Made by a program: the position numbers and the translations under genes
Source: Isoetes taiwanensis
Taxonomy: Eukaryota > Streptophyta > Lycopodiopsida > Isoetales > Isoetaceae
Direction: 5' to 3'
Assembly (NCBI GenBank): GCA_021234155.1
Contig: JAJEKV010000331.1
Coordinates: 186,001 to 250,000 of the forward strand
DNA length: 64,000 bases
Notes under the pieces: model-generated
The model's database searches: none
What the model saw: only the letters and a program-made list of their open reading frames with translations
Told to the model about the DNA's origin: nothing
Part shown: piece by piece, positions 1 to 64,000 of the stretch
Layout of the letters: each line of letters begins with the position of its first letter
Numbering within the stretch: position 1 is the first letter of the stretch

Positions 1-44
1 TCAAATTTATCCCGCCCATTGCGTGGGAGGGCGGGATAATTTGA
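1..44. repeat. Imperfect palindrome at window edge
   Basis: The first 44 bases form an inverted repeat. The left arm reads TCAAATTTATCCCGCCC and the right arm GGGCGGGATAATTTGA, differing by one extra T, with an 11-base loop. It may be the terminus of an element cut by the window edge. Nothing more can be said from here. Confidence 0.6.
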
Positions 45-749
45 ATTCAAGTTCTTAAATGTTTATTGCTTATGCTTGCTCAAAAATCATTTTGTTTTTC
101 AAATTTTAATTTTTCTAGTATTGAATTTGCCAAAACCTATAGAGAACAAATTCACCGCCATCACTCCTCTTCAACAAAGCCCTCTCTAGCCATGGAATCC
201 CTGTTACCAACGTCGCACTGCAAGAAAAATAGGTTCGGCCGAAAAGGAAGCCCATGTGACACGCATGGACTTTCCAAAAATAAACCTTTAAAACTACCCA
301 GAATATTAAAAACCCTTCTCAATCTTTAAAAAACAGATGAAAAACGTGTAGTGGGAACCTTATGGCATCTAGTCAAATTTTCAACTGCACTTCAATTCTA
401 CATGCTTTGAGTTTTGGATACACTTATACCTAAACTTTAGGTGCTTATAGTACTTGGCTTATAGTACTAGAAGGAAGCAAATTAATGTTAGTCAAATCCC
501 AAAGGAAGGAAGGAAGGAAGGCACTTATGGACTTTTCAAAAAAAAAAAAGATTCAAGGCAAATGCAACCTATATGAGAAATGGTTGATGTATGCCAATGA
601 CTTGCCAAATTGTTGTGATGATATGGCAAAAGCGGCATGATGATTTGGAAAAGTGTTATTCTTGCAATTTCTACAAGATAAGTGGTAGAAATAAAAATTT
701 ACAAAAGTTGACATGGAATATGATGACATGGCACTCCAAGTAGGTGATA
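45..749. other. AT-rich non-coding stretch, no gene seen
   Basis: No recognisable coding sequence. It includes a short (AAGG)n run around 501-521. The last 200 bases contain recurring ATGATATGGCA / ATGACATGGCA wording. Similar GACATGGCA wording reappears right of the A1 Helitron (5255-5700), consistent with both being flanks of one pre-insertion sequence. Confidence 0.5.
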
Positions 750-826
750 TCTTCTTTTTTATTTTGTGATAGCGTTGGGTGGCGTGCCAGGGAACGCCGC
801 ATCTTACGCCGCATGCGGCGTTCCCT
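750..826 (+). repeat. Family A Helitron 5' terminus with 38-bp palindrome
   Basis: The TC-starting terminus is followed at 789-826 by a palindrome with 14-bp arms (AGGGAACGCCGCAT / ATGCGGCGTTCCCT) around a 10-base spacer. The identical 38 bases occur at 27294-27331, at the same distance from the same TC start. It is far more GC-rich than its surroundings. Confidence 0.75.
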
Positions 827-1720
827 TCAGTCTTGCGTTATGCTGGTTGCCCGCATTGAATGCCGATTTCAAATTTTTATGATAGAGGAAGAGGGTGTGC
901 CGCTCACAACTAAGAGGATGGAGAGCAGACCAAGTGACATGCAGATTTTCATGTTATCGGAGCAATGTCGGATTCGCCATACCGGCTTTTGGGAAAGGTG
1001 TAGAGTTGAAGTTTTGTGTCCCTGGCCCGGAAATGGGACTATATGGGTTTTGCTCGGTATGGCATAGCCATAACCTGAATGGGTTCTTTTCCGCAGCACC
1101 TGCAGCTGAGGCAAACAGAGTTCCGATTAATTGTAAGCGAAGTGAAAAGGGGTAAAGAATCACTATCATTTTTCTTGAATTTAGTTCTCATATCATTTCA
1201 TATCTAGCAGTTCTAGCGGCATGACGTTCCTTTTCCAGAAGCCTCTCACTAGCCATGATGCAAAAAAACTGGAAGCTACTGTGATACAGGCTCAACACGG
1301 TTGCTAAGTCTCTACTATCTCTTTGCATTTCGGTTGTGAGTAGCCTCTTTAATTTCTATCTTACGTTTCATACTCTTAGGTTTATTTCTTCCAAACTTAC
1401 CTTTCTAAGGTTTCTTTACGGCAAAGCAGCGGGCTCTGAGATGCTCAAATACACGAAGATGCTCAAATGGACCATTGGTTTCGGGCTTACACAACTGCAG
1501 TTCAGCCTGGAATCCGAAGATGCTTATGTGTATTTGGATTTCTTCATGCAAAACAACATGACGCTGATACAATTTCTACGGTTTTGCCCTAATGATCAGG
1601 TAAATATGGCTGGTGGAAAACTGGGATGCCAAAATCGATTGGGATTTTATTTTGTAATTGTTTATTTGTATATTGTGACATTAATTCTGGTACTTGCATG
1701 CATTTTTGGTAGATCTGCAG

Positions 1721-2770
1721 AATTGTCCCAAGAGATTCAGATGCATCCAAGAAACTTAGAGAATGTGAAAAAGCTCTCCAAAGAATGGGATTTGAGGAGG
1801 CAATATCTGTAGAGCACGAGAGACATTTTGTTGCTGAATCTATAAATCTTGAAGCAATAGGTACATCTTTTATTACGAAATTTTAATATATTGCTTGGCT
1901 AATGCTTTTCTTGGAATTGACATTGTGATATGCACATTTTTACAAAGGTTCACGATTCCTATACTGGTGCTCGGATTGAAGGGGACTTGACACTGGATTT
2001 TATTAAAAAGATGATGGAAGACTTCAAAAATCAAGATGATGGATTTCTGCAGATATGCCTTTTAGATTCTATTGCAGGCAAAGGAATTGCTTCTCTTCCT
2101 TCCTACTTCACTGGACAATGGCAATGGCAACTTCATTATCTGTGGTGATATTCATGGACAGGTCATTGCATGTGACATTTCTCAATAAAGAATACGCTTT
2201 TAGTACTGTGTTACTTATATACATACGCATATATTAACACTCTAGAAGTTCACATAAGAAATATGTTTCTGATACGTGCTTTTACTATTTTGCAGTATTA
2301 TGATTGGCTTCACATATTTGAGCTGAATGGTTATCCATCTGACACGAATCCTTACCCTTCACATATTTGAGCTGAATGGTTATCCATCTGACACGAATCC
2401 TTACCTCTTCAATGGGGACTTTGTAGACCATGGATCATTTTCTACGAAAGTCATTTTGACACTCTTAGCGTTCAAATGTTTTTATCCTTCAGGTATTGTT
2501 GTATGACAGTTTGCTCTTTCAATACCAGCAAATATACTCAGTGTTATTTTCATGTCCCTATGCTTGTACTTATCAGGAGATAATCATGAGAGCAAGTGCA
2601 TGAACAAGATTTATGGGTTTGATGGTGAAGTGAATCACAAGTACAGCCAGACAATGACGGATTTTCTGAAATATTGTTTGCCACTAGCACATGTTTTGAA
2701 TGACAGAATTTTTGTAGTGCATGGGGGACTTTTCAGAACTGATGGTGTAAAGCTAGCTGATATCAGGAAA
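1721..2770 (+). pseudogene. Serine/threonine phosphatase 5 (PP5) fragment
   Basis: PP5 is a TPR-containing PPP-family phosphatase. Five exon-like blocks are visible with GT-AG boundaries. 1721-1860 is the post-TPR linker (SDASKKLRECEKALQRMGFE). 1948-2052 gives SYTGARIEG...LDFIKKMMEDF. 2078-2161 ends CGDIHGQ, the metal-binding GDxHG motif. 2296-2492 gives [11 protein letters not shown], the GDxVDRG motif with R changed to H. 2577-about 2770 gives GDNHES and HGGLF, the GNHE and HGG motifs. The TPR N-terminus and the catalytic C-terminal third are missing. A 49-bp tandem duplication in the fourth exon breaks the frame. Similarity stops near 2770. This is a captured genomic fragment inside Helitron A1 and is not expected to make an active enzyme. 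Confidence 0.85.
2308..2405 (+). repeat. 49-bp tandem duplication inside PP5 exon
   Basis: Two consecutive, essentially identical 49-base units (2308-2356 and 2357-2405) encode the [15 protein letters not shown] segment of PP5 twice. Because 49 is not a multiple of three, the reading frame is lost between the copies. Confidence 0.9.
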
Positions 2771-3954
2771 ATTATGGCAGCTGGATCCTTGAAGGTCCCC
2801 CTGAAGCTAGATATGGCAGGAAGAGCAGCATATGGTGCCGCTGGCGTCGCTTCAGTCTGTGGCCTAACTTTCTATAGAGGCTAGGCAATACCTGCACTGC
2901 AAAACCCGGATGGAGATACCATCGATTGTGGATCTGTGGAGCTTCAACCACGATCGCAGGCTTGCGGCTAAGAGTTGAGATCAGGTAACAAAAATCCAAA
3001 TGCAAAAATGACATAATGTTGATGTAAGCAGAATTTTGATTTGCAGAAAGACCCATAGATTCCCTATTTGAAGGAGCAAATCTTCCGCAACTATGTTCAA
3101 AGAAGCCAGAACCTGTTCAAAAAATTCAGGCTTTCCAGATTTGGATGATTGCAGGAGGCTATTCGATGGCAGTTGTGTTCTTTATTTTGTCGTTGTTGGT
3201 TTTGTTTTTCATGGACGTTTGTAAATGTAGATAAAAGGAGCAGAACAAGCATCTTGCATCCATGCCAGGGCAATATCGATGTGTTTTTTTATCTTGGCTG
3301 CATTCGGATTATATGCTAGCAAGCAAAGTCCTCTTCCGATATACCAGTCTGCTGTGTCTCAGGTTTGTTTGCTGTATGTATGCCTGGCTTTATAGGGGTT
3401 AGAAATTAAGGGTAAATAAGATCGTACATAACCTGCTTACAAGCGAACATAATGGAATTAAAGGCATGTTCACACATTATACAACATTCTGCGGCTTCTC
3501 AAGGTTCATGTAGAACTAATTGACGACCAACGACTACCATCTTAATTGCAACACGATGAACAACTAACTGTCAAAAAGCATCTCCTCTTGGAATTTGTAA
3601 TCTTTAAGTTATATGGTGAAAACACATGACCTGCATTGGAACAGTGTACCATTTTCTCAGATCTTGAGTACTTGATGTTGTAGAATTTTTAGATGCGCAG
3701 AAATGATAACCTTGACAACATACTTCTGAAGACCATCAGGGATGTGTTTGTTGCGAGGATATACACCCCGTATTTTGACTAACTACATTTGTATAATACA
3801 TGATGTCTATCTAGATTTCTTCCAATTAATCAAGTCCAAGTCACATGTAAAATCAAGTACAACCATTTAGGTTGGGTCTTTGAATCATGCAATTACCATT
3901 TTATGCTTACAAATAGGTAGTTGGAAACATGTTTGTCATACAGGTTTTGTATTT

Positions 3955-4180
3955 TTTAGGAGTTTGCCAAGGAGTCTCTTCCAAACGCATTCCCAAATGG
4001 GATGATAAAAAGCATTTCCCTCTTGACGTGATGCGGAGCACTGCTTCTCTAGGTTTTGGTGGCCTTTTTTGTGACAATATGTTTGTGGTTCAGAGTAATT
4101 CTTTTTTTTTTATCTTTCTTGAATTGGGTTTTGGTGGCCTTTTTTGTGACTATATGTTTGGTGGTTCAAGGTACTTCTTC
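3955..4180 (+). pseudogene. Acyl-CoA dehydrogenase (isobutyryl-type) exon fragment
   Basis: The translation around 3990-4065 reads WDDKKHFPLDVMRSTASLGF then GGLF. This matches the N-terminal helical part of mitochondrial acyl-CoA dehydrogenases, closest in my recollection to the isobutyryl-CoA dehydrogenase subgroup (WD...FPVDVMRKAAQLGFGG). The preceding EFAKESLPNA is in another frame, so a one-base frameshift separates them. The end of the exon (TTTTGGTGGCC...) is tandemly repeated with a period of about 75 bases (4054 and 4129). Only this exon is recognisable. The ORF at 4386-4640 downstream is not identifiable. It lies inside Helitron A1, sense with respect to the element. Confidence 0.6.
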
Positions 4181-5223
4181 CTTAGTATCTTTCTTGAAAT
4201 TGCATGCGTTCAACATCTATGCATAATATATCTTCCAGCATGTGCATGGGAATAAATTACTCTTTTAAGTTCTATGACGCATTGACTGCTTATTTGCATA
4301 TAGCCAGCATCGTTGTTGTTACGTCACATTGAGAACAACATTTTCAATCTGGTTTGCACCATCAAGAACTTTTTATATTTAGGCAATGCTTTCTGAAATA
4401 AATTCATTATTGTTATGTTATGTAGGATTTGCAAAAGCTAAGCTTGGAGCGAGATTTATGACAACTCTTTTTAAAAAGATGAAGTATAAAGATGGAAAAT
4501 ATACTTCTGAGAAAATACAAGACCGGTCATTAATGCAATCGACTAGATTACGGTTATTTGTGTTCAAAGTGGAAATTTTGGATTCCCTAACCACAATTAA
4601 GTTGTGTACCATCAAAGCTAAGCATAGAAAGATAACATGTTGAGAAGGGCCATGGTCATGTCCATGGACGTGGTATAGGAGTTGTAAAATAGAAAGGTGA
4701 TAGACTGAGCAAGACTCAAGAGAGCAATATAAAGCAAATATTTGTTAGCACAAATGTATATGAATGTTAACAAGACCATTGATTCATTAGCATTAAAATA
4801 CAAACAAGTTAGCAATGGTTTTGTCACACATCTTAGCATTAAAGAACTTTGAACATTTTTCTTTAGTAGGAATTGAAGCATATATTTGAAGACATTTTTC
4901 CTTTAGATCGTAGAAATCTATATTTAGTTTTTGGCTCCCTTGGTCAAATTTACATATTGGAATTTGCTTAAAACAATAGTCTATTGTTAGATTTAAAGAA
5001 AAAATGAATATTTGCTCATGTGCAACATTCTCATGTTAACCCAAGTCATAATTGTAAGTTGCCATAACCCAAATAGACTAAAATAGTAACATGACTATAA
5101 TAGTACGGTTGGAACTTAACCATAAAAGAATGTTGCTATTGTCTAGGATACATTTGAGGACCTAAGAAGGTTATTTTATCTACAAACTCCACCACTTCTA
5201 CTCATTCCAAACATCCATGACTA

Positions 5224-5254
5224 ATGCCCGGCATCGCCGGGCACACGTTTCTAG
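5224..5254 (+). repeat. Family A Helitron 3' terminus
   Basis: Perfect 7-bp-arm hairpin GCCCGGC-ATC-GCCGGGC, followed by ACACGTTT and CTAG at 5251-5254. The next base is T. The same ending ACACGTTTCTAG occurs at 49228. Confidence 0.8.
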
Positions 5255-6179
5255 TGTCATGTGAAGTAAGCAAGGCCAAACAAGTCTTGGTCTTTCATGG
5301 GGTGTTGTGGCAATGTTTGGGCGACATGGCAAGATAAGATGATGTGAACATGATGACTAAGCATTTTTCCAAGAAATATGACAACTTTTAACATTTCATA
5401 AAGGAATTGGCAAGGGAATTTACGGGCACTAAGAAAAACCCTTTTCAAAAAATTGGCCTAGTCATTTTCTATCTAAAGTTCATAAAAATGCTTGGTCGTC
5501 ATGTGACATGTCACACCATCCAAAAAAAATGCCATATCACCATGGAGAAATATGTTTTTAAAAAAGTTGTCAAATTGTCTATACACATTCTTCATTTTTC
5601 CACACCTTCATATTTTGCCACCTCACCACATCATCATACTCATGCCACCTCATCATACTCATGCCATGTCACTCCCATTGCATATAGTCACATTCTCCCA
5701 AAAAAAAAAAGTGTGCTTGCTCTTTTTGATGCCACCTCATTATTTCTAGTGCCATATCATTGCCATGTCACCTTGTGTGCCACTATTCCACTGCACCAAC
5801 GAAGCAGATTTTGACAACCTGCGCAAACCTAAGGTAGCGTCGGATTCGACTAGGAATTGGGCACCATGTCATCACGTTTGGGTTGTTGGGGGGGATTAAC
5901 ATATGACCCCATGGAATATCAAGACCTATAGGTTATGCTAAAAGAAGCTATTACCTTAAGCATGACATCTCAATATCACACAACCCAAATCACAAAAACT
6001 TCATGATGTAGCCAACATATTTCTTGCTACTGTTCAAGAACACCCTATGCCAATAAATCTATTACTGTAGTTTCAATATTTGATGTTGTATGGAGTTGGT
6101 TCACACTGATTTCAATAAGTAGCAAAGTAAGAGCCCTCCTTATGTTGGTGATATTTCCTATGGGAAGATATTTGTTTAT
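5255..6179. other. AT-rich non-coding stretch, no gene seen
   Basis: Low-complexity sequence with many CATGCCA/CCACCTCA-like words around 5600-5780. The longest frames are T/H/S-rich and look compositional. I see no gene. Confidence 0.5.
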
Positions 6180-6660
6180 GGTTGTTGAGCTTGCACCACG
6201 TGGTCACGATGCTAAGTCTAGAATTTCTTCCTAGGATGTGAGATCAAGAGTTCAAATTCTCATATTGTATTGAGCTCATGTTGGAGGTATGAGTCCCCCT
6301 TGTTTGCTTGCGTGTTTATTTGGAGATGAGGTTCGCTTGGTCTCATCTAGAGGGAGGGATGGTGTTCTGAGGGTTGTGCCATTCGAGATTATTTAAGCTC
6401 TATGATAGATATGTTTTTTCACATGGTGGTTAGTCCCTCCTTGTGTCTGATACTTAGCTACTTTCTTCTTTATTCTATAGCATGATGTCCAACATTATTT
6501 TTGTGGCATATAGCTAAGGGGCATGCCCCAAGGCTAGATGGTCAAGGGTTCCTACCCTTTGTCATGTATTTCACACTTGATGGAGGGACAAGTCCCCCCA
6601 TGTTAGTGGTTGTGTTCTCATTATAGGTATGTTTCAACTCGATGATGGAGATACACTTCG
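6180..6660 (+). repeat. Two related blocks, possibly SINE-like
   Basis: Two adjacent blocks (about 6180-6430 and 6480-6660) share an order of words. Each has a gene-like AAGTCTAGA / AAGGCTAGATGGTCA segment, then GAGTTCAAATTCTC or GGGTTCCTACCC (loosely like a pol III B box), then a stretch ending AGTCCCCC. This could be a tRNA-derived SINE family. The A-box is not convincing and no tail or target duplication was found, so the call is weak. Confidence 0.25.
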
Positions 6661-7099
6661 ACTTGAGGGCAAAAGTATGCTGGTGGGTATCAAATAAACG
6701 TAGGCCGACCCGTTCTAATCATAACCTTCTTACCGCCCACTGTAAGTAATGAATGTGACCCGAAGGGTAGCGAATTTTAAATTTGTAAATTGCAACCGTC
6801 TGTCTGTTCCCCAACTTTTGCTACTCCGGCCAAATAGCCCGTGGAGAAGAAGCTCGAGAATTTCCACATTCACTCTAGTATTCCAAAACTCAAATGCACT
6901 ATGGTGAAGAAGGTTGTTAATCTGTTGGCTCAACCAGTAATTCCAACGGATGCCATGCGCAGGGTAAGCAAAATGCACTGCCAATTTTGAATGGGCTTAG
7001 GGTGCCCTGTTAATTTATTTTTCTTGCTTTCTTCCGCCCGGATGAACGCGTGCCCTAAGACCGGACTGGGGATTCTTAGAAACAGAGAGGAGGACTTCC

Positions 7100-10000
7100 A
7101 TGCTTATGCGGGTCTACCAAACGAGGGTGTACATCCCTCTCAATTTTGAACGATGTCATTTCTGCTGCAGAGTATAACGAGGTTTGGGATACCAATGGTG
7201 TCATTTCCAACAAAACATCAATTGACAAAGTAAGGCCAGAGCATGAAGAATCTTTAATTGAACTGCTGAGCAAGGTATACCCAGAAGGTTGAAGAATAGA
7301 GAAGGAAGACGGTTTCCTATCTATTTGCATTCAACAACTGCCAAAGTGGCAAGCAGAATCCAGAAAATTTCAAGGTTAATTGGGCAGCAGTGGCAGCAAC
7401 CTATTCGAGCAAGATTAAGAGTGAACCCAGCACCAACGGCCCTGTGAGCATAGGAGAGCCCAACAAATCACAGCAGACAACAGCACCTGAAAGCATAGCA
7501 GAAAGGCTAGCCTCAGCAGGCACCGGTGTAAAATTAGAAGGGAGGTTGTCATTCAGGAGTACTGCAATGTGCCCAGCAGCGTTCTCAGCTTATGGAGAAA
7601 ATATTGCCCGCCTGGAAAGCATGATCCAAGGTATGCAGGATGCCCTAAAAATGCAACAGAGTGATCTAGTGTCCAAGAAGGAACTAGTTGCACAATCTTA
7701 GGCAAAGGGCACCTTCTTCTCGGCTACAGAGGGGAAGTTGCAGACTATAAAGGACAATATTGCACGTCTTCAAGCACTGTCAGATCCTAATGCATGTGCC
7801 TCTGCTGAGATTCATTCTTTGGAGAGGGAGAAAGATATGTCAGAGTATATGCTGAAGTCCCTCCTTGAAATGGGGGGTGGGATAATAGATGAAACCATGG
7901 TACAAAAGGTGGCTGCACTAACTGCTGAGATTGCCAACAACGAGTCCCTCCTTGCAAAAGCACTTACAGAATGTCACCAGGTTGAGGAAGATGACCAAGA
8001 GAAATGATCAGCTGGTCAGCATCACTCCAATACCATTCCAATTGCCAATTGGAGATGTGGGGAGATGCTCCACCTGTGGTCTTGCATTCCAGGATGATTA
8101 CACCCTCATCTTGCGGATGAAATGTGGACATCATTACCATGTGAGCTGCCTCAGTTTGCTCATGGAAAAAACATGCTGCCTCGAGTGCTCAGAGACTATT
8201 CCTACAGGGTTAGTGCAGGAATTGGGGAAGCTTAATACAGTAAATCAGGAAGTGTTATATGCTGGAGCATCTCACAAAACCGAGAATAAGATGATTGATG
8301 TTGATGAGCATGTAGCCACAACTCTTGATAGCAACAGGAAAAGGAAACAAGTCAATACACCAAGAAGTAAAAGGACCCCAGGATCAGCTAAGCACAAGTC
8401 TACAAGGGTGAAAACTCCACAGCCAAGACATGGAAAAAAAGGTACATGCCTGTTTTTAGGGTCTCAATTTGAATTGGCAACATTAGAAGATGCTGTAGAC
8501 ATTGGACAACAAGTTAGATGCTGACAATGCAAAGACGGCATCAAAGTCTTTGAAGACACCAACCCATGCAGAATCTAAGGGAGATTCAAGTAGTACTGAT
8601 GGTGCTACCAATTATCTTATAGTTCCAAATCCTGCAGCTGCCTCTACAAAGGCCTCCTCTAATACGGTTGCTGCAGAGAAGGAAAACGACGGCAAAGATG
8701 TCGACAAGCAGGTTCAGGCAGTCGTTTCCAAGGTCAATAGATTGACACGGTCAAGGACCAGGAAGGTTGTGGAAGAAGAGAGTGAGGATGAGTCAGAAGT
8801 TGATCTTGATGAAGACGTCCCTATAGAAGTAGCATTTGGAAAAAAAAACAAGGCTAATGTAATTTTGCCATATGTATTTCAAGCAGGCAAATCTTGATAG
8901 CTCAAGACAACCCCAAACCATCAACCAGAAGGTTTTTGTTCAAACAATTAATATATTTGATCCCTGTTTTATTCCACCTTGAATGTGCAAATGTTATTTG
9001 GATAATTCATTCAACTTAGGCTTGAGTAAAAACTTGTCTGCAGAAAAAAAAGGCAGCCAATGGTTATACTTAGTGAATCTGATGAAGAAGACAATACAGA
9101 TAAAGGAGTGCCAGCTCACAAACTCTAACATACAAAAGGTGCCTGTTATCCTGTTATATTTCACCTTGTGTATTCTCTACAAATTTCAGTTGGTAATTGG
9201 AGCACATCCTTGCATGCCGGAGAACAAGGCAGGTTGTGAATGATGAAATGGAGGATAAAGCAAGGAAGGCCACTGCAAGGGTTACTGATAGCCAAGAAAC
9301 ACAAATACGTTGGGGGCAGGGAGGTACTAATACAGATGTATCTGACTATGGCTATCAAAGACTCTCCATCATCGGGTAGCAAATCTAAAGCGTAGTCCAA
9401 AAAGATCGCAAAGCAATGTCCAAAGACATCCGATAGCTTGCCCGGCCAAATCCCAAAGCCAAAGCATGGCTGCGAGAGTCAAAGAGAGTCCGGTACATAT
9501 CGGCCTGATCCAAAGACAATGCGGACACATCGACAGTGAGTGCAAACGTTGAGGGATGGGAACCCAGACAGAAGTTGATGGTGCTTGACATAAATGGTGT
9601 AATCTTACGCACACAATGAGAGGAGAATAGACCAAAAATCTTGCCTCCACCTCAAACGAACCATGTTGTAAAAGCGCAAGTAAGTACCTCATTTGCGCAC
9701 TGGGGTATTATGAGTTTGTGGAGTGGGCACTGCAGAGGTTTGATATTGTGATCTGGAGTGCTTCTCTACTTCGAAATACAAGGGATATGGTGGATGCATT
9801 GTTCCCAGATTTGCGGATCAAATTCTTGAAGGTATATGGTCAAGAGCAGTGTTATGCATGTGAGCATCCAACCGGCATAGCAAAGCAACTTTTTTTCAAG
9901 GAGTTGAAGGTTGTACTTGAGGATTTTCCTGAATATCATGGTATGCCATTTTCTTGGTAGATGACAGCCTACACAAAGGGTTTCTAAACTCTGCACACAC

Positions 10001-10289
10001 AACCGTTCCTGTTATGCCTTTCAAGGGGCAGGAAGAGGACAACTTTTTGCAGAAGTTTGTGTGTCCAGCATTGGATTATTTGTCTTCTCATACCGTAGAA
10101 GAAACAATCTCACAGCTAGACATCACTGATGCATGGTTGCAGAAGGAGACAGTTGATGTGCTGGATTACTGTCTCAACAATTATCTTGTCTCGGCCTATT
10201 ATATCCTCAATGCTCAAGAAGAGGTACAAAGGCAGTTGTTGGGCACCATTCACGACTCTAACCACTCTGAAAACTTCAATGACTCATGA
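7100..10289 (+). pseudogene. Decayed gene: coiled coil, RING-like finger, FCP1-like domain
   Basis: I read one interrupted plus-strand gene. About 7150-7290 encodes YNEVWDTNG...ELLSKVYPEG. 7390-8007 has an S/K-rich stretch then two coiled-coil-like segments separated by a stop near 7700. 8000-8440 gives a RING-like finger, C-STCG... then KCGHHYHVSCLS... and CCLECSE, followed by a basic tail (KRKQVNTPRSKRTPGSAKHK). 8511-8860 is Ser/Thr-rich ending in an acidic run (EEESEDESEVDLDED). Plausible introns lie at about 8440-8510, 8853-9041 and 9138-9187. The FCP1-like part is listed separately. Multiple frameshifts and stops argue for a pseudogene or a badly eroded allele. A ubiquitin-ligase or phosphatase role is only inference from domains. 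Confidence 0.55.
9555..10289 (+). pseudogene. FCP1/NIF-like HAD phosphatase domain
   Basis: This is the C-terminal part of the gene above. Around 9562 the frame reads KLMVLDINGVI, the plant FCP1-like version of the HAD motif I (LDLNG; the second Asp of DxDx is replaced by N). 9718-9960 gives FDIVIWSASLLRNTRDMVDA, LFPDLRIKFLKVYGQEQCY and LKVVLEDFPEY. After a one-base shift, FLVDDSLHKGFLN supplies the DD-S motif (9950-10000). The tail to 10289 is helical and ends at a stop. The family are plant FCP1-homology-domain proteins of mostly unknown substrate. There is a frameshift between motif I and WSAS. A second relative lies at 45466-46165. Confidence 0.7.
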
Positions 10290-10480
10290 AAATACCATTG
10301 TACACTACCCTTTTGTAATATATATATATGACTTACTTTATGTAATCTTGAGTATTGATTCCAAGAAATGTCTCTAATACAACATAAAAATTCCAGATAA
10401 AGGTCTTCAAAATTTAAGACAAAGGTCTTCAAAATTTAAGATAAATGCTGAAATGATGAAACAACTAGGTCAAACCATTT

Positions 10481-13400
10481 TCAACCTTCATATGGTAGGC
10501 GGTCAAGGATCATCTGATGGATAGCCCCGTCAAGGGAAAACCTGTTGGTGTCGGGAATTTGATTCATCTCAAACTTGATTGATGTGACATGATGACTGTA
10601 TTGATAAGTAAGACCTTTGTTTTGAAGTAGCTCCCAACTACCATCGGGTTGGATAACATAGTATACACCAGCCAGCACATGTTCATCGACATTAAAAGTC
10701 TGACCCCAACTGTCATGTACAATCTTGTCAAGAATATGCCTCGGCTTCACACACTTCACCACATAGAAGTCTGCATTCTCTTGATTGCCCTCCTTGGCTA
10801 CAACTGCAAAGTTGTCACCTTCCTCTATGTTTCCACTAAGCCATTCGCCATCACCTTCAAAAAATGCCTCGTCAATTTAGGTCATCAAGTGTTTAGCCAA
10901 GATGGAGCTTCATAGGCTTTAGTGTCACAAACTTCCAATTCTTCAACACTGTGCCTATTCACACAACATGACCGGTTCCCTTCAAACGGTTACCCACGAA
11001 ACAACTTAAACCCTCTCTCGAGCCACTTTTGTAGTCGATTTGGACATGTCGGGATGTTTGTGTATTTCCTTAGTCCCTTCCACCTCAGCGCGATCCGGTA
11101 GGTGCAGAACATCATCCTTTCCAATTAACCGAAGTACTGCAAAGAGGCAAAGAACAAGTATTGCGGCTCCACAGACAAAGATAATACAAAGACTACTCAT
11201 CACATTACTGGCCGGTTCACGAGACAAAGACACTCGCTTATTACAAAGACTACACTCAAAGCCAAGATAGCAGTTCACGGACATCATTACTCAACAGAAT
11301 ACAGCAGATGAAAGCATAATACCTTTTGATGTTTCCGTTGTTGGTACCTTCATTCCAACGAGTTGCGAATTCACAAGCATCAGCATCACCCCTAAATCTC
11401 ACCCCATCATACTTGAGCTGCTCTCTAGTAAATGCCCCTTTAAGGACTGCCCCTTGTCCATCGTGCTCTCCCTTACCATGGGCTGTCCCAAAGAAATTCT
11501 ATACTATTTTCTTCCCTAGCTCATCATAGTGATATCTTGGTAGGAAATAGAATGGCCGGGCATATTTGAATTGGCTAGAACAACCATCTGACCAAACTAT
11601 ATGCTTGGAGAATTCTACACCATTTGATACAAGCCATGAATTGTGCTTTCTAAGACAGTGTTGCACAAAAAGAGTGTCATGAATCTTGTCATCACTTAAG
11701 TAAAAATGGGTTTCCTTCAATAGCTTTCTGATCCCAGAGCTTTTGTCTATCCTATACGTGATGTGGACAAGAATTATTATCTGATCATTGTGCCAGTGCT
11801 GGCTTTGAACCTCCCTTTGTATTTTTATGTTGTAATTCTCTGCAAAATCAATTACATAAATAACAGTGCTATCTTGGGGCAACTCCTGAATTGCAGGGCC
11901 TGCCATCTAGCCCTGTAATTGTGTGGCACAAATATCTTCAATGTGGAACACAGATAGGAAATGAAATTCTTCACTGTCGTTCTCTTGTAAGACAATCTAA
12001 GAACTGGCTTTGGTTCTTTCTTTTTTTTCCCCTTGCCAGTTGAGGTCTCGTCTTGTCTTTGTAGGTTTGATTTGTGTCCCACCAGCTACCTTGGATTTCT
12101 TACTTTTGTTTCCCTTCTTGGTCGTGATTGGATCTTTTCTTTCACGCACCGGTACTTCCTTGGTAACACGATGCGCAACTCCACCGGCTTCTCCTGTCTC
12201 CTTTGGAATTGTAGCAAGGTCTGTAGCACAAAAGCAAAGATTCATTGGATGACAAAGACATCTCAAAGATGTTGCGGCATGCAATAAAAGAGAGTATTAT
12301 CTTTTAAAATGTTTTCCATTCAAGCAAGAATTCATGATCCTCTCTTTCTCTTGGACATATAGGAAGACTTTTTATGCCACACTTCCGACATTTACGCATC
12401 AAGCGGTCATGTTTATACCATTCTTCACCCTCGCTCTTGTTGCAAACCCACCCTCCGGAGTTCATTTGCTTGAGTCATCATGATATTGGTTGGTCGAGAC
12501 ACTTCTCACGTGTCCTGAGACCTCACAACGGCACTTGCACTCTTCACCATGAAATCCGGGCCACGACCTTAAAGCATTCAGCCCACTCGCGATACTCCAA
12601 CTTCATATGGTATATGCAGCGGCAGATTTCCCTTTTCGATATTTTCTTTACATAAATAGGCTTCAACTTCTCTAAAAGCCTTTAAGCAAACAGGTGTTCG
12701 GGGATGTGCCTTTTTGTATTGTTGAAAAAGCTGCAGCTGAATGGTGGCCTTTGGTTAGAAATATTTACGCAAGAATAGCAAGGAGCTTTTGTATGGAACC
12801 TTATACCCGTGTGACCTCCATAAGGTGCAACGGATAAGAAATTTGGAAGTCTGACTCTCCAACAGTGTTCACAACATCTTTCTTGCAAGGAGAGACTCTG
12901 CTATTTTGTTTCCAGAATTCTATTATGCTTTGCTTGCAAGCAGGGGTGAGAGAATCGCACCTCAACCTCCTTTGGAAGCAAGACCACGGACCATATCCAA
13001 GGACAGCTTTAGATTTTCTTAATGCAGCAGTTGCAATTGTTGCCCTTTTGGAACCTATCATAAGAGATATTGCACATTATTCAATGAACCTATCCCAGCC
13101 AGCAGCACTGAGCAGATACAAGCACCTTCAAGGATAAAGAAGCACAGACTTGATTTCGTGAATTCAGCAGATACAAGCACTTAAAAGCATAAAAAAGCAC
13201 AAGCATGAAAGCAAGAATTAGATGTACCTAACAGCCCTGCCATAGTGGAATTGCATCTCAATTTTGTGGAAGAAGCATGGTTCTTTTGCCTCTTTGTGGC
13301 TACCATTGTCTGTTTCAAGTTGTTGAGCAGCAACCCCCCTGCCTTGCAATCCTTTGGATTTGGCAAAATTCCAGGTTCTGAGATTTCCATTTCGTGGTGA

Positions 13401-13960
13401 TGAACCACCCTCTTCATCACATCGGCCTTGAGTTCGGGTGAATGCTTTTTAGTGAGCTTGTTGAAGTAATCAACTACAAGCTTGGCTATTTCTTGCCTGC
13501 GTCTCATGCTCAGATCTTCCCGTTCAACCACTGCTTTTCTTATCTTATTGTGTAATCTGTATTCTCTCTTTCTCTCTGCATTCAATTTCTTGTAAATTGC
13601 AGAGAAAACTGGATCTTCACGCGATATTTCCTGTGTTGCATTGACATTCAACAAATCTAGATCACTGTATTGGAATTCATCAGGCCGAAAATCCAATGCT
13701 AAACGTGTGATTGCCTTCAGGCCGGTATCAAGGAGCGCCATGAAATTCTTGAGAGACGGAGAATAAGTGAATTGGAGGGAGAATTTGCATGGGCCATGAG
13801 ATCGAAGTAGTTCTGGGCTCGAATTTGCAAGGTACAACCACTTGCGTGAAAATCCAGCCAAAATCCCACAATCATTTTCCTAACGGTTCGTTGCTGAGGT
13901 GGACGTGTGAGTACATGAAGGGCGTGAAAAAAATGACGGGCAGTTACACCCACCAACACC
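10481..13960 (-). pseudogene. DDE-like transposase relic, minus-strand copy
   Basis: In minus-strand order: an N-terminal 226-codon frame (13861-13181); an HTH-like block with KSKAVLGYGPWSCFQRRLR and SRVSPCKKDVV (about 13061-12801); a C-x2-C-G...CPRE zinc-knuckle-like stretch (about 12440-12330); a basic region (12284-11997); FVPHNYRARWQ then, after a shift, DFAENYNIKIQ...QSQHWHNDQ, HIVWSDGCSSQFKYARPF (11906-11499); NFFGTAHGKGEHDGQGAVLK (about 11495-11430); and a C-terminal block to 10481. The order DFAENY / HW..Q / SDG..QFK / HGK...DG is shared with a large eukaryotic transposase-like family. Asp and His-Gly-Lys-Asp-Gly are the likely catalytic residues (inference). Frameshifts and stops show it is dead. 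The same blocks recur on the plus strand at 60.1-62.6 kb. No terminal inverted repeats were identified. Confidence 0.75.
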
Positions 13961-14009
13961 CAAATTAAGCAAAAGCAGGGGTGCTTTAAGCGGGCTAAAA
14001 CCCTGCTAT

Positions 14010-14033
14010 AAGCATGCGTCCGGACGCATGCTT
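14010..14033. repeat. Perfect 24-bp GC-rich palindrome
   Basis: Half-site AAGCATGCGTCC is followed immediately by its exact reverse complement. Just upstream, AGCAGGG (about 13973) and CCCTGCT (14000-14006) form another stem. The position just beyond the start of the minus-strand transposase relic suggests a terminal structure of that element, but this is not shown. Confidence 0.7.
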
Positions 14034-14677
14034 TTGATACCTGCCAACATACTTTTGCCCTTGATTAAGAAGGGGAGAGCCATTTGTGTCCTTTTTGTTT
14101 CAGACCCTTGTATGATATTATGTATTTTCCATGGTGCATGTATGACTCCTCCCATTGTGTGCTTAGCTATATCCCATTTTATTATTATTTATCATGGTAC
14201 CCGGCCTTATTGGTTGGGGTGTATAGCTAAGGAGCCATAGAAAAGTTGTAGCATATAATACAACAAAGTTTAACGTCCTCTTATTAGGTGTTTGATATTG
14301 ATGGCACTTCTTAGCCAGAATAACGATGTATATCAAAGAAATTTGCCTTTATAGGATGCCTGCAATAGTGATTAAATTGCCAACGCAAGCATCATCAATG
14401 ATTCTTTCTACAAAAAGATGCTGACTTTCTAACCTTTGATTAGAGTGCAATGATGTAATAGGGAGATATATTTAGCAAAAACTATTAGAGGCCCTTTTCA
14501 GTCCATTAATGAATGACTGGAGTTGAAAAATAAACCTTTGCCAACCTGTTCCTAATGTACCGATATATTTGGCAATTCTCCAACTCCTGAATAAAAAAGG
14601 ACCGAGAATCTGTGAGAACAGGAGTTTTTTCAATATTTGATATTTGGCCAGATGTAGACAGGTATATAATACAAAAC
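14034..14677. other. Non-coding stretch, no gene seen
   Basis: AT-rich intergenic sequence between the transposase relic and the LINE. I recognise no coding segment, RNA gene or repeat. Confidence 0.5.
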
Positions 14678-14688
14678 ATGTTTTGTTA

Positions 14689-15322
14689 GTTTTTTTTTTT
14701 TTTTTTTTTTTTTTGAGGGATAAAAAATAGACTTTATTTACTTTAAGAGAATGATACAAAGCCACATAGCAGGGGTGCACTCATCTACAAATGTGAGATG
14801 AGGATAGCTATTTGGCTCCTTCTTGCACTATTCTCTTGTACAACCTAGTGTAAGTTTAGGTAGGTGCCCCATATTTCAACCTTTACTTCTTCTTCAATCT
14901 CAAACACTCGCCTGAATTTTTTCAGCCTTTCAAGCACCATATGCAGAAGCTGATTTGGTGTTATGTCCTCTTGATTCTCATCGAAGACTAAGGCATTTCT
15001 CCTCTTCCATGTTGACCAGATTGTCCAGGCCCTAGCTATATGAAAGGCCACCTTCTTCGTGGTGCACCATTCTATGGGAAGGATTCCCAACAGCAGTTCC
15101 TTGGTACCTAACGGGTATTCAAAGCTATCCAGACTCCATGCCCATACTACTTGCAACTTCTCACATTCCACCATGGATTCTGTTCACCGCACATGGGGCA
15201 TCTTGGTGACGTTATTGTCCCATTTTGAGACTAGTTGATTGACCCTTGGAACCCTGTGTATCACTTGCCAAAGCAGAGCATTTATCCGTGGGGGCAAATA
15301 CTTCTGCCATACATTTCTCCAG
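14689..15322 (-). mobile_element. 5'-truncated LINE with poly(A) and 11-bp target duplication
   Basis: On the minus strand the fragment encodes the end of a plant LINE ORF2: NVWQKYLPPRINALLWQVIH, RVPRVNQLVSKWDN, a CPMCG zinc-knuckle remnant (zf-RVT type), then FHIARAWTIWSTWKRRNALV. It ends in a 3' A-tail seen as the T-run at 14690-14715. The element is bracketed by the direct repeat ATGTTTTGTTA at 14678-14688 and 15323-15333, a classical target-primed reverse-transcription duplication. The reverse transcriptase and endonuclease domains are absent (5' truncation). A small deletion lies inside the zinc-knuckle. The intact 11-bp duplication suggests a fairly recent insertion. Confidence 0.88.
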
Positions 15323-15457
15323 ATGTTTTGTTATTATTGATCTTGATCAAAGTTTATCTTGCATTCTTAAATGCTATGTTGCATTTGGTTGATATTCTTT
15401 GTACAAGTGTTGAGACTGCATGAAGGGATTTGAGCATTTGATTATTTTGTGGCATCT

Positions 15458-15528
15458 CGCCCTCGCCCTCTCTCTCTCCCTCTCCCTCTCCCTCTCCCTC
15501 CCTCCCTCCCTCCCTCTCTCTCTCTCTC
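15458..15528. repeat. CT-rich microsatellite
   Basis: A pure pyrimidine run of (CTCTCC)n, (CCCT)n and (CT)n. Simple-sequence repeat, no coding meaning. Confidence 0.9.
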
Positions 15529-18500
15529 AATTGTAATACAGTTAATTCATGACAGATAAAACATTGAATGTGAAAATAAAACATTTGCATAGTCAATTTG
15601 AAGTTTAGGGCCCATAATCTTGCAAAGTATTTTGAAGCGCCAGACCAATCTTGGACTCTAGAATTGCAACATTTATGGCTTTGCGACTAGGTATTTCATT
15701 TTATGCATGATCCGTTTGCTCTTGGGTTTCAAATCTTGCTCTGCTATGGGTTTTCTAGACTTGCACACTTTGGAAATGCAACAATTATGGCTTTACCACT
15801 ACTTTGTATTTTATTTCGTTCATGATCCATTTGCTCTTGGGTTTCAAATCTTGCTCTGCTACGGGGTCTAGGAATTTGCCTTGCATGTCACAATGGAGGG
15901 TTTTGGGAATGCAGGTCCTTCGACATGGTAAGAATATATAAGCCAAAGTTACCTCCAGTTGTTTATTTGTGCTTATTGTTAGAAGAGGAAACCATTTTGA
16001 GGCTATAATGTTTCTATATCTCTAAATATCTCTAAATGGTGCATCCCAAAGTAATTGGAAATACACAAAGTCAAGAAGTAATTGAAAATACACAAAGTCA
16101 AGGGTTAGCTATTGACGTTAAACTATAGTAAATTATATGGGTATCCTTTAGAGTTAGTTGCTATATGTTTGTAAAAATCTTCATTATCTGCATGGAATAA
16201 ACGAACGGCTAAGGTTAGCCAAATGGCTATTTTTTGGCAATTTTTCCAAGAAAAATAAATAAAGTAAATGGAAAAAATGGTGTCCCCCGAAAAAGAAAAT
16301 TTTAGCCTAACTTTTTTGCCGCCCAAGTGATCTTTTAGGTTGAATAGCCAAACCTTTACCTCCAGACATATCTACTAGGACATTGATTAGCTAAATCTAA
16401 GATAGAATGGGCTTGGAAAAATGGATAGATTACCCCAGAATCCACACCAATATATGTAGCAACTTTAAGAAGTTATCAAATAGGGTTTATCTTTTTCTTT
16501 TTCTTTTTTCCATTTTTTTCCTTATTCCAAGTACAAAATTGAAGCATTAGAAAAAAAAGAACAATGTACTCTTTTTTCTTTTTTGGGTTTTTGAACATGT
16601 TCATGTATATTTGTGTTTTAATTTGTTCTTCATATAAAGGAAGTCATAACAATGATAATAATTCCATCAATTATACTATATTATGTTGATTGTCATTACT
16701 TTATCTATATTGCATTACGTTGTATTTACAGTTGTAGTTACAGTAAATTGAATGTCTTTGCCAAAATGCTTGGAGCATGATGGCTAATATTTGCCTCTTC
16801 ATTTTGTAAAAGTTTAGCCAAAAGCAAGAAACTACAATGGAGAAAAATCATTTAGTTTAGCCACGTGTTAGAAACTTCTAACCCCAATTTGAAGGTAGTT
16901 TAGCTAAATCTATTTCGGCTACACTAAAATATAGGAGTAGTAATTTATTCCATGATTATCTCCTTAGGTATTTCATAAGTTTGTCATTGCAAGAGTATCT
17001 CATTAAGCATGATTGTTGCTATTAATGAAGATGCATTATATTTACAAAATTGGAGCATGATCATGATTCTAGAAACTATTATTGTAGACCTCAATAGACC
17101 TGGATCTGCTATTCAAGTAAATATAACACATGTATTCTGCGATGTTCAATCAATTAGCATAGAAGTTATTTTGAAGTTATTTAGGTCGTAACATTTGAAC
17201 GACAATATTCTAGTCATATGGTTTTGGTCAAATGTCATGTATAAATCACATGGCTTGAGGAAGAGAAACAAGAAAATTGAAAAATGACCACTGTGTAAAC
17301 CAGTGAGTGACTTGGCTAACACCACCTCATTAGCCATGAATAAATTAACAACCATATTATATTACTCCAACAAGAGTTAATGCTCGAATTCAAGGTGAAT
17401 GACTAGATTGTTTTGTCTCGTGACCTCTATAGTAGGTTTTCTAGCTCATAAAGGATTCTTCAATAAACTAGAAGAATTTCTTAAAAAATGATGCCACTTG
17501 GCATCTATTTATGGATGATTGTGCTTATTGCTTGCATATTGTGCAACAATATGGAGCTAGGCTAGGGAGATGTTTTAACTAGATAGTCTTTTAGATTCTT
17601 CCCTACGCTCCAGTGGATGTACTCATGTTTAATATATATGCTCGATGTAGGAAATGTCAGGACTTTTGAAGGTTGGTAGAACGAGCACAAACTCGTGGTA
17701 TCTTGTTATATCAACCAATGTCTCACAAGACTATAAAACTATAGATTTTGTTATATCGACAAATTTAATAAAGAATTGCAAGAATCAATGGGTTTGAGAT
17801 CATATGAGCATCATGGGATCCCAATTTGATAATGCAAATGCCAGTGGGTTTGAGATAATGTGAACATCACGAGAGCCTATGAATGATAGGAGTCCATAAA
17901 TCATGCTAGAATAACATGCTTTAGAATAGTGAAGCCCATATCCATGTTGGCAAGCCCATGTTCAATACTTTGCACAAAGATGAATACTTTGTTTAGGATA
18001 CTTTCCATAAAGATCTTATGAGATTTTTATGGCAGTATAACATAAGCAAAGGGTGCTCATTCCACAAATGTCAGCGTGGATTTGGCCGCATATGCGTTAG
18101 ATCTTAGAGCTATTTTAGATCAAGCGTTGCTCATTGCACACAATCTCGCTTTTGTTGTTACGTGCTGCTGAATAGAGTCATAACACATACCTCTTATGTG
18201 ACACATAGGATCAAAATTCATGCCACGACTCTAAATATGGTACTCTCACACATCACCAAGCACATATTTATTAGAGGACCTTTTTTTTTCCCCTCTCGTT
18301 ATAATAATGTTACTTTTGCAAAATTAACATGAAATATGAACAGTCCTAGACATATATACATGAGTTAGACATCTAAAGTCTATTTTCAGGAGAGATGAAG
18401 AAATCTGTATCATGAGTAAAACATAGACTATAGTCCACTTTGAGGAGAGATGAAGGAATCTTTAACATTACGTGTGTTTTGCACCGTTGCGAATAAACAT

Positions 18501-18685
18501 AAATATATTACTAAGCAGGAATTGCATTATGGTCCAATTTCTTGTATTGATAAAACTGTACTATATTTTTCATAACAAAAAAGACCATCGGTAGACAATA
18601 TAAAGAGGAATCCATAAACACATAGGTAATCCTTTGTTATTGGCCTAATCTACTTTTAGACCTACCATTTTCAATATAAGCTAGC
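15529..18685. other. AT-rich non-coding stretch, no gene seen
   Basis: About 3.1 kb without recognisable genes. A block of about 110 bases (TCCGTTTGCTCTTGGGTTTCAA...) is repeated twice around 15700-15880, and AATACACAAAGTCAAG twice around 16065-16100. Open frames are short and compositionally unremarkable. Confidence 0.5.
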
Positions 18686-19456
18686 TTAGTTACTGGGGAG
18701 CGCGTTGTTGATGGTTTTGATAAGGGTCTCTGCAGGCACTACAGTGATAGCCAATGCCTCAGCCATGCTGCTCACAAGCTTACTGATGATTTCATATTTG
18801 TAGGATCGCACTACGATGGACTGGTTGGGAGTTGGCATACTTTTACCAAGATCTGTGCGTGACATTTTGGCAATGCCATGGAATATGCAGAGTGCTGGGT
18901 TGCTTTCTGCACCTTCGAAGTGATACCCAACAAACATAGTCTGCGTCTCTTCTATGCTTGTCAAAGAAGAAGCTTGAATTAGGAGCTGCCTAATCACGAT
19001 GGTTGGATTCTGAATGCCACTTTCACCAACAAACGACTCAATCTCCTCTAACAATGCCTTACAGTCTCCTTTGCCAAAACTAAAATCTCGTTTGGCGGAG
19101 CTTACCAAAGGCATGTAGCTCCCAAAGCCTACCAGGGTGGAAAGTAGATCTGCAAACCCTTTGGCTTCCTTTGCAGGATCTCCAGTTGCATTGGGAGTAT
19201 AGTTGACGCTGGCCATGGCTGTGGCAAGAAATGTAGAAAGGACATCAGCATGAAGCTTTGGATTCTGAAACGTCTCCACGTTTGAAGGAGGAGGGGAAGC
19301 CTTTTCGGGCAAGTTGATAGCACTAGCTCGGCTAATGGCTTCGCCAATGCTAGTCGCCCCTGGAAGATCTTCTGTCTTGATCTTCTTGCTGCCTTCATAT
19401 TTCAACAATTCTAAGTTACGGCGAGCTTGCTCGGCAGTCAGAAGAAGAGGAGCCAT
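18686..19456 (-). CDS. Unrecognised 256-aa protein, intact single-exon ORF
   Basis: This is the longest convincing uninterrupted ORF outside repeats. It starts ATG (MAPLLLTAEQARRNLELL) and runs to TGA/TAG without a frame break. The composition is that of a soluble, mostly helical protein. A Pro-rich stretch (ASPPPSNVETFQN) near residues 53-65 separates a short N-terminal helix from a longer helical domain containing DLLSTLVGFGSY, RDFSFGKGDCKALLEEIESF and MFVGYHFEGAE. There is no signal peptide, membrane segment or metal motif. A decayed relative in the opposite orientation lies at about 21259-21480. I do not recognise the family. The size, single exon and domestic-looking helical content are compatible with a plant gene without introns or with a captured viral nucleocapsid or coat-like ORF. 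That second idea is speculation. Confidence 0.6.
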   Translation of the reverse strand: MAPLLLTAEQARRNLELLKYEGSKKIKTEDLPGATSIGEAISRASAINLPEKASPPPSNVETFQNPKLHADVLSTFLATAMASVNYTPNATGDPAKEAKGFADLLSTLVGFGSYMPLVSSAKRDFSFGKGDCKALLEEIESFVGESGIQNPTIVIRQLLIQASSLTSIEETQTMFVGYHFEGAESNPALCIFHGIAKMSRTDLGKSMPTPNQSIVVRSYKYEIISKLVSSMAEALAITVVPAETLIKTINNALPSN

Positions 19457-19554
19457 CTAGCCTGCAATCTACTTTGATACTCTTTGGCTGATGGCTGGCT
19501 GACTCTTATCAAACAAGTAAATTAATCTCAGAATAGCTGCCAAGTAAATTAATC

Positions 19555-21060
19555 TCAGAGTACTTAACCTATTGTAAATGAACCGCTGCAATTGTCCATG
19601 TGTCATCTAGAATCGGAGGAGCATCAAATTGCACTACCGGAACAGAGTTGCGACCCGACTGTGAAGTTCTGACAAGAGAGGATCAGGATGGACCACTAGC
19701 AATTCTCATTCATAGGACAATCCTGTAGATGAATGAACAATTGATGCTTATCGAACAATAGATGCTCTGGAATCAATTCAGGTCCATTCCAATATAATAA
19801 TACTCCAACGAAATCCATGGGAAGTGCCTGGGGCTCTTTTCAAACAACTTAAATGGGAATCTCAGAGTACTTATTGTTGTAAATGAACCGCTGCCATGTG
19901 AAGCTCTGACAAGAGAGGATCAGGATGGACCACAGCCACTGTAGCAATGGAGGTCCATTTATTTCTACAGGATTGTTCTTATCGAAGAATTGAAGCTCTG
20001 GAATCAATTCAGGTCGAAGAGGCCATGGAATCAATCAATTCAGGTGCATTTCAATAAAATATAATAATCCAAGAAAATGCATGGGGAATGTGTTATGAAT
20101 TTGGGGCTAACACGTTGCCAAGCATGCATATCAGAAGGAAACTCCTGAAAATGGAGCCATCTACAATATAATACTTCAAAGAAATCCATGGGAAATTCCT
20201 CATGATGGTTTATGGTCCATCTATGCAGACTGCAATGGCACGTGTATCTTCTATTAAAGAAACACCTTACGACCACTGTCTAGAATTGGATTGACAACTG
20301 TGTAGAATTGGATGGACCACTGTCTACTTATGTCTAAAAGAGGATGGACACAGACTTGTCTAAAATTGGGATTTGTCTAAAAAGACGATGGATCACTCAC
20401 TGTATCAAGGAGGCTCATCGTGTTAAGCTGATTGAAAGCGATCCTGAAGATGGAGCCATCTACAATATAATACTCCAAGGATCTGCATGGGGAAGTGCTT
20501 ATGGATTTGGGGCTAACACCTTATCTCCCAACCATATATTAATATATTAGAGGGAACTCTGCCATGTGAAACCGTGAAAGCAATGCTGAGGATGGAACCA
20601 TCTACAATATAATACTCCAAACAAATTCATGGGAAGTTGCTCGTGATTCACGAGAGGGATGGTGGTGGTACCTCTCTGAAACAGCCCATGTGATCTGCAA
20701 TGTGAACGTGGTGTGGTCATAGAGAAGATGGACCACTGTATCACTGGAAATTCATTCATTTACAATACAATACGATTGTCTATTCGGATTATTCTTATCC
20801 ATTGATAAGAATTTCTCCCTACAGTACAGTACGGTGCCATGTGAAGCTCTGGCAGCACTTAATAAAGTAAAAAGAGAGGATTCACCACTGTAGTAAGGGA
20901 GGCTCAATGATACACTTGTCTCCTATACAGCTCTAGTAGAGTTAACTTGATACACTTTCTCAATAATACAGCTTTGGTAGAGTAAACTAAAAAGAGAGGA
21001 TGGACCACTGTACTAATGGAGGCATCTACAATTTCTCCCTATGCTGAAGAGGAGGTCCAA
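19555..21060. repeat. Degenerate dispersed direct repeats
   Basis: The words GATGGACCACT (19687, 19924, 20307, 20728, 21000), GCCATGTGAAGCTCTG (about 19891, 20829) and CTACAATATAATACTCCA (about 20160, 20459, 20602) recur in similar order with large insertions and deletions. This indicates an eroded tandem array of a roughly 250-400 bp unit. No coding sequence. Confidence 0.65.
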
Positions 21061-21148
21061 GTGCACAGAAATGACCTCAGCAATGAACAGAATTGTGAAC
21101 AGAATTCTTTCATAAATGATCTTCAAGGTCCAATGTGGGCATGATCAA

Positions 21149-21150
21149 TA

Positions 21151-21188
<38 letters not shown>
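21149..21188. repeat. (ATT)n microsatellite
   Basis: About 13 consecutive ATT units. Confidence 0.95.
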
Positions 21189-21189
<1 letters not shown>

Positions 21190-21258
21190 AGAGCCAGGTG
21201 TTCATCAAGTCTCATAAGATTGTTTCAAATGACCTTTTCTAGCATTACGATTTGCAAA

Positions 21259-21480
21259 TGGCTTCACATCTTTGTTGACTCCAGAGCAAGCACGATGTAA
21301 CAAGGAATTGTTTCAAATAAGTGAGTCCACGCTAAACCAGCCTTTCCTTCCTCTCTCTGCCGAGAATATCATAGTAGTCTTGCCATTAGTAATGGCACCA
21401 TCAAGTCCCGCTATCCTCTTCCACCAAATTCCACAATATTCGCCGATGAGAAATATCACGAGAATGTTATTTCTACATTT
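21259..21480 (+). pseudogene. Decayed relative of the 256-aa ORF
   Basis: The plus-strand translation starts MASHLC, then a stop, then LTPEQARCNKELFQ. Compare the intact ORF's MAPLLLTAEQARRNLELL. After a frame change it reads YPLPPNSTIFADEKYHENVI then STFF, which aligns with ASPPPSNVETFQNPKLHADV then LSTF of the intact ORF. Similarity ends where the 24-bp minisatellite begins. It lies 1.8 kb away in opposite orientation, so the family has at least two local copies. Confidence 0.6.
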
Positions 21481-21509
21481 TTCAAAGACAAGCTATGGTG
21501 AGTGTGGGC

Positions 21510-21662
21510 TACCTTGTATTTATGGCCAAATACTTGGTATTTCTAGCCAAATACTTGATATTTCTGGCCATATACCTGGTATTTCTGACCATATACTTGG
21601 CATTTCTGGCCAGCTACTTTGTATTTCTGGCCAACTACTTGGTATTTCTAGCCATGAGTGAC
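21510..21662 (+). repeat. 24-bp minisatellite encoding an 8-residue repeat
   Basis: About six units of TTTCTGGCCAnnTACTTGGTA-like sequence with a 24-base period, so one frame encodes a hydrophobic (VFLAxYL)n peptide. It lies directly after the decayed ORF relative. A coding role is unlikely. Confidence 0.85.
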
Positions 21663-24220
21663 ATGGTATTTTTGGCCATGATCACTAAGGCTATCACAAC
21701 ATAAATTGTTTTAGATCAATATAACTCTTAAATTTTTAAGTGCAACCAAAGCCTTTATTTGTTAGAAAGTGACATAGTTCTCACTAGCAACAAGCTTAGG
21801 CTTATCACTAGAGTTATCAGGCGACGGACAAAAAATGGTGCATTTGCACTGTTCACATTAAAATTCATATAAAATCAATGGCTCAAAATTCAATAAAACC
21901 CTTCCTAGAGTTCATATATGGCAATCATATTCCATATAAAAAATATCTAAAAATCTATCTACTTCCATTCTTGGAAGTTATGCTTAGGTGAATCCAAGAG
22001 GGTCATGGCAAGACTACCTTATATTTACATAAGTTAAAACTATCTTAATGAAATGATTTTATTTTTTTATTTTTTTTTCAGTATTTTCTTATTTTTCTAT
22101 GCGAGTTAGAGAGTACAACACAAAAAACTGCACCTCTTTCCAAGGTATGAGAAGGAATAGGGTTCATCGAACATGACAGGGCTGTCTTCTGTGGACCAAT
22201 AACTATTTTAAACTGAAATTAGAGATCTATATTACCAAGGAAGGCTTGCATCCATAAAAAAAATATAGCTCATCATGAAAGATGATCTACATGCACTATT
22301 ATCATACTTAACCTACAATACTTCTGGCAGCAAACATAGTAATAAGTTTATGATAGCAAGAGAAAAGTAGGTTTCTTTGTGTTTTTTGCAATATATGACA
22401 TCAAGAACCTCTATGCAATGTATTATTATATGTGACTTACACTCCGGCAGACATGCAACACCATCTTGACGCTCTGGACTTATTCTGCCAGACGATCTGC
22501 CATGCAAGTCAACTTGAACAAGACTAAGATGGTCCTCATATCATCCTCACATCAGCCATGGGTCTCCTTTCTCAGTTACCGAGGGCAAAATTTGGAAGTG
22601 GCATGACCTACAGGTATTTGGGAGTGGAGTTCCACTCTTTTATTCAGTGGAATGCCTCAATCAACGCAATCACATCTAACTCATCTTCTTCTTGTTGCAT
22701 CTCATATTCCATCATCCTAGCAGTCCTGTTTCTTTGATTCCTTGGTTGCTTCTTGTTTGCCCATTATCCCTCTCTTCCTTCTCTTCCCTTTGTTCTACAA
22801 CTACAAGCTTCTTAGCCTCGCTAACTTGCTTTGCCTCACCCTATCTTTTCATCTCTCTCTCTCATTTGCTTTCCTTCTTTCCTTCTGTAGGTTTTTCTTT
22901 TCAATATGTTGTTATTTCTGAGTCTTTTCTTTATATTTTCTCTCAAATTCTAACCTAGCATTCTATATTTCTTCATGACTAACATATAGCTTATCTTTCA
23001 AAGTATCTGGCATTCTATGCCTCCTTTTCGTTTTTTGCTATCTAAGATCTATTGTAGGACCTGCTGCAGTAAGCAAAGAATGACCTACTATAAGAGCTGG
23101 ATGTTGTTAAAAATGATTAGCTACTAGAGTGCTTATTGTAGCAATTGAAGGCTGACCTATTGTAGAAGTTGGCTGCTGTTCAACATAAGGAGCTACTGAA
23201 GTGGACACTGGAGCATCCAATAAACATGAGCACCCTCATCAACAGTTGGACCCCTTCTGGAAGCATTCCTCTTAGTCTCCAATCTATATGCAACTGGATC
23301 AACCACCATTGCAAAGCTATTAAAAGTTCAAATGCGTTTCTTCTTGAATTCAACACAAATATTGGCTGGTATAATGCCATCTTTCAGTGACATGGAAACT
23401 ATAGTTGCAAAATCTTCCTTGCTAGGCTCTATCAAATATTTGTCATGCATAAATTTAGCTCGATTATTTGTGAAACTCACCTGGCCACATCTAATAATTG
23501 AAGTCTATCTGCTATCTGACATACGGGGAAGTTTCCGGTTAGGTTGAAAATGTTTTGATTTTTTTTATATCGATTTCCTAAGATTTTAGGGAGTTTGGAT
23601 CCCGAAAAAAAAACTCCGATTATCCAAAAATCGACCAACATTTTTGGTTAATTGAGAATTTCTTACGCACATGCATGCCACGACTCTCTCCCTTTTCATG
23701 CACCAGCAGATAGGAGACGGGTTATGCATTTCGATGCAGCAACAACTGGCTCAGGTTACATAGCCTAACTGGCTGGCGAAATATTATGATTTTGGGGGTG
23801 TGTTCATCCGGTGATGGATACTAGCTTTAGTTAATATGGAAAATAATCAGACAAACAAATTGTGTTGGATGATCTAGAAGGGCGGCTCTTCTTCATTTCA
23901 TGCATAGATCTGGCTCCAGAATGCAGATGCGGCTGCTCCCTGGCTTATAGAGCCTAATTTGTTGATCTTTGGAGGCCTTGGCTTTTCTGCAATTTGGGGT
24001 GAAATTTCCCTGGTAGACAAGCGACCTGCTTTAAATGCTCTAAGCAGTACTTTTTCATGCAACGGGAATCAAAGTTCTTTATTATTTAGATCAATAATCT
24101 GCTCTAGCTGCTGCACTAGCATTTATTTTTATCAATTGTATCTGCCATTCTGTTTTTACTTTGTTTATTGACATCTTAAGCATGAAAAAAATGCATGTGT
24201 CCCGGCCGTTTCTTCAATAG
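21663..24220. other. Non-coding stretch, no gene seen
   Basis: AT-rich with a CT-rich segment at 22680-22900. At 23040-23220 GACCTACT/GAGCTACT words with TTGTAG spacing recur, suggesting a short degenerate repeat. I recognise no gene. The segment just before 24221 might contain eroded upstream exons of the carboxypeptidase but I cannot support it. Confidence 0.45.
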
Positions 24221-24690
24221 GAGGTGGAGATTTCATAGAGCTTGGTCCTTTCCATCCAAATGCTTCAGGAACAGGACTTCTTAAGTCTTGGAACAAAGGT
24301 AGCAATAACTCCATATTTTACTTCATGTACTCACAGGAAGGCAGTCTGAATCAACCACATTGAATGCAGTATCAAACCTTCTCTTTCTTGAGATACCTGC
24401 CAGAGTTGGGTGGTCATACTATAACACTTCTACGGATTATGAGAATGTAATCGATGCAGCAACAGGTATGATATAAAGTCTGAGAGGGTTGATTCGTATA
24501 GGCACTGCAATATTTGCTTAAGTTGAACGAAATGTTGTGCATTAAACCAAGGATTTTCTTTGATTGCGTGAGAGATTCACCGGGCTTTTTCTCTTGGGAT
24601 TGTTTTGATAAATTTCCGAGTACCGAATCCAGAGATTTATACATTACTGGGGAGAGTTACGGCAATGGGGATTTACTTGCAGGTGAATCT
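24221..24690 (+). pseudogene. Serine carboxypeptidase-like (SCPL) fragment
   Basis: SCPLs are secreted or vacuolar alpha/beta-hydrolase peptidases and acyltransferases. Three exon-like blocks are visible. 24222-24296: [20 protein letters not shown], ending at a GT donor. About 24367-24467: VSNLLFLEIPARVGWSYYNT then STDYENVIDAAT, ending at GT; the family has ESPAGVGFSYS here. About 24550-24685: CFDKFPSTESRDLYITGESY, the nucleophile region GESYxG with GN replacing AG. There is a stop inside the third block, and the oxyanion WLNGGPGCSS exon, the Asp and the His are missing. Intron remnants show it is a genomic relic, not a retrocopy. Confidence 0.8.
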
Positions 24691-26726
24691 TAGGCTTCCA
24701 GTATAATTTTAAGCTTTGATATTCTTGAAGCAATCCATTTAGATGGAGGTATATTATTAACAATTTATAGTGTTCAAGTCAGCAGGAGCATCATTCTATT
24801 GAGAAGGCAATTACAAATGCATTGTAGTCTCTTGATGCGAGTCTAGGATTAAACAATCCTGACATGTTACTTTAACATGCAATACTGTTGGTGCATATAT
24901 TGTTAGTAATGCATGGAATGCAATTAGGTTGGTCGTATGTTGTTTTTTCAATTACTTATTTAAATGTCCTGATTTTAGATGCTATCTAAGTTTGTGGGAG
25001 CACTATCTTAAATACAACATAGACATGCGTTTCACGTATGTGCAATTTAAGGCAAATTATTTAGAAGATATGCTTTATTGCAATTCAGTATTTAATGCCA
25101 AGATGTTTTTATTCCAGAAAGAGTCTTTTAGGTCTTTACTGCCTCACTGGCTATGTAAAAGTAGTAGTCATGACTAGAATACAAGATGTATGCAGTATGC
25201 AGATGGTAACCAAAGTTGAAAAACCAATTTTTCAATTTGAAAACTGTTAGATGACTAGATGACAAAGTTGCTACAATAAGAAGTATTGTTTTGCCTCATG
25301 ATGATTTGTTTTTTACATTGTGCTTTAGAACCAGTATAGGTGACATCTTAAATAACTGCTTGATTTTAACATTTGGCAGATAACTGCTCTAGCATTCTAT
25401 ATGCATAGTGGAATCCTAAAGGATGCTTTGGGTAGGGCTCTCATCCTTGAATATATGGATAGGCCTTCTATGCTTTTTGCAACTTAGGCAAGGCTTATAC
25501 TGGTTATCTGCAGATGATTTCAAAGATGCAGGGGTTTTAAGGTACAGAGCAACTTGAAATTATTTCAATTTGTGGTGTAGTTATACTGCCCTAACATATT
25601 TTGAAAAACTATATACTTTATAAGACCAAGATGTCTATATGCAAGTCTTTTCGAGTAAGTGGCAGCAGTGCCGGAAATGAATGCACAACATTTTGGGATG
25701 TATGGCAGCTAAGAATCAAGGATCTGATAGAAAGAAAAGTGGACTTCTAAACCCTCTGTGATAGCTGGCATAGATATGCTTTACTTAATAGTGTTCTTTT
25801 CTGTTAATGTTTATTCCTGAACTCCTTGACTTTGTTATTCATTTCAGATCTTTTTATTGGCTACCATGCGATTTATTTGTAGGTACCATGATCTTTGATT
25901 TAAAAGGTGAAGACCCGACATATTGAGAACACTCACAGGTCTTTGGCGGGGTTAGAGGTTTTTCTTTGGCCCTTTCAGTCTATTGTGAAAAGTCATTATT
26001 GGGCATTCGTATTTTCACAACTACCAGTGAAAAGTCATTATTGGGCATACGTGTTTTCACAACTACCATTGCACATGTTGTATGGCCTGTTGTTTTGGTA
26101 TGCACAAGCGCATGGCAGAGGTTTTTGGATTAGAGCATTTTCAATGGCAAGCATGTGGCCCTTGCACAGGAGGTCTGCAAAGAAAGAGATTACTGCTGCT
26201 CATTTTTTGTCAGCACGGGATGAGAATGAATGGAATTTCTGTTATTCAGCATTTGAAAATGTTCTTTAAGATGTTAGTAATAACTCCTTTCTTCCTTGCA
26301 AAACATATCAAGGCTATGTAATTGCAAAACATATCAACTCTATGTACTTAATAATAGCTCTCAATAGAGTTATTTGTTTGTTCTAAATACTGAATCACAG
26401 ATGGCTGCATTAATAAATATAAATCTATCACTGTGAACAAGCTTTCACATTTTAGCTCAACAAAAGGACGTGTGAAGTTTCTTTATAGAATCGTTCAAGG
26501 CAAGTGGTTGTGTTCTTTTTATTGGCACAATTGCATAAGCATTTTGCTATGGTGCTTCTCTGCATTGGTGTAGAACAAAATATTCTCTATATTAATGTTC
26601 CTTATGTTTTAGGCACAGCCAGGCTTACAACCTTGACATTATAGACTCCAAATACAACCTTGAGACAAAATGCTTAAACAATAGAGATAAAGAATCTCTA
26701 ACTTCTAACCCATTTAAATTTCAAAA
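24691..26726. other. Non-coding stretch with a 42-bp tandem duplication
   Basis: No recognisable gene. A clean tandem duplication with 42-base period occupies 25985-26068 (GTGAAAAGTCATTATTGGGC starts each unit). It keeps a 120-codon frame open (25907-26269), but that frame resembles nothing I know. Confidence 0.5.
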
Positions 26727-27253
26727 CCATCTCTGCATACATATAAATGAACCATGTGAGCACATCTACACACCAATACTGAATAACGCGGGTCCAAGCT
26801 AAACCCCGGATGTATTTGAACCACCTCTTCAAATTGTTATTAATGGTTAATTTGCTTTACTACCCTCCTTATTCCCATTTTCAAAATATCTTTCTAATAG
26901 TCTTCGTCCTATATCATTATCCTTAGGCGACATAGAGGACAAACTATCTGATGCAATTATCAAGTAGATCCAGTATGAGTATTTGTACTTGGTCCAATAT
27001 AGCATAATCATGTTTAAAGTCCTAAATACCACACATAGGGAGGGGCTTCTTCCCGCTTGGTTTGGCCAATTTGGCGTTGCTTTCTTACTATCCTTTTCCG
27101 ACCTTTAGCCTTCATCCCCGCGACCTTCGCCCCCGCGATTCTAGTTTGTTAAGGAAGTTCTTTGGTATTCGCCGGTTTGTTGGTTTCATGCAGTCCCATT
27201 CTAGAATAGCATAATCATGTTTAAAGTCCTAAATACCACACATATAAAATCCA
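26727..27253 (+). repeat. Left half of a repeat split by Helitron A2
   Basis: From about 26727 to 27253 the sequence matches 49908-50228 closely (ACCATCTCT...GCATACATATAAATGAACC through TAAAATCCA). The match stops at 27253 exactly where the TC of Helitron A2 begins. The matching copy continues TATATTGAACTTTG, which is found here only after the CTAG at 49228. This copy also contains a 169-base insertion flanked by 38-base direct repeats (27000-27037 and 27207-27244). Confidence 0.8.
27038..27206. repeat. 169-bp insert between 38-bp direct repeats
   Basis: The 38 bases at 27000-27037 (starting TAGCATAATCATGTTTAAAG) are repeated exactly at 27207-27244. The matching uninterrupted copy at about 50185-50222 has them once. 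The intervening 169 bases are GC-rich and unrelated to surroundings. The duplication is long for a transposon target site, so repair-mediated insertion is another explanation. Confidence 0.7.
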
Positions 27254-27331
27254 TCTTCTTTTTTATTTTGGGAGCATGTTGGGTTCCGTGCCAAGGGAAC
27301 GCCGCATCTTACGCCGCATGCGGCGTTCCCT
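27254..27331 (+). repeat. Family A 5' terminus of A2
   Basis: It matches 750-826 base for base over the first 17 positions. The 38-base palindrome is also identical, at 27294-27331; about 20 bases between the two differ in places. A weaker echo of the palindrome region (GGGTGCGAGACC...GTTCCCTCTCCC) lies at about 27831-27886. Confidence 0.75.
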
Positions 27332-30300
27332 CTCCCGCCAAGGGTTTTTTTTTTTTTATGCCTATGCCCTTTTCGTCCCAGACCGGTCTTCCTCCCACAT
27401 TGGTTCAAATTCCAGAGGGAAAGAAGCGGCATAGGGAGGCGATGGTCCTGCTTCTCTTCTGAAATGGTGTTCTCGCGTCCGAGATGGGGAGCCAACATTT
27501 TTTCTTCTTCGACCCCATTCAAGGTACCTCTTTCACGCTGCCATTTCTTCTCCATCCAGATTCAACTAGGAAATTGCTGAATGAAAACAAAGAACGTTGC
27601 CACATAGATGTCGCCCTTGAAAAGGCTTTTGGCGTTATGGACCTTCATAGTTGAAGAGGAGGTTGCAATGCTTGGGAATCGCTCTTGGCCGTTCTTTGCT
27701 TTGGCACTTGGCAACAACAGACGATCATGCAATCCTTGCCATTTTCTATTTCCTCAATTTATATTGAGCAGTGCATCATTTCCTTGATGCAATTTTGCCA
27801 TCTTACTATTAAAAAGAGGGGATTGGGTTGGGTGCGAGACCTCGCATGTGCGGATGCATGCAGAGTTCCCTCTCCCTTTATGGGCTGCTCTTGCTTGGGA
27901 CATAGGTTGGCAAGCATTGATTACCAAAGATCCCCATCTCCAAAGTTTGCATACAATTTCGTTCGAGCATAGGTAGCGAGCGGTAAGTAAGGCGATTAAT
28001 GGAGCGAGGTAGCAAATTGCAAATGATTTGGCGTGATCCGAAAATGAAGGCGGACTCTAATTCTAGATTTTATAGACACTTTTCACAGTTCAAACCAACT
28101 GTGCAAGGTAAGGGTTTAACCGATTTGAAGAAGTGTAGATATCGATGCAATTTTTGGTATTCTAGATAATGTGAGCTTTTGCGATCGTGAGAGGTAATAT
28201 GGAACATGGAGATTTGTAGTGCCCGTGTCGGGGTTAAGGATTGCTCATTGACTTCATGCCGGTTTTGCTTTTGTTTTTTAGATAGTTTTGTCTTTTGCAA
28301 GCCTTGTCTGACAGGTGGGTCATTGGCTGAAGAAAGTTTGGGAAGAACAACCAAAATCTACATATTTATTTTGACATTTGCCGGAGTTTTACAAATGCCT
28401 TTCCTTACACCTTGCAAGTCGATTTTACTTACTTGGTTTGGTGGTATAGATTCCGCCTATGCAATACTTGCTTGCCTTTGTAGACCATTACATGGCAATG
28501 TCTTCATTTTCGCGGAACATCAATGTTGCGGGGAACCTCTCATAACAAAAAGGAAGCCCTTTTAATGGACCAATAAAGTTTTTTTTTCATGGGTTGCTTC
28601 TCCTCCGCCGCGTTGAAAACTTACTCGAAAAAGATATTTTCACCAACCGGCCTCTTCTATGCTTAAACTCGGATTACTATTTCAAATATTTTTCAGATTG
28701 TATTGATGCTGCACACTCATGGCACAGCTACTTCCTGACTTTCTTTCCACCGCCCGCCTTTTCCTTCCAGCGATGGACTAGAGGTTTGTCCAAATTGTTG
28801 ATGGAATGGGTCATGCCGCAATCTAAGTCCAGATTTTTGATACATATGTATAAATAATTATGTTGTATTTAGCTACGATTCCCATTTAGTTTGCAAAGTG
28901 AGAAGGCTTTGATTCTTATTCATCTTTATTTTTAAAGCATATTGGGAGAATCGTCCGCATATTTTTTTAAGAGGTAAAATGTGTTTGATCTTTTTATCAA
29001 CTAAGTGTTATCTGAAAATGTTATTCGCCGAAATATCCGTGATTAAAGTATTGGCATTTAGGTTTTTGAGAAGGATTTTAAAACCTATATGCATTTATTG
29101 AGGAGTGTACTACAATAACCATTCCGCCATCACATGATTTTTCTTTGTAAAAGAGTTAAGAGTTTTTGTTGAATGGTTACAATGATGTTCCGTTGGATTT
29201 ACGGTTGCAGTTGATTAGGGTTCTGTTATTGTTCCGCTAATCCTTCTCCTTTTGTCCCTCTCTTGCTGGCATTTGCAGGGTATTGGTGTTGAAGAAATAA
29301 AGCGTCTTCACTTCTAGCTCCATAACAGCTCCAAATTGGGATGCAAATAGCTGAAAATGCAGCTCAGACCTTAAAGACTCACAGTCCATTGATCCCATGT
29401 GAAGTTTTACAGTAAGAGAAAGTTTTTTATATGCTCCTATTCATTTACATGCGATAGCATTGCTTTTGCCCTACATTAAATGTTCAATAGGTATTTTGTA
29501 ATTAGTAGTTGCGCCTCTAATTTATGTAGTATTGTATTTAATTCTGAAATGATTCCAAAGTACGAATTTATGCCAGAGCACTTAAAAGCATCAGAGAAAG
29601 GGGTAGCTTTGCCATTTGCCTTACTTTGGATGTTTGATAGGTATTTCGTAGCTACATCTTTAATTTATGTAGTATTCTATTTAGTTTCAAAATTATTGCA
29701 AAGCACGAATATATGCCAGAGCAGTTAAAAGCATCAGAAAAAGCTGGTGCCACAGCTACTATTCATGGGGTTATTCTGTCTTTGTGAAGTATTTAGACTT
29801 GCTAAGACTTCTATCTTAGAGTGCCTGCTATACATGCAAAGAAACTATTACCGTTTATGTAGACAAATTCTATAGCCCGGATCAAGATCTGCGGACAAGG
29901 TCTTCATAATAATGGGCGGGTCTTAGTATGCCGAAGTACTTACTTCGCAATTTCATTATTTGATGGATATGTCAGAGGGTAAGCTGTGATTTATCACAGA
30001 GAGTAGCTAGCTCTTTCTTTAAGAAAGTTATGAAAAGGAAGCTATTTAGCAACATGATAACTTTGATCCAGGACATTTGTTCCATGGTGGCCACATGCAT
30101 TTGAAGATGGGTCTATCTCCTCCTCTGAATAGCCAGTATATAAATCTATGCTTCGCTTTTCAAGCTGCTTAAATGGAGAAATAGATTTATAGCGGGAGCT
30201 GCAACCTAAAGAAAGCACGTGGACTTCGCTTCGAGCTTTTCCTTTTCTACTCAATAGAAATTCTCCAAATAGGACAATCCCAAGTCTTCTCGCTTGATTT

Positions 30301-33300
30301 CCTACAAGCGACTATATGTTTACACTACTATGATTTATTTTCAAAGAAAGATGTCATGCATGTGGTCATAATGTTGAAACTACGATCTATATATTATGGC
30401 TTCCTACAAGAGAAATAGTTTTTGGATCATCACCGTGAGTTATCTTTGCCACCTTTTGTATTTACAATAGAATAATGGGCATGACTCAAGTGGAACCATC
30501 CTCTTTGAAGATAGTAGGGAACAACGGAGTTGAAGTCTTTAAGTTTAGAAAACCTTGGAAATAGGTCCAAACAAGGGACTTGAACGATATTTGTTTTTAG
30601 TTGTACCGGAAGTGTTGTTTTATGCCAAAAACAACACCAAAATGGCCCCAAAAATCCACGCGGGCCCGTTTATCGGATTTGCACAAAGAGTGGTTTTTGG
30701 CGTAAATTTTCCACGGTGGTCTTTTGGCGTAAAAAATCCACGCGTAGGAAAAATTGACATAGTTTTTGTGATTTTTTGTCAACGTGTATTTTTTTCCTTC
30801 ACTGTTGTTTTTTGATGGAACCATTCATTGTTTATCTTCAAAATTACATGTGTGGGTCTCGATATTACCACACGTGAAAAGCTAGATTACAACGTGAAAG
30901 TAAGATTGTTTTTAAAAATAGTTACATGTTATTTAACAGAGTACCACATGTGTTACTAAAATCTTGCTATTGTTTTTTATGCTATATTGAATTTTTAAAA
31001 TATGTATTATATATAGCTATTAGAAAGTAGACACGTTATTTTCTTAAATTAGCTGTTGTTTCCAAGTGTTGTTTTTGCAAGTAAATGAAAAAAAATATTC
31101 GTGGACTTTTTTGAATTTACAAAAATAACATGTTTGGTCCACTAATCAAATACTGACACGTGGCACTCATATTTAAAAAAAACCCACTTTTAGACATCTT
31201 TGTAACTAATCAAATATTGACACGTGGCACTCATCTTTAAAAAAAAAACCACTTTTATTTTTTTGTTTTTTGGCTATTGATAATTTCAATCTACATCTTT
31301 TGAAAACACAATCTTACTAAAAGGAAAAATACATCATTTACGAAAATATGGAGCAAGAATCTTTTGAATGCAAATAAAATGAATACAAACTCAAGATTAT
31401 CAAATTATGATTTGAATTCGTTACAAATCTCCCTTGAAAATGCCAAAGGTTTATTCTAGGCAACGCTTACACCTCCAAATATAATAGGCACCTTCAATAA
31501 TCTATCAAAGTTTATCAATGCACTGTTCACTGCACTGTAGCTCAAAAACAACAATGAATAGAATTAGATCCCAACAGCTCGAGCACATTTCAAACTTGAT
31601 GACCATGTTCCCAAGCTGTATATGTCTTCAATCCGGCCATCTCTAACTTCATTTTCTTATTTTTCTGACTCCTATTGAGTTCTAACAGTAGGCATGAAGC
31701 TTAAGCAAGATCTCCCATATAAAGACTGTTGCAGCCCTGATAAGAAAAGGATGAACCCTGCAAAAAGGATGAACTGTGCAGCAACAAACACAAATCAGCG
31801 AGAAGGAGAAAAGAAAGACCAAGCTTCATCTACCAAGCTGCATTACTTGTGTGCCACAGTCGTATAGTCCTTTGTCACAGTTAGAGAAGCTGCATGTTCA
31901 TTTGTCCGCAGTGCTTCTGTGTAAAAAACAACGAAAACAGTAAGAACTCATGCAAAATCATGTCAGAAGCAAAGTTAGAAACAACCGCAGTGCTTTATGG
32001 ATGCAATTTTGAGGATGAGCTTGCAACTACTTCATTTTGTCAGAACTCAGCTCCTTTATATGATACTTCTGCATCTTCAATGTGGTTTTCTCCAAACATG
32101 CTGCATAACATTATTTGCAGAAATCAGACTATGCAAATTGAGCTCGTAGCATACAATATTTCAAAATTGCTAAAGTGCAGCTGGAAGAGGATCACATTTT
32201 CAAATTCAAGTCTTGTTCAGTTACATGGCAAAGGGACGATTTAGAACCTCGGCTATGGAATCAAAACATGCTGACTAATCTACAGCATATAATATAGGCC
32301 CAAATCAGCAGAGACATAAGAACCCTACCAGCCGAAGCCAACATCTTCAGTTGCTGCCAGTGGTGCTTGCAAATCCGGCCAGCCCCTGCCCTTGAAAGAA
32401 ACAAATCTCTAAATGGTCATGCCAGAAGAAGACTTTCTTCCGTAATAGGGACGATGGACTCGCCATATTCAAAAACAAGCAAGGCCATTAAGGCCAACCC
32501 TCGCCATAACCAAAAGAAAACGAAGAGGTCGCCAGAGCTAGCGGAAGGGAAAGGAGGAAAAGAAAGAAGTCGCCATAGCCTGAAGGAAAAGAATGCCATA
32601 AGGAAAAGATGTCACCGTAGCCGGAGGGAGATGTTTAGCGCACGACCAAGGCGGGAAAAGTGGGGACAAATAGGGTCATACTACAAGGATCACAATCCGA
32701 ACCGTTCATCTGCATGAAATCTGGTCCGTTCATTTTGACTAAAAAAAAACCTATGCTACAAATTATTTTCAACTTGTTAAACCATTAAGGTTTGTATAGA
32801 GGATTGAAGGATAAAATTGATCTGAATAAGTCGTGTTAGTCAGACCTGCCGATTTGAAGCAGAAGGAGCTACACTGGCAGAAATGCAAAGAGATATGAAG
32901 AAAATTGCCAGAAGCCGCCATTGTTTTTCCTTGTCGCCTTGCTAAGCAAATCTCGTTCTGATCTAGGAACAAATCTGGCTGCAACCATGTGAACAGAAGT
33001 GTCAACCACTTTTGGGGCTTTTCACAGATCTGTTGCTTATTGCTTCCTTTTCTTGGGCTTAGACTTGCCTAAGCACAGCCAGAGCACAAAATGGTTGGAG
33101 GCATGTAGGCATTCTTTTCTAGGCTGACATGCAAGAGATAAGGGCATGCATCGTTGGAGCGCCATAGCCGGAGCTGAGAAATCGTCGGTAGCTGAGCGCC
33201 AATGCAGAGTAGTCAAAACAAAGGCAAAGGCGGAAAACGGATGGGCCAGTAGAATGAGAGGACTTGGATCGAAATCCAAGCCATTCATGTTGGCCCATCT

Positions 33301-33363
33301 CGGTCGTTGATGAGATGCATACTTATAAAAATAAAATATAGTTGTTAGAGATTCCCATAAATC
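27332..33363. other. A2 interior, no gene recognised
   Basis: Six kb without a recognisable gene. Frames up to 119 codons (e.g. 28206-28565, 31894-32244, 32367-32717) lack known motifs. Local duplications are seen at 29518-29735 (about 150-base period; ATATGCCAGAGCAxTTAAAA words) and at 31140-31258. The 29870-30300 segment has words typical of plant organelle DNA (see findings). Confidence 0.45.
31140..31258. repeat. Tandem repeat containing GACACGTGGCAC
   Basis: Two copies of a roughly 65-base unit: CTAATCAAATAxTGACACGT followed by GGCACTCAT, an A-run and CCACTTTTA. Each contains CACGTGGC, a G-box/ABRE core in plant promoters. No adjacent gene is visible, so regulation is not inferred. Confidence 0.7.
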
Positions 33364-34170
33364 TAATGTGGTTGTCACATTAGTTTGCAGTTTAAAAGTT
33401 CTTGCCAACATGGAAATAAAGGGTCGAGAGATACAAACTGGAATTGCTCATAAAGGCCCTAAAGAGAACCTTATATTGGTCGGATTTTTGTTGACATATA
33501 TGCCAAGTGTGGTTCACTTACAAAAGCTGAAACCAATTTTAGCAAGCTGCATGATCGAAATGTAGTCTGTTGGACTGTACTTATTTCATGATATGTTGAC
33601 TATGGATTTGGTCAAAAAGCACTTCAGTGTTTGGATCAAATGCAGTTAGAAGGTATTGCTCCTGATACTGTTATATTTACATGTTATTTGAAAGCTTGCA
33701 GTGGCAAAGCTATAGACAGGGGTAGAGAAATACATAATGAGGTTTTGCAGCAAGGACTTGAAAAAAGTTGTTATTCTTGGCATTTTGATAGACATGTATG
33801 TTAAATGTGGCACACTTGTAGAGGCTTGTAAAACTTTTAACAACCTAGCAGCTCAAGAGGTGTAGTATCTGGGAATTCGCTAATGTCAGGACATGGAGAA
33901 GATGGTTTTGCCTAGGTAGCCATCAAATTATTTGAAGAGATGAACCTAGGACTAGCATATTCAAATTTTGTCACATTTATTTGCAGTTTGAAATGTTGTC
34001 GAAACGCAAGGGCCATAGCCAAGGGCCAGGCAATACATGATGAGATTGCCCTTGAAGTACTTAAGGAAGATCTTTGTGTTGCAAATGGTTTAAATTAACA
34101 TGTGTGTGAAATGCAACTCTCTTGGAGAGGCTCAGGAAGTCTTTGACAAGGAATGCAATAATGGCAGGAG
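33364..34170 (+). pseudogene. Pentatricopeptide repeat (PPR) protein fragment
   Basis: PPR proteins bind organellar RNA through 35-residue helical-hairpin repeats. Pieces of several repeats are visible: VLANMEIKGREIQTGIAHKG, LHDRNVVCWTVLIS, YGFGQKALQCLDQMQLEGIA with PDTVIFTCYLKACS, IDRGREIHNEVLQQGLEK, LIDMYVKCGTLVEACKTFNN, AIKLFEEMNLGLAYSNFVTF, AIAKGQAIHDEIA and NSLGEAQEVFDK. Phrases such as GREIH and VTFICSLK are typical of P/PLS-class proteins of ferns, lycophytes and mosses. At least five frameshifts or stops interrupt it and both ends are missing. It lies in A2, shortly before nested Helitron B1. Confidence 0.85.
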
Positions 34171-34929
34171 ATATTGACAATGGGTGTAGTTTAGAAGCAA
34201 CATGTAATCATATAATTATTCCCCAGAATTAAATATGTAACATGTAATCATATTGGGAGGAGGAGAGCATTCTTAACTTCCACTCGAGATTACCCGAAGG
34301 TTCTGTGTATACAATGCAGGATTGCGCATTTAATACTTGCTACAATAAGGCCTCTCGAAAGTTGTGTGAACGAAGTTTATGGAGGATGGACATATGGTGG
34401 GTTTTTTAAAGGAAGATTTGCAACCTAAGTACTGGCCGGTAAATGAGACAATTGATGTCTGATGTATGAATATCTATGGCAGTCCTGCATGGCTACAACA
34501 AATCCAATGTGGGCATACTCGTGGAATTGACATCTAGAGCCTAAAAGGCCAAAAGGCTCAATATGATCAAAAAAGCATGTTGCTATTAGAGGTAGAAGAT
34601 TGGCTAAATAATATTATGCCATGCACGAATCCTATATAATAATGTTTTACGGTGTTCAATCGCGCCCTAGATCGGGCGGTGAGAATTTGCTGATCAAATC
34701 CAACGGCCCACATTCAATGAAACTTTTTCTTGCTATGAATAGCCAAGCCGCAAGACAGTGCACCGAATTCAAGGTTCGAGTAGAGAGGCCTGGCTATGGC
34801 AGAAGCCCTTTGAAAACTATGCAGGAGATATCGATATTCATAGTTCGAGAATGATCTGTTATTGGACAAGAAAAAATGGGTTCTGTATCTCGATTTTTGC
34901 ATCAAGTAACCGTGTCAAGTATTCAGCTA

Positions 34930-35245
34930 TGGCATCCGAAATTGGAAATCCGGTAAGCTAGCAAACCTCTCAGTCAGTATTGCCGCAGACCCATCATTTG
35001 CATCCTTGAAGGCAAATGATATCATCCCAGAAAAGATATCATGCCGACTTGCAGAGAAAGATAGATGCGGGGTTAAAGGTGCAGAGTACCTGTCAGGGAT
35101 ATCACCAGAGAAGAGATTGTTGCTAGCATTAAGAACTTGAAGCGATCTGAGGTGGTCGAGATTGACAGGTAGCACTCCCCATATCCCCAATGAGACCAAG
35201 CTCAGAACTTGAAGATTTGGAAACTTGAGCAAACTGTTCGCAAGG
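34930..35245 (-). pseudogene. LRR receptor-like kinase ectodomain fragment
   Basis: The minus-strand translation reads LLKFPNLQVLSLVSLGIWGV, LPVNLDHLRSLQVLNASNNL, FSGDIP: two leucine-rich repeats of the plant LRR-RLK type. The phrase LSLVSLGIWGxLP is characteristic of a small Arabidopsis-type LRR-RLK clade. It then continues without clear LRRs (SFSASRHDIFSGMISFAFKD). The kinase domain, signal peptide and other repeats are absent. A shorter eroded echo of the same piece (GATTTGGAAACTTGAGCAAA and CGACTTGCAGAGAAAG in the same relative order) lies at 35735-35810, suggesting duplication after capture. Confidence 0.7.
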
Positions 35246-36429
35246 GCTGAAGAAATCCGAAAGCATTATATGTTGCTTGGGAAGCGCTTCTATCAGGTTA
35301 GCGGATAATGGATATGAAGTGCTTGAGCAGATGGTATTACAAAATGTTTCTCTAGATGTTTCTACCCTTACCTCTGTGTTTAAAGCTTCTGGAAAAATAG
35401 GAGCAACAGATTAAGGCAGAGACATAGGAATGCCAATTGAAAAACATGGATTTATAACAGATCTTCATGTTGGAGGTGTCTCTACAATGCTTTGAACAGA
35501 TGGAAATAGATGATAGATAAATACAGTATTTCACCACGGTTTTTTCCTTCCTGCACAATCATGTTATTTATGTGAGGCCGACAACTTTCATGAGATCAGG
35601 GTTTGTTCTTCCTCTGAGGAAACATGAGTTGTTTTGCTCAATGCCAGTAAAACATATGGGGAAACATATGGGGAAGTAGAATTAGGAGTGAAATGCTTTA
35701 AGCAGCATGTTCACATGAATGTAAAAGATGCAAGTCTTTTTCGACTTGCAGAGAAAGCAAAAAGGAGTAAAAGAGGAAGATTTGGAAACTTGAGCAAACT
35801 GTTTGCAAACTGTTTGCCATCTGAAAGACGTACATTTGCTTCAGTATAATTGGCACTAAACTTCTGCTCCCCAGAGGGCATGTGCCAGAGCTGGATATGC
35901 TTCTAAGACCCATCCTTAATGAGTAGAAAGAAGCAACATTATGCAGGTATGCAGGAAAACAAGCCATAGCCTTTGGGCTTCTACATACAATAGTGATGGA
36001 AAAGTTCCAGGAGTCCTAAAGGATCATCTATTTCTCTGTATCTTTGTATCCTACGTCATATTAGGATTCTGCAAAATAATGGGTTCAGATGCATGGTCCT
36101 TCTTCCAAATGTATACAAACATATGCCTTTTGTTTAAGTTGTTCCCAGCTATAATATACTTTTCTTCTCTGGCTTGCTTGCAGATGCGAAGCATGCATAT
36201 GGCAGAGAACTCTTGACGAGTTTAATTCTAAAGGTAATCTCTTATTGCATTTGTGTATGCAGGCTAATTCATTGTTGAAGTCTGTATCTAGGCCGCCCTT
36301 TTCTTGCATTTGCATATAATCTAACCTGCTATAACAGTTTGTTTCTTTCTTTGCAAATGCCATGGTAGGCTACAAAAAATGAATTTGCCGGCTTTTTCCA
36401 ACACTGTTATGCTTTTGAAAGTATTACTC

Positions 36430-37130
36430 TGCACGCACTCTCAATGAATTGTAGGACATGACCACCATATGGAACCATCAACTTCGCCTTCGAATTCTTA
36501 AAACCCTGGAAAATGCCTGAATAAGCTTCCAGTTCCTCAAAATTCTGGACATCCATTTCCAGATACTGATAGAAACCAGGCATGTACTTAGCAAAATTAG
36601 CACCTATTCCATAGGCAAGTGCGTCTATTGCTAACATTGCCTCCTCATGGACTGTAGCACTCCTGCAAGCAAAAATTTTCAAATACAATGACATCATTTG
36701 GTCCGCATAACTTCTGAATCATTACTTGCAGCACACCACATAATAAAGCCTGCAATTCGCTCTCTTTTCCACGATCATCTAATGACATGACCTGCATCTG
36801 AAGTGTTTGGTCAAGTTTCTGCATAATCACTGGCACAAGGTGAACCACAACAGTTGCTGTATCCTCCGTGGAGCAACGAACCACCTCATACCACCTCATT
36901 TAATGTTTCATAAGCTGCAGAATGCAAACGGGAATCCGTTGCATCCTCCCTATCTGCGGGAGTTAACAGAGCCTCAATAATTCCATGGAAATACGGAGAC
37001 AATGGAGAAGAGATTCCTTTGTAGTCTTCATAACCTTGTGCCAGAAAATACAAGGCCCCACAAACTCTTTCGGCAACATTAGGAACATCCTTTACGCCTT
37101 CAATTAACGTCAGCAATCCATGTGTGCTTT
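36430..37130 (-). pseudogene. Importin subunit beta-1 (karyopherin) fragment
   Basis: Importin-beta carries cargo through nuclear pores via HEAT repeats. The minus strand encodes VKDVPNVAERVCGALYFLAQ GYEDY..., then LHSAAYETLNEVV, RCSTEDTATVVVHLVPVIMQ, LLCGVLQVMIQKL, then in another frame DQMMSLYLKIFACRSATVHE, EAMLAIDALAYG...NFAKYMPGFYQYLEM, and finally AYSGIFQGFKNS...LMVPYGG. The order follows plant importin-beta, but about 170 residues between NFEE and AYSGIFQGF are missing. A 10-base duplication (ATGAGGTGGT near 36890) shifts the frame at NEVV/RCST, and a further shift occurs after MIQKL. It is dead and sits antisense inside Helitron B1. Confidence 0.88.
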
Positions 37131-37490
37131 TTTAATGCGAAAACGTGGCCAAATGCAAGATGAATGTTTGCCTATATCAAATGAAAGGGCGCAATTTTGA
37201 TTGTGCGGTAAAAAAAATGCGCTTTGGAAATGTCGGAGGAACAAACAGATTTTCCAGGATTTTTTCCTTATGGCCTAGCGCCTCGCAGCCTCACTATCTT
37301 AAACAATGTTTAAGCAATGCACTGCAACACTAATAGTTCCATGTTTAAAGAAATTTAACGTAAACCAACCTTTAAACCCAAAAATCTAAATAACTCATTT
37401 CGAGTATTGTTCAAGTAAACAATCACATGGAATAATCACAAAAGATGAACAATCACATGTAAAGCCCGCCAACGGTGGGCAATTTACTAG

Positions 37491-37875
37491 TTTAAATAGG
37501 ACGCAATGGTATTTAAAAATGACCATGTAACTTGGTCCCTAGGGTACTTTTGCCCTGGATGACATGGCGAAGTCGAATCTCCATTCCGGAGCCTTCTGGA
37601 CGCTTGCTTAAGACAAAACATTTGGGTTTCTACACCGGGCCGACGGAGGACGCCAGCGGTTTGATAAGTTCTGCCGGACCGATCTTGATTTTTTTTTTTG
37701 AACTTGCTCGAAGCAAGTTACTTGAACAAGAATTCAACGGCCTGGGATAGGGAAACCCGAGCTCGGAGGGGGGGCATTGGCATTTGCCCTCCCTGAGGAG
37801 ATTGGCAGAAAGGTCGCCTTCGGCAACCTTTCCCGAGGTCCGCCTCCCAGGGCCGGGGACTCTTCCCTCCCCGGT
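37491..37875. other. GC-richer unidentified stretch before minisatellite
   Basis: No gene recognised. Contains hairpin AACTTGCT-CGA-AGCAAGTT at about 37704-37722 and a GC-rich end (CCTCCCCGGTGAG) leading into the tandem array. Confidence 0.5.
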
Positions 37876-39860
37876 GAGCCACCTTGGCATGTTGGAGCCC
37901 ACGTGGCATAATGGAGTCCATGCGGCATGTTTGAGCCACCTTGGCATGTTGGAGCCCACGTGGCATAATGGAGTCCATGCGGCATGTTTGAGCCACCTTG
38001 GCATGTTGGAGCCTAGGTGGTATGTTGGAGCCCACGTGTCATGTTTTAGCCACCTTGGCATGTTTGAGCCACCTTGTCATGTTGAGCCACCTTGTCATGT
38101 TTGAGCCACCTTGGCATGTTTGAGCCACCTTGGCATGCCACCTTTGAGCCACCTTGACATGTTTGAGCCACCTTGGCATATTTGAGCCTGGGTGGCATGT
38201 TGGTGCCTAGGGTGGCATGCCACGAGCCACCTTGGCATGTTGGAGCCTAGGTGGCATGTTGGAGCCCACATGGCATATATTGGATACCTTGGCATGTTTG
38301 ACTAGATGGCATGTTGGAGCCTAGATGGCATATTTGAGTCCCCTTGGCATGTTTGAGCCTAGGTGGCATGTTGGCAAAAAAGGTGGCATGTTTGAGCCAC
38401 CTTGGCATGTTGGAGCCTAGGTGGCATGTTTGAGCCACCTTGGCATGTTGGAGCCCACGTGGCATAATGGAGTCCATGTGGCATGTTTGAGCCACCTTGG
38501 CATGTTGGAGCCTAGGTGGTATGTTGGAGCCCACGTGGCATGTTTGAGCCACCTTGGCATGTTTGAGCCAACTTGTCATGTTGGAGCCTAGGTGGCATGT
38601 TTGAGCCACCTTGGCATGTTGGAGCCTAGGTGGCATGTTGGAGCCCACATGGCATGTTTGGGCTACCTTGGCATGTTTGACCCTAGGTGGCATGTTGGAG
38701 CCTAGATGGCATGTTTGAGTCCCCTTGGCATGTTTGAGCCTAGGTGGCATGTTGGAGCCTAGGTGGCATGTTGGAGCCCCAGCGTGGCATGTTGGAGCCT
38801 AGGTGGCACATTGGAGCCTAGATGGCATGTTGTAGCCCGCGTGGCATGTGTGAGCCACCTTGGCATGTTGGAGCCTAGGTGGCATGTTGGAGCCCGTGGC
38901 ATGTTTGAGCCACTTTGGTATGTTTTAGCCAAGGTGGCATGTTGGAGCCTAGATGGCATGTTTGAGCCACCTTGGCATGTTGGAGCCCGCGTGGTATGTT
39001 TCAGCCACCTTGGCATGTTTTATCCTAGGTGGCATATTGGAGCCTAAGTGGCATGCTTGGGCCACCTTGCATGTTGGAGCCTAGGTGGCATGTTGGAGCC
39101 ACGTGGCATGTTTGAGCCATCTTGCCATGTTTGAGCCACCTTGGCATGTTTATGCCACCTTGGCATGTTTGAGCCTAGGTGGCATGTTAGGAGCCAAGGT
39201 GGCATGTTAGAGCCCTAGGTGGCATGTTTGAGCCATGACGGCATGTTGGAGGCTAGGTGGCATGTTTGAGCCACCTTGTCATGTTTGAGCCTATGTGGCA
39301 TGTTGGAGCCTAGGTGGCATGTTGGAGCCTAGGTGGCATGTTTGAGCCACCTTGGCATGTTTGAGCCACCTTGGCATGTTGGAGCCTAGGTGGCATGTTG
39401 GAGACTACGTGGCAAGTTTGAGCCACCTTGGCATGTTAGAGCCTAGGTGGCATGTTGGAGCCCACGTGGCAGATTTGAGCCACCTTGGCAAGTTGGAGCA
39501 TAGGTGGCATGTTGGAGCCTACGTGGCATGTTTGAGCATGTTGGAGCCTAGGTGGCATGTTTGAGCCATTTTGTCATGTTGTTGGAGCCTAGGTGGCATG
39601 TTGGAATTAGTTGGCAGCCTAGTTGGCATGTTGGAGCCTACGTGGCATGTTGGAGCCTAGTTGGCATGTTGGAGCCACGTGGCATGTTGAAGGAGGTGGC
39701 ATGTTGGAGCCTAGGTGGCATTTTTGAGCCACCTTGGCATGTTTGATCCTAGGTGGCATGTTGGAGCCAACTTGGCATGTTGGAGCTCAATGGCATGTTG
39801 GAGCTCATGTGGCATGTTGGAGCCACGTTGGCATGTAGGAGCCCACGTGGCATGTTGGAC
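37876..39860. repeat. 19-bp minisatellite, about 100 units
   Basis: Nearly 2 kb of tandem units with a dominant 19-base period. Two main variants alternate: CCACCTTGGCATGTTTGAG and CCTAGGTGGCATGTTGGAG. Every unit keeps a GGCATG core. The beginning shows a higher-order unit of three variants (about 57-61 bases, with CATAATGGAGTCCATGCGG). Because 19 x 3 = 57, all frames stay open and give spurious repetitive peptides with a 19-residue period. Confidence 0.95.
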
Positions 39861-42800
39861 CACAATAACCTAGCAACCCACAGGGTTTACGTTTTGGAGG
39901 CCAAAACATGGTCGACTTATGCATAATGCAATATCATCCATAAGCATATTGAGAAATCCTCAAACTAAGTATCTTAAAAAAGGAAGTTACAATGAGAAAG
40001 AATTAGATAGTTAGGCATTACCCACTAATCTAAATAATGTAAGAACTGCTGGATAAGGTTACGGTTACGGTAGGGGTGAACTTTCCTGATGGGACACGAG
40101 CAACTAATTTTCACCATCGCCTAGATAAATCACACTAAGTCTAGACCGAGAAAATAATTTCAGATAAACAAATTAAGTAGTGCCAAATGGATAGTTAATC
40201 GTTTCAAATAGGAATTGTCAATTCTATTGCATCCATACTCCTTAGGAAGCTTAGTCAACGATTTAAAGGATTCCTATGCGTATATGACAAAGATATTCTG
40301 ATGCAATTGTTTGGAATTGGGGAGCTGCCAAACTATAATGTCTAGCCGTGATGGTTTAGAGGATTACCATGCAGAGGAGCTCGATACCTTCAGGCACATG
40401 ACTCCGGAAGCAAGGTTTTCCCCTAAGCAAGGTTTTCCCGAGTTTGTGTTTAGGTTTAAGGTGTTAGCCTGTGGTATTTTGCTTGATGGCTCCAACAATT
40501 ACATCTCTAATTCTCGATTGCAAATCGCCTAAGTGCAATAAGTTATCTTGTTTTTCAAAGAACCATTGGATTCTTAGTGCAAATCGTCTAAGTGCAATAA
40601 GTTATCTTGTTTTTCAAAGAACCATTGGATTCTTAGTGCAAATCGTTAGAAAGAACCATTGGATAAGATAAATTAGATACAATTAAAACCATTGGATGAC
40701 GTGGATAAGTATTGGATCGCCTATAGCGAAACCTTAGTACCAACTAGATATAGGCATGGTTTAATGGTGTTCCACCAATGATATCCAAAATGGGGGATAA
40801 TGTATGTAGTCTTGCCATTTTATAATGCTTGGGGATTTGTTGCAATGGTCCTATTCCCCATAAACAATTACATCTCAAATTCTTAATGGTCTAAATTATA
40901 CCAAGATGTAGGAACGGTTTAATGGTGTTCCACTAACGATATCCAAAATGGGGAATAATGTTAGGATATTGCATGGTCTTGCCATTTTAATGCTTGGGGA
41001 TTTGTTGCAATGGTCCTTTCCTCCATAAAGAAATACATCTCACAATTTTTAATGGTTTGTTATGCAAAAAATGTAGCGTGGTTTAATGGTCTTTCTCTAA
41101 CAATATCCAAAATGTTAGGATATTGTTAGGATTTTTGCGTGGTCCTATGACATTAATGCTTAGGGATTTGTTGCAGTGGTCCTGCACCCCCTCAAGGAAT
41201 ACAAATCAAATTCTTGATGGTTTTGTTATGCAAAAATAGGCATTAAGTAATTGAAGTAGTTGAAGTAACTTGTCTTACATGGAATACTAGTATAAGGACA
41301 TGTGATCGCCTGCATCACATGTAGCAAATCAAGTACTCTGGTCCTACCACTATAAAGACCCGTGATATGGAAGGATAGGACATGTAGAGAATCAAGTATT
41401 CTTTCCTACTTCTATAAAGACATGTGACAATAGAAGTATTACACATGTCGTAATTCATGTATTCTTTCCTACAATGCCTTAGCAAATAAAAGTACTTTTG
41501 TCCTACTACTATAAAGACATGTGACATGGGAGCATACAACATGTAGAGAATCAAGTATTCTTTCCCACTTCTATAAAGACATGTGACAATAGAAGTATTA
41601 CACATGTCGTAATTCATGTATTCTTTCCTACAATGCTTTAGTAAATAAAGTACTGGGTCCTACTACTATAAAGACATGTGAATGGAAGCGTAGGACATGT
41701 AGAGAATCAAACATTCTTTCCTACATCTATAAAGACATGTGACAATAGAATCATTAGACATGTAGAAATTCAAGTATTCTTTCCTACAAGTGGATTATAT
41801 TCTAAAATGACATGTCACAATAGAGGAAACTACAAAAAAAGGATGTTTTAGTCCAATTGAAAAAGAACACCATTATCGAACAAAACCATACCTCCACAAA
41901 TCCACATGTAGGATTCTTTGAAAACAGGACATGTAGACCTACCAAAACCGATGTTTTCCACAAAGTGGACCAAAACCGGGGGTGAGTGTGCTAGAAAATT
42001 AGACCAGTCTTTGATCGATAACTTTGATAGTGGTCTGTGCATTTAGAAGGCTATTTTTACATATATTTGTTTTCTTTTGTGATGGATTGCTATTCATTTT
42101 TCTTGCAGCCGGTTCCTGTGGAGTGGATTTGCAAAAGAATGTTTCTTCTTTCACCGGGTCTGGTCTAAGATGACATTTTCAATTCGACCGATTTTTGCGG
42201 GTGAGTTTTACACAACGAGGCTTGCAAGTGCAAAACATCACGGTTTAGGTAAATTTGTAGATTAGACTTCAAGTCCATTCCACCTATTTTGAAGTATGAA
42301 AAGTTCTAATGCTATTGTTTGTATTAGGGCAAGTTACATGACTGTTTTTGTCTTTCATAGCAAGTGATAATTTGCTTTTGAGCAAGGGGCATTGAAATCA
42401 GATGGGCTTCAAAAACTTCAAAGCAAGAATATCTTATTCGGACCAGACTTAGAGTTAGATCTGCAAAAAACATATATACCATTTGAAACAATGCAACTGC
42501 ACTAATGAACTGCATAATTTTAAACTATCTTACGATGCCACCATTGGCAGAATCTATATTTAATTGGCAGAATCTATATATGAATGAAATAACAGTCCTT
42601 AGCCATTTCCAGCTCTAATTCCATTCATAAAATATAGTAGTGTTAACATCTAACTTTGATATCAAAATCAATAGCCATTTCCAACTCTAATTTCTTTCAT
42701 AAAGATCTCACGAGTAAAACATATGCAATGGTCATTTGGTTGCCATAGAATCTTACATGATGAAGCTATTTGGAGCATTACTGTATGGTATCCTCCTATG

Positions 42801-43400
42801 ATTATATGAGCAACAAGAAGCAATAACAGTTTTGTAGCCTAACAGCATATCAAATGAATATCAGTAGTATTAACAGCTATTCCAATATGCAGTCCATAGC
42901 CATTTCCAGCTCTAATTCCTTTTATAAAATATCAGAGGTATTAACGTCTCATCATGAAATGGTGCCCAGCCATTTTCAGCTCTAATTCCTTTCATAAAGA
43001 TCTGTTGAGTAAAATATATGCAATGGCCATTTGGCTATCATAGAATCTTATATGGTGAAGCTACTTGGAGCTTTATTGTGTTGTACTCCATTATAATTAT
43101 ATGATTATATGAGCAATAAAAAGCAATAGCAGATCTGAAGAAATTGTACTTAAAATGCACATTATAAGTAGGTGGAATTCTTCGTGGCGGCGGTCATTCT
43201 TTGTACCAAAGTATTGAACAAGTGATGTAAGTTTGTGCTAACCTATCAAGCATATACATATTGCATAACTCTCCATGTGTAACTTTTTTTTAATTATTTT
43301 TTTCCCAAACATGCACATTTTACTGTAAACGTGGACATTTTACTGAAAACACGGATAGAAGAGCTCCAATCTGGTTGAAAATAGGTTCGAAATTACACAA
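39861..43400. repeat. Repeat-rich stretch: four local tandem arrays
   Basis: No gene recognised. 40520-40650: two units of about 72 bases (GTGCAATAAGTTATCTTGTT). 40740-41240: three diverged units of about 165 bases (GGTTTAATGGTGTTCCAC...CCATTTTATAATGCTTGGGG). 41320-41800: about three diverged units of 180 bases (ATAAAGACATGTGACAATAG, GTATTCTTTCCTAC). 42540-43020: four copies of a phrase like AGCCATTTCCAGCTCTAATT followed by CCTTTCATAAA. About 41880-42520 is non-repetitive but empty. Confidence 0.75.
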
Positions 43401-45305
43401 TCTTATATTATAATGTTATACCGTAAGTGTGTAGTGCATCGAGCCCTAATTTGAATAGCCGAGATCATATAGATGGATCCGAAGGCCTAGATTTATTGCA
43501 CGACTTACCAACACTGTGATTGGTCATGCTTGGATCTCTTAAGGGGAAAGGGTAAAATGAAAAGGGGAAAAGGAAAGGGAAGTGGAAAGAGAGAATGTGA
43601 AGGCAAAAAGGCATGGGGAAAAGGGAAAAGGGTAAAAGGAAAAGGGAAAAGGGTGGGGATAAGAGAAGAGAAAAAGGCATGGAAAACGAAAAAGGGAAAT
43701 GGAACCTGGAAAAAGGGCACGAGGAAAGGAGGAAGAGATAAAGTGGAAAAGGTAAAATGGAAAGGGCATGAAAAAAAAAAAAAGGAAAGAGGAAAAGGTT
43801 GAAAAAGGAGAAAATGAAGGAGAAAAAAAAAACCATGGAAAAAGGGGAGGAGAAAAAGCATGGGAAAAGGAAGGAGCATGGGAAAAGAGGGAAAAAGAGA
43901 AGCGTTGTGGAAAAGAGGAAAAACACATGGCATAGGAAAAGGAAAAAAAAAAAAAAAAAGATGGAAAGGGAAGGGAAGGGAAGAAACGCATCAAGAAAAG
44001 AGGAAGAGTGAAAGGTTGGAAAAATGAGGAAAAGGGAAGGGACAAGGGGGAACAAGAAAATGATGGGGAGAGGGGAAAAGAAAAGGGGCATAGAAAAAGG
44101 GCAAGTGAGAAGAAAGAAAAGGAAAGGGAAAAGGGGGAAAGGAAACCTAGGTAAAGGTCGCAAGGAAAAAGAAAGAGGGAAACGAAAAAAGGGAAGGGGG
44201 GAAGGGCATGAGAGAAAAGGGAAGAGGAAAATGGTGAAGAAAGGGAAAAAAGAAAAAAGGGAAAAGAAAAGGGGCAAGAGAGAAAGGGTGGGGAAAAGAG
44301 GAAAATGGGTATAGGAAATAAGAGAATAAAACAAATGTGCAAAAGGCATGGAAAAGGGAAAAGGAAAAGGAAAGGAAGGGAAAAAGTGCAAGAAAGTGAA
44401 AAGGATCGGCAAAGGAGAAAAAACGGAAAGAAAGGAAACGGGAAAAAAAGGGAAAGGGAAAGGGAAGGTGGGAGTGATGGAGGGGAGGGAAAGGGAAAAA
44501 GGACATGAGGAAAGGAAAAGAGAAAAAAAAAAGGAAGGGTTGAAAGAAGGGAAAATTGCACGGGAAGAGGGAAAGGGTGGGAAAAGGAGGAAAAGGAAGC
44601 ACGGAAAAATAGAAAGAAGAAAAGGGTGGGAAAAAGGGTATGGGAAAAGGGAAATAGAAAAAAAAAAAGAATGGAAAAGGGGGGGAAAGAGAGAGAGGCA
44701 GGGGAAAAAAGGAAATGAGGAAAATGGAAAATGAGAATGTAAAAGGGAACATGGAAAAGGGAAAATAGGGAAAGGGTGAGGAGATGGAAAAAAAAAAGAA
44801 AAAAGGGCATGGAAAACGGGAGGGAGAAAAGAAAAATGGAAGGGAAAAGGGCACACAAAAAAAGGAGGAAAAGATTGGGAAAAGGAGGAAAAGAGAAGGG
44901 AAAATAGGCATGGAAAAAGGGCTTAAAGAGTAAAAAGGTTGAGAAAAAAAGGAAGACATGGAAAAAGGGTGGGGAAAAGAGAAGGCATAAAAAAAGAGAA
45001 AGGGAAGGAAAAGGGCAAAGGAAAAAGAGAAGAGGGAAAAGGTGGAGAAAGGAGCAAAAGGGAAGGGAAAAAGGTTATCGGGAACAGGGAAGGGGGAAGG
45101 AAAGGGATGGGAAAACAAGGAAACATGTGAGAAAGACGAGAAAAAGAAGGAAAAGGAAAAAAAAGTAGAGAAAATAAGAAAAAATGAAATGCGGGATAGA
45201 GCAAAAGGGAAAGGGAAAGGGATAGGGATAGGGCTTTTCTCACTGCATCCCAAAGCATTTACAGGCTCTCAACTTATGCCCAGCAACGCTGGGCACCATT
45301 ACTAG
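43401..45305 (+). mobile_element. Purine-rich Helitron B2
   Basis: Begins TCTTATATTATAATGTTATA after A (43400). Ends with hairpin GCCCAGC-AAC-GCTGGGC, ACCATTA, CTAG at 45302-45305, then T. After about 140 bases of ordinary sequence, 43545-45230 is almost all A and G on the plus strand (runs like GGGAAAAGG), punctuated by GGCATGG and short T/C interruptions. There is no coding content: the long K/E/R/G frames and the complementary F/L/S/P frames (up to 463 codons) are products of composition. Confidence 0.8.
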
Positions 45306-45465
45306 TTGAATATTATTGATTTTCTTTTGTTGCATTCCACGGGGGATTACCCGGTTGATTCTTAGGTCAGAGAATCCCTGCTTTGTTGATACGTAAAGGT
45401 TTCCACATTCAACCCATTTTTCATTTTCATCTTCATCTATTTATTCATGTAGTAATTCTGTTGTG

Positions 45466-46165
45466 TAGATATTCGGGTTGTTCCAACGTACTAAATATTG
45501 ATTTGACAGCAAAAGATAAACTCATTGTCTTGGATTTAAATGGTGTGTTGGTAAAAACTTTTGGTGCAAATGAACACATACGCTTGGAATCAAGATTGAC
45601 AATGACATACACTAGCAGAAAGAAAGTGATATTCAGACCGTGATGTTGTTCTTCCCCAAGACTTTGTTCTGGTATGTTGTGTTGGTATCGGTCATCAATG
45701 CAACTCTCTAATGTGGAAGATGTGCTGCAAGTACTATGTCCAGATTTGAGGGACAAATTTCTATTTGTATGGGGACAAGAAAAATGTGTGAAGACCAGTT
45801 TTTCCCACCCTGACAAACATGGATGTCCAGTCATGATGAAGCCACTTGAGAAAATATATGAGTCATACCCAAGATTCAAAGGTATTAAGACTTTGCTTCT
45901 TGATGATTCATTATACAAGTCTTACCTTAGCAGCCCCTGGAAACTTCTGCTAGTACCTGCATTCAAGATGGATGTCTGTGATGAAGTGCTAACAGTACTC
46001 ACCCCAAAGATAGAAGGAATACCGCAGCCAAGGCGAGGAAAAAATGAAGTTACTGGTGAAGAACACACACAATTGCATGCCCCGCCTATGACGGATAGAA
46101 AAGATTATGAAGTTATGCTTGGAAAGACTTTTCGAAAAAACAATTGCACTTGTGCACCCTTGTGA
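45466..46165 (+). pseudogene. FCP1-like phosphatase fragment, second copy
   Basis: Around 45510-45560 the frame reads KDKLIVLDLNGVLV, HAD motif I in its plant FCP1-like form. After a frame break, 45674-46165 gives DVLQVLCPDLRDKFLFVWGQ, EKCVKTSF, EKIYESYPRFKGIKTLLLDD and SLYKSYL, so motif III/IV (LLLDDS.YK) is kept while the WS motif region is lost. The tail (LTPKIEGIPQPRRGKN) is not known. It is related to 9555-10289 but diverged. It occupies the 1-kb gap between two Helitron 3' ends of opposite orientation (45305 and 46312). Confidence 0.75.
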
Positions 46166-46311
46166 ATGAGGAATTGAAGAAAGTTTATGGTGATGAAGAT
46201 TGTTATCCTCCATTACTGTGATTAAGCCTGAGACATTTATGATTATTGGCCTGATTGTCATTTATTTAGGCCAAGGAATCCTACACTTTTCATGTACATC
46301 TTTATCTTATA

Positions 46312-47803
46312 CTAGTATTGGTGCCCAGCATTGCTGGGCATAAATTAGGAATCTGTGCGGACAAAAACCTATTCATTCTACAATTTTTTCATTCTCTTTT
46401 TTTTTTTTCTTTTTTTAATCCCCTTGTTCCTCCCTTTACCTTCCCTTTCCCCTTCCCCTTTTTCCCTTTTTCGCTTTTTCTCCGATGCTTTTTTTTCCTT
46501 TCTTTTTTTATCCTTCCCCAGCTCTTTTCTATTTTTCCCTTCCTTTTCATTTTCCTATTCTTTTCTCTTTCCCGCTTTCCCATGCATTTTTTTTCGTTCT
46601 CTTTTGCTCACCTTTTTTTATGTGTTTTTCTTCCTTTCCCCACCCTCTTCCTCTTGATCACGTGCCTTTTTTCCATCTCTTTTCCCATTTCCCTCTCCCC
46701 TTTTCCTCGTGCCCTTTTTCAACTTTTACATTCCCTTTTTGCTTCCCTTGTCCTTTCAACTTTACATTCCCTTTTCATCCTTTCCCCACCCTTTCGCTTT
46801 TCCCCATGCCCTTTTTCCCTTTCCTTTCCCTTCCCGCTTCCTTTTAATTTTCTCTTTCCCTTTCCCTTTTCATATGCCTCTTTCTATTCCCTTTTCTCAA
46901 CTTTTTTTATGTGCCTCTTTTCCTTCTTTCCCCATCCTCCTCCCCCTTTTTGCCCTCAGCAAAAAACATCAGCAATTACTGAGCCCTCATTAGTCATTAT
47001 CTCCGTTTATCTAGTATCATCATTACTACAAAGGTTTTTCCCTTGAAAACCTTTCGAGGCAGGGGTTTTTTAATCCTAGTAGTAATGATTGTACTAGCCC
47101 ATTGTATGGGTCCCATGACCTATTGGTCTCCGTGGACGTTAAAAAAGCTATTCTATTCTATTCTATTCTTTTTGCTTCCCTTTTCCTCTTTCTTCACCCT
47201 TTCTCTCTTCCCGTTTTTTCCACGCCCTTTCCATTTTCCCCTTTTCCTCGTGCCCTTTTCCCAGATTCTCTTTTGCCCTTTCCGCCCTCTCTTTTTCTTT
47301 TTCCTTTCCATTTCACTTTTCCCATGCGTTTTATTTGTCCCCTTCTTCCCACCTTTTCTTATTTTCCCTTAACTTTTTCTCCTTTTCCCACCTTACTTTC
47401 TTACCTTTTTCCGGTGCCCTTTTACCTCTCCTTTTCTGTCCCCTTTTCTATTTCCTTTTCCTTTCCTTTTCCTATCTTTCCTTTTTCATCCTTTCTAATT
47501 CCTTTTTTCGTCCTTCCTAGTTTTTATTTTTTTTTCCTTTCCTTCTTTTCACTTCATTTCTTTTTTCACTTTTTACCCTTTTTACCTTTTTTTCCTCTTT
47601 CCTTTTTTTTTTTCCCTTTTCCCTCTTCCTTTTTTTTTTTTTCCTTTTCCATTTTTTTTCTTGTTTTTGTTTCCCTTTATCTTTATTTCCCTCTTCCATT
47701 TTCCCTTCCCCTTTTCCTTTTTCCTTTTCCCATTTCCCTTTTCCCATTTCCCTTTTTGACTCATCGGATTGAGTGAATTTTGGCCATCGGTCATTTTATC
47801 TTC
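46312..47803 (-). mobile_element. Purine-rich Helitron B3, minus strand
   Basis: On the minus strand the 3' end reads hairpin GCCCAGC-AAT-GCTGGGC, ACCAATA, CTAG (46312-46315), then T. Moving inward, the plus strand is nearly pure pyrimidine (46390-46965, 47165-47760), so the element's own strand is purine, as in B2 and B4. A non-biased island at 46966-47160 contains a 71-base foldback with 11-base arms (ATCATTACTAC at 47019). About 47762-47803 is ordinary sequence resembling the 5' subterminal part. No clear TC terminus is visible, so the left limit is approximate and the 5' end may be lost. Confidence 0.6.
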
Positions 47804-48038
47804 CTTTTTTTTTCTCCTTTTCTCCTTTTTTTTTCCCCTTCCTTACCCTTTTTTGTTCCTTTTCCTTCTTCCCTTTTTTTGTTTTCTATTTTTCCTTTTC
47901 CATTTTTTATTTTTTCATATTCTTATTTCTCCTTTTCCCTTTTTCTTTTTTCCTTTTGTCCTTTCTCTCTCACTTTTCCTTTTCCTTCTCTCCTTTTCCC
48001 TTCCCCTTTTCCTTTTTCCCTTTTCCCTTTCATCCATC
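47804..48038 (-). repeat. Extra pyrimidine block meeting a purine block head to head
   Basis: About 230 bases of plus-strand pyrimidine run directly into the purine block starting at 48039, separated only by CATCCATCAAG. It is probably a leftover of a third purine unit in minus orientation. The junction can fold back on itself. Confidence 0.55.
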
Positions 48039-48904
48039 AAGAAAAGGAAACGGGAAAAAAGGGAAAGGGAAAGGGAAGCAGGGGAGTGATGGAGGGGAGG
48101 GAAAGGGAAAAAGGACATGAGAAAAGGAAAAGAGAGAAAAAAAAGGAAGGGTTGAAAGAAGGGAAAATTGCACGGGAAGAGGGAAAAGGTGGGAAAAGGA
48201 GGAAAAGGAAGCAAGGAAAAATAGAAAGAAGAAAAGGGTGGGAAAAGGGAAATAGAAAAGAAAAAAAAAGAATGGAAAAGGGGAAAAAGAGAGAGAGGCA
48301 GGGAAAAAAGGAAATGAGGAAAATGGAAAAGGGGAAGAGAAAAAGGGAACATGGAAAAGGGAAAGAGGGAAAGGGTGAGGAGATGGAAAAAGGGAAGGTA
48401 AAAAAGGGCATGGAAAGCAGGAGGGAGAAAAGAAAAAATGGAAGGGAAAAGGGCACACAAAAAAAGGAGGAAAAAGTGGGAAAAGGAGGGACAAGAGAAG
48501 GGAAAATAAGCATGGAAAAGGGTGAGAAAAAGAGTAAAAGGTTGAGAAAAAGGGAAGACATGAAAAAAGTTATTAGGGGAAAAGAGAAGGCATAAAAAGA
48601 GAAAGGGAAGGGAAAAGGGCAAAAAAAAAAGAGAAGAGGGAAAAGGGGAGAAAGGAGCAAAAGGGAAGGAAAAAGGGTTATCGGGAACAAGGAAAGGAGA
48701 AGGAAAGGGATGGGAAAACAAGGAAACATGTGAGAAAGACGAGAAAAAAAAAGGAAAAGAAAAAAAAAAGTAGAGAAAATAAGAAAAAATGAAATGCGGG
48801 ATAAAGCAAAAGGGAAAGGGAAAGGGATAGGGTGTTTCTCACTGCATCCCAAAGCATTTACAGGCTCTCAACTTATGCCCAGCAACGCTGGGCACCATTA
48901 CTAG
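48039..48904 (+). mobile_element. 5'-truncated copy of purine Helitron B2
   Basis: Matches 44428-45305 from AAGGAAACGGGAAAAAAGGG to the CTAG, including the hairpin GCCCAGC-AAC-GCTGGGC and ACCATTACTAG, with small insertions and deletions (866 versus 878 bases). The 5' half and TC terminus are absent. High similarity shows recent shared origin, by transposition with truncation or by segmental duplication. Confidence 0.8.
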
Positions 48905-49197
48905 TAACCCTTTAACTGTATAGTTAACTGTGGGATCCACGAGGGGATCCCCTGCCCAATCCAGGGTAAAAGGATCCCATGCTCCCAACGTATTTGTCAA
49001 TGGTATTTGAGACAACAATTATTATGTGTTACATTGAACTATGTATGATGGGCATTTCATAATTTCAATACTGCAATCAAGGCAACTTGCTTGAACATAT
49101 AAGTTTGTTGCATTCTATATTTGGCATGTATATTGTTATTCTGGCCTTATGTAACTGCCCCAAATTAAAACACACCCCAACATAATACAAACCCTTG

Positions 49198-49228
49198 CAT
49201 ATGCCCGGCAATGGGCACACGTTTCTAG
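49198..49228 (+). repeat. Family A Helitron 3' terminus of A2
   Basis: GCCCGGC-AATGGGC (a shortened hairpin compared with 5226-5242), then ACACGTTT and CTAG, followed by TATATTGAAC. This is the 3' boundary of A2. Confidence 0.7.
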
Positions 49229-50378
49229 TATATTGAACTTTGTGTCTATGAATCTTAAAAAGTTCCTCTATACTATCCTTGCCCCTCAAAAACAATGGTG
49301 GCTAACCTCTTCAAATTGTTACTAAAGCCCAAAGAACAACCAAAAGATACCAGCCCCGGTGTACATGGAAGCCAACTCACACAATTATTGTGGAGTTTAT
49401 CCTCACGCCGCTTTATGGCGCATAAAGTGAGTAGACAAAGTGGAGGACACGATAAGCACAAGTTCTACCACATCGGGATCATCATCGATAACCCCGCAGA
49501 ACCAACACCCAAAGTTAATATATACATCGCTGTGGTTGAACCCCCTACAAGTGCACATTTATTTTGGCATTACTAGGCCTATATCAACTCACCCACATCC
49601 GTTCGGGAAAACTTTAGCCATACATGCACACTTTGTAGGCAGATAGAATCCCGCCCTTCGTGAAGTCTAAAATTTTAGGTAACAACCAAAAAGATACCAG
49701 CCCCAAAGGTACATGGAAGCCAATTTTACCGTTCATACTACACAATTATTGTGGAGTTTATCCCCGGCCGGCTTTATGGCGTATAAAGTGGAGGACACGA
49801 TAGGCACAAGTTCTAATTTCACGCTAGATCATCATCAGATAACCCCCAAAGAACTAACACCCAAAGCTAAACATACACCGCCGTGGTTGAACCCCCGACC
49901 AAGTGCACCATCTCTCGCATACATATAAATGAACCATGTGAGCACATCTACACACCACACCAATATCAATAACGGTCCAAGCTAAACCCCAGGATGTATT
50001 TCGAACCACCTTCAAATTGTTATTAATGGTTAATTTGTTTTACTACCCTCCTTATTCCCATTTTCAAAATATCTTTCTAATAGTCTTCGGCCCTATATCA
50101 TTATCCTTAGGCGACATAGAGGACAAACTATCTGAAGCAATTATCAAGTAGATCCAGTATGAGTATTTGTACTTGGTCCAATATAGCATAATCATGTTTA
50201 AAAGTCCTAAATACCACACATATAAAATCCATATATTGAACTTTGTGTCTATGAATCTTAAAACGTTCCTCTATACTATCCTTGCCCCTCCAAACTATAT
50301 TGTCTATTCTAGCCAACAATGACAGAAGCACCTCTTCAAATTGTTACTAAGCCCAGCAACGCCAGGCACCATAACTAG
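49229..50378 (+). repeat. Repeat cluster ending in a family B Helitron 3' terminus
   Basis: 49229-49312 is the right half of the sequence split by A2. 49315-49560 and 49670-49910 are a diverged direct duplication (ACCAAAAGATACCAGCCCC, ACACAATTATTGTGGAGTTT). 49908-50310 is the uninterrupted relative of both A2 flanks. It ends in GCCCAGC-AAC-GCCAGGC, ACCATAA, CTAG (50375-50378), then T. The repeat family therefore looks like the 3' portion of another non-autonomous Helitron whose 5' end I could not place. Confidence 0.65.
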
Positions 50379-50439
50379 TGTTATTTAATTGGCAAAAGTC
50401 ATGAATACAAGTTTGGAGTAGGCACACATGGAATACATA

Positions 50440-52319
50440 TCTTATATTATAAAATTATACCGTTTGTCCGCCAGGAACGGGCCTTATATTATAAAATTAT
50501 ACCGTTTGTCCGTTGTGAACGGTGCCCTAGATCGGACGGTTGAGGATTTGATCGATCCATGATGAAGATCGCATGTGCGTGTTTGCAACCAAAAATTCAT
50601 CTTGATCGTTGTTTCCAATATGACTCGCCTAATCCGGCAACAAATGGTGAAAGGAAAAAGGGAAAAGGGAAATCCGGAGGGAGAAAATAAAAGAAATGAA
50701 AAAAGAGGGAAACCGAGAAAAAGAGAAGGGAGGAGGCAAGAGGAAAGAGAGAATGGGAAAACTCACGTTGGGGAAGGGATTGTGGGGCGAGGGAAAAGGT
50801 AGCGGGAAAAGAAAGGGAAAGGGGAGAGAAGAAAGGATACCGAAAGGGGAAAAAGGAAAGGGGGGAAAAGGTATAAAAGGAAAGGGAAAGCGAAAAAAGA
50901 AAAAGAGAGGGGAAACGGGAAAAGCAAAGGGAAAAATGGCATGGGAAAAGAGGGAAGAGAAAAGGAGGAAAAGAGAAGCTTTTAAAAAGGAAGAGAGAGA
51001 GGAGGAGGAAAGGAGAAAAGGGAAAGGGAAAAGAACAAAGGAAGGAGGAAAGGGAAGGAAAAAGGCTACAAGGAAATGGGAAGAGAGAAAGGGAAGGAAG
51101 AAAGGGCATTGTAAAAAGGGAAAGAGAAATAAAGGGAAGGGAAAAAAGGACATGAGAAAAAAGAAGGGGAAACAGAAAAGAAAAATGAAGTGGAAGAGCG
51201 GGAAATGGAAAGGAAAAAGGGCACGAGAAAAAGCGAAAAAAAGAAGGGTCGAGAGAGGAGGAAAAGGGAAGGGAAAAAGGCCATTGGTAAAAAAGAAAGG
51301 AAAAGGAAAAGGGGAAGGGGGAAATGGAAGCGAAGGGAATGGGATGGGAGAAAAGGAACATAGAAAAAGGAAAAAGGAAAAAGGGAATGTGAAAAGGGGA
51401 GGGAAAAAAGGGAAGGAGGAGATAGAAAAAGGGAAAAGCGAGGAGAGGGAAAATGAAAAAGGAAAATGTGAAAAAAAGGGAGAAAGTAAAAGGAAAAAAA
51501 AGAGGGATAAAATGAGAAAATAGAAAGGGGATGGAAACGAAAAAGAAGAGCAAAATAGAAAAGGGAAGCGCGGAGTAAAGGAAAAAGGGAAAAGGAGGGG
51601 GGGAGAGGGAAGGGAGGGGAGGGGAAAAGGTGAAGAAAGGGGAAAAGAGGAGCGGAAAAAAACATGGGAATATAGAAGAGAAAAGAGGCATGAAAAAAAA
51701 GGGAAGAGGGAAAGGGTGAGGGAAGGAAAAATAGACATGAAAAAAGGGAAAGAGGGAAAAGAAAAAGGGAGGGGGAAAGGGAAGGGAAAAAGGGCAGTAA
51801 AAAAGGGGAAGACGGAAGGGCTGGGGAAAGGAGGAAAAGGGAAGGAAGAAAGGGGAAAAAGAAAAGGTGGGCAGAAGGAAAGGGAAAAGGGGAAAAGAAA
51901 ACTTATAAAAAAGGGCGCGAGGAAAAAGGGAAGGGGAAAATGGGAAAAGGGAAGGGGGAAAGAACACGAGGAAAGGGAGAAAGGGCAAACACAAATTGGA
52001 GAAAAGGGAAAGGAAAAATAGAGAAGGAGAAATGGGGAAGCGGAATAGAGAAAAGGGAAATGGGGGAAATAGATTAGTCGAAAAAAAAGGGTAAGTTGGA
52101 AAACGTAAAAAGGGAAAAGCGACAAGGGACAAGGGGAAAATAGAAAAAAGGAAAAGTAGAGAAAGACAAAAGGACAAGGGAAAAGGTAAGGGGAAGTGGA
52201 AAATATGGTCGAATGCTCTTGATTATCTAATTTTAAAAACGTGAATCCATTTAACAATTGCTCCAGTATATCATTTACAGTTGCTAGCTATGCCCAGCAA
52301 CGCTGGGCACCTTAACTAG
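50440..52319 (+). mobile_element. Purine-rich Helitron B4
   Basis: Begins TCTTATATTATAAAATTATA after A (50439). A 42-base tandem repeat of the terminus follows (second copy from about 50483). Ends with GCCCAGC-AAC-GCTGGGC, ACCTTAA, CTAG at 52316-52319, then T. 50650-52195 is almost entirely purine on the plus strand with GGCATGG/GACATGA interruptions. The 5' subterminal GCCCTAGATCGGACGG links it to B1. Open frames as long as 542 codons (minus, F/P/S/L-rich) and 275 codons (plus, K/E/G/R-rich) are compositional. Confidence 0.82.
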
Positions 52320-53531
52320 TATTCAAGAAAATCCAGTAAATCCGTCTTATCATTTGCAATGATTCATATTTATTTGGAAAAAGTCATGAGCACAAATTTC
52401 ATATTTTATTTGTGCTTGTAATTAACTAACATCAAAATATTTTGAAGCTAGTTCTAATTAAAAGTGCAAAGTGCTTTTAAGGTAGCTATACATAAAAGTG
52501 CAACACACCTAATGTCACACTAAATAACATAATACAAGAAACTTGCGCAAGGCCAAGGCCGCTAACATTTCTTCCCCAACTCGTCTATACATGCTAGAAC
52601 ATGCAGAATTTGAACTTCATTTTGTTGCCTTGTGTTAAATGCCCGCACGAAGAATATTGACCATAACGACTCGTTGGGAAAGATGTTTTGCATTAAATCA
52701 ACAGAATCTAAGTTCCGCACATACAAAAATTGAACTGTGTCTGAGCATGGGGAATTCAAACCTCTGTAGTTGCCAATATATCTATGCAAAATGGTTATTC
52801 AAAATGCATATGAATAAAAGATGAACCCATTAACCCAATAGTTTTCCATATGGTAAGAACAAATCTATAATATGCATCATAAATCGGCCAAGGCCGCCGC
52901 GAACATTTCTCTTCTCCGACTCCCCTGGGTGATTTAAAGCATCATATATTATTGCTTCCATGTTTTTAAATGGTAGATTGAGCTCCCTCCACTTCAAAAA
53001 CACATGAATTGAAACAATTTTGAACAGCTTAAAACTTGATCTAACATGTTTTGCAAATATCTTTAAGCAAAATTTTATATTTTGCATCTGCGACATTTGA
53101 ATCCTGCTCCACGATGACAATTATCCTTTCTTTTAACAAACTCCCAATCATCTGAGAGAGGTTACTACATTATTGTTGTGCAAAGAATATACAAATCATC
53201 AAATAACGCTAAAAAGGCCAGTTGTGCATGGGCATTATTCTCCCCCATTCCTTTAATGTGGGTGCAAGGCAAATAAACGCTACTTACATCTTTTGCAGGT
53301 CAAAGGGCCCAGAAGTTGCTTGGACTCTACATGTTCATAAAATGTAGCATATCTTGTCATCAATACAATATAGAAAAGATTACATTTTTTAATTAGAACA
53401 AAATGGGTTTTAGAAGATATACTCCAAGTTCTTTCTCAATGTTCAATATAATTTACTCCACCAAACCTTTTGTATTCATAAGGAAGCAAGCAATTCACCA
53501 AGCCAAACAGTTGTAATTAAGAAGCCCTATG
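52320..53531. other. Non-coding, with short degenerate repeats
   Basis: No gene recognised. 52373-52535 matches 58388-58547 almost exactly (AAAAGTCATGAGCACAAATT...). GGCCAAGGCCGC...GAACATTTCT at 52552 and 52886 marks a diverged repeat about 335 bases long. Confidence 0.6.
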
Positions 53532-54627
53532 GATACTGCTGCATGGAAAGATTTAATGTTAGGATTTCGGCAACTTGAAGCAAAATAGAGAGGCATTAGC
53601 AAACTGTATTATTCATTCTAAAGCCTATGATACTATGATATTGTCCCTGAAATTAACATACACAATAGCACAATAGATTTTAAATTATTAGAATCATGCA
53701 ACATATCATAAGAGAACTTAGTGTACTGCCAACAATCATCCATTTATGTATCATGAGAGATTTAATGTAATGCTAATCATGTCCAATTAGTCCGTACAAC
53801 ATAGCAATATGAATCTAGTGAGGAGGTTCTCACCAAAAATATTCAACTAGATCACATGGCATATATGCCTGTTGTAGATCACCACAGCCTAGCACATCAT
53901 CTAGCAAGTATACCATACCAATCTGTTTCTATTTGCACAAAGCAAGCAATAGCAAGCACACACTAAAATCTAACAATTAACACCTAACAAACTCCTCCAC
54001 TAATCAACCAACAATTTGATGGCGGTCTTTGCAGTTAAAGATATTACAAATGCCAGACTAACAAAGCAGTATTATTCATTACAGATTATTCATTCTGTAT
54101 TATAGATACTGCTACATGGAATGATTTAATGTTAGCCTTTAGGCAACTTGAAGCAAAATAGAGAGGCACTAGCAAACTGTATTATTCATTCTAAAGCCTA
54201 TGATACTATGATACTGTCCCTGGAATTAACATACACAATAGATTTTGAATTATTAAAATCATGCAGCATATTATGAGAGAACTTAATGTACTGCCAACAA
54301 TCATCCATTTATATGTATCATAAGAGATTTAATGTAAAGCTAATCACGTCCAGTTAGTCCTTACAACTTAGCAATATGAATCTAGTGAGGAGGTTCTCAC
54401 AAAAATATTCAACTAGATCACATGGCATATACGCCTGCTGCAGATCACCACAGCCTAGACCAGCCTACCACATCATCTAGCCAGTATACCATACCATAGC
54501 CCAATTAATACTTCTGTTCCTATCTGCACAAAGCAAGCAATAGCAAGCACACACTAAAATCTAACAGTTAACACCTAACAACCTCCTCCACTAAATCAAC
54601 CAACAATTTGATGGCAGTCCTTGCAGC
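53532..54627 (+). repeat. Diverged 0.5-kb tandem duplication
   Basis: 53532-54033 and 54106-54627 share the same order of sequence (GATACTGCTxCATGGAA through ACCAACAATTTGATGGC) with small substitutions and indels, separated by about 72 bases. No coding sequence in either copy. Confidence 0.9.
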
Positions 54628-57286
54628 ACCCTAGAATAGCAGGAGCTAACAAACCGTAGCGAAAATATTCACCTAGCTTTTAAGGAGAAGCATAATGCCA
54701 CAAGAAAGTCAGCACATAAGCATATCAGCTAATAAAACATGTAGCACAAATCTTGCCTTCAGCTTCTTTCCTAAGTTTGTCTCTTCGAATTGTTCGCTTT
54801 AGCTTTTTGCACATCCCTATGTTTCCGCCTCTCTTTTGCTTAATCGATACTCTGTGAGTTTGCCCCTTTTTTCGTGTTCTTAGCCCGCAACCCATTTGAG
54901 AAGAAAACAAAGTTTGGAAGGAATGGCCTGCAAGCAACAATAATCCAGAATAGATTTTCCCATCTCTAATTTTGCAGCACTAATCTTGCCGCCAGTAATT
55001 TTCCAAGTGCTTCAGATTCGCTAAACCCCTTCACAAAGAACCTCCTTTTTTGCTCTCTTTACTTCATCTATACCTTGGATGGATGAGATCTTTGCCATGG
55101 TAAAGGGAGAATTCAAGATTTCTTATGAATATCTGTAATCGGAATCTAAAGATCATATATCCCTACCAAAAGATGGATTTTGAGGAAATTCACAACTTTA
55201 GATGGCTCTCGTGGCAAAAGTCATGCAGGATGCATGAGGTGCCGACATAGGGTCGAGAAGCCACAAGCGTGAAAGCGGAAGAAATAGACGAATCCGGAGA
55301 TAAAGGAACTCTAGATTTCTAGATCTGATGACAAAGAAAGCTTTCTTGGGTTATAGAGGGACTCTCGATCCGCATTGAATATGTAGCATTATAACGGGGG
55401 TTTTTGTGTTTTTATTTTTATTCTCTCTAAGGTTTTCATATGATTTGGTGGCTGTATTCATCCAGGTGTACTAAGTAGTATTTCTAGAGTGCACCCTTTT
55501 GTTAGCCGATTGATTTTTAGAAAAGGGGCAAATCTGTGGTGGCGGCTTCTTTTTGTGTTTTAGGATTTTTAGGGTTTTTAGGGTTTTGCTCCAAGGAAAA
55601 CAAAGTGTTTTAAGACTTCGCTTTGGATCAAGCTTTGCTTTGGATATACCTGTGAGTGAGGGGGCCTCATAGTTTAGGCGGCGGGGGGGGCGGTGAACTA
55701 GCTTCCACAAAGGTATCAAGTTGTTTCATTTACTGTTTGCTCTTTGTGTCAAGCGAGAATTTGTCGTGAAAAAAAAGCCCTCAGATGCGTTTACCCTAAA
55801 CCTCGAAAGCGCAGCTTCCTCTAGATGGATCCTGCAGGTTTACTCTTGCCATGATTGGATCTGCAGATTATTCTTGCGAGCCATTACGCCTTCAGATGGA
55901 TTTCGGAGAGTCAAAAGCGATTCGCGAGAGGATTTGGGCGAAATCGGCCGGATTTGGGCAAGTTCAAGCAATAGCTTGCAGGTAGTCCGATGCGAGGATT
56001 TGGCGGCAGCGGGTGTAGTCCGATGCTCGGGCGCCGGCAATTTCAATCAAGCACGTTGAGAAGGGAGAATTGATATACATTAACTTCGGCCCTCGCCTAC
56101 GGGCCAATTCCTTTTGAAGTCGGTGTTTTTGCAAATTTGGCACAAGTTCCATCCGCGGGGCCGAGCAGGGATAGGAGTTAAAATCTCCAATTTCATTAAT
56201 GAAACATTAAGACTTGGATCAGGCGCATCTTCACGCCCTTACATGCAACAAACATAGTCAAAATGGGTCTTTCATGATGCCACCGCAGTACGCCTATTGA
56301 GGTTTGTATTCAGCAAATAAATAGCCTCAAGAACAGTTCATAGCCCATCGTCTTTATCTTCTATCCGTGTTGCATTCAAATTACTACCTCCTTTGTTTGA
56401 CACGGCATGAATTTTTAAATTCATTGGTACCACATTGACGTCGGCAACATTGGCTGGTCATATTATATTTAAGATTTGTTTGGTGACAAAGCTCGTGGGA
56501 GATGTTGTCTCTTGTATGTTCTAGTTACCACGGGGACAAGGAACATTTGGTATGCAAGCTATAGGCTTGAAACCGGGTCCCAAATTGTTGGCATGTCAAG
56601 ATCAACAAGTTTTTGGCTGAAGGATTCAGTAGGTCCAGGACACATTCTAGTCTAAAGAAAGCAAAATAGTGCTTATGTTGATTGCATGGCAATGACACGT
56701 GGAGCAATTTTATTCTGCCCGAGATCAAAGCAGGGTTGAAAGCTCATATTAAATCAAGCGATCTTGGTGCATTACTTTTATGCTTGGGTGTAGAAGATGG
56801 TATGCAAAGGGTATCAAGCTTGCATTGTGTAGATGGTTGGTTCGTGTCCTATCTAACTATTATCGACTGGCGTCACCAGCTATTGCTCTTAGTTTGTGCC
56901 ATTAACAATCTCAAAATTTGCTTGTTGAAAACACATGGAAAGCGGCAGATTATATTTATTGACTTACAGTGTAGCGAATGCTTGAGCCTTGTTTTCTTTG
57001 TTTCATTAAAAAAACCTGTAATTTTAAGTTTACCACTAGCTAACTTTCTTGCTCTTAGCTGTACTGTTGTTAAGAATATCCAAACTTGCTTGGTTCATCG
57101 CATGGGTCCGGCCCACTTCTTTGGTTTCTGCACTTAGAAGATATATAATGGGATATCTTGCATGAAGAGATTACACTTGTTCCTTGGCATTGCATGACGG
57201 TCTAAACTTTCCCATGACATCACATATTGCTTACCATTTCCTTGGATAACATAAGGTGACCCATGCCTAATTCACCCTCCGAAGGA
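54628..57286. other. Non-coding stretch, no gene recognised
   Basis: Contains a GC-richer island at 55660-56160 with frames such as 55721-56059 (112 codons), which I cannot relate to any family. GGGTTTTTAGGGTTTT near 55565 is a short telomere-like word, too short to mean anything. 56682-57137 (151 codons) has no recognised motif. Confidence 0.45.
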
Positions 57287-57374
57287 CCCATGTTCAAGGG
57301 TCAAAACGTAGAGGTATCTCCTTTATTTTTCCCATGTTCAAGGGTCAAAACGTAGAGGTATCTCCTTTATTTTT
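57287..57374. repeat. 44-bp tandem duplication
   Basis: Two identical adjacent units beginning CCCATGTTCAAGGGTCAAAA. Confidence 0.9.
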
Positions 57375-58796
57375 TTGTGATCTGACTAAATTGCCAGTCC
57401 CTTATTATGGATCACTTATGATGGAGCTCTACGGGTAATTAATCATAACATTTACCTATGTTTGCGTTACTTAGGGCCCGAAGGGCCCAAATTTTTTTTT
57501 AATATAACAATCAACACACAACTACCATTAACATTATTAACACAAACCATTGCATTTAACATATTTTAATTAAAATCCCCCTTAAACCCCCTTTGGTTTG
57601 GGTGCATATTCACACGGGGGTTACGTAGGGCGGCGAGAGCTCAAAAATACATGTACAAAATTAACACCATTAAGTACATTCTCTCAAACCTTATAGTATT
57701 TTGCAAATCAATATCTGAATATACAAAAAAACTTGTACATCGTACCCCACAAGCGAGGATCGCTATATACGGTCCGGATCTTGGAATAATGGGCAAATAT
57801 GCCCATCAAGCGACTCGTTGCCGGAGTAACCCCCGTGTGAATATGCATGTGAAGGAAAGAAGATGGGCTGAAGGAAACGTGGACATGCCATACCTCGTTA
57901 TAATCGCCCATGTCCAAGTTCAATACTTGATGGCCCTAGCTTTGGCAACATGGATCCCGCCAAAGACCAGCAGCTGATACCATCTCGGCGGTAAAAGCGG
58001 GACATTTGTAGTCGAAACTATAGCCGGGCAACATTTTCGGAAGAGGCAAAATCGATTCTATCACGGGAATCAGTGCGTCCACAAATCCGGCGGTATTAAA
58101 ATTTGAGAAGAGCAGGCGCATGTTTCACGTTCGGGTTTCCTCTTGAGTGTCCGGGTATGGCAAGACTGCCCTTCCTCGCTTGCTGTTGCACTATCATTGG
58201 ATCCGCTATGGCATGCCTGAGAGGTCCATAAGCAGGCGAGCACTAAACAGTGGGAAAGCCGTGGTGCAAGACTTCAGCGCCCTTCTACTTTTCAATTTTG
58301 ATGCAAATTATTATTTTCAATACCACGTGTCAGCAGGAGGGCTTTTCAAATAAATAGTTTTCAAACAAATATTATAAAACAGAAATTTTTGGAAAAAGTC
58401 ATGAGCACAAATTTCATATTTTATTTGTGCTTGTAATTAACAACATCAAAATATTTTGAAGCTAGTTCTAATTAAAAGTGCAAAGTGCTTTTAAGGTAGC
58501 TATACATAAAAGTGCAACACACCTAAGGTCACACTAAATAACATAATAAAAGCAACCTTCAACATGGTGGTGTTGTTCACAACTCGTCCATAGCCACATT
58601 ACATCCATATTCATGTACAAGCAGTAAGAGAAAGTGTTATGAGATTTAGTCAGTGACTATGTGAAATTTAGCATAACATCAACAACCCATGGACATGGAT
58701 ACTTGCAATCTACATGTTCGCAAAATGATCAAATGGCCAAGAAGTTGTTCTATGAAGATGCACAATTTCCCAATATCTATAGGTTCCCAAATTATG
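57375..58796. other. Mostly non-coding; possible minus-strand relic
   Basis: Hairpin GGGCCC-GAA-GGGCCC at about 57475. On the minus strand, 58121-57708 gives two frames separated by one break (PGYSFDYKCPAFTAEMVSAA, then DMGDYNEVWHVHVSF and MGIFAHYSKIRTVYSDPRLW). They read like real protein but I do not recognise the family. 58388-58547 duplicates 52373-52535. Confidence 0.35.
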
Positions 58797-58979
58797 ATCA
58801 TCAACGTTGGGCATCGCTACTAGTCCAAATACATTGTTGGGCATAGAGCAACCCTCTATACTTGCATTGAAAAGCATGTATACGTGTTTTGCATGATTCT
58901 TTATTGCAAGTTCATGTTAAAACCTGGCTCCCTCTGCATTATTACGTTATAGCCCAGCAATGCTGGGGACTTTTTCTAG
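58797..58979 (+). mobile_element. Two further Helitron-type 3' termini
   Basis: 58947-58979: GCCCAGC-AAT-GCTGGGG, ACTTTTT, CTAG (58976-58979), T. 58800-58823: a degenerate relative with the right arm CAACGTTGGGCATCGCTA then CTAG, T. No matching TC terminus was found upstream, so the elements' extents are unknown. The second end is weak. Confidence 0.5.
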
Positions 58980-60000
58980 TATTTTCATATTGAGATTTAC
59001 AAAAATAAAGACACTATGAAAATTCCAGGTGAAGAACATACATACAGTGTAAAAAAGAAAACCTAGAGAAAAAGGGGCCACATACCTCGCCTTCTAGGTA
59101 GAAAGTCAGATGTGGGATGAAATCATTTTTCAGTGCGAGCCTCTGCTCCTCAAACCTAGAAGAAAAGACAAGATTATACTTGAAGAATAGGCGGCTTTAA
59201 GAAGACACAAAAAAAAAAAAAAAAAAAAAAGAGAAGGAAGAAGTGAAGAGTAATCGTCCTTGGCATCTTCGCCCCCCTCGCAACAAACGCTGCTCCTTAT
59301 ATTTATTTTCCTCCATCTTTGTATTTTTTTTTCCCGCCGAGATGAGAGCTGGTTGGCAATGCATTCGGACATCTATGGTTTGTCGAAGAGAGGTGCAGCC
59401 ATCCTCTAGTTTGCTGGACAAGCTGGATTGGTTGCATTCAATTTTGTATAAAGCAATGTAGTGGCTGATAACGGCCTGAAAATGGGTCATATAATTATAT
59501 AGGTTTGAAAAATTGCATCATCTACGCAAACTATCGTTAATCGAAATTGAGTTATTTTACCAAAACAACTATACGGTCCACCACCTTGCTAGATAGATGT
59601 TTGGTCGTCTGATATGAAAGGCACATATGGGTGCAAAATCGGTACTGGGTAGCAGAAATCATCGTTCGGACGCCGCTTACAAGTGCTTAAAATCGGCGTG
59701 TTTTAAACACACGACGTGCGTGATTGATCAATTGATATGTAGGGGCTTGGCGCGCCCATCAAATGACATTTGAGAGAATCATGAGCTTGAATGGTGCGGA
59801 AACATGAATGCACAGAGTCCGCCATATTCGTGGATGGCGGGCTTACCCATCTTAAATTCAAGCAAAATAGAGGGACTAATTGTTTCCAAGAATTGCCTAA
59901 ACCGAAATTCAACAATTTGCCCTCACCAATTTTGCAATACACATACATCCGGGAGAGATGAAACACAATTCCTCTCCCCGTTCACTTTACAAAACCATTG
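58980..60000. other. Non-coding stretch, no gene seen
   Basis: Contains an A-run at 59208-59230. A short palindromic GTGTTTTAAACACAC lies at about 59698. No gene recognised. Confidence 0.45.
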
Positions 60001-62640
60001 ATGCAGCAAGGAAGAGAGATCAGAGGCAGAGATTGTATGCAAAGAAGGTAGCAATGAAGAAGAATTCCCCTTCTAAAGATTCGCCTTCAACCGCAGAATA
60101 AGAGAAATTTCAGGAGAAATTTTTGAAGTATTCAACCAAATTAGTACAAATGTTGATGACAATGACAAAGGCGAATCCTTGCCCGGTCTTCTTTGGAGGG
60201 CAAAGGGATTTACCAATTGCTTCTATAAAGAAATCTAAACAGGTTACTATGGCCGAGCAAATGGTGAAGGATTTGAAGGAAACAATGCAAGAACAGAGGA
60301 ATCATGACATGCTTCGTGCAAGGAAGTCCACCTTGATAATGGCAGCAGCAGGTACAAATGGTGTCAAGCCTATGAACCAAACAGAAGTGGCCAGATTGCT
60401 CAACATCCCCAGAAAAACAATTTCAAATGCTTTTCAAAAAAGGGTGCAAGCTAACAAAGGGGAAGGACCTTGGTCAATGTTCAGGAGGAGGAAGCAGATG
60501 GATAGCATGTTAGATTACAATAGAGAAGCTGTTCTCAAGTTCTGGACAGAGAATACAAGAGTTTCTCCATACAAGAAAGACGTGAGGAGGTATGTATCAG
60601 AGACATGAATAAAGATGGAACATTCAGTTCACCTTCTTGAAGTCAGCCAAGTAAGTATTCATCCTATATTGTAGGGTTCATTATATGTAGCATTTATTTG
60701 GCATTCACACGATTCCCTGTAGTTGCAATTCTACCTTAGGTTTAGAGAGGAGAATCCTGATATCAAAATTGCATTGCAGACTTTTGAGAGGCATACATGA
60801 AAAGGCAATGCGTGAAAGGCATACATGCTGTTGCATCTACCACTTAAAATTTGAATACATCATGCAGGGATTGAACAACATGAGAAAATCGGGTGGAGTT
60901 CATGACAATTGCAACTGCCACTATGATATTTGTGGCCCCGGCCCGTAATGTGCAGCCAACGAGCATACAATCAAGTGCACCGGTGATTTATGGAGACAAG
61001 TGGTCTGCAAAGAAAGGTGATGATGAGGAGTGGTTTGATCATAACTGCTTGATGTTGGCGTGTAAAAAATGTGGGTTGGATAGAATTAGAAAATGTCCAC
61101 AGGAAATGGATGGCACGGGTTCATTACTAGTTACTTGGTAGACATTTGAAAAGCAACATGTGGACGGAGACGAGAATTGAGGGGATCCAAGAAAGGCTTT
61201 GAGGTACAAACCATCTTAAGATTATCTACGGAAGGAGAGAAGTCCCAAAGAGTTTCAAAAGGATGTGAAGAAGGTAATATCAGATTTTGTTCCACACAAT
61301 TACATAGCACATTGGCAGGCCAATCAGTTTAAACAGTGTGTGTCATCATTTCCAGAAGATACAATTGTATCTGTTATTGAATTTGCAGAAAATTACAGCA
61401 TCAAGATCCAGAATGAGCCCCAGTCAATGCACTGGCATACAAACCAAGTTTCTATACTTGATAGACATGACTAAAGTGCTGATATTCCTGTTCCTGTGCA
61501 GACAGAAGAAGACTGTCCAAAGAAGAAAAAAAAGAACAGAAGATTGGAGCAGATCAGGAATAGACTCAACAATGGTAGGAAGATCATAAAAGAGACTCAC
61601 TTTTACATTTGTGATGATAAAGTGCATGACTCATTATTTGTGGAACACTGCCTACAAAAGCATGCTACATGGCTTAAGGAAGGGAAATAGAGTATGAGAA
61701 GCATTGGGTTTGGAGTGATGGTGCTCATCACAATTCAAGTCAACAAAACCTTTTTTTTTCTTAGGCGGTACTTCACAATGAATGACAAGGAAATAGTGTA
61801 GAACTACTTTGCCTTTGCTCATGGTAAAGGTGAACATGATGGTGTGTCTTTGTTATCAAAAGGTCTGCTAAGTAAGGAACAACTCAAACCCAATGGTGTG
61901 CAACTCGGAGGCATGCTAAAGATATTGTAAAATTTACAGGTGCATATTTCAGATCTACCAGTTGATGAAACAGATGAGATCAAAAGATATTTTTGGGAAA
62001 TTGAACTCTTTGTTGTGGCAAACATGCAAGAATATGAAATTGAAACACTTAAAAGCACAAAGAAGATTCATCAGATCGGACTGCTGCCAGGAGTAGACCA
62101 AACATGCTTGCTCATAGATGCTTGTCATGTTTTACGCTTGTTTTGCATGGATCGAGAATTGGGACTCCTGCATCAATACAGGTAGATTTGGAAAGTGGGA
62201 GGTAAATGACTTAAAGGAGTTGAGAAGAAAAGGAGACTCTTGAACAAGCCAATGAATGGATCGGTAATTTGATAGAGGTAGGTGACAGTTTTGCGGTGAA
62301 TCTTTGAGATAGACAATTCAGAGGAGGGGTGTGGACTTCTACATCCTCAAGTGCATGTAACCCAAATGCACACTTGAAGATTCATACAAAGATGGATGGG
62401 GGCAAAACTTTGGAGTGCATGAGGTTATCTTAAGTGGACAAGATTATCAATTCTTGGGTAATTTCAAGTACATGTTGCTCATTAAACAACCCGGCGCCTC
62501 AGGTAACGACCCACGTGGTAAGATATCCTAAAATTGATATGGACAAAATAGAAGGCATGAGACATGTACAAAATTTCACGGGGAGACCCATGAAAAATTA
62601 TGGCCGGTCTCCCAATAACCACGTAATTCTTTGACACTTA
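60001..62640 (+). pseudogene. DDE-like transposase relic, plus-strand copy
   Basis: Same protein order as the minus-strand relic at 10.5-14 kb. 60123-60608 is a 161-codon frame with MNQTEVARLLNIPRKTISNA (HTH-like), GPWSMFRRRKQ and TRVSPYKKDVRRYVS. About 61020-61130: EEWFDHNCLMLACKKCGLD, CPQE (zinc-knuckle-like). 61265-61474: SDFVPHNYIAHWQ, VIEFAENYSIKIQ, QSMHWHTNQ. 61590-61690: ETHFYICDDKVHDSLFVEHC. Then HWVWSDGA (about 61710), FAFAHGKGEHDGV (about 61810) and SKGLLSKEQLKPNGVQ. The C-terminal WIGNL...GDSFAV block is at about 62250-62300. Stops and frameshifts separate the blocks. Divergence from the minus copy is large, so these are separate old insertions, not a local duplication. Confidence 0.75.
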
Positions 62641-62953
62641 ACCAAATTGATTTAATTCTTTTGCAAGTGATTTGTTGTTCCAAAGACCTAAACACGTAAG
62701 CACACATTTGTATATATATTAATAATAGTGAGGATGCACAAGGGTGGTGTGCATGGACACGTGCCGAAATGAAGATTGAATTGTTGTTTAAGAATGTACA
62801 TTTGTGACATTGGAATAACATTCAATTATTTATTTTGGTACCATCACTGATATGGGGGCATGCTAGGGGGAGTGGTCCAGGAAAAAAAAGAGACTAAGGC
62901 AATGGGGCATTTGGAAAAATAATGGTTACAAGATATCATGGGAAAAAAGGGGG
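62641..62953. other. Non-coding stretch, no gene seen
   Basis: AT-rich sequence between the transposase relic and the hairpin. Nothing recognised. Confidence 0.5.
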
Positions 62954-63165
62954 CAAGGTATTTTACACGACCATTAAAGCAAAAGATAAGGGAGATATTT
63001 TAAAAGAAAGGGATATCTCTTAAGTCGGCAAGGCAAATGTCAAAATAGTTGCTCGAAACTTGCGTGAACCTATTTTGACATTTGCCTTGCCGACTTAAGA
63101 GATATCCCTTTTTCTTTAAAATATCTCCCTTATCTTTTGCTTTAATGGTCGTGTAAAATACCTTG
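62954..63165. repeat. Near-perfect hairpin, 95-base arms
   Basis: Left arm 62954-63048 and right arm 63070-63165 are reverse complements apart from a one- or two-base difference in an A-run. The loop is 21 bases (63049-63069). A further 16-base perfect palindrome (TACCTTGCGCAAGGTA, 63159-63174) overlaps the outer end. No coding potential. Candidates are a foldback/MITE element or a hairpin-RNA locus. Confidence 0.92.
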
Positions 63166-63430
63166 CGCAAGGTATTTTGGGTCTTGGGGTTCAAAAAAGT
63201 GCGACAAGTGGAAGCGGAGAAAGCATGTTAAGCAGCGCCCGACGCACCTTTTCGATTTCCGCGCGCCTTTTCGCGAACAATGATTTTGCGGGTAGCCATC
63301 TCATCGATCCAAAGCAATTTGCTAAAAACGGATCATGGCGTTCCCCTCTCCAAGCACCTCTCCCGCTCTCCCGCTCTCCAATCTAAGATTTGTAGTTGAA
63401 TCTTAGATTCTTGTTTCGGTGTGGAGGTTT
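63166..63430. other. GC-richer stretch, no gene seen
   Basis: Contains TCTCCCGCTCTCCCGCTCTCC-like CT-rich repeats near 63355. The 69-codon frame at 63177-63386 is not recognised. Confidence 0.4.
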
Positions 63431-63960
63431 TGAATTGAGGTTGTGGCTTCCAACACGTGTTGGAAGCTGGAATTCTTAATATCGTAGAGGTGTTTAGAAT
63501 GTGAGCTTCTAGAAAAACACCTTTCTCAAGTTTAAGACGTGGCTTTGCTTCCAACTTGAGTTGGAAATCTTATGTTCTAATGATGTTCTAATGATGGAAG
63601 TTGGTTTTGTAATGAGGTTGTGGCTTCCAACATGTGTTGGTTGGAAGTTGGATTTTGGAATGGGAGCTTTTAGATCAACACCATTTTCAAGTCTCACTTC
63701 CAACATAAGTTCTTTTTGTTCTGATGATGAAGGTTTAAGAAAAATCTTTAGACAAGCACTTTTGTTTCAACCCCTAAGTTGTTGCCTTTTCAATGGTTGG
63801 AAGTTGTAGGTTGAATTTAAAGGTTGAAATAAATACCTTTTTCAAGTTTATATTGTGGTGGTAGTGGAATCTTAGCTTTATGTTTTAATGTAGACGTTTT
63901 TGAAATGAGGTTGTAACATTTGGAAGTGATGTTACAACATCACTTTTAATGTTTGAAATT
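63431..63960. repeat. Degenerate repeat with embedded palindromes
   Basis: GAGGTTGTGGCTTCCAACA occurs at about 63437 and 63615, with a weaker third version at about 63907. The units hold short palindromes: TTCCAACACGTGTTGGAA (63448-63465, perfect), TTCCAACT-TG-AGTTGGAA (63549-63566) and TTGTAACAT...ATGTTACAA (about 63912-63938). CACGTG is a G-box core, but no gene is adjacent. Confidence 0.6.
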
Positions 63961-64000
63961 GGAATTCTAAGCATTATAGAGCACTTAAACTCTAAGCTGT

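Follow-up and report, generated by a model that had tools for sequence, protein, structure and literature searches.

A locus of Isoetes taiwanensis, lying in a stretch of 64,000 nucleotides (hereinafter the window), presents kilobase-long tracts of A and G enclosed by Helitron-type termini, and raises the question of whether these tracts are part of the mobile elements and, if so, how elements with such a body could arise and spread. We propose that they are the bodies of non-autonomous plant Helitrons whose head, body and tail transpose jointly, and that these elements probably arose from an ordinary Helitron that took up a purine unit; to this account as a whole we assign a probability of about 0.82.

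By the definition given in PMC4067079, canonical Helitrons possess a 5' TC end, a 3' CTRR end preceded at about 11 nt by a palindrome of 16-20 nt, and insert between A and T. The two complete elements of the window, B2 and B4, bear the ordinary Helitron ends ascribed to them by an initial annotation of this DNA (Table 1); in B2 the hairpin GCCCAGCAACGCTGGGC is followed by 11 nt and then CTAG. The bodies, described there as almost pure A/G, are indeed dominated by purines, but are better given as about 90% purine. The minus-strand element B3, previously placed at 46312 to about 47803, ends instead near 47800 in a head remnant delimited by eye with the aid of homology, and its inner boundaries were likewise placed by eye. 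On the plus strand it appears as blocks of 0.889 (46384-46957) and 0.901 (47151-48031) pyrimidine, the second of which runs past the element, and its body matches that of a subfamily E element at another locus (L020) with a score of 848 against a null maximum of 365. The truncated copy is genuine too, with its start, formerly set at 48039, lying by eye nearer 48032: its purine block (48039-48832) is 0.911 purine, and 48039-48904 is identical to positions 1028-1905 of B2 at 812 of 849 aligned bases, with 46 gap positions. For the window features tested, searches of Rfam, NCBIfam and PDB sequences returned no matches, and Pfam a single RING match below the cut-off.

Table 1. Polypurine Helitrons and their parts in the window
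Feature	Coordinates	Strand	Description
B2 complete Helitron	43401-45305	+	5' TC, 17-nt hairpin, 3' CTAG, A|T target
B2 head	43401-43540	+	starts TC; preceding base A
B2 polypurine body	43541-45233	+	1,693 bp, 0.898 purine
B2 tail	45234-45305	+	hairpin GCCCAGC-AAC-GCTGGGC (45278-45294), 11 nt, CTAG; following base T
B3, subfamily E	46312-47800	-	tail 46312-46383; body 46384-47756; head remnant 47757-47800
Non-purine insert in B3 body	46958-47150		193 bp; TTCTA-type repeat at its end
Further purine-body fragment	47801-48031	- (purine strand)	weakly E-like, 174 vs null maximum 155
5'-truncated B2-type copy	48032-48904	+	3' portion of body and tail; start by eye
B4 complete Helitron	50440-52319	+	5' TC, 17-nt hairpin, 3' CTAG, A|T target
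B4 head	50440-50648	+	5' end partly doubled: 50440-50481, then from 50482 (by eye)
B4 polypurine body	50649-52203	+	1,555 bp, 0.907 purine
B4 tail	52204-52319	+	hairpin and CTAG; following base T

Across the genome, first-look searches yielded 1252 candidates for the B2 head, 338 for the B4 head, 1053 for the B2 tail and 537 for the B3 tail, 40 of each being scored. Among the best 40 of the 1252, the B2 head recurs at 39 other places with 96-97% identity, and the B2 tail (query 45236-45305) is found at 100% in at least 40 places, including B2 itself and the truncated copy. We recognize at least five subfamilies of a common build: heads of 36-172 bp (in those subfamilies that were measured), followed by polypurine bodies that mostly span 1.3-1.7 kb and by tails of 72-147 bp, which contain the terminator hairpin; in every block read, the purine strand is the one that runs from the 5' TC to CTAG. 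The open frames of 199-542 aa that span the bodies might suggest captured low-complexity cargo coding for a K/E/R/G-rich protein, but a tract of a single base class should contain open frames anyway, since stop codons all combine T with purines, and the commonest indels in both subfamilies A (60 insertions and 58 deletions) and B (21 and 43) are those of 1 bp; hence we reject this reading as having a negligible probability, in line with the initial annotation, and conclude that the body is not maintained as coding sequence. The alignments used for indels and substitutions comprise 21 A copies with B2 and 13 B copies with B4, being restricted to copies in which a tail was located 1.5-2.4 kb into the locus; one member of the A set (L038) is 16% diverged and may represent another subfamily.

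The linkage of the tract to the termini bears on a further alternative, namely that it is an independent satellite or microsatellite beside or inside which Helitrons have repeatedly inserted. A purine block begins behind the head in all 58 head-anchored loci (picked for good head matches, with loci L001-L008 left out), the shortest first blocks being those of L031 (166 bp), L019 (210 bp) and L066 (244 bp), all three interrupted, and it precedes the tail in 5 of 5 tail-anchored samples. Two elements, at L020 and L029, are nested within the body of another copy, and excising the whole element, body included, restores the empty site: the joined flanks agree with the A majority sequence at 60 of 60 and 57 of 60 bases, respectively, with no target duplication. 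After removal of the overlap between loci L056 and L057, an A precedes 59 of the 66 purine-associated 5' ends (searched with TCTTATATTATAA, one mismatch allowed, the TC being part of the query), and a T follows 52 of the 53 purine-associated 3' ends (searched with the hairpin, three mismatches allowed, plus CTAG). The fetched flanks hold 22 further blocks longer than 150 bp, with purine on the sense strand in every one; by eye, 15 belong to other elements, 5 continue a main copy that is interrupted and 2 represent the main copies at the overlapping loci L056 and L057, and 20 of the 22 adjoin a head or a tail. The remaining 54.2 kb of the window, read on both strands, reaches a purine fraction of at most 0.79 in its best 200 bp, and by this measure none of its 256 windows of 840 bp attains 0.85; at the threshold by which the blocks were delimited, the only comparable stretch there is one of 74 bp of pyrimidine.

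On the other side, the purine tracts are rich in short tandem repeats, and purine is absent next to some of the short generic Helitron ends, namely 9 of 62 3' ends (for two of which the upstream sequence is shorter than 250 bp) and 7 of 75 5' ends (including L031, a B2-type element with a degraded body, and one in L066, with only 139 bp downstream), the L056/L057 overlap being entered twice in these counts. The initial annotation had proposed that termini flanking bodies devoid of purine would make the tract a satellite: the subfamily-specific heads and tails are always accompanied by purine where examined, and it is only the short generic ends that also bound ordinary Helitrons. Given the empty sites in L020 and L029, we reject the satellite reading as very improbable. 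The anchored loci together with these two sites establish head, polypurine body and tail as one mobile unit, which transposes jointly into A|T sites and leaves no target duplication, as the initial annotation had held in assigning the tract to the Helitron. Two arrangements would fit rolling-circle copying of one strand, namely a direct head-to-tail joint in L053 and, in L039, a tandem array.

Ordinary Helitrons of this genome have heads related to those of subfamily A (L038, 61 bp at 84%; L062, 44 bp at 89%; L066, 61 bp at 80%) and subfamily B (L065, 52 bp at 83%). The genome also codes for Helitron_like_N domains: the best 150 of 1813 candidates were scored and all 150 lie above the cut-off. 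That the genome is that of a plant is shown by 66 chlorophyll a/b-binding matches, with all 96 candidates scored. By-eye comparison of the ordinary heads with these places, among the matches listed, found no autonomous partner with matching ends, and none of the 41 listed ordinary heads (1219 candidates) has one of the 150 listed places (1813 candidates) within 10 kb. A B3-type tail (C23:225074) has a Helitron_like_N domain 434 bp away on the same strand; since this domain follows the 3' end, it lies outside the element.

How the bodies change can be read from their repeats and lengths. The GGCATGG word reported as recurring is real in subfamily A, whose majority body contains it 6 times against 0.23 in dinucleotide shuffles (maximum 2), along with 20 occurrences of CAT against 2.9 (maximum 8), but the count in subfamily B (2 against 0.15, maximum 3) is inside the shuffle range. 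A strong periodicity of higher order in the A body was considered and rejected, a 266-bp period scoring 711 against shuffles of up to 828 and 1111. The description of the repeat as internally expanding is borne out by a tandem triplication involving about 0.78 kb of body in L035 and by a 126-bp internal repeat in subfamily B that exceeds shuffles (279 against at most 172), but not by the overall lengths: the 21 A copies fall 2,542 bases short of their summed majority length, and the 13 B copies 382 short (only copies with the tail 1.5-2.4 kb into the locus, L035 left out), and the 1,527 extra bases of L035 leave A still net shorter. From this deficit we conclude that most present copies inherited a fixed body and then lost sequence. 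Bodies are passed on in order within a subfamily, those of A being colinear at 93.9%, and can gain large tandem copies.

Between subfamilies the picture is less uniform, and this leaves some room for the reading that the bodies originated repeatedly, through purine microsatellites that expanded in separate Helitron lineages. The heads of A and C are 80% identical and their bodies nearly unalignable; A-B (499 against 505) and A-C47 (496 against 502) do not exceed a third-order null, nor do some other pairs, and the A-C scores (496 and 552) fall below all 20 simulations each at 20% and 25% divergence (minima 715 and 576). Nevertheless, six of 128 quarter-by-quarter cells exceed a z of 4, revealing ordered patches common to E61 and F (+14.0, +8.0 and +10.5, on the diagonal), D and F (+8.6), C and E (+7.1) and A and D (+7.9), and E-C (720 against 550) and E-A (599 against 527) exceed the null, with E-B barely doing so (535 against 521). 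We regard multiple origins as unlikely. Conversely, a single origin of all bodies is only partly shown by these comparisons, given that A-B and A-C47 are at the null, though B2-B4 exceeds a dinucleotide null (423 against at most 306).

Eight bodies with diverged sequences retain a purine fraction of 0.888-0.915, and this might point to selection acting on source elements: a displaced strand free of structure and poor in terminators might be copied better, or a scarcity of CG and CHG sites might weaken silencing. The predicted folding energy of the sense strand as DNA is near zero, -0.64 (A) and -0.21 (B) per 150 nt against -12.5 kcal/mol in a 12 kb background; CTRR occurs at 1.2 and 2.6 per kb against 11.6 and 12.0, and relative to background, depending on body and strand, CTRR is reduced about 5-10 fold and CHG about 3-10 fold, and CG to about half. 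However, all these properties follow from polypurine composition alone and hence demonstrate no benefit. Moreover, substitutions after insertion (purine to pyrimidine 0.82%, the reverse 3.1%) slowly erode purine content towards an implied equilibrium of 0.79, and simulated drift to 20% pair divergence still leaves 0.88, such that the constancy needs no selection and is no proof of it. We consider such selection rather unlikely. Quite improbable, too, is the more elaborate proposal of the body as an adapted stuffer, which would provide a hairpin-free displaced strand with few false CTRR terminators and few CG/CHG methylation sites, and would be renewed by tandem duplication and inter-subfamily exchange during rolling-circle copying, with composition kept while order turns over. 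Mirror repeats reach 1.9-3.0 per kb against 0.07 in background; the suggested triplex formation is a potential of the sequence only.

Returning to joint transposition as the preferred account, we posit that an ordinary Helitron of the same genome, its head still recognizable, lost its genes and acquired a purine-rich minisatellite-like unit, in which GGGAAAA-type runs are combined with the word GGCATGG or GGGCAC; this unit would have expanded via tandem duplication ahead of the subfamily split. Rep/helicase proteins encoded elsewhere in the genome might then bind head and tail and copy anything between them. The body would be tolerated because the displaced strand hardly folds and has few CTRR terminators, and its purine content would be maintained by copying from source elements rather than by selection on each copy.

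These elements constitute a natural many-copy Helitron set in which the transferred strand is predicted to form almost no secondary structure, and allow the finding of Helitron ends (hairpin and CTRR) and the tolerance of, or need for, internal sequence to be tested directly. They also represent a transposon that distributes purine:pyrimidine tracts of kilobase length, with mirror-repeat and G-quadruplex potential, across a plant genome.

With canonical plant non-autonomous Helitrons they share the TC and CTAG ends, the 17-nt hairpin 11 nt from the end and insertion at A|T with no target duplication, and differ in that the body is a kilobase polypurine tract. Helitrons often carry captured coding sequence as cargo, and other plant Helitrons carry deleted Helitron genes or captured gene pieces. 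Among the papers listed, at the level of titles and abstract openings, no described Helitron family with a matching body appears, in agreement with the initial annotation. As presented in PMC4067079, the DINE-1/Helentron elements are likewise non-autonomous and rolling-circle, and some copies carry microsatellites or tandem repeats making up in some about half of the length; however, they are described as having subterminal inverted repeats and a T-rich target, whereas in the elements studied here the ends are canonical, purines fill one strand of the body all the way between head and tail, and the target is A|T rather than the TT of Helentrons. The ISX/ISXR Helitrons of Drosophila contain GA-rich recognition motifs, which according to PMC4384637 are bound by a chromatin complex, in contrast to the kilobase-scale purine body of the plant elements. 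Finally, lepidopteran Helitron-like elements are, by the title of their description, tied to (GAAA)n microsatellites, also a purine repeat; there the element disrupts the microsatellite, whereas here the purine tract lies inside the element.

The B2 and B4 elements possess the ordinary Helitron ends ascribed to them in the initial annotation, namely a TC start and a 3' end comprising a 17-nt hairpin and 11 further bases including CTAG, with A and T as the outer neighbors. The bodies, described there as almost pure A/G, are indeed long purine blocks, of 1,693 bp in B2 and 1,555 bp in B4, albeit with a purine fraction of approximately 0.90 (0.898 and 0.907, respectively). The minus-strand copy B3 and a truncated copy have comparable blocks, and across 256 windows of 840 bp taken elsewhere in the window, no 200-bp stretch reaches 0.85 purine (maximum 0.79). 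The word GGCATGG, which had been noted as recurrent, is well above expectation in subfamily A (6 occurrences versus 0.23 in dinucleotide shuffles, maximum 2) but not clearly so in subfamily B (2 versus 0.15, maximum 3).

Features of the window (coordinates on the 64,000-nt stretch)
Feature	Position	Strand	Description
B2	43401-45305	+	TC start preceded by A
B4	50440-52319	+	TC start preceded by A
Truncated copy	48032-48904		polypurine body
Insert in B3 body	46958-47150		193 bp, ends in TTCTATTCTATTC (by eye); resembles a LINE or SINE 3' end
Different Helitron-like 3' end	37464-37490		GCCCGCCAACGGTGGGC, then CTAG, T (by eye)
GC-rich minisatellite	about 37900-39860		follows the preceding 3' end; core GGCATGTT(G)GAGCC (by eye)
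Other Helitron-like 3' ends	about 49180-50378		no purine bodies; one ends at 50378
Segment occurring twice	about 49340-49500 and 49680-49850		by eye
Open frame	18686-19456	-	256 aa; no match in Pfam, NCBIfam or PDB sequences

Copies were collected from across the genome by their heads, i.e. their 5' terminal segments. The best 40 of 1252 candidates for the B2 head were scored, the 39 other than B2 itself representing 38 loci (L009-L046), and for the B4 head (338 candidates) 20 loci were taken from 40 rows besides B4 itself (L047-L066). In all 58 of these loci, which were selected for good head matches, the purine block starts where the head ends, in L049 behind a second, partial head. In L019, L031 and L066, interruption or degradation of the copy leaves a first block of just 166-244 bp. 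Anchoring on the tail gave the same picture: in the 200 bp upstream of four B2-type tails (4 of 40 scored) and one B3-type tail (1 of 40 scored), the purine fraction was 0.87-0.915 in every case. The supposition that the tract is part of the element thus holds for the copies collected from the B2 and B4 heads, with a block behind every head, although generic ends lacking purine also occur. Two nested insertions bear directly on transposition. In L020, a subfamily E element of 1,715 bp, with a purine body and a different head, interrupts the body of an A copy, and the A sequence on its two sides, once joined, is identical to the A majority consensus over 60 of 60 bases. A subfamily C element interrupts an A body in L029, where 57 of 60 bases of the joined flanks agree with that consensus. 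Both are placed between A and T without duplication. Across the head-anchored loci and the window, counted without the overlap of L056 and L057, purine-associated 5' ends are preceded by A in 59 of 66 instances (G in 4, T in 3), and purine-associated 3' ends are followed by T in 52 of 53. These observations show that the polypurine Helitrons move as a unit, with a target between A and T.

Heads and tails distinguish at least five subfamilies: A (type copy B2), B (type copy B4), C (nested in L029 and beside a B copy in L047), D (L043) and E (L020, L051 and L061), with B3 being E-like (score 848 versus a null maximum of 365). The purine fraction spans 0.888-0.915 across eight bodies. The fetched flanks held 22 additional purine blocks of more than 150 bp, which by eye comprise 15 other elements, 5 continuations of an interrupted main copy and, in 2 instances, the main copies at L056 and L057, which overlap; 20 adjoin a head or tail and 2 lie inside interrupted elements. 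In all 22 the purine strand is the Helitron sense strand, showing that the strand of the purine is constant within the blocks read.

Several properties follow from this composition: the body strand hardly folds (-0.2 to -0.6 kcal/mol per 150 nt versus -12.5 in a 12-kb background, with DNA parameters), CTRR (1.2-2.6 versus 11.6-12.0 per kb), CG (8.4-9.5 versus 18.5) and CHG (2.4-8.4 versus 25.0-25.6) are depleted, and quadruplex motifs (about 3 per kb versus 0.0-0.02) and purine or pyrimidine mirror repeats (1.9-3.0 versus 0.07) are abundant. CHH on the pyrimidine strand of the bodies exceeds twice the background.

Within subfamilies the body changes faster than the tail in both substitutions and indels: against the majority, 21 A copies show 4.0% substitutions and 7.95 indels per kb in the body versus 2.2% and 3.3 in the tail, and 13 B copies 6.4% and 8.5 versus 3.3% and 0.7. 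Pairwise identity among 12 A copies is 0.939 in the body, 0.951 in the tail and 0.988 in the head, the last being raised by the head-based search. The proposal of an internally expanding body finds partial backing in an A copy, L035, with a tandem triplication of ~0.78 kb of body (1,527 extra bases) joined at A-run microhomology, and in a 126-bp internal repeat of the B body that is above shuffles. Yet the aligned sets, which leave out copies of unusual length such as L035, are net shorter than their majorities, by 2,542 bases in the 21 A copies and 382 in the 13 B copies, and L035 is the sole case of large growth among 38 A loci as judged by block length. Hence, the bodies are inherited and large tandem growth is rare.

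Relative to the A majority, purine-to-pyrimidine changes amount to 0.82% and the reverse to 3.1%, the latter possibly inflated by misalignment; these rates imply an equilibrium purine fraction of 0.79. Against 0.903 in the majority, 19 of 21 copies are lower (0.8935-0.9017), the exceptions being L030 at 0.904 and L038, a diverged copy, at 0.921. We also considered constant purine content as proof of selection and rejected it, since simulated drift still leaves 0.88 at 20% divergence.

Between subfamilies, the heads of A and C share 79-81% identity across 136 aligned bases, but their tails are unrelated apart from the hairpin and their bodies score only 496 and 552, against null maxima of 502 and 475, respectively. 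These scores fall below all 20 simulations at each of two divergences (minimum 715 at 20% and 576 at 25%), an indicative result, as the simulations drew on the spectrum seen within A and on C copies taken singly. The tails of C and D are related (30 versus null maxima of 23 and 27), and those of C and F are borderline (23 and 22 versus 22 and 21). Body and tail thus seem to have been exchanged or rebuilt faster than heads. When eight body pairs were compared quarter by quarter, 6 of 128 cells exceeded z 4 (z 7-14): three lie along the diagonal of E-F, and D-F, C-E and A-D contribute one apiece. This favors a shared ancestry for several bodies; A-B bodies exceed a dinucleotide null and not a third-order one.

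Some copies are joined to one another. Positions 1-5468 of L039 (element orientation; contig C908, about 6.85-6.86 Mb) form an array of four or more B2-type copies in tandem. The end of the locus truncates the first copy, and three 44-bp spacers of identical sequence lie between the copies; three of the units share 98-99% identity with one another and 96-97% with three other copies. The array could reflect either a rolling-circle concatemer that includes some flanking sequence or tandem duplication at a later time. In L053 (about 290-310) two B-type elements are joined head-to-tail, CTAG to TC, without a spacer. L061 (about 2640-2880) holds a chimera between two purine bodies, in which a short shared GCCC marks the fusion of a B-type tail with an E-type head (by eye).

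A literature search at the level of titles and the starts of abstracts recovered no Helitron with such a polypurine body, in agreement with the initial impression that no such family has been described. The genome spans 1.66 Gb, and its chlorophyll a/b-binding domains mark it as that of a plant. It is rich in Helitrons: Helitron_like_N yields 1813 first-look candidates, all 150 scored being above the cut-off and several lying within frames of more than 1000 aa. On contig C23, one B3-type tail is close to such a domain, but the domain is outside the element. We posit that a Rep/helicase would mobilize the polypurine elements in trans, that a purine-rich unit may have given rise to their bodies by growing in tandem prior to the subfamily split, and that such a body might be tolerated since the displaced strand would be free of folds and terminators. 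In the flanks of L038, L062, L065 and L066, four 5' ends have A- or B-related heads (80-89% identity over 44-61 bp) with ordinary bodies. One such ordinary head has 1219 first-look candidates in the genome; among the matches listed (of 1219 and 1813), none lies within 10 kb of a Helitron_like_N domain. Seven generic 3' ends, for each of which 345 bp or more of upstream sequence was available, likewise lack purine. Given these related ordinary heads and generic 3' ends, the purine elements appear to be a branch, devoid of genes, of a Helitron group that is common in this genome.
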